From: Planctomycetia bacterium
Lineage (GTDB): Bacteria; Planctomycetota; Planctomycetia; Planctomycetales; Planctomycetaceae
Direction of reading: 5' to 3'
Length of the DNA: 46,815 nt
Assembly (NCBI GenBank): GCA_016200145.1
Contig: JACQFH010000397.1
Coordinates: 1 to 46,815 of the forward strand
Below the pieces are notes generated by a model that did not search any database, was not told where the DNA came from, and saw only the letters and a program-made list of their open reading frames with translations. Made by a program: the position numbers and the translations under genes. This document shows positions 1 to 46,815 of the stretch, piece after piece (position 1 is the first letter of the stretch; each line of letters begins with the position of its first letter).

Positions 1-651
1 AACCCCGAATACGGCAACATCCACGTCAAGAAAGACATCGTCGACCAGCTCTCGGGCGCAGTTCAGGTCGCGACGCTGGAAGGAGAGCCCGGCGAGAATT
101 CGGCCCAGGGCAGCCTCGTGGCCATTCAGATCAAGAAGGCGGCCACCATGCGGGCCACCCTGGCAAAGCTCGCCGGATTGGGAGTCACCAAGTTCCACGA
201 GCGCGAATTCCAGGGAGAAACTCTGTACGAGATTGAGGTTCCGCACCTGGGCGCCGAAGAAGGTGGCGAAGAGACCCGCGTCGGCGTCGCCGTGGCGGAA
301 GGCCATTTGCTCGTCGCCACCGACGTGCGGCTGCTCGAGCGCGTGCTGCGCGGCGTGGGCGACGCCGAAGCGCTTGTCGACTCGGCGGCTTATAAGCGGA
401 TCGCCCGCCGCTTTCCCTCGAAGACCGCGTACATCAGCTTCAGCCGCCAGGATACGCAGATGAAATCGTTGTTCAGCATGCTCAAGACGGCGCCTGCCGG
501 CTTGCTCACCGGACTCGATCAGTTCGATTTCTCGAAGCTGCCCAGCGCCGACGTGCTGAAAAAATACCTTCCGCCCACCGGCAGCTACATGGAACACGAC
601 CCGAAGGGGCTGAAAATCACCAGCTTCAGCCTGCGGAACGAATCGGAATAG
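1..651 (+). CDS. Conserved hypothetical protein, 5' end outside window
   Basis: The reading frame is open from base 1, so the true start lies upstream; a GTG at 118 is in frame but is not needed. About 216 residues are visible. They are a mix of charged alpha/beta sequence without signal peptide or membrane segment. Motifs such as GVTKFHEREFQGETLYEIEVP and LLVATDVRLLERVLRG resemble the repeated units of large secreted planctomycete proteins of the DUF3352 kind, in which one unit evaluates a value and the next compares it. This is a resemblance from memory, not a domain hit. The protein ends with TAG at 649-651. No catalytic motif can be named. Confidence 0.75.
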   Translation, partial: NPEYGNIHVKKDIVDQLSGAVQVATLEGEPGENSAQGSLVAIQIKKAATMRATLAKLAGLGVTKFHEREFQGETLYEIEVPHLGAEEGGEETRVGVAVAEGHLLVATDVRLLERVLRGVGDAEALVDSAAYKRIARRFPSKTAYISFSRQDTQMKSLFSMLKTAPAGLLTGLDQFDFSKLPSADVLKKYLPPTGSYMEHDPKGLKITSFSLRNESE

Positions 652-1005
652 TCTCTGTTCCAAATCAGGTTGGTGCGTGGCGCGCCGCGAAATCGCGACA
701 CACCTGGTTTTCGGCGGAAGTCGCCATGCCCTCGGCGGATGCGCAATGAATCGCAGTTCGGAAGGTTTCTTGTTTTGCTGAGCATTATTCACTCTATCGA
801 TATTCAGAATGAATGTCTGACCCTGGAGAACCAGCTTCGATTCCTGTCGCAGAAATGAGACAATCAGAACTTTGGCCGGGGTTGGGTGTTTAGTGCCCTG
901 AGAGGGTGCCAATCCGCCGATCAGGCAGGGGAAAGCCGTGCGCAGGTAGTCGCCTCGAAGGTCCGCCAAATCCGGAATGTCCCAACGTAAACAGGAGCCG
1001 CTCAA
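652..1005. other. Non-coding gap before the EF-hand gene
   Basis: This 354-bp gap shows no convincing ORF, tRNA or strong terminator. A short imperfect hairpin of about 7 bp with two wobble pairs lies near 891-908. The sequence AGGAG sits 9 bases before the ATG at 1006 and sets that start. The CTGAGA string near 899 recalls a thiamine (THI) box, but the rest of that element is missing. Confidence 0.5.
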
Positions 1006-2061
1006 ATGGTGATCACGCGTGGATTGCACCTGGCCGTTCTGACGGGGGTGTTTGCCGGTTTGGCGGGAATGAGCGCTCTGGCTCGGGCTGATGAAGAAAA
1101 GCCGGCTGAGAATAAGTCGGCGCTCAAGTCGCCAGAGCAGGTCTTCGCCGACCTCGACAAGAACGGCGACGGCAAGTTGACGGCCGACGAGGTGCCGCAA
1201 GACCAGCAGCGCCAGTACGAGCGCCTGTTGCGGGTGGCGGGCAAAGACAAGGGGGCCGAGCTCACCAAGGCCGAATTCCTGAGCGCGTTCAAGCCCGACG
1301 ATCTGAAAGTCGCCGCTCCGCAGGGCCTCGGTGGTGGCGGCGGCCGCGGAAACAATCAAGACCCGGCGCAGATCTTTCAGCGTTTCGACCGCAATCGCGA
1401 CGGCAAGCTGACCCTCGACGAAGTTCCCGAGCAGGCCATTGGCATCCGTCGGTTGTTCACGCAGCTCAATAAGAAAGAACTGACTCGAGAAGAACTCACC
1501 CAGGCGGTCGCGCGCGAAGGGCTCGGCGCTCGGGGGCCGATGGCCGACCCCGAGGGCTTCTTCAAACGGCTCGACACCAACGGGGACGGCAAGATCACGC
1601 TGAATGAAGTTCCCGAACAGTTCAAGCCGATGGCCGAGCGCTGGCTGACGGCGCTCAATAAAGGCAAAGACGACAGCATCTCGGCCGACGAGTTCAAGAA
1701 GCTGGTCGCCGACAATCAGGGACGTGCCGGGCCCGGCGGCCGGCCGGGAGCAGGTCCGGGCGGACCGATGCGTCTGGGCGAGGGGCGCGGCGGATTCGGA
1801 GCGCTCCTGCTGCGGAAGCTCGACACCAATGGCGACGGAAAACTCAGCAAGGAAGAGCTCAGCAAAGCGGCCGAGAAGTTCGACGAACTGGACCTGAACC
1901 ACGACGGGCAGCTCGATCCTTCCGAGTTGTTCGGTCCGCCCCCTGGTGGTGATCGGCCAGGGGGTAATCGGCCCGGTGGAGAACGGCCAGCAGGCCCGGG
2001 CCGCCGCGGCCGCCCGCAACCTGAAGCCCAACAGGGACCGGCGAGCGAATCGAAGCCGTAG
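1006..2061 (+). CDS. Secreted EF-hand calcium-binding protein
   Basis: The 351-residue product begins with a Sec signal peptide (hydrophobic core at about 7-24, likely cleavage after ALARA near residue 28). Five EF-hand loops of the DxNxDGxhxxxE type lie near residues 51-62 (DKNGDGKLTADE), 128-139, 190-201, 273-284 and 296-307. Between them are Gly/Pro-rich linkers, and the tail from about 310 is Pro-Gly-Arg rich and probably disordered. The protein is expected to bind Ca2+ outside the cytoplasm; no enzyme domain is visible. A good Shine-Dalgarno (AGGAG, 977-1000 region) supports the ATG at 1006. It converges on the GAF-HlyD gene with only 22 bases between stop codons. Secreted multi-EF-hand proteins are common in planctomycetes and their function is unknown. 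Confidence 0.9.
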   Translation: MVITRGLHLAVLTGVFAGLAGMSALARADEEKPAENKSALKSPEQVFADLDKNGDGKLTADEVPQDQQRQYERLLRVAGKDKGAELTKAEFLSAFKPDDLKVAAPQGLGGGGGRGNNQDPAQIFQRFDRNRDGKLTLDEVPEQAIGIRRLFTQLNKKELTREELTQAVAREGLGARGPMADPEGFFKRLDTNGDGKITLNEVPEQFKPMAERWLTALNKGKDDSISADEFKKLVADNQGRAGPGGRPGAGPGGPMRLGEGRGGFGALLLRKLDTNGDGKLSKEELSKAAEKFDELDLNHDGQLDPSELFGPPPGGDRPGGNRPGGERPAGPGRRGRPQPEAQQGPASESKP

Positions 2062-2062
2062 G

Positions 2063-2083
2063 GCCGGTAGTGGTCCGACCGGC
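2063..2083. terminator. Small hairpin between convergent stops
   Basis: GCCGGT (2063-2068) and ACCGGC (2078-2083) form a 6-bp stem with a 9-base loop that exactly fills the gap between the stop codons of the two convergent genes. There is no U-tract, so intrinsic termination is uncertain. Confidence 0.35.
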
Positions 2084-4282
2084 TCACAGCCAAAGATACT
2101 TGCGCGCCGCTTCGATCACGTCGCCGAACCAGACGTAGGCGAGGCTCCGTTTGCCGCAGTAGATTTTTGCGGTCACTTCGGCGCCAATCGTGGGAGCGCG
2201 GGGCGCCGGATCGACGAGGGCCACATAGACGGGTACGACGACCCCCTCGCTCTCCGATGAGACCGACCGGTTGGAAAGCGTCTCCAGCGTGCCATAGAAA
2301 TCGGCTTCGGTGTCGGTCGCCAGCATGTACTTGACGCGCAGCCCTTCCGATCCGCTCTGACTCTGCGCTTCGAGGATGTGGCCGATCCGGTTTTCGGGGA
2401 CATCCACTTCGAGCCGCCAGGTTCGGGTGTCGTCCATGACTTCCAGGAGCAGCTCGCCGTATTTCACCGGCCGCTTTCGGAGCAGTTCTTCGATGCGGAA
2501 GGTGGCGATCTTGCCGTTGATCGGGGCGCGAACGGAGAGTGCCTCGACCTGTGCAGTGAGGCTGGCGACCTGCAGCTTGGTGCCGTCGATCTCGGCTTGG
2601 AGCTGAGCCTTCTTGCCGTGCAGCTCGATCTCGTTGGCCCGGTTGAGCGACGTCCCCGGGTCGCTGAGCTGCGAGGAGACGGCGAAGTACTCTTTCTCTT
2701 TGGCCTGCAGCGCCGCGGCCTTTGTGTGCAGATTGGACTCCAGCTCCTCATTGCGCAGGCGCACGAGCAGATCGCCGGCGTGCACAGATTGGCCGCTGCG
2801 CGCCGGCAGCTCGATGACTTCGCCGTCCCAGGGCGCAAACACGCCGCGGCGCTCGATCGGCATCATCCGGCCCTTTCCGGTGACGCGGTAATCGGATGGC
2901 ACGAAGATCAGGATCAGCGCGACGACGGCAAGCGCCGCAAAGGCCGCCCCGAATTTCCACAGTTTGCGGCCCCGTAGCCGAGACTTCCAGTTGCCAACGA
3001 GCTTCCACAGCGGGAGCAGGAAAATCCGCTCGCAGTTCTGCGCGTTTTCGAGGGCCAGGCCCACGTGGGCGGCAATCCGGTCGAGGCGGTCGTCCACGTC
3101 GGCCGGCAACGGCGTTTCTGAGATCTGCTCGACGACCAGCACCCCCACCGGCCGCGGATTCTTGTCGGAATGCGCCTCGATCTCGGGCCGATCGCTCGTT
3201 TCAGAATGGCGCGGCTTGGGCCCGAACACCGGCTGAACGATGATCACCCGCGACCGGCTGTCGAGCAGGTAATCGGCCAGCAGCGCCTCGACTTGCGAGG
3301 GGAACTTTTGAGTGTCGCCGGTGAATTTCAGCTTTTCACCGGTGGCGCATACCTGCTCGGCCAGCTTCGTGAGCAGCCGCACGGCATTCGAACGCGCGCT
3401 GACGGCCTGCTGTCCGCTGACGGCCTGAATCTTCACCCGCGGACCGAATTGCTCGCCGACCGTGACTCGGTCGGCCGCGATCAGCCGCCGGCATTCGTTC
3501 GCCGCGACCAGGGCTGTTTCGACCGACTTCTGATGTCCGTACAGCGACAAAACCCATTGATCGTCTTCAGAGCTCTTCGCCGTCGCTTGCGGCACGGCCG
3601 TCGGAGTCGGCTGCGTCGTCGGCGCGCCCGGCGGCGCGGTGGAGGGCGCCAGCGGCTGCACGCGCGGCGCCGCTGCGCCCTGCGGTGCGAGCTGCGGCGA
3701 AACGGATCCGTCGGGCCCCAGAGCCGTGGCCAGAAGCGCTGCGTTCATCGGCGGCGCGGGCTGGGGGGCCAGATTCGGATTGTTCAACCAGAACCGGCTG
3801 GCGATTCCGCACAATTGTCCGAGGAACTGCATCCGCTGCGGCCGGTCATCATCTCCGGCCCAGGGCGCCTCGAAGACCTGCACGAGTCCGGCGATTTGCG
3901 AGTTGCGGGCCAGTGCCGCCAGCAGCAGGCTGCGCCGGCGTTTCTGGCCGCCAGGAACCTCCTGTTCGAGCTGCTGCGAAATGACGCCCCCCGTGCGGAA
4001 CACTTCGGCGAATTGCCGTTCGCAGGCCGCCTGCATTCCGGCGTCGTTCAAAAAGCCCGTCGTGTCGAGGCAGACTTCCTGCTGCAGCACGAGCCGTCTT
4101 TCGGCGTCGCACATCCAGATTGCGCCGGCCTCGCCGCGCAGCCCCATCAGGGCCCGCTTCAGCAGTTCCTGCAGGAAGACGAATTCGGGCAGTGTCGCCG
4201 TGGCGAGCTGCGCCAGCTCGGCCAGGAGAGCACTTTCATCAAATGCGGGCCCGGACCGGCCCGCGGGACGATCGTTGTTCAT
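2084..4282 (-). CDS. Tandem GAF - transmembrane - HlyD adaptor protein
   Basis: The 732-residue protein is the last gene of the export operon. Residues about 30-165 look like a GAF domain. A Pro/Ala-rich linker follows (170-235), then a second GAF-like domain (about 245-415). One membrane helix sits at about 442-461 (AAFAALAVVALILIFV). The part beyond it is HlyD-like: a barrel-sandwich half-motif around 480-510 (GVFAPWDGEVIELPARSGQSV), a coiled coil around 510-575, and a second half-motif near SVRAPINGKIATFRIEELL. This predicts a cytoplasmic ligand sensor joined to a periplasmic adaptor. The ATG at 4282 lies 4 bases after the stop of the M50-HlyD frame, so the two are transcribed and probably translated together. 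The GAF calls rest on fold pattern only, and no ligand-binding residues can be named. Confidence 0.8.
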   Translation of the reverse strand: MNNDRPAGRSGPAFDESALLAELAQLATATLPEFVFLQELLKRALMGLRGEAGAIWMCDAERRLVLQQEVCLDTTGFLNDAGMQAACERQFAEVFRTGGVISQQLEQEVPGGQKRRRSLLLAALARNSQIAGLVQVFEAPWAGDDDRPQRMQFLGQLCGIASRFWLNNPNLAPQPAPPMNAALLATALGPDGSVSPQLAPQGAAAPRVQPLAPSTAPPGAPTTQPTPTAVPQATAKSSEDDQWVLSLYGHQKSVETALVAANECRRLIAADRVTVGEQFGPRVKIQAVSGQQAVSARSNAVRLLTKLAEQVCATGEKLKFTGDTQKFPSQVEALLADYLLDSRSRVIIVQPVFGPKPRHSETSDRPEIEAHSDKNPRPVGVLVVEQISETPLPADVDDRLDRIAAHVGLALENAQNCERIFLLPLWKLVGNWKSRLRGRKLWKFGAAFAALAVVALILIFVPSDYRVTGKGRMMPIERRGVFAPWDGEVIELPARSGQSVHAGDLLVRLRNEELESNLHTKAAALQAKEKEYFAVSSQLSDPGTSLNRANEIELHGKKAQLQAEIDGTKLQVASLTAQVEALSVRAPINGKIATFRIEELLRKRPVKYGELLLEVMDDTRTWRLEVDVPENRIGHILEAQSQSGSEGLRVKYMLATDTEADFYGTLETLSNRSVSSESEGVVVPVYVALVDPAPRAPTIGAEVTAKIYCGKRSLAYVWFGDVIEAARKYLWL

Positions 4283-4286
4283 CGCG

Positions 4287-6504
4287 TTACAATCGGAAAT
4301 TGAACGTGTGTCGATACCAGCGCCACACCCAGGCCCATGGGGACCGGTGCCCCACCAGAAATCGCGAATTCCCCCTCATTCCTGCACACAACCGCCCTTG
4401 CTGTTCGCCCAGCAGGACGGTGGCTTCGTACGCCACGCTCGACAGCCGCTCGCGGCCCGAAGGATCGGTGACCGTCGGCAGAACTCCCCCGGCCTTGTTC
4501 GACAGCGTGCCCGGGGCGAATTCAGTGTGCCGCTCGGCGATCTCGTCGATCGTGCCTTCGAAGACCTGCGACGGCAGGTGATCGAACTTGATCTGGACTT
4601 TCTGCTCGGGGTGAATGTCGCGCCGGTCCGATTGATCGACCAGCAGCACGGCCTGAAACGATTCGTCGGGAGCGATGCTGCACAGGTGCGTGCGGGCTTC
4701 GATCTTTGCGCCCAGGTTTCGCTCGTCGAGTGGCGTGCCCGTCCAGGCATGCAGCTCGAAGCCTGCCGTGGCCTCCTTGGGTTCCGCGACGCGGGGCGGC
4801 GCGACGACGATGCCGTCGATCGGCGCCACGACTTTCAATTGCCGCAACTGATTCTCGTAGTCTTCAATCTGCCTGCCGATCGAATGCAGTTGCTGGCGCG
4901 CGACTTCGAGTTTTCCAGACTGTTCGAGCCTCTGCTGCTTGTCGACTTCGATCTGCTGGAACTTGAATTGCATCAGGAACTCGTTGTACTGCCGCTGTTT
5001 CTCGCGGTCGACCAGCTCGACCAGCACGTCCCCGCGTGAGACCCGGTCTCCTGGACGCACGCGGATTGCCAATGTTGCCCCCGGAACCGTCGTATAAACG
5101 TGAGCGACCTGGTGCGGCTCGATCAGAAACGGGGCGTAGACGTGCAGCGGCAAGGGGACGGCAGCCGCCACTGCCGCCACGGCGCCCACGACCGCCAGCG
5201 TTGCGCCGATGCGGCGCCGGCTGAGGGGCTTGTTGCGCGGAGTCTGAATGATCTTGACCACTCCCCAGAAAAGGTTGCCCACGATTCCGGCCATCGAGAT
5301 CCAGGCCAGAGTCACGCCGATGCTCTGCATACGGCTTGAGCACAGTATATAAGAACAGCGTAATCCCAAACAGGACCAGCCACCGGTACGCCGCCGAGGC
5401 CACGGCGTACGTCACCAGCCACCCACGACCGCGCTGCGGCATGAACGCGTCTTCTTTGGTCTCGATTCCCAGGCATGTCGAGGCAAACGCGTTCTGCAAC
5501 AGCACGCGCGCCTTCTCGGCCAGGTTGGGGATTTCGAGGAAATCGCTCAGCATGTAGTACCCGTCGTAGCGCATCAGCGGGTTGGCGTTGAACAGCACCG
5601 TCGAAACCGACGAAATGAAGAACACGTTGAGACACAGGTGATGCAATAGCCCCGGGTGCGTGAACCACCAGGCGATGAGCGCCAGCGACGAAAGCACGCT
5701 TTCGACCCACATGCCCGCCGCCCCGATCGCGATCCGCTTCCATTTGTTATGCATCATCCACGAATCGCTGACGTCGCAGTACAGTGTCGGGCTGAAAACC
5801 AGAAAAATCACGCCGATTTCGTGGCATTCCCCTCCGAAATGCCGGCAGGTCATGCCGTGCCCCACCTCGTGCAGCACCTTCATCACCGCGATGGTCAGGT
5901 ACAGGTACATCAGATTGGGCCAGCCGAAGAACTGGCGGAATTCGGGAAGCTTCGTGCGGAACGTGTCGAACTGGGTCGCGAGCAACAGGTAAGCCACCGC
6001 CACGATCGCCAGGTGCAACGCCAGAACCGGCGGCCGGTACAGCCAGCGCACCTTCGGGTGGAGCCATTTCAAGAACGATTCAGGGTCCCAGCCGGGCAGC
6101 CGCAGGCTGAGGATGTTCATGGCGACGGCAACGATCTGCTTGCGGCGCGCTTCGCGGCGCCGCTCGATCAGCACCTGTCCCTGTCCGGGCCGGCCGCTGT
6201 AGACGAGCCCCTTGGCATGCAGGTCGATCACCACGAGCTGCAGCTCGCCGAGAGAAGGCCGGACGTAGGGGAACTGCTCCAGCAGGCGATCGCGCACTTC
6301 TTCGAGGCTGCGCGTGCCGTCCATCAGCTCGAGCACCTTGTATTGTTCCGGCCCCAGGCGAAAGTACTTGAGCGACAGCGGATCCTTGATGACGAAGTAG
6401 CTGCCGAGCTGGTAGTCGATTCGCTCCACGACCAGATCGGCCCTGCGGTGCAGGGGCACGGGACGTCGCGTGGAAGGCTTGAGGCTCGACGATTCAGAGA
6501 TCAT
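4287..6504 (-). pseudogene. PqqD-like - M50 site-2 protease - HlyD fusion, frameshifted
   Basis: Two overlapping frames make one protein of about 740 residues. The first (ATG at 6504) has a PqqD-like N-terminus (about 28-105), then a multi-span M50 metalloprotease with HEVGH at 212-216 in a helix and the second motif FNANPLMRYDGYY at about 305-317. It runs to LFLYTVLKPY near base 5329. There the frame breaks, and the second frame takes over at MQSIGVTLAW (base 5330). It supplies a membrane helix and an HlyD domain (VPGATLAIRVRPGDRVSRGD, coiled coil, VVAPIDGIVVAPP) and ends in the family-like tail YRHTFNFRL. Family members are normally continuous here, so this is a frameshift, an assembly error, or a split into two polypeptides. 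Expected role: membrane-embedded protease/adaptor for an exported peptide, as in YydH-type peptide zinc metalloproteases. Confidence 0.8.
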
Positions 6505-6512
6505 GCGCGGCT

Positions 6513-7433
6513 TCAGTCGTTCTTTCCGGCCGGCAGGACCGTCATCGTCGCAAACAGGCCCGCCCGCAGGAACTGATCGGGATTGTCGACTTCGGCCCAG
6601 ACCCGTACTTTCGTGACGGAGGCTTTCGCCAGATCGACGAACGCGATCTTTCCCGGAAAGACCCGGGCGACCGCATCGGCGCCAACTTCGTCAGGCTTTT
6701 CGAGATGGACCTCAACCGCGCAACCCGTCCTGATGTGAGCTGCGTCTTTGACCAAAACGTAGCCTTCGACGCGCACCTTGCGCGTGCTGGCCAGTTCGAT
6801 CACCGGATCGCCCTGCTTGACTGAGGCCCCCTTGACCAGGTGCACGCGGGTGATGAACCCTTCGAATGGCGCCTCCAGTCGGTACGTGTCGAGCTGTGCG
6901 GCCGCTTCGTCTCGCTTCGCCTTGAATACGTCCCGGCCCTGTCTTGCCTTTTCGACTTCCGCAATCGCCTTGTCATGATTGAGTCGCGCCCGGCGGACTT
7001 CCAGCTCGGGCACCGTCCCCGGCTGACGCCGATTCGCTTCGAGCATCTGTTCGTGTTCCGTTTTCATCACTTCGGCCGCCAGCTCGGCATAGACGATTTC
7101 GACGTCGCTGTCGGCCTGGAGCTGCGCCACGGCCAGCGAGGCCCGCGCCACGTCGTCTTTCAGCGTCGCCAGGAATTGGTCGGGAGTAACGGTGTCCCCT
7201 TCGCGGACCGACAACTTGCCCAGAATGCCGGGTCGATCGAAGGCCAGGACGACTTCCTCCAGCGGCTTGATCGTGCAGTTTTCGATGCGAACGGGGGAAG
7301 CGTTCTTCGTTTTGGACTTCGCCTCGGCCGTCTGGCCTCCGCCGTTGCCCGACACGGTTGCCGCAGCGCCTACGAGCAAGAGTCCCAGCACCCATTCCCA
7401 GCGGCGCCAGCGATCGTCAAGGAGCTTTCGCAT
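6513..7433 (-). CDS. HlyD/RND-type periplasmic adaptor (membrane fusion protein)
   Basis: The 306-residue protein starts with a signal peptide or anchor (VLGLLLVGAAATVSG, residues 15-29). A first lipoyl half-motif lies around 62-92 (FDRPGILGKLSVREGDTV). A long alpha-helical hairpin rich in Ala, Glu, Lys and Arg covers about 95-190. The second half-motif is RLEAPFEGFITRVHLVKGASV, and a beta-barrel tail follows. It lies between tolC-like and M50 genes, 8 bases before the M50 ATG, and should bridge the inner membrane to the TolC channel. It is one of three HlyD domains in this operon. No transport ATPase or RND permease is encoded beside it. Confidence 0.88.
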   Translation of the reverse strand: MRKLLDDRWRRWEWVLGLLLVGAAATVSGNGGGQTAEAKSKTKNASPVRIENCTIKPLEEVVLAFDRPGILGKLSVREGDTVTPDQFLATLKDDVARASLAVAQLQADSDVEIVYAELAAEVMKTEHEQMLEANRRQPGTVPELEVRRARLNHDKAIAEVEKARQGRDVFKAKRDEAAAQLDTYRLEAPFEGFITRVHLVKGASVKQGDPVIELASTRKVRVEGYVLVKDAAHIRTGCAVEVHLEKPDEVGADAVARVFPGKIAFVDLAKASVTKVRVWAEVDNPDQFLRAGLFATMTVLPAGKND

Positions 7434-7489
7434 AAGTCATTCCAGATTGAAGAGAATCATGGAGAGCCAGGATTCGACGATTCTTGAGT

Positions 7490-9643
7490 TTAGTCGTCGA
7501 TGTTCGGGTGCGTGCGTTCCGCCTTCGGCATCGATATTTCGGCTGAGGGTGTGCCACCAGGAGCCAGGCCCCAGCCGTCCGCCGCCGGAGAGAATTCAAC
7601 CGGGACTTCAGGCGACGGGTAGGCCCCCGCCGCGTCGGACGGAGCAAAGTGCCGGGGAACGAACGCCTCGGGCTCGTGGTGCACCGGGTCGAGCGGGAAC
7701 GCGTCAAACGCGTAGCTCCGCGCCCGAGCCAGACGGCTTGCCCCCATTTTTGCGTCGGGGCCCCAATCCCGCTCCGCCAGATGGATGTGATTGTACTCCA
7801 GCAGCGTTCCCTGCCGCAATTGCAGCTCTGCCAGCGACTTGTTGTATTCGATCACGCTGCGATAGAAAGCGACGTCGGCGATCGTGAGCCGCGTCTGGGC
7901 TTGCAGCACGAGGTCGAGGCCTTTGCGCTGCAACTTGTACTCGTTGCGAATGGCTTCCAGGTTCGCCGAGGCGGCTTCGCGCCGATTGAAATTCGTCTGC
8001 ATGTTCTGGTAGTAGAAATCGAGCGCCTGAAACGTCGATGCGAGCTCGTGGCCGACTTCCATCTCCTGGGCTTCCAGTTCTGTCTGGGCCTTCAGCAGCC
8101 GCAGTTCGGAGTTGCGTACCTGGGCGAGGGCATTCCTCAGCCCCAGGGGCATCGAGAACTGAAATCCCACGTTCCAGCCGGTGGTGTTCCCCTGCAGCAG
8201 GTTTCTCGTGTAGTTCTGCAAATCGTCGCCCGGCGCTGTGCCTGGCAGGTTGTCGCCAAACAGCAAGCGGCCGAATCCGTTGAGCTGGTAAGACGACACG
8301 AAATTGAGCTGGGGCCTCGCCAGGTTCTTCGCGGCCCGCAACTGCAGCTCGAGGCTCTTGATGTTCCATTTCTGCTTTCGCAGCTCTTCGCGTCGCGTGC
8401 AGGCGGTCGCCAGGCAGATGTCCCAGTCGGGAACCGCATGCGACAGCGTCGGTTCGTCCGACGGGCGGATAATCCTGCCGTCGTTGGCCGGCAGCCCGCA
8501 CAGCCGCCTGAGCTGCAGCTCGATTCCGTAAATGCCCTGTTCGCCACCCCGGCCGGCCGGCCCCCCGAGCGCCGCTTCCGAGCGGGCCCGCGCTTCAAAA
8601 TACGACTCGCGGGCCTGGGCTTCTTCGGCGCCGCCGCCTCCCGGCAAGCCGGTCGCGGCTTTGGCGTTCACTGCCTGCCAGAGTTTGAGCGACGCGTTTC
8701 GGGCTTCGATCAGACTGTGGTAGTTCTGATACGACAGGTACAGCTCCCAGTACAGCGCTTCCACGTCGTGCACCATGTTGCGGACCTGCGTCTCGAAGTC
8801 GATCAGCGTCATGTCGGTGTTGATCCGCGCGATGATCACGCCCTGATTGAGTCCCGACACGCCCTGGATGTTGCTGGTGAGCGGCCCCGAGATCCGACCG
8901 AAATCGGTCCCTGCTCCTGCCAGAAGCTGCTGTGTATACGAGAACTGGATGTTGCCGGTGAAGACCGACGGAAAGAGCTGGAACGGTTGATTGCTGTTGT
9001 TGTAGTTCCAGGTTTGCGAGAGGCCGAATTGCGCGCCGTACGTCATCTGTTTGGTCAGCGATGCCACGGCCTGAGCCGAATCCTGGAACAGGATGCCGCC
9101 CGGCGGTATGCCCCCCGACAGGACCGGATTGTTCTGTGTGTTCGCCTGGTGTCCGAACGTCAAGTTGGTTTGCAGGATCGGATCGAACGCCGACAGGGCC
9201 GATTCGACCCCGCGGCTTCCGAACAGGTAGCCCGTGTCGCGGATTGCCGCATCGTAGACCGAGGTCGCGGCGTCGGGGCTCAACAGCAGTTGATTGCCGG
9301 GTGACAGGAAGTCGTTTCGCGTACGTGCGATCTTGTTGTTGATGAGCGCCAGATGAATCGCCTCGGCCAGCGACAGTTCCCAGACCTCGTCACGCGTGCG
9401 GTCGGCGATCGTCCGCGGCCTGGTCACAAACGGTGAGCTGCGGTCGCAGGTTTCCAGCTCCGGCACGTCCCCGATCGAGAATTTGGAGCTGACCAGCTCT
9501 TCCGGCTCGGGTTTTCCAACGTAGGCGAGGTTCTTGTTCGTAGAGAATGAACAGCCGCACGGCGCCGCGCAGACCAGCGCAAGGCACATCAGCAGTCTGA
9601 TCGTGACTGCCAGCAGTCGATTCGAGGCAATCGAGCCGCGCAA
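7490..9643 (-). CDS. TolC-family outer membrane efflux protein
   Basis: The 717-residue protein opens the export operon. TTG at 9643 is the most likely start: it gives a lipoprotein signal (LLMCLALVCAAPCGC), whereas the next Met would leave the signal too short. GGTGA a few bases before the TTG can act as ribosome binding site. The body has two long coiled-coil halves typical of TolC/OEP proteins (around 285-370 and 500-600, for example ARNASLKLWQAVNAKAATG and RLLKAQTELEAQEMEVGHEL). The C-terminal tail of about 100 residues is Pro/Asp rich and extends past the OEP fold. Length exceeds E. coli TolC (about 470-490), as is usual for planctomycete members. The next gene starts 56 bases downstream. 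Confidence 0.88.
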   Translation of the reverse strand: MRGSIASNRLLAVTIRLLMCLALVCAAPCGCSFSTNKNLAYVGKPEPEELVSSKFSIGDVPELETCDRSSPFVTRPRTIADRTRDEVWELSLAEAIHLALINNKIARTRNDFLSPGNQLLLSPDAATSVYDAAIRDTGYLFGSRGVESALSAFDPILQTNLTFGHQANTQNNPVLSGGIPPGGILFQDSAQAVASLTKQMTYGAQFGLSQTWNYNNSNQPFQLFPSVFTGNIQFSYTQQLLAGAGTDFGRISGPLTSNIQGVSGLNQGVIIARINTDMTLIDFETQVRNMVHDVEALYWELYLSYQNYHSLIEARNASLKLWQAVNAKAATGLPGGGGAEEAQARESYFEARARSEAALGGPAGRGGEQGIYGIELQLRRLCGLPANDGRIIRPSDEPTLSHAVPDWDICLATACTRREELRKQKWNIKSLELQLRAAKNLARPQLNFVSSYQLNGFGRLLFGDNLPGTAPGDDLQNYTRNLLQGNTTGWNVGFQFSMPLGLRNALAQVRNSELRLLKAQTELEAQEMEVGHELASTFQALDFYYQNMQTNFNRREAASANLEAIRNEYKLQRKGLDLVLQAQTRLTIADVAFYRSVIEYNKSLAELQLRQGTLLEYNHIHLAERDWGPDAKMGASRLARARSYAFDAFPLDPVHHEPEAFVPRHFAPSDAAGAYPSPEVPVEFSPAADGWGLAPGGTPSAEISMPKAERTHPNIDD

Positions 9644-9695
9644 AATTCACCGTGCAATAACGCAGATTCCCCCCTGCGTGGGCACGTCTCCCCTC

Positions 9696-9726
9696 ATTAT
9701 CGGCAAAGTTTTCCCAGTTTCTTCAA
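9696..9726 (-). promoter_or_regulatory. Possible promoter of the export operon
   Basis: On the minus strand TTGAAG (9726-9721) and GATAAT (9701-9696) are separated by 19 bases, one or two longer than ideal. The -10 would place the transcript start near 9689, about 45 bases before the TTG start. This is a pattern match only. Confidence 0.3.
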
Positions 9727-9800
9727 TCCGATGCTTTGCGACCCATTGCTGCCAGACCCCCCATTTTTCGCAGTCTCTGCTGACGCGCAGCCCTGGCGAG

Positions 9801-9875
9801 CGGCGGTTGGGGCACCAACCTCTTTAGGTTGGTCCGCCGCCGGTAAGTCCGCCGGTGAAGACGTAGGTCCGCCGG
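9801..9875. repeat. Palindrome and short direct repeats in the tolC/oxidoreductase gap
   Basis: ACCAACCT-CTTT-AGGTTGGT at 9814-9833 is a perfect 8-bp hairpin, framed by CGGCGG (9801-9806) and CCGCCG (9834-9839). Just after it, GTCCGCCGGTGAA occurs twice between about 9847 and 9880. The gap 9644-9976 holds no ORF that I accept. Confidence 0.6.
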
Positions 9876-9976
9876 TGAAATCGCCCCGTCTCGATGGCTG
9901 ACTGCACGGATGCATGCCGCCGCACCAATCGTTAGGATGGTCCCGTCTTCACTCTCGAACCCCCAGGACGCGAACC

Positions 9977-11371
9977 ATGACGAAACCGACTGACAATCGT
10001 TCGACCGACGCATTGGGTACCCAATCGCGCAGGAACTTTCTGGCGGCGGCCGGAACGGCGGCATTCAGCTTTTCGATTGTCCCGAGGCACGTACTGGGCG
10101 GTACGGGGTTTGTCGCGCCCAGCGAACGGGTCAACGTGGCCGGGGCCGGGGCCGGGGGGATGGGGGGCGGAGACATCGCCACGCATGCCAAGAACGGGGC
10201 CAATATTGTAGCCCTGTGCGACGTCGACGACGAGCGGGCCGCCGGCTCTTTCAAGAATTTTCCCAACGCGCGCCGGTACAAAGATTTCCGCGAGATGATG
10301 GACAAAGAGGCCAAGAATATCGACGCCGTGACGGTCGGCACTCCGGATCACACGCACGCCGTGGCCTCGATGGCGGCGATTCGCGCCGGCAAGCACGTCT
10401 ATTGCCAGAAGCCTCTCACCCACACGCTGCACGAATGCCGCGTGCTGACCGAAGCCGCCCGCGCCGCCGGCGTCGCGACGCAAATGGGAAACCAGGGACA
10501 TGCCTCCGAAGGTTCGCGGTTGACCAACGAGTGGCTACAGGCGGGAATCATCGGCGACGTGCGGGAAGTTCACGTCTGGTCCGATCGGGCTGGCAAGCTC
10601 TGGAAGCAGGGAATCGGCCGCCCGACCGGGACTCCGCCTGTTCCTGCAACCCTCGACTGGAACTTATGGCTTGGCCCGATTCACGAGCGGCCCTATCACC
10701 CGGCGTATGCTCCGCACAACTGGCGCGGCTGGTGGGATTTCGGGACAGGCGCGCTGGGAGACATGGGGTGCCATATTATCGATCACCCCGTCTGGGCCCT
10801 GGGTCTAGGTAATCCGACTTTCGTCGAGGCGCAAGCGACGCACGATGGGTCGCTGCTGACCGACAACAAGTGGAATTTTGAATCGTTCCCCGTGGCTTCG
10901 ATCATCACGTACGAATTCCCGGCGCGGGGCAAACTGCCGCCAGTTCGCATGACCTGGTACGAAGGGGGATTGAAGCCCACTTCGCCCGCAGAAATGCCCG
11001 CCGGCCGTCGACTGCACGACAACGGAGTGCTGTACGTCGGAACGAAGGGGAAGATGCACCACGGATCGCACGGCGGCATGCCCGAGTTATTCCCGGCATC
11101 TCTCATGGAAGAGGCGAAGAAAGTTCCCAAGACGATGACTCGCTCGCCCGGCCATTACGAAGAATGGCTGCTGGCCTGCAAGGGGGGGCCGAAGCCGGTC
11201 TCGAATTTCGATTACTCGGGCCCGCTTACCGAGATCGTGCTGCTGGGCGTTCTGGCCCTGCGCGCTCCGGGGACACGGGTGGAATGGGACAGCGCCAAAA
11301 TGCAGGTCAAGAACGCCCCCGAGTTGAATCAGTACGTGCACACGGAATATCGCAAGGGTTGGATGCTGTAA
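9977..11371 (+). CDS. Tat-exported Gfo/Idh/MocA family oxidoreductase
   Basis: The 464-residue protein starts at ATG 9977, with AGGA 9 bases upstream; a longer frame from 9914 lacks support. The N-terminus carries a twin-arginine signal (SRRNFLAAAG at about 17-26). A Rossmann domain follows: VNVAGAGAGGMGGGDIATHA replaces the usual GxGxxG, then VALCDVDDERA. VGTPDHTHAVASMAAIRAGKHVYCQKPLTHT is the family's EKP-type region with CQKP in place of EKP. The C-terminal half is the long version seen in planctomycete secreted oxidoreductases (GALGDMGCHIIDHPVWAL). Members use NAD(P) to oxidise or rearrange sugars; substrate is unknown. Export by Tat fits cofactor loading in the cytoplasm. Confidence 0.92.
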   Translation: MTKPTDNRSTDALGTQSRRNFLAAAGTAAFSFSIVPRHVLGGTGFVAPSERVNVAGAGAGGMGGGDIATHAKNGANIVALCDVDDERAAGSFKNFPNARRYKDFREMMDKEAKNIDAVTVGTPDHTHAVASMAAIRAGKHVYCQKPLTHTLHECRVLTEAARAAGVATQMGNQGHASEGSRLTNEWLQAGIIGDVREVHVWSDRAGKLWKQGIGRPTGTPPVPATLDWNLWLGPIHERPYHPAYAPHNWRGWWDFGTGALGDMGCHIIDHPVWALGLGNPTFVEAQATHDGSLLTDNKWNFESFPVASIITYEFPARGKLPPVRMTWYEGGLKPTSPAEMPAGRRLHDNGVLYVGTKGKMHHGSHGGMPELFPASLMEEAKKVPKTMTRSPGHYEEWLLACKGGPKPVSNFDYSGPLTEIVLLGVLALRAPGTRVEWDSAKMQVKNAPELNQYVHTEYRKGWML

Positions 11372-11390
11372 CGATGTGTGAGGTGTGACA

Positions 11391-11414
11391 ACACCAACCC
11401 GAAGCGCCGGCGAG
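11391..11414 (+). repeat. Dispersed repeat, ACACCAACCCGAAGCG type
   Basis: The first 16 bases match exactly, in inverse orientation, the sequence at 43796-43811, and GCGAGG a few bases on also matches. Read as protein this is the NPKRR / TPTRSASE string seen at the ends of many annotated planctomycete ORFs. GGCGAGG (11409-11415) also pairs with CCTCGCC (11431-11437). Confidence 0.7.
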
Positions 11415-11466
11415 GGAATGCGTACTACGTCCTCGCCTGTGGTTCAGGTTTGAATGCGAGTGCCGT

Positions 11467-11531
11467 AGCGGAATTCGTGAGACGTCCGTGCTCTGCCATT
11501 GGAAGGGGCGGAATTCTCACGAAATTCCGCT
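11467..11531. repeat. Inverted repeat before the dehydrogenase stop
   Basis: AGCGGAATTCGTGAG (11467-11481) and CTCACGAAATTCCGCT (11516-11531) are reverse complements apart from one extra A. The 34-base spacer itself contains a second GGAATTCTCACG half-copy. Together with the preceding repeat it fills the gap 11372-11566. Confidence 0.7.
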
Positions 11532-11566
11532 GCTCATTTGCAGAGCCCGAAATCTGGCGAGTTTGG

Positions 11567-12427
11567 CTACGGTCGCGAGATGACCTTAATGATCGCCGAG
11601 TTGTCGAGGTCGCCCAGTCCGGCGGCTTCGGCCTGTTCCAGCAGGGCCCGGTGCGTTTCTGTCAGGGGCAGGCTCACGCCGGCCTCGGCCGCGGCACACT
11701 GCATCAGGCGTACGTCTTTCAGGTGCTGCGACAGCCGCGCCTGAGCGCTGAAATCCTCGTCGATCATCTTGCGTCCCTTCACATCCATCGCCCGCGAGTA
11801 CGCCGCGCTGCCTTTCAGAACCTCCAACGCCGCCGCCGGTTCAACGCCGATTGCCCTGGCAAAGACCAGCCCCTCGGCGAGCGCCGCGCGGTTCAGCCCC
11901 AGCACGAGATTGCTCACAAGCTTCATCCTGGATGCACTGCCGCAGGCACCGGTATGAAACACGTTTTTTCCGAGTACCGGCCAGAGATCGGCGCATGCCT
12001 CGAACGCCGTCCGCTCTCCTCCGACCATGACGGTGGCCTCGCCCCGGCGGGTCTGGTCGCTGGAGCCCGAAATGGGCGCATCGAGGTACGCCACGCTGCG
12101 CGCGGCGAGCCGCGACCCCAGGGCCACGCTCTGCGCCGGCTCACCGGTGGTGGTGTCGACGAGAATCTGACCGTTGTGGAGCCCTGCCTGCATTGCATCA
12201 ATGACCTGTGCCACAACGTCGCTGGAGTACAGGCTGATAACGACACGGTCACACTCCGCGATCGGGTTGTCGCACCAGCGGGCGCCCCTGTGCACCAGCG
12301 GCTGCGCCTTCTCGCGGGTGCGATTCCAGACGACTGCGCCAAATCCCAGGTCCAGCAGCCGCTCGGTCATGGCTGTACCCATCAGCCCCAGGCCGATGAC
12401 TCCGATCTGCTTGCCATCGTTCGCCAT
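11567..12427 (-). CDS. NAD(P)-dependent 3-hydroxyisobutyrate dehydrogenase-family oxidoreductase
   Basis: ATG at 12427 (286 residues) is preceded by AGGAAG at a spacing of 7; the longer frame from 12529 adds a tail with no family likeness. Residues 8-20 hold the NAD(P)-binding GVIGLGLMGTAM. The substrate loop is DTTTGEPAQS, and the catalytic lysine lies in GSASRMKLVSNLVLG. The C-terminal all-helical domain follows (EGLVFARAIGVEPAAALEVL). The family oxidises beta-hydroxy acids such as 3-hydroxyisobutyrate, tartronate semialdehyde or gamma-hydroxybutyrate; the substrate is not determined by the visible residues. It is divergent from the M3 peptidase gene across a 162-bp gap. Confidence 0.88.
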   Translation of the reverse strand: MANDGKQIGVIGLGLMGTAMTERLLDLGFGAVVWNRTREKAQPLVHRGARWCDNPIAECDRVVISLYSSDVVAQVIDAMQAGLHNGQILVDTTTGEPAQSVALGSRLAARSVAYLDAPISGSSDQTRRGEATVMVGGERTAFEACADLWPVLGKNVFHTGACGSASRMKLVSNLVLGLNRAALAEGLVFARAIGVEPAAALEVLKGSAAYSRAMDVKGRKMIDEDFSAQARLSQHLKDVRLMQCAAAEAGVSLPLTETHRALLEQAEAAGLGDLDNSAIIKVISRP

Positions 12428-12589
12428 GAAGGGACTTCCTGATTCTCGGGATTGACTGGCTGGAAAAACGCCGATCTCGCGGGAACGGCGGGTCTCCGCA
12501 AGGATAGACCTTCCCGGTTCAAACCGCATCTGTCAAACTGACGACTGAGTACTCAGGACTCCTGAATTCGCCGACCTGCCGAGCAACAA

Positions 12590-14395
12590 ATGCCACCTGC
12601 TCCTTCTTCCGCTGCCGGAATCATTTGGGACTTGAACGACCTTTATGCCGGCGTTGATGATCCGCGGATCAATGCCGACCTGGAATTTTGCACGAAGCTC
12701 TGTACTCAGTTCGCCGAGAAGTACCGTACGCTGTTCGCACCCGCGTCGCTGACGGCGGCCGGCCTCAAGCAGGCGCTCGAGGAATACGAACAAATCGCCG
12801 AGGTGATGAGCAGACTGGGGTCGTACGCGGGCCTGCTGACGGCGGCTGACACGTCGAGCGATCCGTTTCGGCGTCTGGAAGACCGGATTCAGCAGCAACT
12901 GGTCGAGCGCGAGAACCAGCTCACGTTTTTTGAGCTGGAGTGGCTGGCGCTCGATGACGCGATCGCTGGAAAACTGATCGAAGATCCCGCGCTGGCCAGC
13001 TACCGGCATCACCTTTCCGCGGGGCGGCGTTACAAGCCGCACACCCGGAGCGAACCCGAAGAGCTGCTGCTCAACCAGAAGGGGCTGACGTCGCGGGCGG
13101 CCTGGACGACTCTGTTCGACGAATTCGTCGCCTCGCTCGAATACTCGTTCGAATACGACGGCCAGAAGCGAACGCTCACGCAGCCCGAAATTCTGGCCCT
13201 CAATTACGATGGCGACCGCAATCTGCGGAAGGCCGCGCAAGCCTGCTTTTTTGCCGAGCTGTCGCGGCACGAGCTGGTGCTCACGAATATCTTCAACGTC
13301 ATCGCCCAGGATCACGCCATCAATGATCAGATCCGCCGCTACGATTCGCCGATGGCCAGTCGGCACCTGGCGAACGAAGTCGCCCCCGAGGTCGTGGCGC
13401 GGATGCAGGAGGCCGTCGAAGCGAATTACTCGATCGCTCACGAATACTACCGGCTCAAGGCGCGGTTGCTGAAACTCCCGAAAATGGCGACGTACGATCA
13501 GTATGCTCCGGTCGCGACAAGCATGCCGCCATGCGAATACTCGGCCGGTCGCGACACGGTGCTGGCGGCGTTCGGCCGCTTCCATCCCACGATGCGCGAC
13601 GTCGCCGCGCAGTTCTTCGAAAAACGCTGGATCGACGCCGAAGTTCGCGCAGGCAAGCGCGGTGGGGCTTTCAGCGCCAGCACCGTACCCGCCGTCCATC
13701 CCTACATCTTGCTCAACTGGACCGACAAACTCCGCGACGTGTCGACCATGGCGCACGAGCTGGGGCACGGCATTCACCAGTACCTGTCGCGCAAGCAGAC
13801 CTATCTCAACTTCCACCACCCGCTGACGATCGCCGAAACGGCGAGCGTGTTCGGCGAATTCCTGACGTTCGATTACGTCATGGAGACGACCACGGATCCC
13901 GGCGTGCAGCTGGGGCTCTTATGCAGCAAGATCGAAGACGCATTCGCGACGGTCTTCCGCCAGAACGTGCTCACTCGCTTCGAGCAGACGACTCACGCGG
14001 CACGCCGCAAAGAAAAACTGGCGTCCGGCGAAATCTGCGAGCACTGGTGGCAGGCGAACCAGTCACTGTACGGCGAAGCGGTCGACATGTTCGAACCATA
14101 CCGCTGGGGCTGGTCGTACATTCCGCACTTTATCCATACGCCGTTCTACTGCTATGCGTATGTGTTCGGCGAACTGCTCGTGCTGTCGCTGTACCGGATG
14201 TACCAGGAAGAGGGGCAAGCCTTCGTTCCGCGGTACCTGGCGCTGCTCGAATCGGGCTCGAATGCCTCGCCCGAGACGTTGCTTGCGCGCGTCGGGGCGA
14301 ACATCGCCGAGCCGGCGTTCTGGCAGAAGGGACTCGACGTTCTCCGCGACATGGTGCAAAAGGCCGTGGTTCTGGCTGAAACATCGCGCCGCTGA
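12590..14395 (+). CDS. M3 family oligoendopeptidase (PepF-like)
   Basis: The 601-residue protein has the zinc motif HELGH at 389-393, inside a thermolysin-like helix, with the third ligand in the ETASVFGEFLTFD stretch about 25 residues on. FYCYAYVFGELLVLSLY near the end is the conserved C-terminal family region, and the N-terminal helical part (LEEYEQIAEVMSRLGSYAGL) is also typical. There is no signal peptide, so it should cleave oligopeptides in the cytoplasm. Length matches PepF proteins of about 600 residues. Ribosome binding before ATG 12590 is weak. The 162-bp gap upstream holds the perfect 12-base palindrome CTGAGTACTCAG (12545-12556). Confidence 0.92.
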   Translation: MPPAPSSAAGIIWDLNDLYAGVDDPRINADLEFCTKLCTQFAEKYRTLFAPASLTAAGLKQALEEYEQIAEVMSRLGSYAGLLTAADTSSDPFRRLEDRIQQQLVERENQLTFFELEWLALDDAIAGKLIEDPALASYRHHLSAGRRYKPHTRSEPEELLLNQKGLTSRAAWTTLFDEFVASLEYSFEYDGQKRTLTQPEILALNYDGDRNLRKAAQACFFAELSRHELVLTNIFNVIAQDHAINDQIRRYDSPMASRHLANEVAPEVVARMQEAVEANYSIAHEYYRLKARLLKLPKMATYDQYAPVATSMPPCEYSAGRDTVLAAFGRFHPTMRDVAAQFFEKRWIDAEVRAGKRGGAFSASTVPAVHPYILLNWTDKLRDVSTMAHELGHGIHQYLSRKQTYLNFHHPLTIAETASVFGEFLTFDYVMETTTDPGVQLGLLCSKIEDAFATVFRQNVLTRFEQTTHAARRKEKLASGEICEHWWQANQSLYGEAVDMFEPYRWGWSYIPHFIHTPFYCYAYVFGELLVLSLYRMYQEEGQAFVPRYLALLESGSNASPETLLARVGANIAEPAFWQKGLDVLRDMVQKAVVLAETSRR

Positions 14396-14401
14396 GGTGA
14401 G

Positions 14402-14519
14402 CCGGGGACGTAAGTCCCCGGGTGCGTTGCCAACTCAGTGCGATCGACGCTCAGCGAAAGCTGGACGGGTATCTCTCACACGGGAGCACGCGGCGGACTA
14501 ACGTCCGCGGCTCGCTGAG
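14402..14519. repeat. Pair of perfect hairpins between convergent genes
   Basis: CCGGGGAC-GTAA-GTCCCCGG at 14402-14421 is a perfect 8-bp stem with a GNRA-type loop. GCGGAC-TAAC-GTCCGC at 14493-14508 is a second hairpin of the same design. CTCAGCGA (14450-14457) pairs with TCGCTGAG (14512-14519). The TAG stop of the minus-strand gene lies in the loop of the second hairpin. A role as bidirectional terminator is plausible. Confidence 0.7.
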
Positions 14520-15529
14520 GGCTGTAATGAGCGGGCCAGAGCGGCGACGGACCAGCCAGTGGCGGCGATCGAAATGAACTGGCTCTTACCGTGCGGGTCG
14601 CCGTTGTCGAAAAATACCTGGACCGGCTTGGCCCGCGTTTCCACGAGCCAAGATCCATCGTCCTTTTGCGCTTTGACGAGATATGCGACTGCCCGGTTGA
14701 CGGACGGGTGTCCGGTGGCCAGGCCCGTGTCGAGCAGCACGTACAGGGTCGTGCCGGTCGCGTACGGGTCGCTGGGCATTTCTGAAGTCTGTCCCCAGCC
14801 GCCGTCATCGCGCTGCGCACTGATCACAGCCTGCCGTGCCGCAGCGAGATCTTCGTCGTTGGTGCCCAGAAGGCGGCACCCCCACAAACGGGCCATTCGG
14901 TCTTCCTGTGATTCGATTTTGGCCGTCGCCAGCCAGTTTCTGGCTTTGTCGATCGCGGTCGTGGCGGGCAGCACCCGGTCGTTTCGGGCATACACCTTCA
15001 ATCCCGCCGCGGCCACGACTGTGCACACGACGAGCGATTCCTCGGCCGGAGGGCGAATGGCGTGCAGTCCCCAATGGCCGTCGTCTTCCTGCGTTTTGAG
15101 CAGAAAGGCCGTCATGGCGTCGGTCAACTCGTCGGGTATCGTCGCGCCGAGTTTCAGCGTCCACGCCGCGTATCCCACCGTCAGCCCTTTGCCGCCAATC
15201 TTTTCGCCGGCGTTCAGATCATCGAGCTTTGAGCGAAACGAGCCGCAGGTGAACTCGACGATCTCGGCCGGCAGTTTTTCATCGGTCGTGATGCCAGCCT
15301 TTCTCGCTTCCCCCAGCCCCAGCAGTGGCAGCGTCTGATGATGGCAGGCGAAGCACTGGCGATGGGTGGGGTAGCTGCGGGCCGCCTTTTCCAGAACCGG
15401 CACCCCGCGCTCGACGGCCTTGGTGATCTCGTCTCGCGATTTGGCATCGAGAACGTCGGCGGCGCGCAGAATGGCGGAGCCACATCCGGTGCATGCCATC
15501 ACCAGGGCGAGCAGGCGAGTCGGGTTCAT
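14498..15529 (-). CDS. Secreted squalene-cyclase-repeat protein with CxxCH motif
   Basis: The 343-residue protein has a signal or lipoprotein peptide (LALVMACTGCGSAIL). A cytochrome-c-like CFACHH follows near residue 59. Then come repeats of the prenyltransferase/squalene-oxidase type, marked by QEDDGHWG, QRDDGGWG and QKDDGSWL. There is no DxDD cyclase acid, and the length is half that of a true cyclase, so it is not a hopene synthase. It may be a periplasmic alpha/alpha-toroid protein with one covalent haem, or the CxxCH may bind metal. The last residues (SASRGR) and the TAG at 14498-14500 are encoded by the hairpin element. The gap to lutC is 175 bp with no visible signal. Confidence 0.8.
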   Translation of the reverse strand: MNPTRLLALVMACTGCGSAILRAADVLDAKSRDEITKAVERGVPVLEKAARSYPTHRQCFACHHQTLPLLGLGEARKAGITTDEKLPAEIVEFTCGSFRSKLDDLNAGEKIGGKGLTVGYAAWTLKLGATIPDELTDAMTAFLLKTQEDDGHWGLHAIRPPAEESLVVCTVVAAAGLKVYARNDRVLPATTAIDKARNWLATAKIESQEDRMARLWGCRLLGTNDEDLAAARQAVISAQRDDGGWGQTSEMPSDPYATGTTLYVLLDTGLATGHPSVNRAVAYLVKAQKDDGSWLVETRAKPVQVFFDNGDPHGKSQFISIAATGWSVAALARSLQPSASRGR

Positions 15530-15704
15530 GACCGAGTCCTCAATTACGCGAGCAATGGTCGACAGATGGAATTCATCAGGTCTGCATTATGTCGATTGTG
15601 AAGCCGCGCTGCGAGTCTCGCGGAGTACGGTGGAATTGCGACCCCTGCTGGTTCACCCGGCAGGGGTCTCATTCAGTTTGTGTGACCATGCGCTTCTCAA
15701 CAAT

Positions 15705-16316
15705 TCAGGCGGATCCGTCCAGTAGATACACCGTCAGCGAGCGGGGGCCGTGGGCGCCGATCACCAGCGACTGCTCGATGTCGGCGGTCTTCGACGGGCC
15801 CGAAAGAAACAGCCCGTAGCCCGGTCCGTCGAAGCGCAGCCGCGCGTACGCCTCGTGCATGTTGTTGACGATCTGATTGCGGGGAACGACCAAAACGAGG
15901 TGTTGGGCGATGAACAGAATCACCCGGTGCTTGAGGTTCGCGTCGGTGACCCAGACTGCGCCGTTCTCAGCAACGGCAAATTCACCCCTGGCGATCGCGA
16001 CGTCGGCGTCATCCAGCGCGTGCGGATCGGCCACCTGCGCCATGTCGAATGTCGACGGAGCCGCTTCAGGCAATGCCGAGTACACCTTCTTCGCCGCGGC
16101 CACCGGCTCAAGCGATTGCAGCGCCACACGCAACTCCTCGATGCCGGCCACGTCGACGCACGTCCCGCCGACGCTGCGCAGCGTCTCGGCGAAATGCGCC
16201 GCGCGGTCGGGGAACGTGATCCACGCGCCGGTCAGATCGGGAAGCGCGGCGGCGGGCACGTGCCGATTTCGGACGGCCGACAGGATTTCACTGCGACTGG
16301 CGCTGGCGTCGCTCAT
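15705..16316 (-). CDS. lutC: LutC-like LUD-domain protein
   Basis: ATG at 16316 gives 203 residues (MSDASASRSEILSAVRNR) and overlaps the end of lutB by 29 bases; the longer frame from 16409 is not needed. A LUD (lactate utilisation) domain is visible: MAQVADPHALDDADVAIARGEFAVAENGAVWV, then VILFIAQHLVLVVPRNQIV and GYGLFLSGPSKTADIEQSLVIGAHGPRSL, which is the typical C-terminal signature of the YkgG/LutC family. It acts with LutA and LutB in oxidation of L-lactate to pyruvate. Confidence 0.88.
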   Translation of the reverse strand: MSDASASRSEILSAVRNRHVPAAALPDLTGAWITFPDRAAHFAETLRSVGGTCVDVAGIEELRVALQSLEPVAAAKKVYSALPEAAPSTFDMAQVADPHALDDADVAIARGEFAVAENGAVWVTDANLKHRVILFIAQHLVLVVPRNQIVNNMHEAYARLRFDGPGYGLFLSGPSKTADIEQSLVIGAHGPRSLTVYLLDGSA

Positions 16317-17664
16317 AAATCTCACGGAAACTGTGTTTGGGTATCTGCGGCAATTCGCGCTGGCGGCCCCAGTCGTTGAGCCGGTTGTAGAGCAGCCAGC
16401 GAGGAACAAGGGGCAGCACGCGGCGAGCGATGCGCCCCGCCAGCGCGTACAGCCACGGCCGTTTCAGGACGAACGCCAGCAGCTTCATCGGGATCGTCTT
16501 CGACCAGGGCAACAGGCCCCGTCGGCCGATCTCCCCGCGCCACGTGAGAAGCTGATAGTGCAGGTCGATTTTCACGGGGCAGACGTCGGTACATGAGCCG
16601 CACAGGCTGCACGCGTGCGGGAGGCCCGCATATTTTTTGGCATCGCGAGCCGGGCCCAGAATCGAGCCGATCGGGCCGGGAACAGTCGCATCGTAGCTGT
16701 GCCCCCCCGAGCGGCGGTAAACCGGACAGGTGTTCATACAGGCGCCGCAACGGATGCAGTTCAACGAACGGCGGAATTCTTCACTCTCGAGGATCTTGCT
16801 GCGGCCGTTGTCCACCAGCACGATGTGCAGCTCGCCCCCCGCTGCAGGCCCGTGAAAATGCGACGAATAGGTCGTGATCGGCTGGCCGGTCGCTGACCGC
16901 GCGAGCAGCCGCAGAAACACCCCCAGATCGGCGGCCCGCGGAATCAATTTTTCGATCCCCATGCAGGCGATGTGCAGTTTTGGCAGCGAGACCCCGAGGT
17001 CGGCGTTCCCTTCGTTGGTGCAGACGACGAAGCCCCCCGTCTCGGCGACGGCGAAATTCACTCCCGTGATCCCGGCATCGGACGCCAGGAATTTCTCGCG
17101 CAGGTGCTGCCGGGCGGCTTCCGTCAGATACTTCGGGTCCGACGCGCCCGCTTCGGTCTTCAGAAACCGGTGAAAGATTTCGCCGACATCTTCTTTCTTT
17201 TTGTGGATCGCGGGCAAAACGATGTGGCTGGGGGGCTCGCCGGCCAGTTGCACGATGCGCTCGCCCAAGTCGGTATCGACGACTTCAATCTCGTGCCTTT
17301 CCAGAAACGGATTGAGGTGACATTCCTCAGTGAGCATCGACTTGCTTTTGACGACCTTTTTGACGTCATGCGACTCGAGGATCGAGAGCACGATGGCGTT
17401 GTGCTCGGCGGCGTCGCGCGCCCAGTGAACTCTGGCCCCCAGGGCGATCGCGCGTTCTTCGAATTGTTCGAGAAAGTCTCCCAGGCGCGACAGTGTGTGG
17501 GCCTTGATCCCGGCGGCCGTTTCGCGAAGCGCCTCCCACTCGGGCAGCGACTGGGCCATGCGATCGCGCTTGACGCGCACGAACCACAGCGCCTGGTCGT
17601 GCCAGTGGGCGCGATCGGAATCGGCGACGAAACGGGCCGCGCGGACGGCATGGGGTGTGGGCAT
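16288..17664 (-). CDS. lutB: LutB-like iron-sulphur LUD-domain protein
   Basis: ATG at 17664 gives 458 residues. An N-terminal LUD domain (about 60-290: VKSKSMLTEECHLN, GVNFAVAETGGFVVCTNEGNADL) is followed by two [4Fe-4S] motifs, CIRCGACMNTCP near 303-314 and CSLCGSCTDVCP near 353-364. The C-terminal tail contains a conserved tryptophan/proline-rich region. The start overlaps lutA's stop in the sequence TAATG, so translation is coupled. The longer frame from 17880 runs antisense-like through lutA and is rejected. Role: electron-transfer subunit of L-lactate oxidation to pyruvate, probably at the cytoplasmic face of the membrane. Confidence 0.92.
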   Translation of the reverse strand: MPTPHAVRAARFVADSDRAHWHDQALWFVRVKRDRMAQSLPEWEALRETAAGIKAHTLSRLGDFLEQFEERAIALGARVHWARDAAEHNAIVLSILESHDVKKVVKSKSMLTEECHLNPFLERHEIEVVDTDLGERIVQLAGEPPSHIVLPAIHKKKEDVGEIFHRFLKTEAGASDPKYLTEAARQHLREKFLASDAGITGVNFAVAETGGFVVCTNEGNADLGVSLPKLHIACMGIEKLIPRAADLGVFLRLLARSATGQPITTYSSHFHGPAAGGELHIVLVDNGRSKILESEEFRRSLNCIRCGACMNTCPVYRRSGGHSYDATVPGPIGSILGPARDAKKYAGLPHACSLCGSCTDVCPVKIDLHYQLLTWRGEIGRRGLLPWSKTIPMKLLAFVLKRPWLYALAGRIARRVLPLVPRWLLYNRLNDWGRQRELPQIPKHSFREIYERRQRQSQ

Positions 17665-18419
17665 TACACTTCCCGCCCCGCAAGGATTTCGGCCACGTGC
17701 ATCACTCGCATGGTTTTTTTGTCGCGGCGGAGGAGTCCATCGAGGTGCATCAGGCACGACATATCGAGCGCCGTGAGGACCTGCGTTCCGGCCCGCTCGT
17801 GGTCGAAGATGCGGTCGCGGCCCATCATGCACGACACGGCCTCTTCCGCGACGGCGAACGTCCCGCCGAAGCCGCAGCACTCGTCGGAGCGCGTGAGCTC
17901 AGAGAACTCGATCCCTTCCAGCGAACCGAGCAGCTTTTGGGCCTTGTTGAACGATTCGGCCACGAGCTCGCTCGACTTCGCCAGGCGCAGCTCGCGCAGC
18001 CCGTGGCAACTCTGGTGCAGTCCGACGCGATGCGGAAATTTTCCATCGATCCGCTCGACGTGCAGCACGTCGGTCAGGAACTCGCACAGCTCGAAAACGC
18101 GGTGGCTGAACTCCTCGAAATCATGGTCGCCGGGGAAAAACTGCTCGTAGTGGTGCCGCACCATCGCGGTGCAGCTCCCCGAGGGACAAACGACGTATTC
18201 GTACTTCTGAAAGATGTTGAAGAAGTTCCGGGCGAGGGGGCGGGCGTCTTCGAGGCACCCCGTGTTCGCCAGAGGCTGCCCACAGCAGGTCTGCGCAGCG
18301 GGAAAATCGACTTCGACCCCCTGCCGTTCGAGGACTTCGACCGTCGCCAGCCCGACCTGTGGATAAAACTGATCGATGTAGCACGGAATGAACAGACCGA
18401 CTTGCATGCGCTCGATCAT
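17664..18419 (-). CDS. lutA: LutA-like (Fe-S)-binding protein with two CCG domains
   Basis: The 251-residue protein has two cysteine-rich CCG domains. The first includes FIPCYIDQFYPQ and TCCGQPLANTG; the second includes HQSCHG and DECCGFGGTFAV. This is the LutA/GlpC-like heterodisulphide reductase fold that binds [4Fe-4S] clusters. ATG at 18419 or 18407 (MQVGLFIPCY) is possible. It lies 21 bases after the ferredoxin gene and its TAA overlaps lutB's ATG. With lutB and lutC it makes a complete LutABC set. Confidence 0.92.
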   Translation of the reverse strand: MIERMQVGLFIPCYIDQFYPQVGLATVEVLERQGVEVDFPAAQTCCGQPLANTGCLEDARPLARNFFNIFQKYEYVVCPSGSCTAMVRHHYEQFFPGDHDFEEFSHRVFELCEFLTDVLHVERIDGKFPHRVGLHQSCHGLRELRLAKSSELVAESFNKAQKLLGSLEGIEFSELTRSDECCGFGGTFAVAEEAVSCMMGRDRIFDHERAGTQVLTALDMSCLMHLDGLLRRDKKTMRVMHVAEILAGREV

Positions 18420-18440
18420 AATGGCGCGCCCGCGAGTGGT

Positions 18441-18779
18441 CTATTCGCGCGGCTGATTCAGCTTTTCAGCCGGGATCAGCAGGTCTTCGAGAATGCGGCC
18501 GCCGATGACGGTTTCGTCGATAATCCGCGGCACATCGGCCAACGTCACGCCGCCGTACCAGATTGCCTGAGGATAGATGACAACGGTCGGCCCGAGCTCG
18601 CACTGGTCGAGGCAGCCCGACTTGTTGGCGCGCACGAGAGGACCAAGGTTGCGCTTCTTGAGCTCGGCCTTGAAGGCGCTCCGCAGGGCCTCGCTGCCGT
18701 CAGGATCGCAGCAACCGCGGGCACTGCCCGGTTCGCGCCGGTTGCAGCAGACGAATATATGGTGGGTGAACCCTGGCAT
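18441..18779 (-). CDS. Thioredoxin-like [2Fe-2S] ferredoxin
   Basis: The 112-residue protein starts with HHIFVCCNRREPGSARGCC and continues with SGCLDQCELGPTVVIYPQAIWYG. Cysteines of CxnCx~30CxxxC spacing on a thioredoxin-like fold mark the Shethna/NuoE-like [2Fe-2S] ferredoxin family. It sits between DUF1501 (2 bases upstream) and lutA (21 bases downstream), so it should be co-transcribed with lutABC and may carry electrons from lactate oxidation. That link is inferred from position only. Confidence 0.88.
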   Translation of the reverse strand: MPGFTHHIFVCCNRREPGSARGCCDPDGSEALRSAFKAELKKRNLGPLVRANKSGCLDQCELGPTVVIYPQAIWYGGVTLADVPRIIDETVIGGRILEDLLIPAEKLNQPRE

Positions 18780-18781
18780 GG

Positions 18782-20164
18782 TTATGCCAGTTCCCGGATC
18801 GCCGCATGCTGGACGAGGTACTGCGGCCGGCCACTCGGGTCGACCAGGGTCGTCGTTTCGGAGTTGATTCCCAGGTTGCGGTACAGCGTGGCGAAGACTT
18901 CCTGAAAATGGACGGGGCGGTCTTTGGCGAACTCACCCAGCCGGTTCGTCGAACCAATCACCTGACCTGTACGCATACCACCCCCGGCGAGCAGCGCGCA
19001 ACTGACGCTCGGCCAGTGGTCGCGGCCAGCGTCTTTGTTGATCCGCGGCGTGCGCCCGAATTCGCCCCACACGACGACCGTCACGTCGTTAAGCAGTCCC
19101 CGCATGTCGAGGTCTTCGATCAGCGCGCTGAGTGCCTGATCGAGCTTGCCGCCGTGATCGCGTACGAGCTGGAAGTTCTTCCCGTGGCTGTCCCAGCGGC
19201 CGAAGCTTAAGGTGACGGCGCGCACGCCCGCTTCAACCAACCGTCGGGCCAGCAACAGCTGATCGTTACAGGTCGGCGCGCCGTCGTATTGGTAATTGTA
19301 GGGTTTGCCGTCGCCGTAGCGGGCGACGACCTGGGGGTCTTCCTTCGACAGGTCGAGAGCCTCCAGGAGTCGGCTGGACGTCAGCACATCGAGCGCGCGC
19401 TGCTCGAAAACGTCCATCCCCTGCATCATGCCGCTGCAATCGACCTCGCGGCGGAACCGGTCGACCTGCCCCAGCAGGTCGCGCCGGTCGCGCAGGCGAT
19501 CTGCGGACACGTCGTTGAGTTTCATATCGGCCATTCCGGGGCCGTCGGGTTTGAAGGGTGCGCATCCGGCGCCCAGAAAACCAGGCTTTCCCGAATCAGA
19601 CCAGCGGATTTCCTTCGTCTTGGCCGCCAGGCCGACGAACGGCGGAACCGCCGGGTCGGTGGGTCCCTGCATTTTGGTGACGACGGCCCCCAGGCTGGGT
19701 CGGCCGCCGATCGATTGCAATTCGGTCGGAAGCCAGCCCGTCATGCACTGGAACGCGTCGTGGCGATCGGTCGCGCCAACTATCGAGCGGATGAACGCCG
19801 CCTTATCAGCCAGTCGGGCCAGCCGCGGAAAGACTTCGCAAATCTGAATACCGGGAACATTCGTCTCGATGGGACTGAACTCGCCCCGGATTTCGCGCGG
19901 GGCCTCGGTTTTGATGTCCCACATGTCCTGGTGCGGCGGGCCGCCCCCCAGGAAAATGTTGATCACCGATTTGTGGCGCGACGCCGTCGGGCGACCAGAA
20001 TTCGCTTGCGCCGCTTCGGCACGGAAGACGTCGGCCAGACTGAGTGCCCCTGCGCCGATTCCCAAAGCGCCGATCTGCAGAAATGACCGGCGTGACAGGC
20101 CGTCGCAATCGCGGTTTTCGCGTTGACCGAAAATCGTCAGCACAGAAAACTCAATCCGGGACAC
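18782..20164 (-). CDS. DUF1501 protein with Tat signal
   Basis: The GTG at 20164 follows GGGGAT, and the product has 460 residues. A twin-arginine signal lies at about 23-45 ([20 protein letters not shown]). The DUF1501 body resembles sulphatase/alkaline-phosphatase folds: [36 protein letters not shown], and the C-terminal [25 protein letters not shown], which holds likely metal-binding Asp and His residues. It is exported and possibly hydrolyses a sulphate or phosphate ester; no activity is proven for DUF1501. Unusually it heads the ferredoxin-lutABC run instead of pairing with a DUF1549/1553 gene as the copy at 42303-43829 does. Confidence 0.92.
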
Positions 20165-20197
20165 TCATCCCCAGTGGAGAATCTCTCTGGCAGAAAC

Positions 20198-20251
20198 GCT
20201 GTTTTATGGCGACGACTTTGGCAGTCACCTGGCCCAAGGCGACAAAACAGC
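20198..20251 (-). promoter_or_regulatory. Structured 5' leader of the DUF1501-lut run
   Basis: GCTGTTTT (20198-20205) and AAAACAGC (20244-20251) are perfect reverse complements. They enclose TTGG/CCAA pairing partners, giving a possible two-level stem. The outer stem begins at the start site predicted from the promoter at 20259-20287. No known riboswitch class is recognised. Confidence 0.35.
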
Positions 20252-20258
20252 CCAGTAA

Positions 20259-20287
20259 TTTATACGAACTCGGCTGAACACGGTCAA
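20259..20287 (-). promoter_or_regulatory. Sigma70-like promoter of the DUF1501-lut run
   Basis: On the minus strand TTGACC (20287-20282), a 17-base spacer, and TATAAA (20264-20259) match the vegetative consensus at 5 of 6 positions each. The predicted start is near 20252, about 88 bases before the GTG. Confidence 0.6.
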
Positions 20288-20370
20288 CAACACGAACCCT
20301 ATTTTACTGCTCGTTCCCGCACAGCTCATGTCATGACTGACCGGAGCGGCGAGCCGCAGAGGCGATCGTG

Positions 20371-21377
20371 TCAGAACGATTCGCTCTCTGGGCCGTGATA
20401 AACCGACCGGATTTCCCGAAGGTGTGCGAATTCGTACCGCAGGCCGAAGGGCTTGAAGGCCTGGGGAAATCGGAAACGGCATTCGATGTGCCTGCCCAGC
20501 AGTTGCTTCAAACTGCTCGACAGGGGCAACTCGGCCGGCGGCAGCAGGGTCAGCCGCTGCGTCCTGGGCACTTTCAGCGACTGTTCGACGAGCAGCACGA
20601 ACAGCACGAAATACGTCCCCAACCAGCCAAATCGCGTGAGAAAGTCGGGAGACTTCTCGATGGCCGGCCAGAGCCGGCGCTCGATTCGATCGGACGCCCG
20701 ATCGATCAGCGGAACAAGCAGATTGACAATCGGAACGACCAGGAGTTTGTCGAAATAGGCTGGCTCGCGCGTCAGCCGCAACACCACATACGTAAAGAAA
20801 ACCCCGGTCCCATACGCCAGGCCGAATAAGAATTTCCCCAGACTGGATCGCGGCGACGTCGCCGGATCGGTCACGAGAAACGTCAGCCCCAAGAACACCT
20901 GAATCGCCACGGGCGCACCCGAGAGCGGCTCCCCCAGAAGAAGCTGCGCGGCCTTGTGCCAGAAGCACAGCGCGACGACGGTCCCCAGCGAAACGGGCGT
21001 CGTGAGAAACAGCGCCTGGGTTACGAGGCCGAGCAGAAAGATCACTTCATAGAAATATCGCAGAGATACCCGACGATCACCTGGGCCAGAATGAGCGGTG
21101 CATAGGTGGACACGTCGGGCCAATAGAGCGACAGATAGACGTAGATCGTCGCCTGCAGCCCGGCTTGCACATAATGCGTCGCGCGAAAAAACGGCTCAAT
21201 CTGAAAGCGCTTGCGAGGATTGACTGCTTTGGCAAACAGCACCACCTGCCAAAGTCCAAACAACCCCAAAGCCCCGAAGATCGACCAAGAGGGCACTTCA
21301 CGCCCCTGATCGGCGCTGATCAGCCCAAGTGCCGCCAGAGCGGCATCGAACAGCAGCAGTATTCCAGCCGCTTTCAT
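20371..21377 (-). pseudogene. RnfD-like membrane protein gene, internal deletion and frameshift
   Basis: ATG at 21377 has GGAGG 5 bases upstream and opens a membrane protein (RFQIEPFFRATHYVQAGLQA, YAPLILAQVIVGYLCDI). It stops at 21042. The other frame carries the rest: YFYEVIFLLGLVTQALFLT, FLGLTFLVTDPATSPRSSLG, and AYFDKLLVVPIVNLLVPLIDR. Both parts match the RnfABCDGE subunit-D-like family as I recall it, but there GYLCDI-type sequence is followed by about 90 further residues (LGFGPFPI, FNPSA) before the YLEIFLVGL-type helix. The joint near 21055-21060 therefore looks like a deletion of roughly 280 bp plus a frameshift. The product is probably non-functional. An assembly error would look the same. 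Confidence 0.65.
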
Positions 21378-21421
21378 CCACACCTCCGAAGTCGTGTGGC
21401 TTCATGGAACCGCGAAGTTTT

Positions 21422-21450
21422 AAGATACAGTCGTACAACGAAGGGAGCAA
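21422..21450 (-). promoter_or_regulatory. Weak promoter-like pair before the RnfD-like gene
   Basis: TTGCTC (21450-21445), 17 bases, TATCTT (21427-21422) on the minus strand. The match is only partial, so it could be chance. Confidence 0.2.
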
Positions 21451-21477
21451 CGCAATGAATCGGTTGGGCGCTTTGCC

Positions 21478-22620
21478 CTATTGGTATCCGATATTTCCGT
21501 CGAATTCCGTTACGAGCGGACGTCGCCACGTCTTGAGCGGCTTACCGACGAAGGCCTTGTCGTTCAGTTCGATTCCCAGGCCGGGGGTGTCGGGGACTTC
21601 GAGATAGCCGTCCCGCAGCGTAAACGGCTTGAGGATCAAATTCCTGACCGGGCCTTCGCTGTCGACTTGGTATTCCAAAATCAGGAAGTTTGGCGTGCTG
21701 AGTGCAAAGTGCGCCGCGACAGCAGTCGAGATCGGGCCCAGCGGGTTGTGCGGCGCGACGGTCAGGTAATGGGCCTCTGCCATCGCGGCGATTTTCTTGG
21801 CTTCCAGCAGGCCGCCGCAGATCAGAAGATCCGGCTGCAGAATGTCTGCAGCGCGCGCGGCGATCACATCGCGAAACTCGTATTTCGTGTACAGCATCTC
21901 CCCGGTCGCGATTGGAATGCCGATCTTCTCGCGCAGGTGCCCCATCGCTTCAATATTTTCCGGACGGAGCGGCTCTTCGAAGAACAGCGGGCGGAAAGGC
22001 CTGACCGCCTCGGCCACTTCCAGCGCGCGGACAGGCTCGAAAATCTGGGCGTGCGGATCGAGGGCGATGTCGACATCGTCGCCGACGGCGCGGCGGACGG
22101 CCTCCAATCGCGCCGCCGACTCACGCAGCACGCGTCCCCAGGGGAGCTTGGCGCTGTTGGGGGGCAACGGCTGCATCTTGACGGCGGTGAAGCCCTGCCG
22201 CGTGACGGCTTCGCGCGCCGATTCCGCGGCAGCTTGAGGAGTTTCTCCGCCGATGCCGCGGTACGCGCGAATTCGATCGCGGCAGCGGCCGCCGATGAGC
22301 TGATAAACCGGGACACCCGCTGCCTTTCCCTTGAGGTCCCACAGGGCCACCTCGATCCCGCTGATGGCAGCGTTCAGGATCGAGCCGCCTGGAAATCGCG
22401 ACCCGTTGTACATGATCCGCCACAGGTGCTCGATCCGCGTGGGGTCCTCGCCGATCAGCCACTCTTTGAGGTAATGGACGGTCTGTTCGACGGCCACATC
22501 CGGCCCGACGCGATACGCCTCGCCGGTTCCGTGCAAGTGCTCGTCAGTCAGCACGCGGACGAAAATGTGATTGCCGTCGCCGAGATTTACGCCGAAAGTC
22601 TGGATGTCGATGATTTTCAT
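21478..22620 (-). CDS. Mandelate racemase/muconate lactonising (enolase) family dehydratase
   Basis: ATG at 22620 starts a 380-residue protein (MKIIDIQTFGVNLGDGNHIF); the longer frame to 23265 is antisense to the hydrolase gene. Metal ligands and catalytic residues of the superfamily are visible: AVKMQP near 147-151, D188 with H190 in LDPHAQ, E215 or E216 in FFEEP, E241 in ATGEM and H291 in APHNPLGPI. The DxH motif is typical of galactonate/mannonate-type acid-sugar dehydratases. The enzyme should remove water from a sugar acid, in the cytoplasm, with Mg2+. The substrate cannot be told from this. Its 5' region contains the inverted repeat at 22660-22727. Confidence 0.9.
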   Translation of the reverse strand: MKIIDIQTFGVNLGDGNHIFVRVLTDEHLHGTGEAYRVGPDVAVEQTVHYLKEWLIGEDPTRIEHLWRIMYNGSRFPGGSILNAAISGIEVALWDLKGKAAGVPVYQLIGGRCRDRIRAYRGIGGETPQAAAESAREAVTRQGFTAVKMQPLPPNSAKLPWGRVLRESAARLEAVRRAVGDDVDIALDPHAQIFEPVRALEVAEAVRPFRPLFFEEPLRPENIEAMGHLREKIGIPIATGEMLYTKYEFRDVIAARAADILQPDLLICGGLLEAKKIAAMAEAHYLTVAPHNPLGPISTAVAAHFALSTPNFLILEYQVDSEGPVRNLILKPFTLRDGYLEVPDTPGLGIELNDKAFVGKPLKTWRRPLVTEFDGNIGYQ

Positions 22621-22659
22621 GAGGTTGTTGACCCTGCTGTGAGAACGCCGGTCGCTGGA

Positions 22660-22727
22660 GTAGGATGGCCTTCTCAGGCCGTCCGTACCTGGCCGTCGTC
22701 CAGGACGGCCTGAAAAGGCCATCCTAC
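22660..22727. repeat. 25-bp inverted repeat between divergent genes
   Basis: Left arm 22660-22684 and right arm 22703-22727 match at 24 of 25 positions (GTAGGATGGCCTT... and its complement) with an 18-base loop. It ends 7 bases before the hydrolase ATG at 22735 and 40 bases from the dehydratase ATG, so it lies in a leader or promoter. Confidence 0.85.
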
Positions 22728-22734
22728 GGAAGTC

Positions 22735-25119
22735 ATGAGGAGAATGAAATTGTCCAAGCTTCTGCGAAGAATCGGCGCCAGAACCTGCCTGCTGCTGGTC
22801 GCGATCGGAATATTGAATGCCAGGCCTGGTTACGCGGATGACGAGCCGCGCCCATTGCCCGGCACACAGCCGCTCACGCAGAGCGGAGACCTGTCGGCCC
22901 TGATGCGGAGCGGATTTGAAAAGTTTCTGCTGCGCGAGCTGGACGCGTCGGTCGCGCTGCGGGAGCGGCACTGGATTCGCGATTTTTCGAGCCGCGAGGC
23001 TTATGAGAAATCCGTTCACCCGAATCGCGAGCGGTTCCGGAAATTGATCGGGGCGGTCGATCCTCGGGTGCCGGTCGGCGACCTCGAATTGGTTTCGAGC
23101 GTGCATCAGCCGGCACTGCTTGCAGAAACTTCGACGTATTCGGTCTTCTCCGTACGGTGGCCGGTGCTTTTGGGCATTACCGGCGAAGGATTGCTGCTGC
23201 TGCCGAAATCGCCGCCGATCGCCCGCATTGTAGCCGTTCCCGACGCCGACCAGACTCCCGAGCAACTCACGGGGATTGCCGAGGGGATTCCGCCTGAGAA
23301 ACAGTTTGCACGCCGATTAGCCGAGCAGGGGTGCCTGGTCGTCGTACCTGTCCTGATCAGTCGCGAAGACACGCTGTCGGGCAATCCCGCCGTGGCGATG
23401 ACCAACCACCCGCACCGCGAATGGGTCTACCGGCAGGCGTTCGAATTCGGCCGACACATCATCGGCTACGAAGTGCAGAAGGTATTGGCGCTGGTCGACT
23501 GGTTCGCGAGTGAAAACGCCCGGCATCGCGCGCCGATCGGTGTCGCCGGGTACTGTGAAGGAGGCCTGCTGGCGTTCTCCAGCGCGGCTCTCGACACGCG
23601 GATCGATGCCGCACTCGTCAGCGGCTACTTTGACTCGCGACAGAAGGTCTACGACGAACCGATCTACCGCAATCTGCTGGGACTGCTTCGCGAATTCGGC
23701 GACGCCGAGCTGGCAAGCCTCGTGGCGCCGCGAGCCCTGATTGTCGAACACAGTCCCACGCCGGAAGTCGCCGGGCCGCCGACGGCCACGACTGGCCGCT
23801 CGGCCAGCGCTGCGCCGGGGCGGATTACGACGCCCGCCGACAGCTCGGTCGCGGCGGAAGTCACTCGCGCCGGGCAGATTTTCCCAAAAGAGGCGCCCGT
23901 CAAATCGGCGATCACGCTGATTGCCGGAGAGTCGAATCAACCAACAGGATTCGGGTCCGAGGCCGCTTTGCGGGCACTGATCAAGGGATTGGGAGTTGGA
24001 GACGCGTGGCGTCCCTCAGCAGCGCCCGCGGGCCGCAGTGCAAAGGTCGATCCGGCACCGCGCCAGGAACGGCAGTTGCGGGAACTCGTCGAGTACACGC
24101 AGCGGTTGCTGCGTCTTTCCCACAAAGTACGGGAGCAATTCTGGATCAAAGCCAAGCCGGACCTGGGCGCCGACAAATGGGCCGAGCAAACGGCTTCATA
24201 CCGCGACTACCTGTGGGATGAAATCGTGGGCCGCTTCCCGCCGCCGACGCTTCCGGCCAACCCGCGAACCCGGCAGGTTGTCGATCGGCCGAAATGGACT
24301 GGTTACGAGGTCGTGCTTGATGTCTATCCCGACGTGATCTGCTGGGGGTACCTGCTCGTTCCGAAGGGAATGCGGAAGGGTGAACAACGCCCCGTCGTCG
24401 TCTGCCAGCACGGGCTCGAAGGCGTTCCCAACGACACGGTGACGGAAGACCCGAAAGCGCCCGGCTACGGTCCCTACAAGGGCTTTTCGGCGAGGCTGGC
24501 CGATCGCGGGTTCGTCGTCTATGCGCCGCACAACTTTTACCGGGGGGGCAACGAGTTTCGCCAGCTCCAGCGAAAGGCGCATCCGCTCAAGAAGACGCTC
24601 TTCGGACTCACCACGATCCAGCACCAGCAGCACTTGGATTGGCTCGCTTCGCTGAATTTCGTGGACGGCGAGCGGATCGGCTTTTACGGATTATCGTACG
24701 GCGGGAACACGGCGGTCCGCGTGCCGGCACTGCTGACGAAATACGCCTGCGTCATTTCATCGGGCGATTTCAACGAATGGATCTTCAAGAACACGACGAC
24801 CGATTACTTTCAGAGCATGGTCTATCACAACGTGTACGAGGTTTGGGAGTGGGATTTGGGGCACACGTTCAATCACAGCGATCTGGCGGCGCTCATTGCG
24901 CCGCGACCGTTCATGGTCGAGCGCGGACATACCGACGGCGTGGGGATCGACGAATGGGTCGCCGGGGAATATGCCCGCGTCCGCCGGCTCTACGCGTTTC
25001 TCGGGATCCCCGAGCGGACCGAGATCGAATTCTTCAACGGCCCGCACACGATCAACGGCGTGGGGACGTTCGACTTTCTGCACCGGCACCTGAAGTGGCC
25101 GAAACCATCGGGTGACTGA
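22735..25119 (+). CDS. Secreted protein with two alpha/beta-hydrolase domains
   Basis: The 794-residue protein has a signal peptide (LLLVAIGILNARPGYA). ATG 22735 or 22744 may be the start; AGGAG directly precedes the second. Domain one (about 60-340) has a GYCEGG elbow with Cys 274 as would-be nucleophile, as in dienelactone hydrolases. Domain two (about 480-790) has GLSYGG with Ser 654, Asp 734 (HTDGVG) and His 771 (GPHTIN) as a likely triad, similar to acetyl-xylan-esterase/dienelactone-type hydrolases (PFMVERGHTDG). Role: extracellular ester hydrolysis, perhaps of polysaccharide acyl groups. Pairing with the sugar-acid dehydratase suggests carbohydrate breakdown, by inference. Confidence 0.85.
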   Translation: MRRMKLSKLLRRIGARTCLLLVAIGILNARPGYADDEPRPLPGTQPLTQSGDLSALMRSGFEKFLLRELDASVALRERHWIRDFSSREAYEKSVHPNRERFRKLIGAVDPRVPVGDLELVSSVHQPALLAETSTYSVFSVRWPVLLGITGEGLLLLPKSPPIARIVAVPDADQTPEQLTGIAEGIPPEKQFARRLAEQGCLVVVPVLISREDTLSGNPAVAMTNHPHREWVYRQAFEFGRHIIGYEVQKVLALVDWFASENARHRAPIGVAGYCEGGLLAFSSAALDTRIDAALVSGYFDSRQKVYDEPIYRNLLGLLREFGDAELASLVAPRALIVEHSPTPEVAGPPTATTGRSASAAPGRITTPADSSVAAEVTRAGQIFPKEAPVKSAITLIAGESNQPTGFGSEAALRALIKGLGVGDAWRPSAAPAGRSAKVDPAPRQERQLRELVEYTQRLLRLSHKVREQFWIKAKPDLGADKWAEQTASYRDYLWDEIVGRFPPPTLPANPRTRQVVDRPKWTGYEVVLDVYPDVICWGYLLVPKGMRKGEQRPVVVCQHGLEGVPNDTVTEDPKAPGYGPYKGFSARLADRGFVVYAPHNFYRGGNEFRQLQRKAHPLKKTLFGLTTIQHQQHLDWLASLNFVDGERIGFYGLSYGGNTAVRVPALLTKYACVISSGDFNEWIFKNTTTDYFQSMVYHNVYEVWEWDLGHTFNHSDLAALIAPRPFMVERGHTDGVGIDEWVAGEYARVRRLYAFLGIPERTEIEFFNGPHTINGVGTFDFLHRHLKWPKPSGD

Positions 25120-25135
25120 CTCCGCGGCGGCCGCG

Positions 25136-25990
25136 CTATGTGCGGTAATTCGGCTGGCCGCCCCAGCCCAGTTTGCGGTGCAGCGTCGCGTAGTAGCTGC
25201 TGCCGGGGAGCTTGGCCATCTGGAAACGCACCGGCGCGCGGCGGATGTCGATGCGGTCGCCGGGGGCCAGCGGCAGCTTGATCTGGCCGTCGATGACAAG
25301 TGTCGTTCCCGCCGGTGCGTTCGGGACGGAAAGCGTGTACGTGCACTCCGAACTGTCGATGAGCGGCCGGTTCGTCAGCGTGTGCGGGCAGATTGGCGTG
25401 ATGACGAACGCCGGCAGGTCTTGTCGCAGGATTGGTCCCCCGGCCGAAAGGCTATGTGCCGTCGAGCCGACCGGCGTACTGAGGATCACGCCGTCGCCGC
25501 TGTAGGTGGTCACCGATTCGCCATTGATCGCCAGGTTCACGTCGATCATCCGCAGCGACGCGCCAGACGAGACGACAACTTCGTTGAGGCCCAGGTGCAT
25601 TTCGGGCTTCCCTTCGCGCCGCGCGAGGACGCACTCGAACATCAGGTGCTCGACGACGCGGTACTCGCGGTTGTAAATCCTTGGGAAGTGCTCGCGGAAT
25701 TCGCCGGGCGACACGTCGGCCAGAAAGCCGAGCCGGCCGAGATTGACGCCCAGGATCGGCAACTGATTGGTCCCCATTTGTCGGCAGGCCCGCAGGATGG
25801 CGCCGTCTCCCCCCAGCACGATGACCAGATCGGCCTTCAGTCCCGCGAAATCGAGGCCGCCCCCCGTATCGATCGCTGCGATCTCCAGTTGCGGCTGGGA
25901 TTTCAGGAACTGTTCGAATTCGTCCCAGGCGGTTTTGACGCGCCCGATCTTCTGGTCGGCGATGACGGCAATTCGCAGTGGATTCGGCAT
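25136..25990 (-). CDS. nadK: NAD kinase
   Basis: ATG at 25990 (MPNPLRIAVIADQK) gives 284 residues; 26005 is also possible. The family signatures are present: GGDG at 60-63 with LGVNLGRLGFLADV, NEVVV at 136-140, and the Gly/Ser-rich phosphate loop GDGVILSTPVGSTAHSLSAGG at about 165-185. The enzyme phosphorylates NAD+ to NADP+ using ATP, in the cytoplasm. It is convergent with the hydrolase (16 bases between stops) and divergent from the acetamidase gene across a 155-bp gap. Confidence 0.95.
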   Translation of the reverse strand: MPNPLRIAVIADQKIGRVKTAWDEFEQFLKSQPQLEIAAIDTGGGLDFAGLKADLVIVLGGDGAILRACRQMGTNQLPILGVNLGRLGFLADVSPGEFREHFPRIYNREYRVVEHLMFECVLARREGKPEMHLGLNEVVVSSGASLRMIDVNLAINGESVTTYSGDGVILSTPVGSTAHSLSAGGPILRQDLPAFVITPICPHTLTNRPLIDSSECTYTLSVPNAPAGTTLVIDGQIKLPLAPGDRIDIRRAPVRFQMAKLPGSSYYATLHRKLGWGGQPNYRT

Positions 25991-26060
25991 GTCGGTAACC
26001 TGCATTCCTGAGAACTCTATCTTATCATGCCGGATATCGTTCACCACACTGTCGACAAGG

Positions 26061-26092
26061 TGCCCCGGCCACTTCGGAGCGGCCGGGGCACT
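26061..26092. repeat. 11-bp perfect hairpin between nadK and acetamidase
   Basis: GTGCCCCGGCC (26061-26071) pairs perfectly with GGCCGGGGCAC (26082-26092) around a 10-base loop. It lies in the divergent gap, so it may be a leader structure or protein site. No U-tract follows. Confidence 0.85.
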
Positions 26093-26145
26093 GCGCCCGC
26101 AATTCGCACCACGGCCCACCAATACCGGACGAGGAGACGCACCCC

Positions 26146-27111
26146 GTGCAACGCATCCCGCGCGACCAGGCCCGCAAATATGCCTTCGATGCCCGCGACG
26201 AACCGCTGCTGAAAGTCCGGCCCGGCGAGAGCTTCGAAATCGAAACCTTCGACGCCAGCACCGGCTTTTTCAAGACGGCCGACGACAAGGCCATTCCCGG
26301 CAAGCGTCCCGGATTCGACCGCGTTCCGGCGATGGCCAACCCGCTCGGAGGCCCGGTTTTTCTGGAAGGGGCCCAGCGTGGCGACGTGCTCGTCGTCTCA
26401 ATCGAAGACATCATCGTCGAGAATTTCTCGTGGATTGCCGTCGGGCCGCGCCGCGGCCCTCTCGGCGAGTCGACTCGCTGGCCCGAAGTCTCGCAGGAAT
26501 ACACCACAAAGATCTTCAAGCACACTCCCGGTGCGAGCGGCACGACGCGCGACGGCACGCTGCACTTCAGCGATAAGATCACCTGGCCCATCACGCCCTT
26601 CATCGGCACGCTGGGGGTGGCCCCGGATCGCGAGGTGACGACCAGCCTCGACGGCCAGGGGGAATGGGGAGGCAACCTCGATATCCGCGACGTCACGGTG
26701 GGTAACCGGATTCTGTTGCCGATCCACCACCCAGGCGCCCTGTTCTTTCTGGGGGACGTGCACGCCAGCCAGGGAGACACCGAATTCACCGGTACAGCCG
26801 CCGAGACGTGCGCGACGGTGCGGCTCAAACTCGAATTGATCAAGGGCAAGAAAATCCCCTGGATGCGGATCGAGAAGCCGCAGTCGATCGTATCGGTGTT
26901 CGCCTCGCGGCCACTGGAAGTCGCGGTGGAAACGGCGACGATCAACCTGATCGACTGGCTCGTGACAGACCACGGATTTTCGGCGACCGACGCCTACTGC
27001 CTGGTGAGCACGTGTCCCGATTTCCGGATCAACGTTTACCAGATGTGCAAAATCCGGCACCTCAGCTTCGTCGCTGGAGCCGAATTACCGAAACGGTACT
27101 TGCCGAAGTGA
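26146..27111 (+). CDS. Acetamidase/formamidase family protein
   Basis: The GTG at 26146 follows GAGGAG at a spacing of 9. The 321-residue product has the family regions VFLEGAQRGDVLVVSIEDI, ITPFIGTLGVAP and GGNLDIRDVTVGNRILLPIHHPGALFFLGDVHASQGDTEF, ending with DAYCLVSTCPDFRINVYQM. Such enzymes hydrolyse short amides (formamide, acetamide) to ammonia and acid in the cytoplasm and bind zinc. It is about 150 bases upstream of an AtzG/AtzE-like pair, giving an amide-nitrogen theme. Confidence 0.93.
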   Translation: MQRIPRDQARKYAFDARDEPLLKVRPGESFEIETFDASTGFFKTADDKAIPGKRPGFDRVPAMANPLGGPVFLEGAQRGDVLVVSIEDIIVENFSWIAVGPRRGPLGESTRWPEVSQEYTTKIFKHTPGASGTTRDGTLHFSDKITWPITPFIGTLGVAPDREVTTSLDGQGEWGGNLDIRDVTVGNRILLPIHHPGALFFLGDVHASQGDTEFTGTAAETCATVRLKLELIKGKKIPWMRIEKPQSIVSVFASRPLEVAVETATINLIDWLVTDHGFSATDAYCLVSTCPDFRINVYQMCKIRHLSFVAGAELPKRYLPK

Positions 27112-27165
27112 GATGACCCCGTTTAGCCGCGAGGCGCAGCTGAGTGCTGTCAGCGAAATCGTTGT

Positions 27166-27237
27166 CCATCCGCCAGCTCATGCCGCGAACATAAGTGAAA
27201 CGAAGTTACGGATGGAACACGGATAAATCACGGATAC
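27166..27237. repeat. Inverted CCATCCG and tandem ACGGAT copies
   Basis: CCATCCG (27166-27172) pairs with CGGATGG (27209-27215). After it the unit (C/T)ACGGAT recurs three times to about 27236, spaced roughly 11 bases. It lies in the 150-bp gap before the small subunit gene. Similar CACGGAT strings are common dispersed repeats. Confidence 0.5.
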
Positions 27238-27264
27238 GAAAATGGAATGACAGGAAATAACAAA

Positions 27265-27468
27265 ATGCTAGATCTGCAACCGGTTACATCTGAGACGGTC
27301 ACAAGTATGGCAGTCCAAATGTTGGGAATGCCGATGAGCCAGGCCAACGCGGGGGCGACGGCCGCGTTGCTGAACGGGCTGGCCGCGGACATGCAGGCGC
27401 TGCGAAAACTGCCGTTGGGCGACGAGGAGCCGGCGACGACGTACGCCGCAGTGGAGGGGCAGCCATGA
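27265..27468 (+). CDS. AtzG-like small subunit of amidase
   Basis: ATG at 27265 has AGGAA 8 bases upstream and gives 67 residues; an in-frame ATG at 27247 has no such signal. The sequence is one amphipathic helical region (AVQMLGMPM, AGATAALLNGLAADMQAL) followed by LPLGDEEPATTYAA, which recalls the GatC/AtzG-type tail that wraps around the amidase subunit. Its TGA overlaps the amidase ATG (ATGA), so they are translationally coupled. AtzG is the small partner of AtzE in 1-carboxybiuret hydrolase; the match here is by shape and position. Confidence 0.7.
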   Translation: MLDLQPVTSETVTSMAVQMLGMPMSQANAGATAALLNGLAADMQALRKLPLGDEEPATTYAAVEGQP

Positions 27469-28859
27469 GTGCCGCCGCTCCCACGTGTCTCGAAATCGCC
27501 GCCGACGTGAACAGCCGCAAGCGCTCGGCCCGCGAAGTCGCCGACGCGGCGCTAGCGCGGGCAGAGAAATTCCAGGACCAGTATCGGGCCTTCATCAAGA
27601 TCACCCCCGAGATCGCCCGCCGCCATGCCGCGCGCGTCGATGAGCGGATTAAGAAAGGAGAAAAACTCCCGCTGGCCGGCGTTCCGTTCGCCGTTAAAGA
27701 CCTGTTCGATCTGGAAGGCGTCGCGACGACCTACGGCGCGAAAGTATTTGCCGACCGTATCGCCAAATCCGACGCGACCGTGGTGAAGAAACTGGTCGAC
27801 GCGGGGGGCGTGTGTCTCGGCAAGCTGAACCTGCATGAATGTGCATTCGGGTTCACTGGCGAGAACCCCACATTCGGCGACGCCCGCAATCCGTGGGACC
27901 CGGCGAGAATCGCCGGCGGTTCCAGCAGCGGTTCGGCCATTGCCGTGGCGCTGGGGATCTGTCCCCTGACGCTGGGCTCCGACACCGGCGGCTCGATTCG
28001 CCAGCCGAGCGCCCTGTGCGGCGTGACAGGGCTGAAGCCGACTTACGGCCGGGTGAGCCGCGCCGGCGGATTGCCGCTCTCTTGGACGATGGACCACGTG
28101 GGACCGATCACGCGGACGGCGGCCGATGCGGCCCTGGCGCTGAAAATTCTGGCAGGTCCGGACCCGGCCGACGAAACGGCCAGCCGGCGGCTGGTCCCCG
28201 ATTATCCTGCGGAACTCTCCGCCCGCATTCGCGGCTTGCGGATCGGCGTCATGCACCGCTGGTTCTTCGAGGCGCTCGACGCCGACGTCGCCGCGGCGGT
28301 CTCGCAGGGGCTCGAAAAGCTGTTCTCGCTAGGCGCCCGGCAGGTGGAAGTCAACCTGCCGCTGCTGGAAGAAGCGCTGGGGGCGCACCGCGCGATCATC
28401 TTTCCGGAAGCCAGCGCGTTTCACCGCCCGTTTCTTGCCGAGCGCTCGGCCGATTATGCCGACGACATCCGGCCCCTGCTGCTGGCGGGACTGTTCATGC
28501 CCGCTGTCGACTATCTGGGCGCGCTCCGTGCGCGGCGGATCATCCGCCGGGAATGGGCCAAAGTGTTCGAGAATATCGATGTGCTGCTGACACCGACGAC
28601 GCCCGTCACTGCGACGAAATTCGGCCAGCAAACGGCAGACCTGCCAGGCGGGGCCAAGCCGCTCGTGCGCGCCTATCTCGACCTGACGCTGCCGTTCAAT
28701 CTGACCGGCTACCCGGCCATTTCGAATCCGTGCGGATTCTCGAAATCCGGACTGCCGATCGGCATGCAGCTCGTCGGCCGGCCCTTCAGCGAGAGCACCG
28801 TGTTGCGAGTGGCCCACCAGTATCAGCAGGAGACCGAGTGGCATGCGCGATTTCCTTAG
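27465..28859 (+). CDS. Amidase signature enzyme, AtzE/GatA-like
   Basis: The 464-residue protein has the complete Ser-cisSer-Lys apparatus: Lys in PFAVKDLFD (about 84), the first Ser in GSDTGGSIRQP, and the Gly/Ser stretch AGGSSSGSAIAVALG. Domain length fits GatA/AtzE (about 455-490). An AtzG-like subunit upstream favours AtzE-like over GatA, since a GatC would be expected for the latter and no gatB is in the window. Reaction: hydrolysis of an amide or ureido bond in the cytoplasm; substrate unresolved. Confidence 0.85.
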   Translation: MSAAAPTCLEIAADVNSRKRSAREVADAALARAEKFQDQYRAFIKITPEIARRHAARVDERIKKGEKLPLAGVPFAVKDLFDLEGVATTYGAKVFADRIAKSDATVVKKLVDAGGVCLGKLNLHECAFGFTGENPTFGDARNPWDPARIAGGSSSGSAIAVALGICPLTLGSDTGGSIRQPSALCGVTGLKPTYGRVSRAGGLPLSWTMDHVGPITRTAADAALALKILAGPDPADETASRRLVPDYPAELSARIRGLRIGVMHRWFFEALDADVAAAVSQGLEKLFSLGARQVEVNLPLLEEALGAHRAIIFPEASAFHRPFLAERSADYADDIRPLLLAGLFMPAVDYLGALRARRIIRREWAKVFENIDVLLTPTTPVTATKFGQQTADLPGGAKPLVRAYLDLTLPFNLTGYPAISNPCGFSKSGLPIGMQLVGRPFSESTVLRVAHQYQQETEWHARFP

Positions 28860-28939
28860 ACATTAGGTTTTCGTCATTCGTCATTTTAGAATAGTTGAAT
28901 ACCAATCGGCATTTGTTTCACCTTCCCCGGGAGAGTCCC

Positions 28940-29512
28940 ATGCGAACCATATCTGCATTCACGCTGGTATTTTGTCTGGTTCTCGTGAGTCGCATATCGC
29001 GGGCGGACGATCCGGTTTCGGGGCCGAAGGTGGGAGAGGCGGCCGGGGCGTTCGAGATGGAACTCGCCATAGGGGACGACGCGGGCAAGAAGGTTGACAC
29101 GATTAAGCCGCTCAAGGACAAGCCGGTGCTGGTAATTTTTATCAGCGAGATGAACCGGCCCGGGTTTGGCCTGCTGAAGATGCTGGATAAGTATGGCCGG
29201 CTTCGTCAGCCCGAGGGCTTGGAAGTGCTGATCGTGCGCGTTTCCGACGACGCGGCCGGGGCCGCCAAGCACGCCAAGATTCTGTACGACCTGTACGACG
29301 TGAAGTCGACGGCCGGAGTGGCGGTGGGCGGAAAAGCGGGGCCCAAAGATTACAACCTCAGCGAAGAAGCTCAGATGACTGTCCTGCTGGTCGACAAAGA
29401 GCACAAGGTTTTGATGAACATGGCCCGACGCGCTCCCGACCGGCAGGACTTCGACGAAGTCCGCAAGTCAATCGACAAGCTGCTAGGTCCGTCCCCGGTA
29501 CCGTTTCCGTGA
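28940..29512 (+). CDS. Secreted redoxin-like protein without CxxC
   Basis: ATG 28940 follows GGGAGAG and gives 190 residues with a signal peptide (FTLVFCLVLVSRISRA). The rest has a thioredoxin-like pattern (KPVLVIFISEMNRPGFGLLKML, LEVLIVRVSDD, AEEAQMTVLLVDKEHKVLMN), but Cys is absent from the active-site position, so it cannot act as an ordinary dithiol reductase. It may be a binding or structural thioredoxin fold. Its TGA lies in contact with a long inverted repeat. Function unknown. Confidence 0.75.
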   Translation: MRTISAFTLVFCLVLVSRISRADDPVSGPKVGEAAGAFEMELAIGDDAGKKVDTIKPLKDKPVLVIFISEMNRPGFGLLKMLDKYGRLRQPEGLEVLIVRVSDDAAGAAKHAKILYDLYDVKSTAGVAVGGKAGPKDYNLSEEAQMTVLLVDKEHKVLMNMARRAPDRQDFDEVRKSIDKLLGPSPVPFP

Positions 29513-29513
29513 G

Positions 29514-29652
29514 CGTTGGAGTTCAGGCTTCAGCCTGCGCTCTTGCCGGATCGATCTCGCGATTGCATCGTCAGCCGGGCTGGCAGAACGCTCGGTGTGT
29601 GCAACCATGTGCACATGCTCCCGTTGCGCAGGTTAAAGCCTGAACTCCAACG
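29514..29652. repeat. 27-bp inverted repeat between convergent genes
   Basis: Left arm 29514-29540 and right arm 29626-29652 match at 25 of 27 positions (CGTTGGAGTTCAGGCTT and complement) around an 85-base spacer. The stops of the flanking genes are at 29510-29512 and 29654-29656, so the element fills the gap exactly. TGTGCA/TGCACA in the spacer is a minor hairpin. It could terminate both transcripts. Confidence 0.85.
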
Positions 29653-29653
29653 G

Positions 29654-31075
29654 TCACGCGGCGCGCGACATTGGGACCACTGTGTTGGTCTCGCTGTTGC
29701 CGGCCGCCACGGCCTTGCGTTCGAACGCGATTCGTACGCAAACAGCGAAGTACCACAGCGCCGTGCCGATTCCCAAGAGGCCGATGCGGCCGGTGTAGTC
29801 GAGCAGCGTGTAGTGGGCGACGACGAGCGCGGCTGGAATGATCGCTGCCCGGACAGCCACGCGGTGCCGCCCGCGCTGCAGAAACCACAGTGGGACAAAC
29901 AGCGACGCCGGCAGAAAGAGCACAAAATAGTGTCCGCGGGCCACTGGCGAGACGACCAGCGTGGCCACCGACGACAGACCCAGTGCGACTCCCCACAGCA
30001 GCGGATCGCCAGATCGGCCGGCACGGATCGCAACCAGCAGCAGCACCACGAGCGCCAGACACCTCCCGCCCAACAACAGATTTGAAGCCGGCGGCGCATC
30101 CATCGGCATCAATCCGTGATCTTTTCCCGTGAGCGCGTCGTACGGGCCGCCCGCGAATTCGTAGGCGATCCAATTTCCGAAACGATACGCGGCGTTCGCC
30201 AGGCTCTGGTTGCGCGGGGAGTCGACGTTTTCGGCGAAGTCGTCGCTGCGCACGTCGTTGACTTTGACCGCCACTTTCTCGTGCCAGACGGCCAGATAAT
30301 GCAGGTTCTTGTTCCATCCCACAAGGCTGGCTGGAATGAGCAGGAAGAAGAGTATCGCCCCTGCAATGCAACCGGCAGACGACCAGAGCGCCCACCCTGC
30401 TTTTGTTGACTGGTGGTTCCAACATGCCAAAAAGATCACGAATTCCACGCAGGCGACCGGCAACAGAGGCGTCAGTTTGAGCGCCACAGGCAGTGCCAGG
30501 ATCACGCCGCCAAGCAGCCTGCCGAGATGTGCACGGCTGGTGACAATAAGGCGAAATCCGAGCAGTAGCGGATACAGAAGCGCGACACCCATCTGCCCGC
30601 GCTGCAGACAATTGACCGCGGGCAGCACCGCCGTGATTGCCGCGCAGGCCACGATCCAACCTGGGATATGAGACGGACCCTCGGGTTCCACCCCCACGCC
30701 CTTGATACGCAAAGCATGGCACAGGATGCGCCGGCATTCGAAGTAGATGCCGAAGCACATCAGAGCCGAAATACCGAACCAGACCGCGGCCTGTGCGGGC
30801 GGTGCAAGCTGCGCCAGGGGGGCCATCATCAGCGCAAACAGGGGTGGATACAGGTATTTCCACCCACGGATGTTGGCGACCTCGTACGGCTCGCGTCCGT
30901 CGAAAAACGCGGCCCCCGCCTCGGTATACACCGTGACATCGGTCATGTGCAGGCCCGGACGCTGGGGATCGACCCGCGCACGGCGGCTGACGTCAACTGC
31001 GCACCAGACGGCCAGCGCGACGACCAGACCCAGGAACACGGCCCAGTGACGGCGGATGTGAGAGCGGTTGGACAT
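29654..31075 (-). CDS. GT87-family membrane glycosyltransferase (DUF2029)
   Basis: The 473-residue protein is polytopic (about 10-12 helices, e.g. WAVFLGLVVALAVWCAV, FALMMAPLAQLAPP, LVVLLLVAIRAG). MTDVTVYTEAGAAFFDGREPYE is an early extracytoplasmic loop with the acidic residues typical of GT-C/GT87 proteins, which transfer mannosyl-type sugars from polyprenyl phosphates. Its ATG directly follows the TAG of the squalene-hopene cyclase gene (TAGATG), a tight operon. That suggests a role in sugar-decorated hopanoids or cell-envelope glycolipid, by inference. Confidence 0.8.
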   Translation of the reverse strand: MSNRSHIRRHWAVFLGLVVALAVWCAVDVSRRARVDPQRPGLHMTDVTVYTEAGAAFFDGREPYEVANIRGWKYLYPPLFALMMAPLAQLAPPAQAAVWFGISALMCFGIYFECRRILCHALRIKGVGVEPEGPSHIPGWIVACAAITAVLPAVNCLQRGQMGVALLYPLLLGFRLIVTSRAHLGRLLGGVILALPVALKLTPLLPVACVEFVIFLACWNHQSTKAGWALWSSAGCIAGAILFFLLIPASLVGWNKNLHYLAVWHEKVAVKVNDVRSDDFAENVDSPRNQSLANAAYRFGNWIAYEFAGGPYDALTGKDHGLMPMDAPPASNLLLGGRCLALVVLLLVAIRAGRSGDPLLWGVALGLSSVATLVVSPVARGHYFVLFLPASLFVPLWFLQRGRHRVAVRAAIIPAALVVAHYTLLDYTGRIGLLGIGTALWYFAVCVRIAFERKAVAAGNSETNTVVPMSRAA

Positions 31076-33271
31076 CTACTCGCCCTGGTCAATCGACCAG
31101 TGGCCGGATTCGACGCGGCGGGCGCTGCGCAGCCGGGCGACGCGCGACAGCGCCATCAGCGGGAAATAGATGCAATACAGATGGTAGCGCAGGTAGAACA
31201 CTCTCGGGAAACCGGTGCCGGTGAATTGCGGCTCGTCCCAGCCTCCGTCGTCGCGCTGCGTGTCGAGCAGGTAGCTGACGCCGGCATCGACAGAGGCCGA
31301 TTCGACCTCGCCGGCGGCGCACAACCCGAGGATCGCCCACGCGGTTTGCGATGCGGTGGCTTCCCCCCTGCCGCGCAGCCGCGGATCGTCGTAGCTGGCC
31401 GCTGATTCACCCCATCCGCCCGATTCCTGCTGGTACATCTTGAGCCAGGCGACAGCCCGGCGGACGCGCGCGTCGGAAGCGGGCACGCCGATGGCCGCGA
31501 GGCCCACCAGCGTCTGCCACGTGCCGTAGATGTAATTGACTCCCCAGCGCCCGAACCAGCAATGGTCGGCTTCCTGGTTCTTCCAGAGAAAATCGAGCGC
31601 CCGCTGCGCGATCGGGTGCTCCTGAGTCATGCCCAGCGCTGAAAGCATCTCAAGCACCCGTGCCGTGAGATCGGCGGTGCTGGGGTCGATCATGGCGTTA
31701 TGGTCGGCGAACGGTACGCGCGTGAAGATCTCACGGTCATTGTTGCGATCGAACGCCCCCCAGCCGCCGTCGCGGTTCTGCATTCCGGCGATCCATCGCA
31801 CGCCGCGTGAAACGGCCGCCAGCACCGGTCGCAACGTCTCGATCTGGGCCAGGGCCTGGGCGACGTCGGCGCCGTGCTGCGCGAGGACGGTGGAGACTTC
31901 GATGCCCGGGTTGGTTCCGGGAACACCGTCGGTCATCAGGTACTCGGCCCGCCAGTTCGACAAATCGGTGGCCGAGAGCGTTCGGGCCAGAGCAATCAGC
32001 ACCATCGCGGTGTCGTCGACATCCGGGTAGAAGCGGTTGTTGAATTCGAAAAACCAGCCGCCGGGCTGTTTGCAGGCGCTGCGGGTCGTCCAGTCGCCGG
32101 TCGTCTTGACTTCCTTCGACAAGAGCCATTTGACGGCGCCCTTGATCGCCGGTGCGTCGGCGGCCAGGCCCGAATCGCAGAGTGCGATCGTGGCGATGGC
32201 GGTGTCCCAGACCGGGGAGCGGCACGGCTCCAGGCGGATCGTTTCGTCTTCGCGGATCGACAGTTTCTCGAGCTCGTGCAGGGCCCCACGAACGAGCGGC
32301 GAATCATCTGCGTGTCCCAGACATTTCAGGGCGATCACGCTCCAGATGATCGGGGGAAAAATGGCTCCCAGACCGTCGCTGTCGGTGAACCGCTGCCCCA
32401 TCCATTCGGCGGCGCGGCGGATCGCCAAGTTGCGGAACGGGAGCAGCCTCCATCGTTCGGCCAGCTTGATGGCCCGGTCGACCCCGCGGAACACCAGGCC
32501 CCAGTTGATCCAAGTCGCCTGCTTCAGCGCGTCGACGACCGACGCGCCCATCGTCGCCGGCAGTTCCTCGAGCGATCGCACGAACAGCTCGCGAATATTT
32601 TGCTCTTCCGGCAAGTCGTAGCGCGGCCGGTACGCCCACAGCAGCGACAAGGGGACGAGGATCGTCCGCGACCAGGCAGACATCTCGTGAATATTGAACG
32701 GGCACCACTCCGGAATCAGCATCATTTCCGGCGGGACCGCAGGACATTTGTCGTACGAGATCGCGCCCAGCAGAGCCATATAGTAGCGCGTGAAGCTGTT
32801 GACGCACTCGGCCCCTCCGGCAGCCAGGATCGCCGACCGGGCGCGCGCCAGTGGTTCAGTCAGGGGCGAATGACCGGTGAGCTTGAGGGCCCAGTAGGCT
32901 TTGACGGACGCGCTGATTTCGAGCGGCCCACCGGGATAAATGGCCCAGCCGCCACCGGCAAGCTGCTGTTTGAGAATGTAATTCGCGCAGCGGCGGGCGG
33001 TCTGTCCCCCGGCCTGCCCGAGATAGGCCAGCAGCAGGATGTATTCCGATTCGAGGATCGTGTCCCCTTCGAGCTCACCGACCCAGTAACCTTCCGGGTC
33101 CTGCTGGGACAGCAGATAGTCTCGCGTCCGCTCGATGCCCGCAAGCAGGCGCGGTGACAGGTTCAAGGGCTCGTCGGAAGAGAAAAGTCCCTCGCCGTTT
33201 CCGGCGGGTGCGGCTGCATCGTGCGGACCGTCAATTCGGAACCGGCGCCGACCCGGCACGTCCTGACTCAT
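31076..33271 (-). CDS. shc: Squalene-hopene cyclase
   Basis: ATG at 33271 (GGAG at a spacing of 8) gives 731 residues, near the expected 630-720. The catalytic DVDD lies at 417-420 in NNRFYPDVDDTAMV. Several QW repeats are visible: QQDPEGYW, KQQLAGGGW, KQPGGWFFEF, QNRDGGWGAFDRNND, QQESGGWGE and QRDDGGWDEP, with a C-terminal GFPRVFYLRYHLY. The enzyme cyclises squalene to hopene/diplopterol on the membrane surface and provides hopanoids. The GT87 gene follows without a gap. Confidence 0.95.
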   Translation of the reverse strand: MSQDVPGRRRFRIDGPHDAAAPAGNGEGLFSSDEPLNLSPRLLAGIERTRDYLLSQQDPEGYWVGELEGDTILESEYILLLAYLGQAGGQTARRCANYILKQQLAGGGWAIYPGGPLEISASVKAYWALKLTGHSPLTEPLARARSAILAAGGAECVNSFTRYYMALLGAISYDKCPAVPPEMMLIPEWCPFNIHEMSAWSRTILVPLSLLWAYRPRYDLPEEQNIRELFVRSLEELPATMGASVVDALKQATWINWGLVFRGVDRAIKLAERWRLLPFRNLAIRRAAEWMGQRFTDSDGLGAIFPPIIWSVIALKCLGHADDSPLVRGALHELEKLSIREDETIRLEPCRSPVWDTAIATIALCDSGLAADAPAIKGAVKWLLSKEVKTTGDWTTRSACKQPGGWFFEFNNRFYPDVDDTAMVLIALARTLSATDLSNWRAEYLMTDGVPGTNPGIEVSTVLAQHGADVAQALAQIETLRPVLAAVSRGVRWIAGMQNRDGGWGAFDRNNDREIFTRVPFADHNAMIDPSTADLTARVLEMLSALGMTQEHPIAQRALDFLWKNQEADHCWFGRWGVNYIYGTWQTLVGLAAIGVPASDARVRRAVAWLKMYQQESGGWGESAASYDDPRLRGRGEATASQTAWAILGLCAAGEVESASVDAGVSYLLDTQRDDGGWDEPQFTGTGFPRVFYLRYHLYCIYFPLMALSRVARLRSARRVESGHWSIDQGE

Positions 33272-33351
33272 ACGCGGCTCTCCGTAGCCTGGATCACCAT
33301 AAGGCGTGGATGGTAAGCAGATGCCCAATTTGCTGCAACGCCAATGTCGTC

Positions 33352-33380
33352 TTGAGGAAAACGCGATGGTTGGATACGAT
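33352..33380 (+). promoter_or_regulatory. Possible promoter in the shc divergent gap
   Basis: TTGAGG (33352-33357), 17 bases, TACGAT (33375-33380), each with four of six consensus bases. It would drive the hypothetical gene at 33465. The 16-base perfect palindrome GAATCAGATCTGATTC (33422-33437) lies between it and that gene. Confidence 0.3.
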
Positions 33381-33464
33381 CCGCCCCCCTTTTGCGGCGA
33401 TTTTTCCGACTCGCATCCTGCGAATCAGATCTGATTCTCACAGTATTTCCTGCGCGGTGCCAGA

Positions 33465-33971
33465 GTGGAGTACCAGTTTCGACCGATTGGCAAGAAATGC
33501 GCCGCGACAGGCGAAGACCTGGCGCCGGGAAGCCTGTGCCATTCGGTGCTCGTCGAGCGGAACGGAGAGCTGGTGCGACTCGATTATTCGGAGCAGGGCT
33601 GGACCGGGCCACCTGAGGGGGCGCTGGGGGTGTGGAAGTGTGTCGTCCCCACGCCCGCGGAAGTCCGCCACGAACCGCTCGATACGAACGCGCTGATGCG
33701 CTGCTTCGAGCAGTTGACCGAAGAAGCCAGCCCTGCGCGCGAGGGGCTGCGGTATATCCTGGCCCTGCTGCTGGTCAAGAAGCGGCGGTTGCGCCTCGAC
33801 GGTTCGCGGGCCGACGGCGACCTGGAATACCTGCAGCTAGCCGGCGCGCAGGGGGAAGGGGCGTATGAAGTCCGCGACCTGAATCCCAGTGATGAAGACG
33901 TTCAACAGTGGCAGCGCGAATTGAATGTGTATCTGGCGTCTGAGTGGAACCCGGGAAGCGAGGCTGCGTAA
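33465..33971 (+). CDS. Conserved planctomycete hypothetical protein
   Basis: The GTG at 33465 is the only plausible start, though no clear ribosome binding site precedes it; the product has 168 residues. A small treble-clef-like N-terminus (KKCAATGEDLAPGSLCHSVLVER) resembles the CxxTGxxLxxGxxYYSV pattern I recall from uncharacterised planctomycete proteins. The rest is charged and helical (REGLRYILALLLVKKRRLRLDGSRAD). No membrane segment or enzyme motif is seen. Its stop overlaps the next ATG (TAATG). Confidence 0.7.
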   Translation: MEYQFRPIGKKCAATGEDLAPGSLCHSVLVERNGELVRLDYSEQGWTGPPEGALGVWKCVVPTPAEVRHEPLDTNALMRCFEQLTEEASPAREGLRYILALLLVKKRRLRLDGSRADGDLEYLQLAGAQGEGAYEVRDLNPSDEDVQQWQRELNVYLASEWNPGSEAA

Positions 33972-34840
33972 TGCCTTTGAGCATCATCGATCGCTGCCGG
34001 ATTGCTCTGGTCGCAGTTGCCCTGGCAACTGCGTTCCCGGGGTGTACGCAATGCCGCAATTTGCTCGGCTGGGGACCGCCGGTGCCTGCGCAATGCGCTT
34101 TGCCCGACGATGCGAACGCGCAGCAGATCGTTCTGTACCTGAACGACAACACGCACAAGCTGCGCGGCTGGCGGACGACCCGGGCCAAGATCTCCGCGCG
34201 GGGCAATATCCTCGTTCCGAAACTCGACGCCACAGTCGTCGTCGAGTCGCCGCGCAATTTTCGGCTGGTGGCCACTAATGTCACGGGGGGCCACGAAGTC
34301 GACCTGGGTTCGAACATCGAACAGTTCTGGTTCTGGGTACGGCGAAACGAAGACAAGCAGGTGGTTGTCGCTTCACACGATCTTGACCCTGAACGGATGC
34401 GGCGCTTCCCGTTTCCTTTCCAGCCCGACTGGATCATGGAAACGATGGGGGTCATCGCAATTGACCCTGAAGAGGATTTTGTGTTAAAGCCCGGTGCTGC
34501 CGGCTCACACGTCGCGACGCTGATCTCGAATCGCACGTCTCCGCAGGGGCACCCGGTTCGGAAAGTGACCGTGGTGGACCTGCGACAGGGCGTGATTCGC
34601 GAGCACGCACTCCTCGACGCACGGAATCAGCCCATCGCCAGGGCGGTTCTAAGCCAGCATGCTCGCGATAAGACGTCGGACGCGATGATCCCCACGAAAA
34701 TCGAGTTGGACTGGCCACAAGCCCAACTGGCGCTAACGATGACGCTCTCAGAAGTTGAAGTGAATCCCGCGCATTACTCGCAGAACACGTGGAAGCTGCC
34801 GCCGTTTCCGGGTTACGAGATTTACGACCTCAACCGCTAG
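33971..34840 (+). CDS. Probable lipoprotein, LolA-like fold
   Basis: ATG 33971 overlaps the preceding TAA, so translation is coupled. The 289-residue protein has a signal peptide ending ATAFPGCTQC with Cys as lipid site candidate, though the -3 position is not the usual Leu. Beta-rich sequence such as TTRAKISARGNILVPKLDATVVVESPRNFRLVATNVTG and QFWFWVRRNEDKQVVVASHD is reminiscent of lipoprotein carrier/LolA-like chaperones. Its TAG overlaps the stop of the next gene on the other strand by 3 bases. Function unknown. Confidence 0.75.
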   Translation: MPLSIIDRCRIALVAVALATAFPGCTQCRNLLGWGPPVPAQCALPDDANAQQIVLYLNDNTHKLRGWRTTRAKISARGNILVPKLDATVVVESPRNFRLVATNVTGGHEVDLGSNIEQFWFWVRRNEDKQVVVASHDLDPERMRRFPFPFQPDWIMETMGVIAIDPEEDFVLKPGAAGSHVATLISNRTSPQGHPVRKVTVVDLRQGVIREHALLDARNQPIARAVLSQHARDKTSDAMIPTKIELDWPQAQLALTMTLSEVEVNPAHYSQNTWKLPPFPGYEIYDLNR

Positions 34841-35268
34841 TCGATCAGCTCGCTGACTTTCTTTTCGATCGTCAGGTGCTCGGGCGTCTTCTCAGAGACG
34901 TAGCGCACGAGGTGCAGCTCAAATCTCTCGTATTCGCTCAAATTGACGTGCTGCCTGGCCAGTGCAATCACCCGATCGGCAATCGTCGCGACTCGCGGGT
35001 CGCTTTCCGTGGGAGCGAAATCGACTTCCATCACCACTCGCAGCAGCGCGGGTTTGTTCCGCGGCCGCCCCCCCTTCACATGCGGTTTCGATGCAGGAAA
35101 CTCGGTCTTGATCGCCCGGGCCAGGGGCTGGAACGGCGCCAGCTCGACTTGTGCGTAGACCCAGATCCCTCCGGTGAGGAACAGGCCAAAGGCGATCATC
35201 CCCAGCACGACCCATTTGCCGGAAATCGTTCGGGGCTGCGGCTGAAGGTTTGGCTCAGGCATTCTCAT
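34837..35268 (-). CDS. Small single-pass membrane protein
   Basis: The 143-residue product has one transmembrane helix near residues 18-38 (WVVLGMIAFGLFLTGGIWVYA), and a periplasmic tail rich in charged residues (VMEVDFAPTESDPRVATIADRVIALARQHVNL). No known domain can be named. It is the third gene after leuA, 6 bases from the redoxin-like gene. Confidence 0.65.
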   Translation of the reverse strand: MRMPEPNLQPQPRTISGKWVVLGMIAFGLFLTGGIWVYAQVELAPFQPLARAIKTEFPASKPHVKGGRPRNKPALLRVVMEVDFAPTESDPRVATIADRVIALARQHVNLSEYERFELHLVRYVSEKTPEHLTIEKKVSELID

Positions 35269-35274
35269 CGGGTC

Positions 35275-35868
35275 CTAGCGCACGTCCCGCAGTTCGCGAA
35301 TCCAGTCGTCGACGCCGCCGAGTTTCGCGGCGCCGATGTGGGAATATTGAATCAACCCGACGCGATCAACGACAAACACGGCTTCGATGGGCTGATTCGC
35401 CTCGGCATCGAACGCCCCATAGCGGCGGTGTTCCTGGTAATCGAGGATATCCGAGAGCAGGGGAAACGGGAATTGCAGCTCGTCTTCGGGTCTTTCTTCG
35501 CCGGACCGGCGCCGCTCCAGGTTGACGCCGTATCTGTTCTGCGCAGGGCGCGCCGCGCTGATCGCCAGCACCGCCGCGCCCGTCCGCTTCAGGTCTGAAA
35601 AGCGATCTCGCAGAGCGGCCACAAGGGGGTTACGGTCGGGCCCGTGCGTGCCGTCGAAGAAGACGATGAGTACCTTCTGGCGGCCGCGGTAGCGCTGGTC
35701 AAATCTCACGGGCCGCGAGTGCTCATCGGCCAGGATGAACGGCGGTGCCGGCTGGGGCTTCTCGTAGTCTGCATCGCGCAGAGGTTCGTAGCGCCGCGTG
35801 AGCTTGTACGCGGCAAGGCCGAAGATCGCAGCCGCAGCCAGCGGAAGTATGAAAAAAATGCGCCGCAT
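35275..35868 (-). CDS. Membrane-anchored redoxin-like protein
   Basis: The 197-residue protein has an N-terminal helix (FFILPLAAAAIFGLAAY) and an AhpC/TSA-redoxin pattern (PPFILADEHSRPVRFDQRYRG, QKVLIVFFDGTHGPDRNPLVAAL, IEAVFVVDRVGLIQYSH). The peroxidatic Cys position is occupied by residues around FFDGTHGPD, so classical peroxiredoxin activity is unlikely. It begins 1 base after leuA's stop, so it is co-transcribed with leuA and would share its attenuator. Confidence 0.75.
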   Translation of the reverse strand: MRRIFFILPLAAAAIFGLAAYKLTRRYEPLRDADYEKPQPAPPFILADEHSRPVRFDQRYRGRQKVLIVFFDGTHGPDRNPLVAALRDRFSDLKRTGAAVLAISAARPAQNRYGVNLERRRSGEERPEDELQFPFPLLSDILDYQEHRRYGAFDAEANQPIEAVFVVDRVGLIQYSHIGAAKLGGVDDWIRELRDVR

Positions 35869-35869
35869 A

Positions 35870-37423
35870 TCATTCGTGCTGCGCGTGCAGGGGTTTTCGC
35901 GTATCGCGGTTGGCGGCGGCCTTGTTCAGCGCCTTGAGGTATGCCCGGGCGCTGGCCTCGATGATGTCGGTGCTGGCAGCCTTACCGTGAAACACGTGGT
36001 TGTTGTGCTCGATCTCGACGAGCACTTCGCCCTGAGCCTCTTTTCCGACCGTCAGGCTGCGCACCTGGTAATTCTGGAGGCGGGCGTGGATGTGCGTGAT
36101 CCGCTCGAGCGCGTTGAACACCGCGTCGATCGGCCCGTCGCCGATGGCTGCGTCGCGGACGGGAGGTTGCCCGTCTTCGACGAGCTCAATCGTCGCCGTG
36201 GGAATTGCACCCGACCCGGCGGAGGTGTGAAATGCGGCCAATTTCCAGCGGTCGGGGGTTTCCGTGCTGCGGTTCTCGACGAGCGCCAGGATATCGGCGT
36301 CGTAGACGTTCTTTTTCTTGTCGCACAGTGCGATGAAGTCGTCGAAGACTTTCTCAAACGTCGCGTCGTCGAGGCTCTGGCCCAGGTGTTCGATCCGGTC
36401 GCGGAAGGCGTGCCGACCGCTGTGCTTGCCCAGCACGAGGTTACTGCCCGTGAATCCGACGTCTTCGGGCCGCATGATCTCGTAGGTCGTCCGTTCCATC
36501 AGCATGCCGTGCTGGTGGATCCCGGCCTCGTGGGCAAACGCGTTCTGACCCACGATGGCCTTGTTCCGCTGGACAGTCATGCCGGTGATGCTCGACACGA
36601 GCCGGCTGACGCCGCACAGTTTCTTCGTGTTAATGCCGGTCGTCAGTTTGTAGTAATCGCTGCGGGTGCGCAGGGCCATCACGATCTCTTCGAGCGCGGC
36701 GTTGCCGGCCCGCTCACCGAGCCCGTTAATCGTACACTCGACCTGGCGGGCGCCGGCCTCAACCGCGGCCAGGCTGTTGGCAACGGCCAGCCCGAGGTCG
36801 TTGTGGCAATGCGTGCTGATGACCGCCTGCGCGATGTTGGGGACGTTCTGCTTCAAGTGACTGATCACGTGGAAGTAATGCGACGGCGTGGCATAGCCGA
36901 CGGTGTCGGGAATGTTGACGGTCGTTGCGCCGGCGGCGATCGCCTTTTCTACGACTTCCGAAAGGAAATCCAGCTCGGTCCGCGCGGCGTCCTCAGGTGA
37001 AAACTCGACGTCGTCGCAGAGGCCTTTGGCGCGCTTGACCGATTCCACCGCCTTCGCGATGATCTCAGGCTTGTCCATGTTCAGTTTGTACTGGCGATGG
37101 ATCGAACTGGTTGCGAGAAACACGTGGATCCGCCGGTTCTTCGCGTCGTTGAGGGCGCTTCCGGCGCGATCGATGTCTTCTTCGCGGCAGCGGGCCAGGC
37201 CGCAGATTTTAGGTCCCCGGTCGCCGAACTGGCGGGCGATTGCCTGCACGGCCTCGAAATCCCCGGGAGAGGCGATCGGGAACCCGGCCTCGATCACGTC
37301 GACCCCCAGATCCACAAGCGCCCCCGCGATTTCCAGCTTTTCGGCCGTGTTCATGCTGCAGCCGGGGGATTGCTCGCCATCGCGGAGCGTGGTGTCGAAG
37401 ATGATGACGCGGTCGGAGGACAT
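35870..37423 (-). CDS. leuA: 2-isopropylmalate synthase
   Basis: ATG at 37423 gives 517 residues; the longer frame from 37486 reads through the attenuator's downstream region. The DRE-TIM metallolyase signature is complete: FDTTLRDGEQSPG at about 9-21, STHCHNDLGLAVANSLAA (metal-binding HxH) and the Gly-rich NGLGERAGN. Beyond about 390 lies the LeuA regulatory domain for leucine feedback. The enzyme joins acetyl-CoA and 2-oxoisovalerate as the first step of leucine synthesis. A leader with Leu-rich peptide and terminator lies 60-250 bases upstream, so transcription should respond to charged tRNA-Leu. Two small membrane genes follow tightly. Confidence 0.97.
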   Translation of the reverse strand: MSSDRVIIFDTTLRDGEQSPGCSMNTAEKLEIAGALVDLGVDVIEAGFPIASPGDFEAVQAIARQFGDRGPKICGLARCREEDIDRAGSALNDAKNRRIHVFLATSSIHRQYKLNMDKPEIIAKAVESVKRAKGLCDDVEFSPEDAARTELDFLSEVVEKAIAAGATTVNIPDTVGYATPSHYFHVISHLKQNVPNIAQAVISTHCHNDLGLAVANSLAAVEAGARQVECTINGLGERAGNAALEEIVMALRTRSDYYKLTTGINTKKLCGVSRLVSSITGMTVQRNKAIVGQNAFAHEAGIHQHGMLMERTTYEIMRPEDVGFTGSNLVLGKHSGRHAFRDRIEHLGQSLDDATFEKVFDDFIALCDKKKNVYDADILALVENRSTETPDRWKLAAFHTSAGSGAIPTATIELVEDGQPPVRDAAIGDGPIDAVFNALERITHIHARLQNYQVRSLTVGKEAQGEVLVEIEHNNHVFHGKAASTDIIEASARAYLKALNKAAANRDTRKPLHAQHE

Positions 37424-37484
37424 GGGGAACTCTCGAAAAAGGGGGTTACAGAATTCTACGCGGAACCGGGTCTGTCGATAAGCC

Positions 37485-37518
37485 AAACAAAAAACCCTGA
37501 GACCAGAAGGTCTCAGGG
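37485..37518 (-). terminator. Attenuator hairpin before leuA
   Basis: On the minus strand CCCTGAGACC-TTCT-GGTCTCAGGG (37518-37495) is a perfect 10-bp stem followed by TTTTTTGTTT. This is a strong intrinsic terminator. It lies 72 bases before the leuA ATG, and the 3' arm has a near copy in the leader at 37551-37559. Confidence 0.9.
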
Positions 37519-37551
37519 CTTTGGTGATTTTCAGCTAGTGCTGTATGGAAC

Positions 37552-37617
37552 CTAAGACCTCCCTCGTGAAGAGGGGCTAAGCAGCAGGCCAAGGGACAGC
37601 AGATTCAACTTTGACAT
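37552..37617 (-). CDS. leuL: LeuA leader peptide
   Basis: ATG at 37617 to TAG at 37552-37554 encodes 21 residues starting MSKLNLLSLGLLLS. Seven of the 21 are Leu (4, 6, 7, 9, 11, 12, 13), with three in a row (CTG CTG CTT) at codons 11-13. AGGA lies 11 bases upstream, a little distant. The peptide itself should have no function; its codons sense charged tRNA-Leu. The symbol is used by analogy with enteric leuL. Confidence 0.78.
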   Translation of the reverse strand: MSKLNLLSLGLLLSPSSRGRS

Positions 37618-37645
37618 CGTGGAGATTTTCCTGACGGACGACTTT

Positions 37646-37674
37646 ACTCTATCCGCGGCCTGAGAGAGCGTCAA
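37646..37674 (-). promoter_or_regulatory. Sigma70-like promoter of leuA
   Basis: TTGACG (37674-37669), a 17-base spacer, then TAGAGT (37651-37646) on the minus strand. The -35 has 5 and the -10 has 4 of 6 consensus bases. It lies 33 bases after the stop of the RND gene, and the start near 37639 leaves about 22 bases before the leader ATG. Confidence 0.65.
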
Positions 37675-37706
37675 GCGGAAACGAAGGTTCGCGCTATCGC
37701 TGCGGA

Positions 37707-40598
37707 TCAATCTGCGCGACGAATGCGGACCACCTTCCGAACCAGGTGCGGCTTGGCCGGCACGGTCGGTTCGTCGAGCCGTTCGCGCTGTTCATTGGCG
37801 GTGACTTCGGGCTTCTCGGAAACCACAGCGACGGCAGGGCCGCGAGCGGCCAGCTCGATGATGTATCCCAGGGGGCCTGCCAGCAGGGCCGGCGTCAGAA
37901 TCAGATCGCTGATCGACGCGGCGGCCAGCAACGCTGTCATCAGCCACCCGAACCGGCTGATCAGAATCAGGTCTGAGGGATAGAGCATCAAGAGGCCGAT
38001 GCTGACGACCAGCGTCGTCTGCCACATCGCCGGCCCGCAATGACCCATCGCCAGGCTGACCGCTTCGGCCCGGGACTTTCCTTCCTGGATCCCGAGGCGG
38101 AACCAGGTAATCAGGTGCAGAGTGCCGTCGATCGTGATTCCCAGCGCGATCGACGCGGTGACGGTCGATCCAATGTCGACCTGCACGCCGCACCACGAGA
38201 TCACGCCGAACACGGCTGCGATCGGCAATACGTTGGGGACCATCGCCAGAAAGCCGGCGATCGGGTTGCGGAGTACGAGCATCACCACGATCGCAATGCT
38301 GGCAAACGCCCCGAGGAAGCTGGTCACAAAGCTCGAGAGCAATTCATGCTGCGTGGCCAGGAACAGGGGAATCTCGCCGGTCACGAAGTGGCTTGCGCCG
38401 GGATGATAGCTGCGCAGGGCGCCGGCCGGCACGACTTTTTCGGCCGTCCCCGCCGTTTTTCGCAGGACCGAGCTGCAGATTTCGTCGAGCTCGCTGCGCA
38501 GCTCCTGATAGTTGCGACGCGACATGATGGCCACCTGCGCGGTGATCCGCCACAGCTCGTCGCCTTCGGCATTGAATTCGGTCGCGTCGTCGGCGATCAC
38601 CAGCAGGCTTTTGGCGCCGGGCTGGTCGCCTGATTTGACGCGGTCTTCGATGACGCGCGAACTGGCGCTGTATCTGGCCCGCTCGCGGGTGTGCGCCTGG
38701 TCGCCCGGATCAGCCAGATCGGACAGAAAGTCGACAAGCGACAGCGAGCCGCTGATGTCGGAGAGTTTCTCCATTTCGGTTTGAATCTGCCGAATCAGAT
38801 CGCGGCGCTGCAGAAACTTCAGCTCCTGCTGACTCTCGCGGTCGAATCGCACGATGACGTCGACCGGTATGATTCCCGCCATGTGGTCTTCGATGAAACC
38901 GTAATCTTTGACGGTTTGCGTGCTGTCGGCAAAGTAACGGATGACCTTGGTTTCCGTCTTGAACCACGCCAGTCCACCGATGCAGACTGTCGAAACGAGC
39001 AGGCTGATCACCGTCACCATCCGGTGATGGCGCACAATCCAGGTCGCCAGGCCATTCCAGAACGCATTGTTCAGTTCTTCGGCGCGCGGGGCCCTGGCCG
39101 GCCAGATTTGCAGCAGCGCGGGCAGGCCGTACAGGATCACCGCCAGAGAAATCAGCGTGCCGATCGCCGAGTACAACCCGAAGTCGCGGATCGGCGCGAG
39201 CGAACTCGTGAGCAGCGACGCCTGGCCGATCGCCGATGTCAGGCCCGCCCAGAGACAGGGCACGAACGCCGTCTTGACGGCCTCGGCGACGGCGGTTTTG
39301 AGATCGGCGGCCGCGGCATGCTGCCAGTAATTCGCAATGTGGATCGCGGCCGACAGCGTCGTGACCAGGATCAGTGTCGGCAGAACGACCAGCACCATGT
39401 TCATGGTCCCGCCGGTCATGGGAACGAGTGCCGTCGAAACCAACGTCGTGTAGTACGATACTCCCAGCACCATCCCTGCCAGCTTGAAGCTCTTCAGCAG
39501 CCACAGCGCGAGGATCCCGCCGACCAGCCCCGACAGCAGGATGATCGAGCGGCGATGGATCTGCGACGCCGGAGCGGCCTTGTCCCACACCGACTTCATC
39601 ACTTCGCGATTGAGGGCCGAACCGATCACGGCGCTGCCCCCCATGTGAATTGTATTGGGCGCGATGCCCGATTTTTCGGCCGCTGCGGTCAGCCATCGAA
39701 ACGCTTCGTTGCGATCTGCGTTGCCGGCTTCCGAAAGGTAAATCGCCAGCGCGATCGGCGTGCCGGCCACGTGAAAACAGTCTTCCACGACGGCGTGGCC
39801 CGGCTCATCGGGGCGCGAAGCCGGCAGCCGCAACTGGCCGACGAGTGCTTTGAGCGCTGCCATCTTGGCCGCGTCCCAGTGCATACCTCGCCAGGTGACG
39901 ATCAGGTCGTGATGCGGCAGCGGGGTGACGCTTTCGCCCGCGGGCGATTCGCCGCCAGAGGTCTCCGTAGAGGCGTCGGCAGATCCATCGCTCGTGGCCG
40001 GAGGATCGGTTGCGACGGGGGCCGTGGCCATCAGTCCCTCGGCGGCAACGGATTCGGCCGGGGCGATTTCCAGGTCGATGGCCAGCGCTTCGCGTGCCGA
40101 GCGGCGCAGCAGATCGACAACTTTCTCGCGGCGCGCCTTGCCGAATTCATTCAATCGGACACGCACGGGGCCGGGGCCGATCAGAACTCCATCCAGCCGC
40201 TCGATCGCGTCGCTTCGCGAGATCTTGTTTTTCTGCATCCGCGCGATTAAGTCGTGCGGCGAGCAGACGCGCTCGATGAATTTCGAGCCCCCTCGCAGCT
40301 TGCCGTTCGCGTCTACCGTTCCGCGGATCTTCCCGACCAGGCGCTCGGCCCGGGGATCATCCAGGCTGCTCCCTTCCCAGGTAAACAAGACGACTTCGTC
40401 GAGCGGAAAGTGGCTGCGATACCACGAGACGACTTTGTAGTCGGGGTTATCTTTGGGGATCCAGTCGTGGACCTCGTTCTCCATTTTCATGGACACGAGG
40501 CTCCACAGGCAGATGGGGATCAGGAACACCATCCCCACGACGGCCCATACGGCCAGTGCGTTGCCCCAACGGTCTTTCTTCTCAAGGAATTGCAGCAT
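37707..40598 (-). CDS. RND/MMPL-family transporter
   Basis: ATG at 40598 has AGGA just upstream and starts MLQFLEKKDRWGNALAVWAV; ATG 40625 is also possible. The product of about 963 residues has the RND layout: one helix, a large periplasmic loop (about 60-370), five or so helices (SIILLSGLVGGILALWLL, LIL and LVVLPTLIL), then a second helix-loop-helix set ending with IAGFLAMVPNVLPIAAVFGVISW and a terminal helix. The first loop holds a Pro/Ser/Thr/Glu-rich stretch that is not part of the fold. Substrate unknown; HpnN-like hopanoid transport is possible given shc nearby, but equally lipid or peptide export. No adaptor is adjacent. Confidence 0.88.
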   Translation of the reverse strand: MLQFLEKKDRWGNALAVWAVVGMVFLIPICLWSLVSMKMENEVHDWIPKDNPDYKVVSWYRSHFPLDEVVLFTWEGSSLDDPRAERLVGKIRGTVDANGKLRGGSKFIERVCSPHDLIARMQKNKISRSDAIERLDGVLIGPGPVRVRLNEFGKARREKVVDLLRRSAREALAIDLEIAPAESVAAEGLMATAPVATDPPATSDGSADASTETSGGESPAGESVTPLPHHDLIVTWRGMHWDAAKMAALKALVGQLRLPASRPDEPGHAVVEDCFHVAGTPIALAIYLSEAGNADRNEAFRWLTAAAEKSGIAPNTIHMGGSAVIGSALNREVMKSVWDKAAPASQIHRRSIILLSGLVGGILALWLLKSFKLAGMVLGVSYYTTLVSTALVPMTGGTMNMVLVVLPTLILVTTLSAAIHIANYWQHAAAADLKTAVAEAVKTAFVPCLWAGLTSAIGQASLLTSSLAPIRDFGLYSAIGTLISLAVILYGLPALLQIWPARAPRAEELNNAFWNGLATWIVRHHRMVTVISLLVSTVCIGGLAWFKTETKVIRYFADSTQTVKDYGFIEDHMAGIIPVDVIVRFDRESQQELKFLQRRDLIRQIQTEMEKLSDISGSLSLVDFLSDLADPGDQAHTRERARYSASSRVIEDRVKSGDQPGAKSLLVIADDATEFNAEGDELWRITAQVAIMSRRNYQELRSELDEICSSVLRKTAGTAEKVVPAGALRSYHPGASHFVTGEIPLFLATQHELLSSFVTSFLGAFASIAIVVMLVLRNPIAGFLAMVPNVLPIAAVFGVISWCGVQVDIGSTVTASIALGITIDGTLHLITWFRLGIQEGKSRAEAVSLAMGHCGPAMWQTTLVVSIGLLMLYPSDLILISRFGWLMTALLAAASISDLILTPALLAGPLGYIIELAARGPAVAVVSEKPEVTANEQRERLDEPTVPAKPHLVRKVVRIRRAD

Positions 40599-40860
40599 AG
40601 CTTCCTGCGGCTGTTGCGGTTCCATCCAGTGCCCGACGCGGCACCTTCCATTAATCATCGACGAAAAACGAATGTCACTTCGGATTTGTGGGTCAATTTC
40701 AGCGATTGCGGAGACTTTGCGCGGCAATCTGGGAAGTCCGCGGAAGCCTTTCCGTCATGTTTCGGAGAATTCAAGAAACGCCTGAAGCAATTGCGTGCCG
40801 CGATACGAAGTCAGAGAGCGGGCATTGTTGTCGTGTGCGGGACTGCGTGCGAACGCGTCG
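40599..40860. other. Gap between RND and cardiolipin synthase genes
   Basis: I see no gene, hairpin with U-tract, or strong promoter in these 262 bp. A TTGACC-like string on the minus strand near 40694-40700 has no good -10 partner. Confidence 0.5.
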
Positions 40861-42294
40861 CTACAGCACCGAATCCACGAGCCGCGCCGTATTCTCGATG
40901 ACCTTGCGAATCCGGGGACGGGCGCGCCAGTCGGCCAGATGCAGCTCGTCGGATTCGACGAAGTATCGTTCCTGCACGCTGCACAGATCCGAAATCACCT
41001 GTCGATCGTGGACGATCAGCACGATCTCTTCGTTGAGCAGAAACGACCGCAAATCGAGATTGCTCGAGCCGATGATGGCGACCTGGTCGTCGAAACTGAG
41101 GTGCTTGGCGTGCAGCAGGTGCTCGCGATACAGGTGCAGTCGCACACCGGCCTGCAGCAGCTCGTCATAGTACGAATGCTGCGCCCGGCACACGAGAAAC
41201 TGATCGGCAGTGCGCGACACGATCAGGTGCAGCTCGACCCCGCGCATCACGGCAATCTTCATCGCGTCGAGCAGCGCCTCATCGGGGATGAAGTACGGGG
41301 TCGTGATGACGACGCGCGACTGCGCGGCGTGCAGCAGCGAGACGATCAGCCGCTGCGCGTTGGCCTGAGGATACCCCGGACCGCTGGGCAGCGCCTGGAC
41401 GGCCGTCGTGCCCGCGGGCGACTGTTGCGGAAACATTTCGGGCTGGCCGATTTTCTCTCCGGATTCCGCGAAATAATCGGTCAGGAAAACGGCCTGCAAC
41501 TGCAGCGCCGCCGGACCCGTGACCCGCGCCACCAGCTCTTCGTAGATGATGCCCCGTTTGAAATCGCGATTGACGATATTCTGCGATCCGATATAGGCCA
41601 CGCGCCCGTCGATGACGGCAATCTTGCGGTGGTTCCGCAGATCGAACCGCGCCGATTTTCTCCGAAAAAAGTGCACGGGCAGCGACGCGAATACTGCGAT
41701 TCCGGATTTGCGCATCTTTGGGGCCAGCGTCCGCAACGCCCGCTTCGATCCCTGTCCGTCCATCAGTACGCGGCACGCCACTCCCCGCCCAACGGCTCGC
41801 GCCAGGGCATCGGCGACCTGCCGACCCGTCTCATCATCGGCGAAAATGTAATACACCAGGTGGACGTGATTGACCGCCACATCGATATCGGCAATCAGCC
41901 GGTCGATCGCCGCGCCGTAGCGCGCCTCCAGTTCGACGGCATTGCCTCCCACAACGCCGAAGTCGCCCAGCTTTTCGGCGAGCGTCACGGCCTGCGTGAA
42001 CATCCCCTTGACGTCGGGCCGGGCTGCATAGGGGCCGAAGATTTCGCTGCCTCGCGTCCGCAGGATTTGCGATGCCCTCTCTTGTGCTGCCAGGCGGTCG
42101 CGCGACAGGTATGCTCGCCCGAAGATCGAATACAGCACCAGACCCACATACGGAAAAATGAAGATCAGGAGCAGCCAACTGCGCGCGGCGGACGGCGTGC
42201 GACGCTGCGGAACGTAGACCAGCATCACCAGTCGAATCACCCATTCCGCCGTGACGTGCAAGGCGGCCCAGGTGAAGAAGTGTTGGTCAGCCAT
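40861..42294 (-). CDS. cls: Cardiolipin synthase (PLD superfamily)
   Basis: ATG at 42294 gives 477 residues. Two N-terminal membrane segments (WVIRLVMLVYVP, WLLLIFIFPYVGLVLYSIF) precede two HKD motifs: HRKIAVIDGRVAYIGSQN near 213 and LHAKHLSFDDQVAIIGSSN near 390. These join phosphatidylglycerol molecules to cardiolipin and glycerol in the inner membrane. Domain order and length match the bacterial ClsA/ClsB group. It starts 8 bases after the DUF1501 stop. Confidence 0.93.
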   Translation of the reverse strand: MADQHFFTWAALHVTAEWVIRLVMLVYVPQRRTPSAARSWLLLIFIFPYVGLVLYSIFGRAYLSRDRLAAQERASQILRTRGSEIFGPYAARPDVKGMFTQAVTLAEKLGDFGVVGGNAVELEARYGAAIDRLIADIDVAVNHVHLVYYIFADDETGRQVADALARAVGRGVACRVLMDGQGSKRALRTLAPKMRKSGIAVFASLPVHFFRRKSARFDLRNHRKIAVIDGRVAYIGSQNIVNRDFKRGIIYEELVARVTGPAALQLQAVFLTDYFAESGEKIGQPEMFPQQSPAGTTAVQALPSGPGYPQANAQRLIVSLLHAAQSRVVITTPYFIPDEALLDAMKIAVMRGVELHLIVSRTADQFLVCRAQHSYYDELLQAGVRLHLYREHLLHAKHLSFDDQVAIIGSSNLDLRSFLLNEEIVLIVHDRQVISDLCSVQERYFVESDELHLADWRARPRIRKVIENTARLVDSVL

Positions 42295-42302
42295 GAATGG
42301 TC

Positions 42303-43829
42303 TCAAGCCAGAATTTCGTCAAGCACACGCCCGCCCAGATCGGTAAGGCGCTTGAATCGGCCGTCGTGCAGATACGTGAGCGCGCTGTCCTCGATTCCCA
42401 GAAGGTGCAGGATCGTCGCGTGGAAGTCGCGCATCAGAATTTCTTCGCCGATTCCGCGCACGCCGAATTCGTCGGTCTGGCCGGCGTCGGACGCCGGTTT
42501 CACGCCGGCTCCGGCCAGCCAACTGCACAGGCCGTACTGGTTGTGGTCGCGGCCTGCCTTGTCGGCGTCGGCGGGCGTGCCCAGTTGCCGGAACGGGGTG
42601 CGCCCCATTTCGGACGTGAACACGACCAGCGTGTCGTCGAGCATTCCCCGCTGCGCGAGGTCGGTCAGCAGCCCGGCAATCGGCCGGTCGACCTCGCCGA
42701 TCACGTTCTTGATGTTCGGGCGGATCGCCCCGTGATGATCCCAGCCGATTTCGCCGCTGTTGGTGACCCCGTGCACGAGCAGTGTGAACCGCACTCCCCG
42801 CTCGGCCAGGCGCCTGGCGAGCAGGCATTGCCGCCCGAACCCGCGCGTGTGCGGCTGATCGAGCCCGTACAGCCGCTGTGTGGCTTCGGTTTCGCTCGAA
42901 ATGTCGATGGCCTCCGGGGCCGCTATCTGCATGCGGTACGCCAGTTCGTAGGCGGCGATTCGGGCCTCCAGGTCGCGCAGCTCAGGGCGCTCGGCGGCGT
43001 GCCGTTCATTCAGTCGTCGGATCAGATCGAGTTCGCGCCGCGCCCGGGCCGCCGTCATCCCCGCGGGAAAATTGAGATCGACAATCGGCGGGCCCTTCGA
43101 ATTCAGGGGCGTTCCCTGAAAAGTCGCCGGCAGGTAACCTGCCGACCAGCAGCCGTTTCCGTTCGTCGGTTCGCCGCGCGGATCGCAGATCACCACGTAG
43201 CCGGGCAGATCGCGGCTCTCGCTCCCCAGGCCGTAACTGATCCAGGAGCCAACCGACGGATTTCCCTGCAGCTCCGAGCCGGTGTGGATCTGCAGCGTCG
43301 CGGGCCCGTGATTGTTGCTGTCGCCGATGATCCCGTGCACGAACGCCAGCCGGTCGACGAGCGGGCCCAAGTTTTCGAACAGGCTCGAAACGTGCCTGCC
43401 CGAATCGCCGCGCGGCACGAACGGGTACACCTCAGGCATTGCGACGACGTTTTTGGTGAGGTTGGCGGCGATCTCCCCCTTCAGGTTGGGAAGAGGAGGG
43501 ACCGTTTTGTCTGCAAACTTGGTGAGAGCGGGCTTGTATTCGAACGTGTCGACCTGGCTGACTCCCCCCGACATGAACAGGAAGATGCAGCGCTTCGCGG
43601 CGGGCGCAAAGTGGGGCTTCCTGGCTGCGAGCAGACTGCCGGAATCGCCCGCGGCGGACGCCGATCGAGGTTCATCCGCCAGCAGTGACGCCAGCGCCAG
43701 GGCGCCAATGCCGTTGAACGATCGGCTCAGTAATTCGCGCCGCGAATACCAACCCGATGCGCCAGTGAAGGAGTGCGTCGTCACGGCCTCGCTCGCGCTT
43801 CGGGTTGGTGTATGACGGTCAGTCCACAT
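42303..43829 (-). CDS. DUF1501 protein
   Basis: ATG 43829 overlaps the preceding gene's end by 11 bases and gives 508 residues. The first 20 (MWTDRHTPTRSASEAV...) are encoded by the dispersed repeat and show no family likeness. A twin-arginine signal follows (YSRRELLSRSFNGIGALALA at about 28-47), then the DUF1501 domain: CIFLFMSGGVSQVDTFEYKP, HGIIGDSNNHGPATLQIHTG, TLVVFTSEMGRTPFRQ with DADKAGRDHNQYG. A start closer to the RR motif is possible. It is paired with DUF1549/1553 as usual in planctomycetes; the pair is thought to act on secreted substrates, with no proven reaction. Confidence 0.92.
   Translation of the reverse strand: MWTDRHTPTRSASEAVTTHSFTGASGWYSRRELLSRSFNGIGALALASLLADEPRSASAAGDSGSLLAARKPHFAPAAKRCIFLFMSGGVSQVDTFEYKPALTKFADKTVPPLPNLKGEIAANLTKNVVAMPEVYPFVPRGDSGRHVSSLFENLGPLVDRLAFVHGIIGDSNNHGPATLQIHTGSELQGNPSVGSWISYGLGSESRDLPGYVVICDPRGEPTNGNGCWSAGYLPATFQGTPLNSKGPPIVDLNFPAGMTAARARRELDLIRRLNERHAAERPELRDLEARIAAYELAYRMQIAAPEAIDISSETEATQRLYGLDQPHTRGFGRQCLLARRLAERGVRFTLLVHGVTNSGEIGWDHHGAIRPNIKNVIGEVDRPIAGLLTDLAQRGMLDDTLVVFTSEMGRTPFRQLGTPADADKAGRDHNQYGLCSWLAGAGVKPASDAGQTDEFGVRGIGEEILMRDFHATILHLLGIEDSALTYLHDGRFKRLTDLGGRVLDEILA
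43787..43811 (-). repeat. Dispersed repeat at the DUF1501 start
   Basis: CGCTTCGGGTTGGTGT (43796-43811) is the exact reverse complement of 11391-11406, followed by a matching GCGAGG. Read in the DUF1501 frame it encodes TPTRSASEA. The gene's ATG lies 18 bases beyond the repeat. Confidence 0.8.
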
Positions 43830-46344
43830 AAACGAACTCGTTCAGATTGAACAGCACCCGGCACAGCCCGACGAGTCCCCCCGGACCCGGCTCGCCCGCC
43901 AGAAATTTGAGCGCGTCGTGCAGTTCATCGTCCGTCGGGTCACGAGTCAAAGCCAGCTGATACGCAATGCGAATCTGAGCCGCGCGATCTGCCCCCGCGA
44001 CTGCTGCCACACGCTGCGCAAAACAACTGGCTTCGTCATTCACCAGCCGGCCGTTGAGCAAAAGCAGCGCCTGTAACGGCGTCGTCGAAACGGCACGCTG
44101 TTCGTTCGGACTGCTGAAGACCGGCGCATCGAGGGCCGCCAAAAGCGGAAAATCGAGCTGTCGCCGGTTGAATATGTAAACCGACCGGCGCAGCGAATCG
44201 GGACCGTCGCTGGGCTCCCAGAATCGAGAGTGCTTGTAATACGTCCGGTCGTCCATCCCGTCGGGGAGCGGCGGATAGATTCCGGGGCCTCCCATTTCCA
44301 GGTTCAGCCGGCCGCTCACGGCCAGAATGCTGTCGCGGATCGCTTCGCCTTCAAGGCGTCGGCGATTCATTCGCCACAGCAGGCGATTGGTGGGGTCGGC
44401 CTGCTCCGCCGCCAACGAATGCACGTCGGAACTCTGCCGGTACGTTGCGGAGGTCATGATCAGCCGGTGCATGGATTTCACCGACCAGCGGTTCTCGATG
44501 AACTGCGCCGCCAGCCAGTCCAGGAGCAACGGATGGGTCGGTGGCGTTCCGTTGCGCCCGAAATTATTCGCCGTCCGCACCAACCCCTGTCCAAAGTGGT
44601 TCTGCCAGATACGATTCACCATCACGCGGGAGGCCAGCGGGTTGTCACGGCTTGTAATCCACTCGGCCAGTCCGATCCGGAATTTTTCGAGGTTGCCGAA
44701 TTTATCGGTGCGCGGCGTCGCCGGATCGTGACTGCCGATGACCGCACTCAAGAATCCCGGCCTGACCATTTCCCCCAACCGGTCGACTTCGCCGCGAATG
44801 CGAACGAAGGCCACCGGCAGGTGCGGCACATTGGCGAAATAGTCCTGGGTCGTGTTGGCGACCACGTGGGCCCTCGGCAGATACCGATCGACGCGGCGCC
44901 GGGCGGCGCCCTTCTCGAATACTCCGTCGAGTGCCGCTTCGACGACGTCGTTGCGCAAACGAGTCAGCGACACGCGGTCTTCGGCGGTGAAGCGGCGCAC
45001 TGTGGCGGTCCCCTGGGCACCGGCCGCTTCCGGCTCGGCCAGAGCCAATCGGCGATCGAGCTCTGCCTTCGTCGCCTGCTTCGCAGCCGCGTCGGGAGTC
45101 TGTCCCTCGGAGATCAACAGGTCTTTGAGTCGCGACAGGAATTCCGTTTCGAGGTCCGCGCTTCGCTTCTGAGTCTGGGACAGGTGCTGTTCCGCCGCCT
45201 GGCGCAGCGCGGCCCAGCGCTCGGTTTCGTGGGCCTCGAACGGCACGTCCGCCGTTTCCATTCGCGCGCCCACGAAGAATGCCTGCAGCCGATAGAAGTC
45301 ACGTTGCGTCATCGGGTCGTATTTGTGGTCGTGGCACTGGGCGCATCCCAGCGTGACCCCCAGAAACACCGATGCCACCGACGAGGTCAGTTCGTTCAGC
45401 AGCAGTTGGCGATTCACGTCCTTATTGGGCGATCCATGTTCCGGGCTGAGCCTGAGGAACCCCAGCGCGACGCGCGATTGGCTTGTGGGCGAATCGATTT
45501 CGTCTCCGGCGAGCTGCTCGATGATGAACCGGTCGTAGGTCTTGTCGTCGTTGAAAGATCGAATGACGTAGTCGCGGTAGCGCCACAGGTGCGAGAATTC
45601 GCGGTCGTATTCCGATCCGCCGGAATCGGCATAGCGGACGACGTCCAGCCAGTGGCGACCCCAGCGCTCGCCGTAGCGCGGGTCCGCCAGCAGCCGGTCG
45701 AGCAGCCGTTCATAGGAGTTGCTCGATTTGTCGTCGAGAAACTCGCGAGCCTCCTGTGGCGTGGGGGGCATGCCGACGAGATCGAAAAACGCGCGCCGCA
45801 GCAGGACCGGTCGCGAGGCTTCCGGGGCTGGTTCGAGCCCCGACTTTTCAAGTTCAGCCAGCACGAATCGATCGATCGGATGCAGAGCGCGAGTCGACTG
45901 CCGGATTTCAGGAAGTTCCGGGTCGCGGATTTTCTGTACGGCCCACCAGTTGGCCGTCTCGTTGCGCAGGGCGGGGGGCGGCGAGGTCAGGTGCCTGATC
46001 CACGATTCCAGCAGCGCAACATCTTCGGGCGCAAGCGGCTCTCCCTTGAGCGGCATCTGTGGCTTGAGCCGGCCGGCTACCATCTTGATGAGCACGCTTT
46101 CTTCCGGGTGACCAGGGACGATCGCCGCGCCGCGCGTCGCTCCCCCGGCCACGAGGCTCGCCACCGACGAAATCGCCAGGCCGCTCTTCCGCTCGTCGTC
46201 GCCATGACAGCCGCCACACCGCGCCTTGAGCAGCGGTGAAACCTTCGTCTCGAAGATCACATCGCGCGGCGCCGCGTCTTCGGCGAATACAGGCGCAGTC
46301 AGTGTTAGGAGAATTGCAACAGCGATCACGGCCCCACACGGCAC
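43819..46344 (-). CDS. DUF1549/DUF1553 protein with N-terminal cytochrome-like domain (PSD1)
   Basis: GTG at 46344 gives 841 residues with a clean signal peptide (CGAVIAVAILLTLTAPVFA). An earlier ATG at 46539 would add 65 residues that are encoded by two inverted repeats and carry no signal likeness. RCGGCHGDDERKSG near 30-45 is the CxxCH of planctomycete cytochrome domain 1. HLTSPPPAL leads to DUF1549 (WGRHWLDVVRYADSGGSEYDREF) and DUF1553 (NRIWQNHFGQGLVRTANNFG, QRAVSTTPLQALLLLN). The product is exported and is paired with DUF1501. Function unknown. Confidence 0.9.
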   Translation of the reverse strand: MPCGAVIAVAILLTLTAPVFAEDAAPRDVIFETKVSPLLKARCGGCHGDDERKSGLAISSVASLVAGGATRGAAIVPGHPEESVLIKMVAGRLKPQMPLKGEPLAPEDVALLESWIRHLTSPPPALRNETANWWAVQKIRDPELPEIRQSTRALHPIDRFVLAELEKSGLEPAPEASRPVLLRRAFFDLVGMPPTPQEAREFLDDKSSNSYERLLDRLLADPRYGERWGRHWLDVVRYADSGGSEYDREFSHLWRYRDYVIRSFNDDKTYDRFIIEQLAGDEIDSPTSQSRVALGFLRLSPEHGSPNKDVNRQLLLNELTSSVASVFLGVTLGCAQCHDHKYDPMTQRDFYRLQAFFVGARMETADVPFEAHETERWAALRQAAEQHLSQTQKRSADLETEFLSRLKDLLISEGQTPDAAAKQATKAELDRRLALAEPEAAGAQGTATVRRFTAEDRVSLTRLRNDVVEAALDGVFEKGAARRRVDRYLPRAHVVANTTQDYFANVPHLPVAFVRIRGEVDRLGEMVRPGFLSAVIGSHDPATPRTDKFGNLEKFRIGLAEWITSRDNPLASRVMVNRIWQNHFGQGLVRTANNFGRNGTPPTHPLLLDWLAAQFIENRWSVKSMHRLIMTSATYRQSSDVHSLAAEQADPTNRLLWRMNRRRLEGEAIRDSILAVSGRLNLEMGGPGIYPPLPDGMDDRTYYKHSRFWEPSDGPDSLRRSVYIFNRRQLDFPLLAALDAPVFSSPNEQRAVSTTPLQALLLLNGRLVNDEASCFAQRVAAVAGADRAAQIRIAYQLALTRDPTDDELHDALKFLAGEPGPGGLVGLCRVLFNLNEFVYVD

Positions 46345-46381
46345 GCTACAGTGACTCGTTTCTCGGCCGAGAATTCGTGAG

Positions 46382-46461
46382 CCGCGAATGAACGCGAAGG
46401 AACGCGAATCAGGCCCAGGCCCGATCATTCCGTATTTGCGTTCATTCGCGTTCATTTGCGG
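46382..46461. repeat. Inverted repeat GAATGAACGCGAA type
   Basis: Left arm about 46382-46410 and right arm about 46434-46461 are imperfect reverse complements built from AATGAACGCG(A) units, with a spacer around 46411-46433. It lies just upstream of the PSD1 start. Confidence 0.65.
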
Positions 46462-46503
46462 CTTTATCTCAGTCGTCCGTCTAATCCAAAATGTCATACA
46501 GAC

Positions 46504-46579
46504 GTAGGGTGGGTCGAACGGAGTGAGGCCCACCTGCATCGGCGACGTGGTGGGCCTCGCACAGCTCGACCCACCCTAC
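46504..46579. repeat. 31-bp inverted repeat GTAGGGTGGGTCGA
   Basis: Arms 46504-46534 and 46549-46579 share GTAGGGTGGGTCGA and AGGCCCACC exactly; the 8-base middle differs. The spacer is 14 bases. The right arm contains the TAG stop of the ceramidase-like gene. Confidence 0.85.
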
Positions 46580-46815
46580 TTAAGGTCATTGAGAAGGCTC
46601 AGCGTCGTCTCCACCACCGCCGGCCCCCACGCCGGGGTCAGTTGCGAAGGCAGATGGTAGTTCCACGTTGATTCTACCACTTCCATCCCCCCCTCCGAAA
46701 AGGCCTGCGGTGGAGGAATGTAGCCGATGCACCCGTTGCTGTAGCCCAGAAACAGCGTGTGTTCCAGCGGCGACCGGCGTTTGACCTCCAGCCCAAGTTC
46801 AGCCAGCGGCTCGGC
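46576..46815 (-). CDS. Ceramidase-like protein, C-terminal part
   Basis: The frame is open to the window edge and ends at TAG 46578-46576. The 79 visible residues include HTLFLGYSNGCIGYIPPPQA, AFSEGGMEVVESTWNYH and TPAWGPAVVETTLSLLNDL, which fit the C-terminal region of neutral/alkaline non-lysosomal ceramidase-type proteins (GYxNGxxGYIP, EGGYE). Secretion is expected for the family but the N-terminus is outside the window. Confidence in the family is moderate. Confidence 0.65.
   Translation of the reverse strand, partial: AEPLAELGLEVKRRSPLEHTLFLGYSNGCIGYIPPPQAFSEGGMEVVESTWNYHLPSQLTPAWGPAVVETTLSLLNDLK

Follow-up and report, generated by a model that had tools for sequence, protein, structure and literature searches.

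A probable ribosome-mediated leucine attenuator upstream of leuA in Planctomycetota

Attenuation of leucine biosynthesis through translation of a leader peptide is known in enteric bacteria. A sequence-only reading of a 46,815-nucleotide contig from a Planctomycetia bacterium (the window, by which we mean the whole stretch of DNA analysed) proposed such an attenuator ahead of leuA, raising the question of whether the short leucine-rich reading frame and the hairpin that follows it act together on leuA, or are an accident of sequence between two genes.

Along the minus strand, the region is ordered as promoter, 21-codon Leu-rich ORF, antiterminator strand lying over the stop codon of that ORF, terminator and leuA (Table 1). 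The promoter, peptide and terminator are all present, exact to the base, as the sequence-only reading described them. The leader ORF reads ATG TCA AAG TTG AAT CTG CTG TCC CTT GGC CTG CTG CTT AGC CCC TCT TCA CGA GGG AGG TCT TAG, its Leu codons being, in order, TTG CTG CTG CTT CTG CTG CTT. A ribosome-binding site for the leader peptide is not obvious, with an AGGA rather far upstream. The leuA gene is present as a single copy in its own genome, and its product scores 721 bits against TIGR00973 (cut-off 599). Directly 3' of leuA on the same strand (window positions 34837-35868) are a peroxiredoxin/thioredoxin-like ORF of 197 aa and an ORF of 143 aa for which no family match was found; both may be cotranscribed with leuA.

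Table 1. Positions of the elements upstream of leuA in the window.
Feature	Position	Strand	Basis and remarks
-35 box TTGACG	37669-37674	-	sequence; sigma70-like promoter
-10 box TAGAGT	37646-37651	-	17-bp spacer to -35; similar box and equal spacing in relatives
Leader peptide ORF MSKLNLLSLGLLLSPSSRGRS*	37552-37617	-	sequence; 21 codons, 7 Leu
Candidate 1:2 (pause/protector) hairpin CCCTC-TTCAC-GAGGG	37561-37575	-	pairs by inspection; precedes strand 2
Antiterminator strand (strand 2) GGGAGGTCTTAGG	37551-37563	-	overlaps TAG stop of leader peptide
Intrinsic terminator hairpin (strands 3 and 4) CCCTGAGACC-TTCT-GGTCTCAGGG	37495-37518	-	fold; perfect 10-bp stem
Terminator U-run TTTTTT	37489-37494	-	sequence
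leuA, 2-isopropylmalate synthase, 517 aa, regulated gene	35870-37423	-	NCBIfam TIGR00973 and NF002086 above cut-off

The antiterminator had been described as a 9-base strand at the peptide stop codon, identical at eight of nine bases to the terminator 3' arm GGTCTCAGG. Both its position (GGTCTTAGG, 37559-37551) and this match hold, and the ninth base gives a G-U pair; as a refinement, the strand proves longer than described (GGGAGGTCTTAGG) and pairs over 13 bp. When the transcript is cut at 37500, leaving the terminator 3' arm incomplete, folding favours a 13-bp helix of GGGAGGTCTTAGG with CCTGAGACCTTCT, the partner (37517-37505) being made up of the terminator 5' arm plus loop. Once the U-run is transcribed, the terminator becomes the best fold. 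Folding of the whole leader, proposed as a check alongside the original claim, showed the 161-nt RNA to be stabler than all 200 shuffles (z = -3.1).

For comparison, leuA upstream regions were sampled from 59 near relatives, from named genome contigs and by a draw over the phylum, the named near relatives being Planctomycetaceae and Planctomicrobium-like MAGs. Recognised duplicate loci were removed, and a few close pairs remain. Our detector required a GC-rich hairpin, 4 or more T among the 8 bases after it, and an ORF of 10-40 codons ahead of it, with a threshold of 5 or more Leu in 12 codons. Within the family, a terminator-like hairpin was found in 49/49 leuA upstream regions; in 43/49 the preceding ORF passed the Leu threshold, these ORFs being similar in length and position to that of the window. 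The detector responded to 1 of 780 shuffles, 2 of 130 reverse complements and none of 750 segments taken elsewhere in these loci, so the chance of finding a hairpin plus a Leu-rich ORF is about 0.1% or less. Two family members without a hit in one scan are accounted for, in that the leader of L030 is clear but lies farther upstream and L026 is cut by the contig end; inspection and a laxer detector also revealed true terminators without TTTT directly after the stem (L007, L029, L034, L035, L067 and others). Relatives thus keep the Leu-rich ORF, antiterminator strand and terminator together, which supports the leucine-attenuator reading, and in the family we did not encounter the case named as counting against it, a hairpin kept while the Leu codons are lost.

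Compensatory change is seen in the terminator. An alignment of 26 family members has double-sided compensatory changes at 7 of the 11 terminator pairs and 96.5% of cells paired, and 0 of 500 shuffles reach its covariation score. For the antiterminator helix, covariation in a fixed-register alignment did not exceed that of shuffles (179/500, with 88.5% of cells paired), which we attribute to the strong conservation of GGTCTTAGG together with shifts of register. In a register-free test, strand 2 of each leader was paired either with its own terminator 5' arm plus loop or with that of another species. Over 61 leaders, strand 2 averaged -20.0 kcal/mol with its own strand 3 and -16.1 kcal/mol with swapped ones, a difference reached in 0 of 10,000 permutations, and the result holds in the family and, separately, in the other families of the class; an earlier version using the 5' arm alone gave 0/5000 over all. 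Twelve leaders from other families of the phylum, quite different in sequence, gave -21.9 for own and -16.5 for swapped partners, and in the leader of L162 the pairing of ACGCTGGATAGGGC with GCCCTGTCCAGCGT also lies across a TAG stop. Strand 2 therefore fits its own strand 3 best, and support for the predicted antiterminator helix comes from this swap test and from conservation. The same kind of test was marginal for the 1:2 hairpin (449/10,000), and similar hairpins are found in many relatives; a classical 1:2 hairpin may be present.

The placement and choice of Leu codons provide a further line of evidence. Most Leu codons fall between positions -16 and -9 relative to the stop, and positions -3 to -1 are almost free of them (1/96). 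In a set of 45 family and 16 other Planctomycetia leaders (for example L011, L014, L023 and L047), CTA makes up 46 of 237 Leu codons, compared with 2 of 1298 in leuA of the same genomes, an enrichment of about 126-fold; CTT is enriched 3.5-fold in the same comparison. CTA occurs 60 times in frame in the leaders, the counts for the two alternative frames being 1 and 7. This enrichment, confined to the reading frame, is an independent sign that the ORF is translated and would serve as a tRNA sensor. The leader of the window has no CTA, using mostly the common CTG together with the rarer CTT (two codons).

The element is specific to leuA. A covariance model of the leader, run against the 8.3-Mb genome to which the window belongs, gave one full match, at leuA (E = 1.8e-27), and no comparable leader was found before 29 ilvB and 27 leuC genes of the genomes compared, on which ground we reject a general attenuation of branched-chain amino acid genes there. 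In the genome of the window, leuA, leuC (G000:C730) and ilvB (G000:C97) lie on different contigs, with the attenuator at leuA only. A plasmid search returned matches to leuA coding sequence only.

There are three other explanations that we have considered. The hairpin might be the terminator of the gene upstream and the short ORF a chance reading frame, given that an MMPL-type transporter gene on the same strand ends at 37707, at a distance of 189 nt from the hairpin. The intervening sequence, however, holds the conserved Leu-rich ORF and a conserved promoter: a near-consensus TTGACN-N17-TANNNT precedes the leader ORF in 25 of 45 members of the family, compared with 1.6% of shuffles. Which gene precedes the leader varies from genus to genus: the transporter occupies that place only in the same genus, whereas leuA still has its leader in every other genus; a chance ORF is further opposed by the detector controls given above. 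We reject this explanation as extremely improbable, as upstream synteny is not conserved while the leader is. Because the upstream genes differ, a conserved promoter lies between them and the hairpin, and ilvB and leuC have no such leader, we conclude that the leader belongs to leuA. Hardly more credible is control of the terminator by a small-molecule riboswitch, a T-box or a bound protein, with the peptide incidental. Leaders of all these types can contain a competing antiterminator and terminator, but no Rfam family reaches its gathering score anywhere in the window. At E of 10 or below, the interval 37400-37720 contains no match to a T-box or to Leu_leader, which we take to be the enteric leu operon attenuator (leuL), the only match being leuA-Halobacteria, at 17.8 of the required 47.9 bits and over the promoter region. 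RNAalifold applied to the leaders recovers the terminator alone and no conserved aptamer-like structure, and an incidental peptide is difficult to reconcile with Leu codon positions and rare-codon use that are conserved in frame.

The remaining explanation retains Leu-dependent stalling on the leader peptide, and has it control translation of leuA, or access of Rho, rather than intrinsic termination. This is suggested by leaders in f3, a family of the same class that is probably Gemmataceae, in which a strong hairpin and a weak T-run come after the Leu-rich ORF (L041:832-980, L044, L045 and L051). The f3 hairpin adjoins the leuA Shine-Dalgarno sequence, and the weak T-run reads GATTTCGTTT in L041, which suggests a translational or mixed variant in f3. 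In the window and its family, on the other hand, six or more U come after the hairpin, its distance to the start codon is about 50 nt or more in most cases, and the leuA ribosome-binding site has no part in it. For the window we therefore regard control of translation as very unlikely, if a little less so than the two preceding explanations.

Our conclusion is that the element in the window is very probably a classical ribosome-mediated transcription attenuator of leuA. We infer that ribosomes stall in the leader, that leucine is the signal, and that the hairpin decides between termination and readthrough. RNA polymerase would start just 3' of TAGAGT and transcribe a leader of about 150 nt, on which a ribosome would begin the 21-codon peptide. 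With charged tRNA-Leu in ample supply, the ribosome would proceed to the stop codon inside strand 2 and cover that strand, in which case the terminator (strands 3 and 4) could form and transcription would end before leuA. Were leucyl-tRNA scarce, the ribosome would be expected to stall at the Leu cluster, which lies 9-16 codons ahead of the stop. Strand 2, left free, would then form ~13 bp with the 5' arm and loop of the terminator, preventing the terminator and allowing transcription of leuA.

How widespread is the element? The sequence-only reading understated its extent: besides its presence throughout the family, the element is met again in further families of Planctomycetia and, beyond that class, in several families elsewhere in the phylum. 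The detector found it in 15 of 21 leuA upstream regions from other families of the class (f2-f7) and in 12 of 60 from other families of the phylum. Leu-rich leaders with a self-matching antiterminator and terminator, unrelated in sequence, were observed before leuA in L147, L152 (f53), L162 (f59), L187, L191 and L192 (f36), as well as in L193-L196 (f27), L144 (f35) and L137 (f33); the f27 leader peptides share a conserved PRGAPG at the end. Such a leader was not found in f44, f47, f68 or f69, and f15 yielded none with at least 5 Leu. Leucine attenuation of leuA may be an old trait of Planctomycetota that extends over Planctomycetia and several further families, uses rare CUA codons as sensors, and has a ribosome tracking RNA polymerase even in f3; this broader proposal we hold tentatively and consider somewhat more likely to be wrong than right.

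The documented cases of leader-peptide attenuation come mainly from Proteobacteria, Actinobacteria and Firmicutes. A survey from 2010 stated that, besides its own Firmicutes case, none had been shown outside Proteobacteria and Actinobacteria (PMC2965389), and the attenuator of the Staphylococcus aureus ilv-leu operon was reported after that survey (PMC5794164). We found no report of leader-peptide attenuation in planctomycetes in a search outside which most subscription journals lay, and an older prediction is possible, for example in Lopatovskaya et al. 2010, which we know through its citation in PMC4833913. The kind of system is thus a known one, that of the enteric leu operon, and is new for Planctomycetota as far as the literature searched extends. 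Its interest lies in its breadth and in the coupling that it requires, in a phylum where coupling has been questioned: the compartments of planctomycete cells, and the segregation of transcription from translation claimed for Gemmata, are debated (PMC5287468, PMC5394234). Since the proposed mechanism needs a ribosome close behind RNA polymerase, the leader would provide a ready-made genetic test of transcription-translation coupling, and it could also serve as a natural leucine-responsive switch for genetic work in planctomycetes. If the broader proposal is true, ribosomes would track RNA polymerase even in a lineage for which separation of the two processes has been claimed (f3, probably Gemmataceae).

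Among known systems, the leu attenuator of Salmonella and Escherichia coli shares with the planctomycete leader a Leu-rich leader peptide, a strand 2 that is freed, or in the planctomycete case predicted to be freed, by a stalled ribosome, a terminator with a U-run, and the use of rare CUA. Three CUA codons in the Salmonella leu leader render its attenuation sensitive (PMC1183508, discussing Carter et al. 1986), and the enrichment of CTA in planctomycete leaders parallels this use of CUA. The two differ in that Rfam models detect no sequence similarity, that leuA stands alone behind the planctomycete leader with leuC elsewhere and without one, and that strand 2 here lies on the stop codon of the peptide. 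The S. aureus ilv-leu attenuator peptide likewise combines Leu codons, a terminator and antiterminator, and leucine as the signal, as proposed here, but belongs to another phylum and controls the whole ilv-leu operon from ilvD (PMC5794164). In the LEU element of Actinobacteria (PMC1262725) there is again a short ORF with a run of Leu codons 5' of leuA, but that element folds as a pseudoknot with the leuA Shine-Dalgarno sequence taking part in its base stem, where the planctomycete leader has an intrinsic terminator and competing antiterminator. Motifs of the Corynebacterium ilvB-II type (PMC11109978, PMC10272879) resemble the planctomycete leader in pairing an antiterminator and terminator with an upstream ORF rich in codons for the product amino acid, and differ from it in gene, phylum and sequence.
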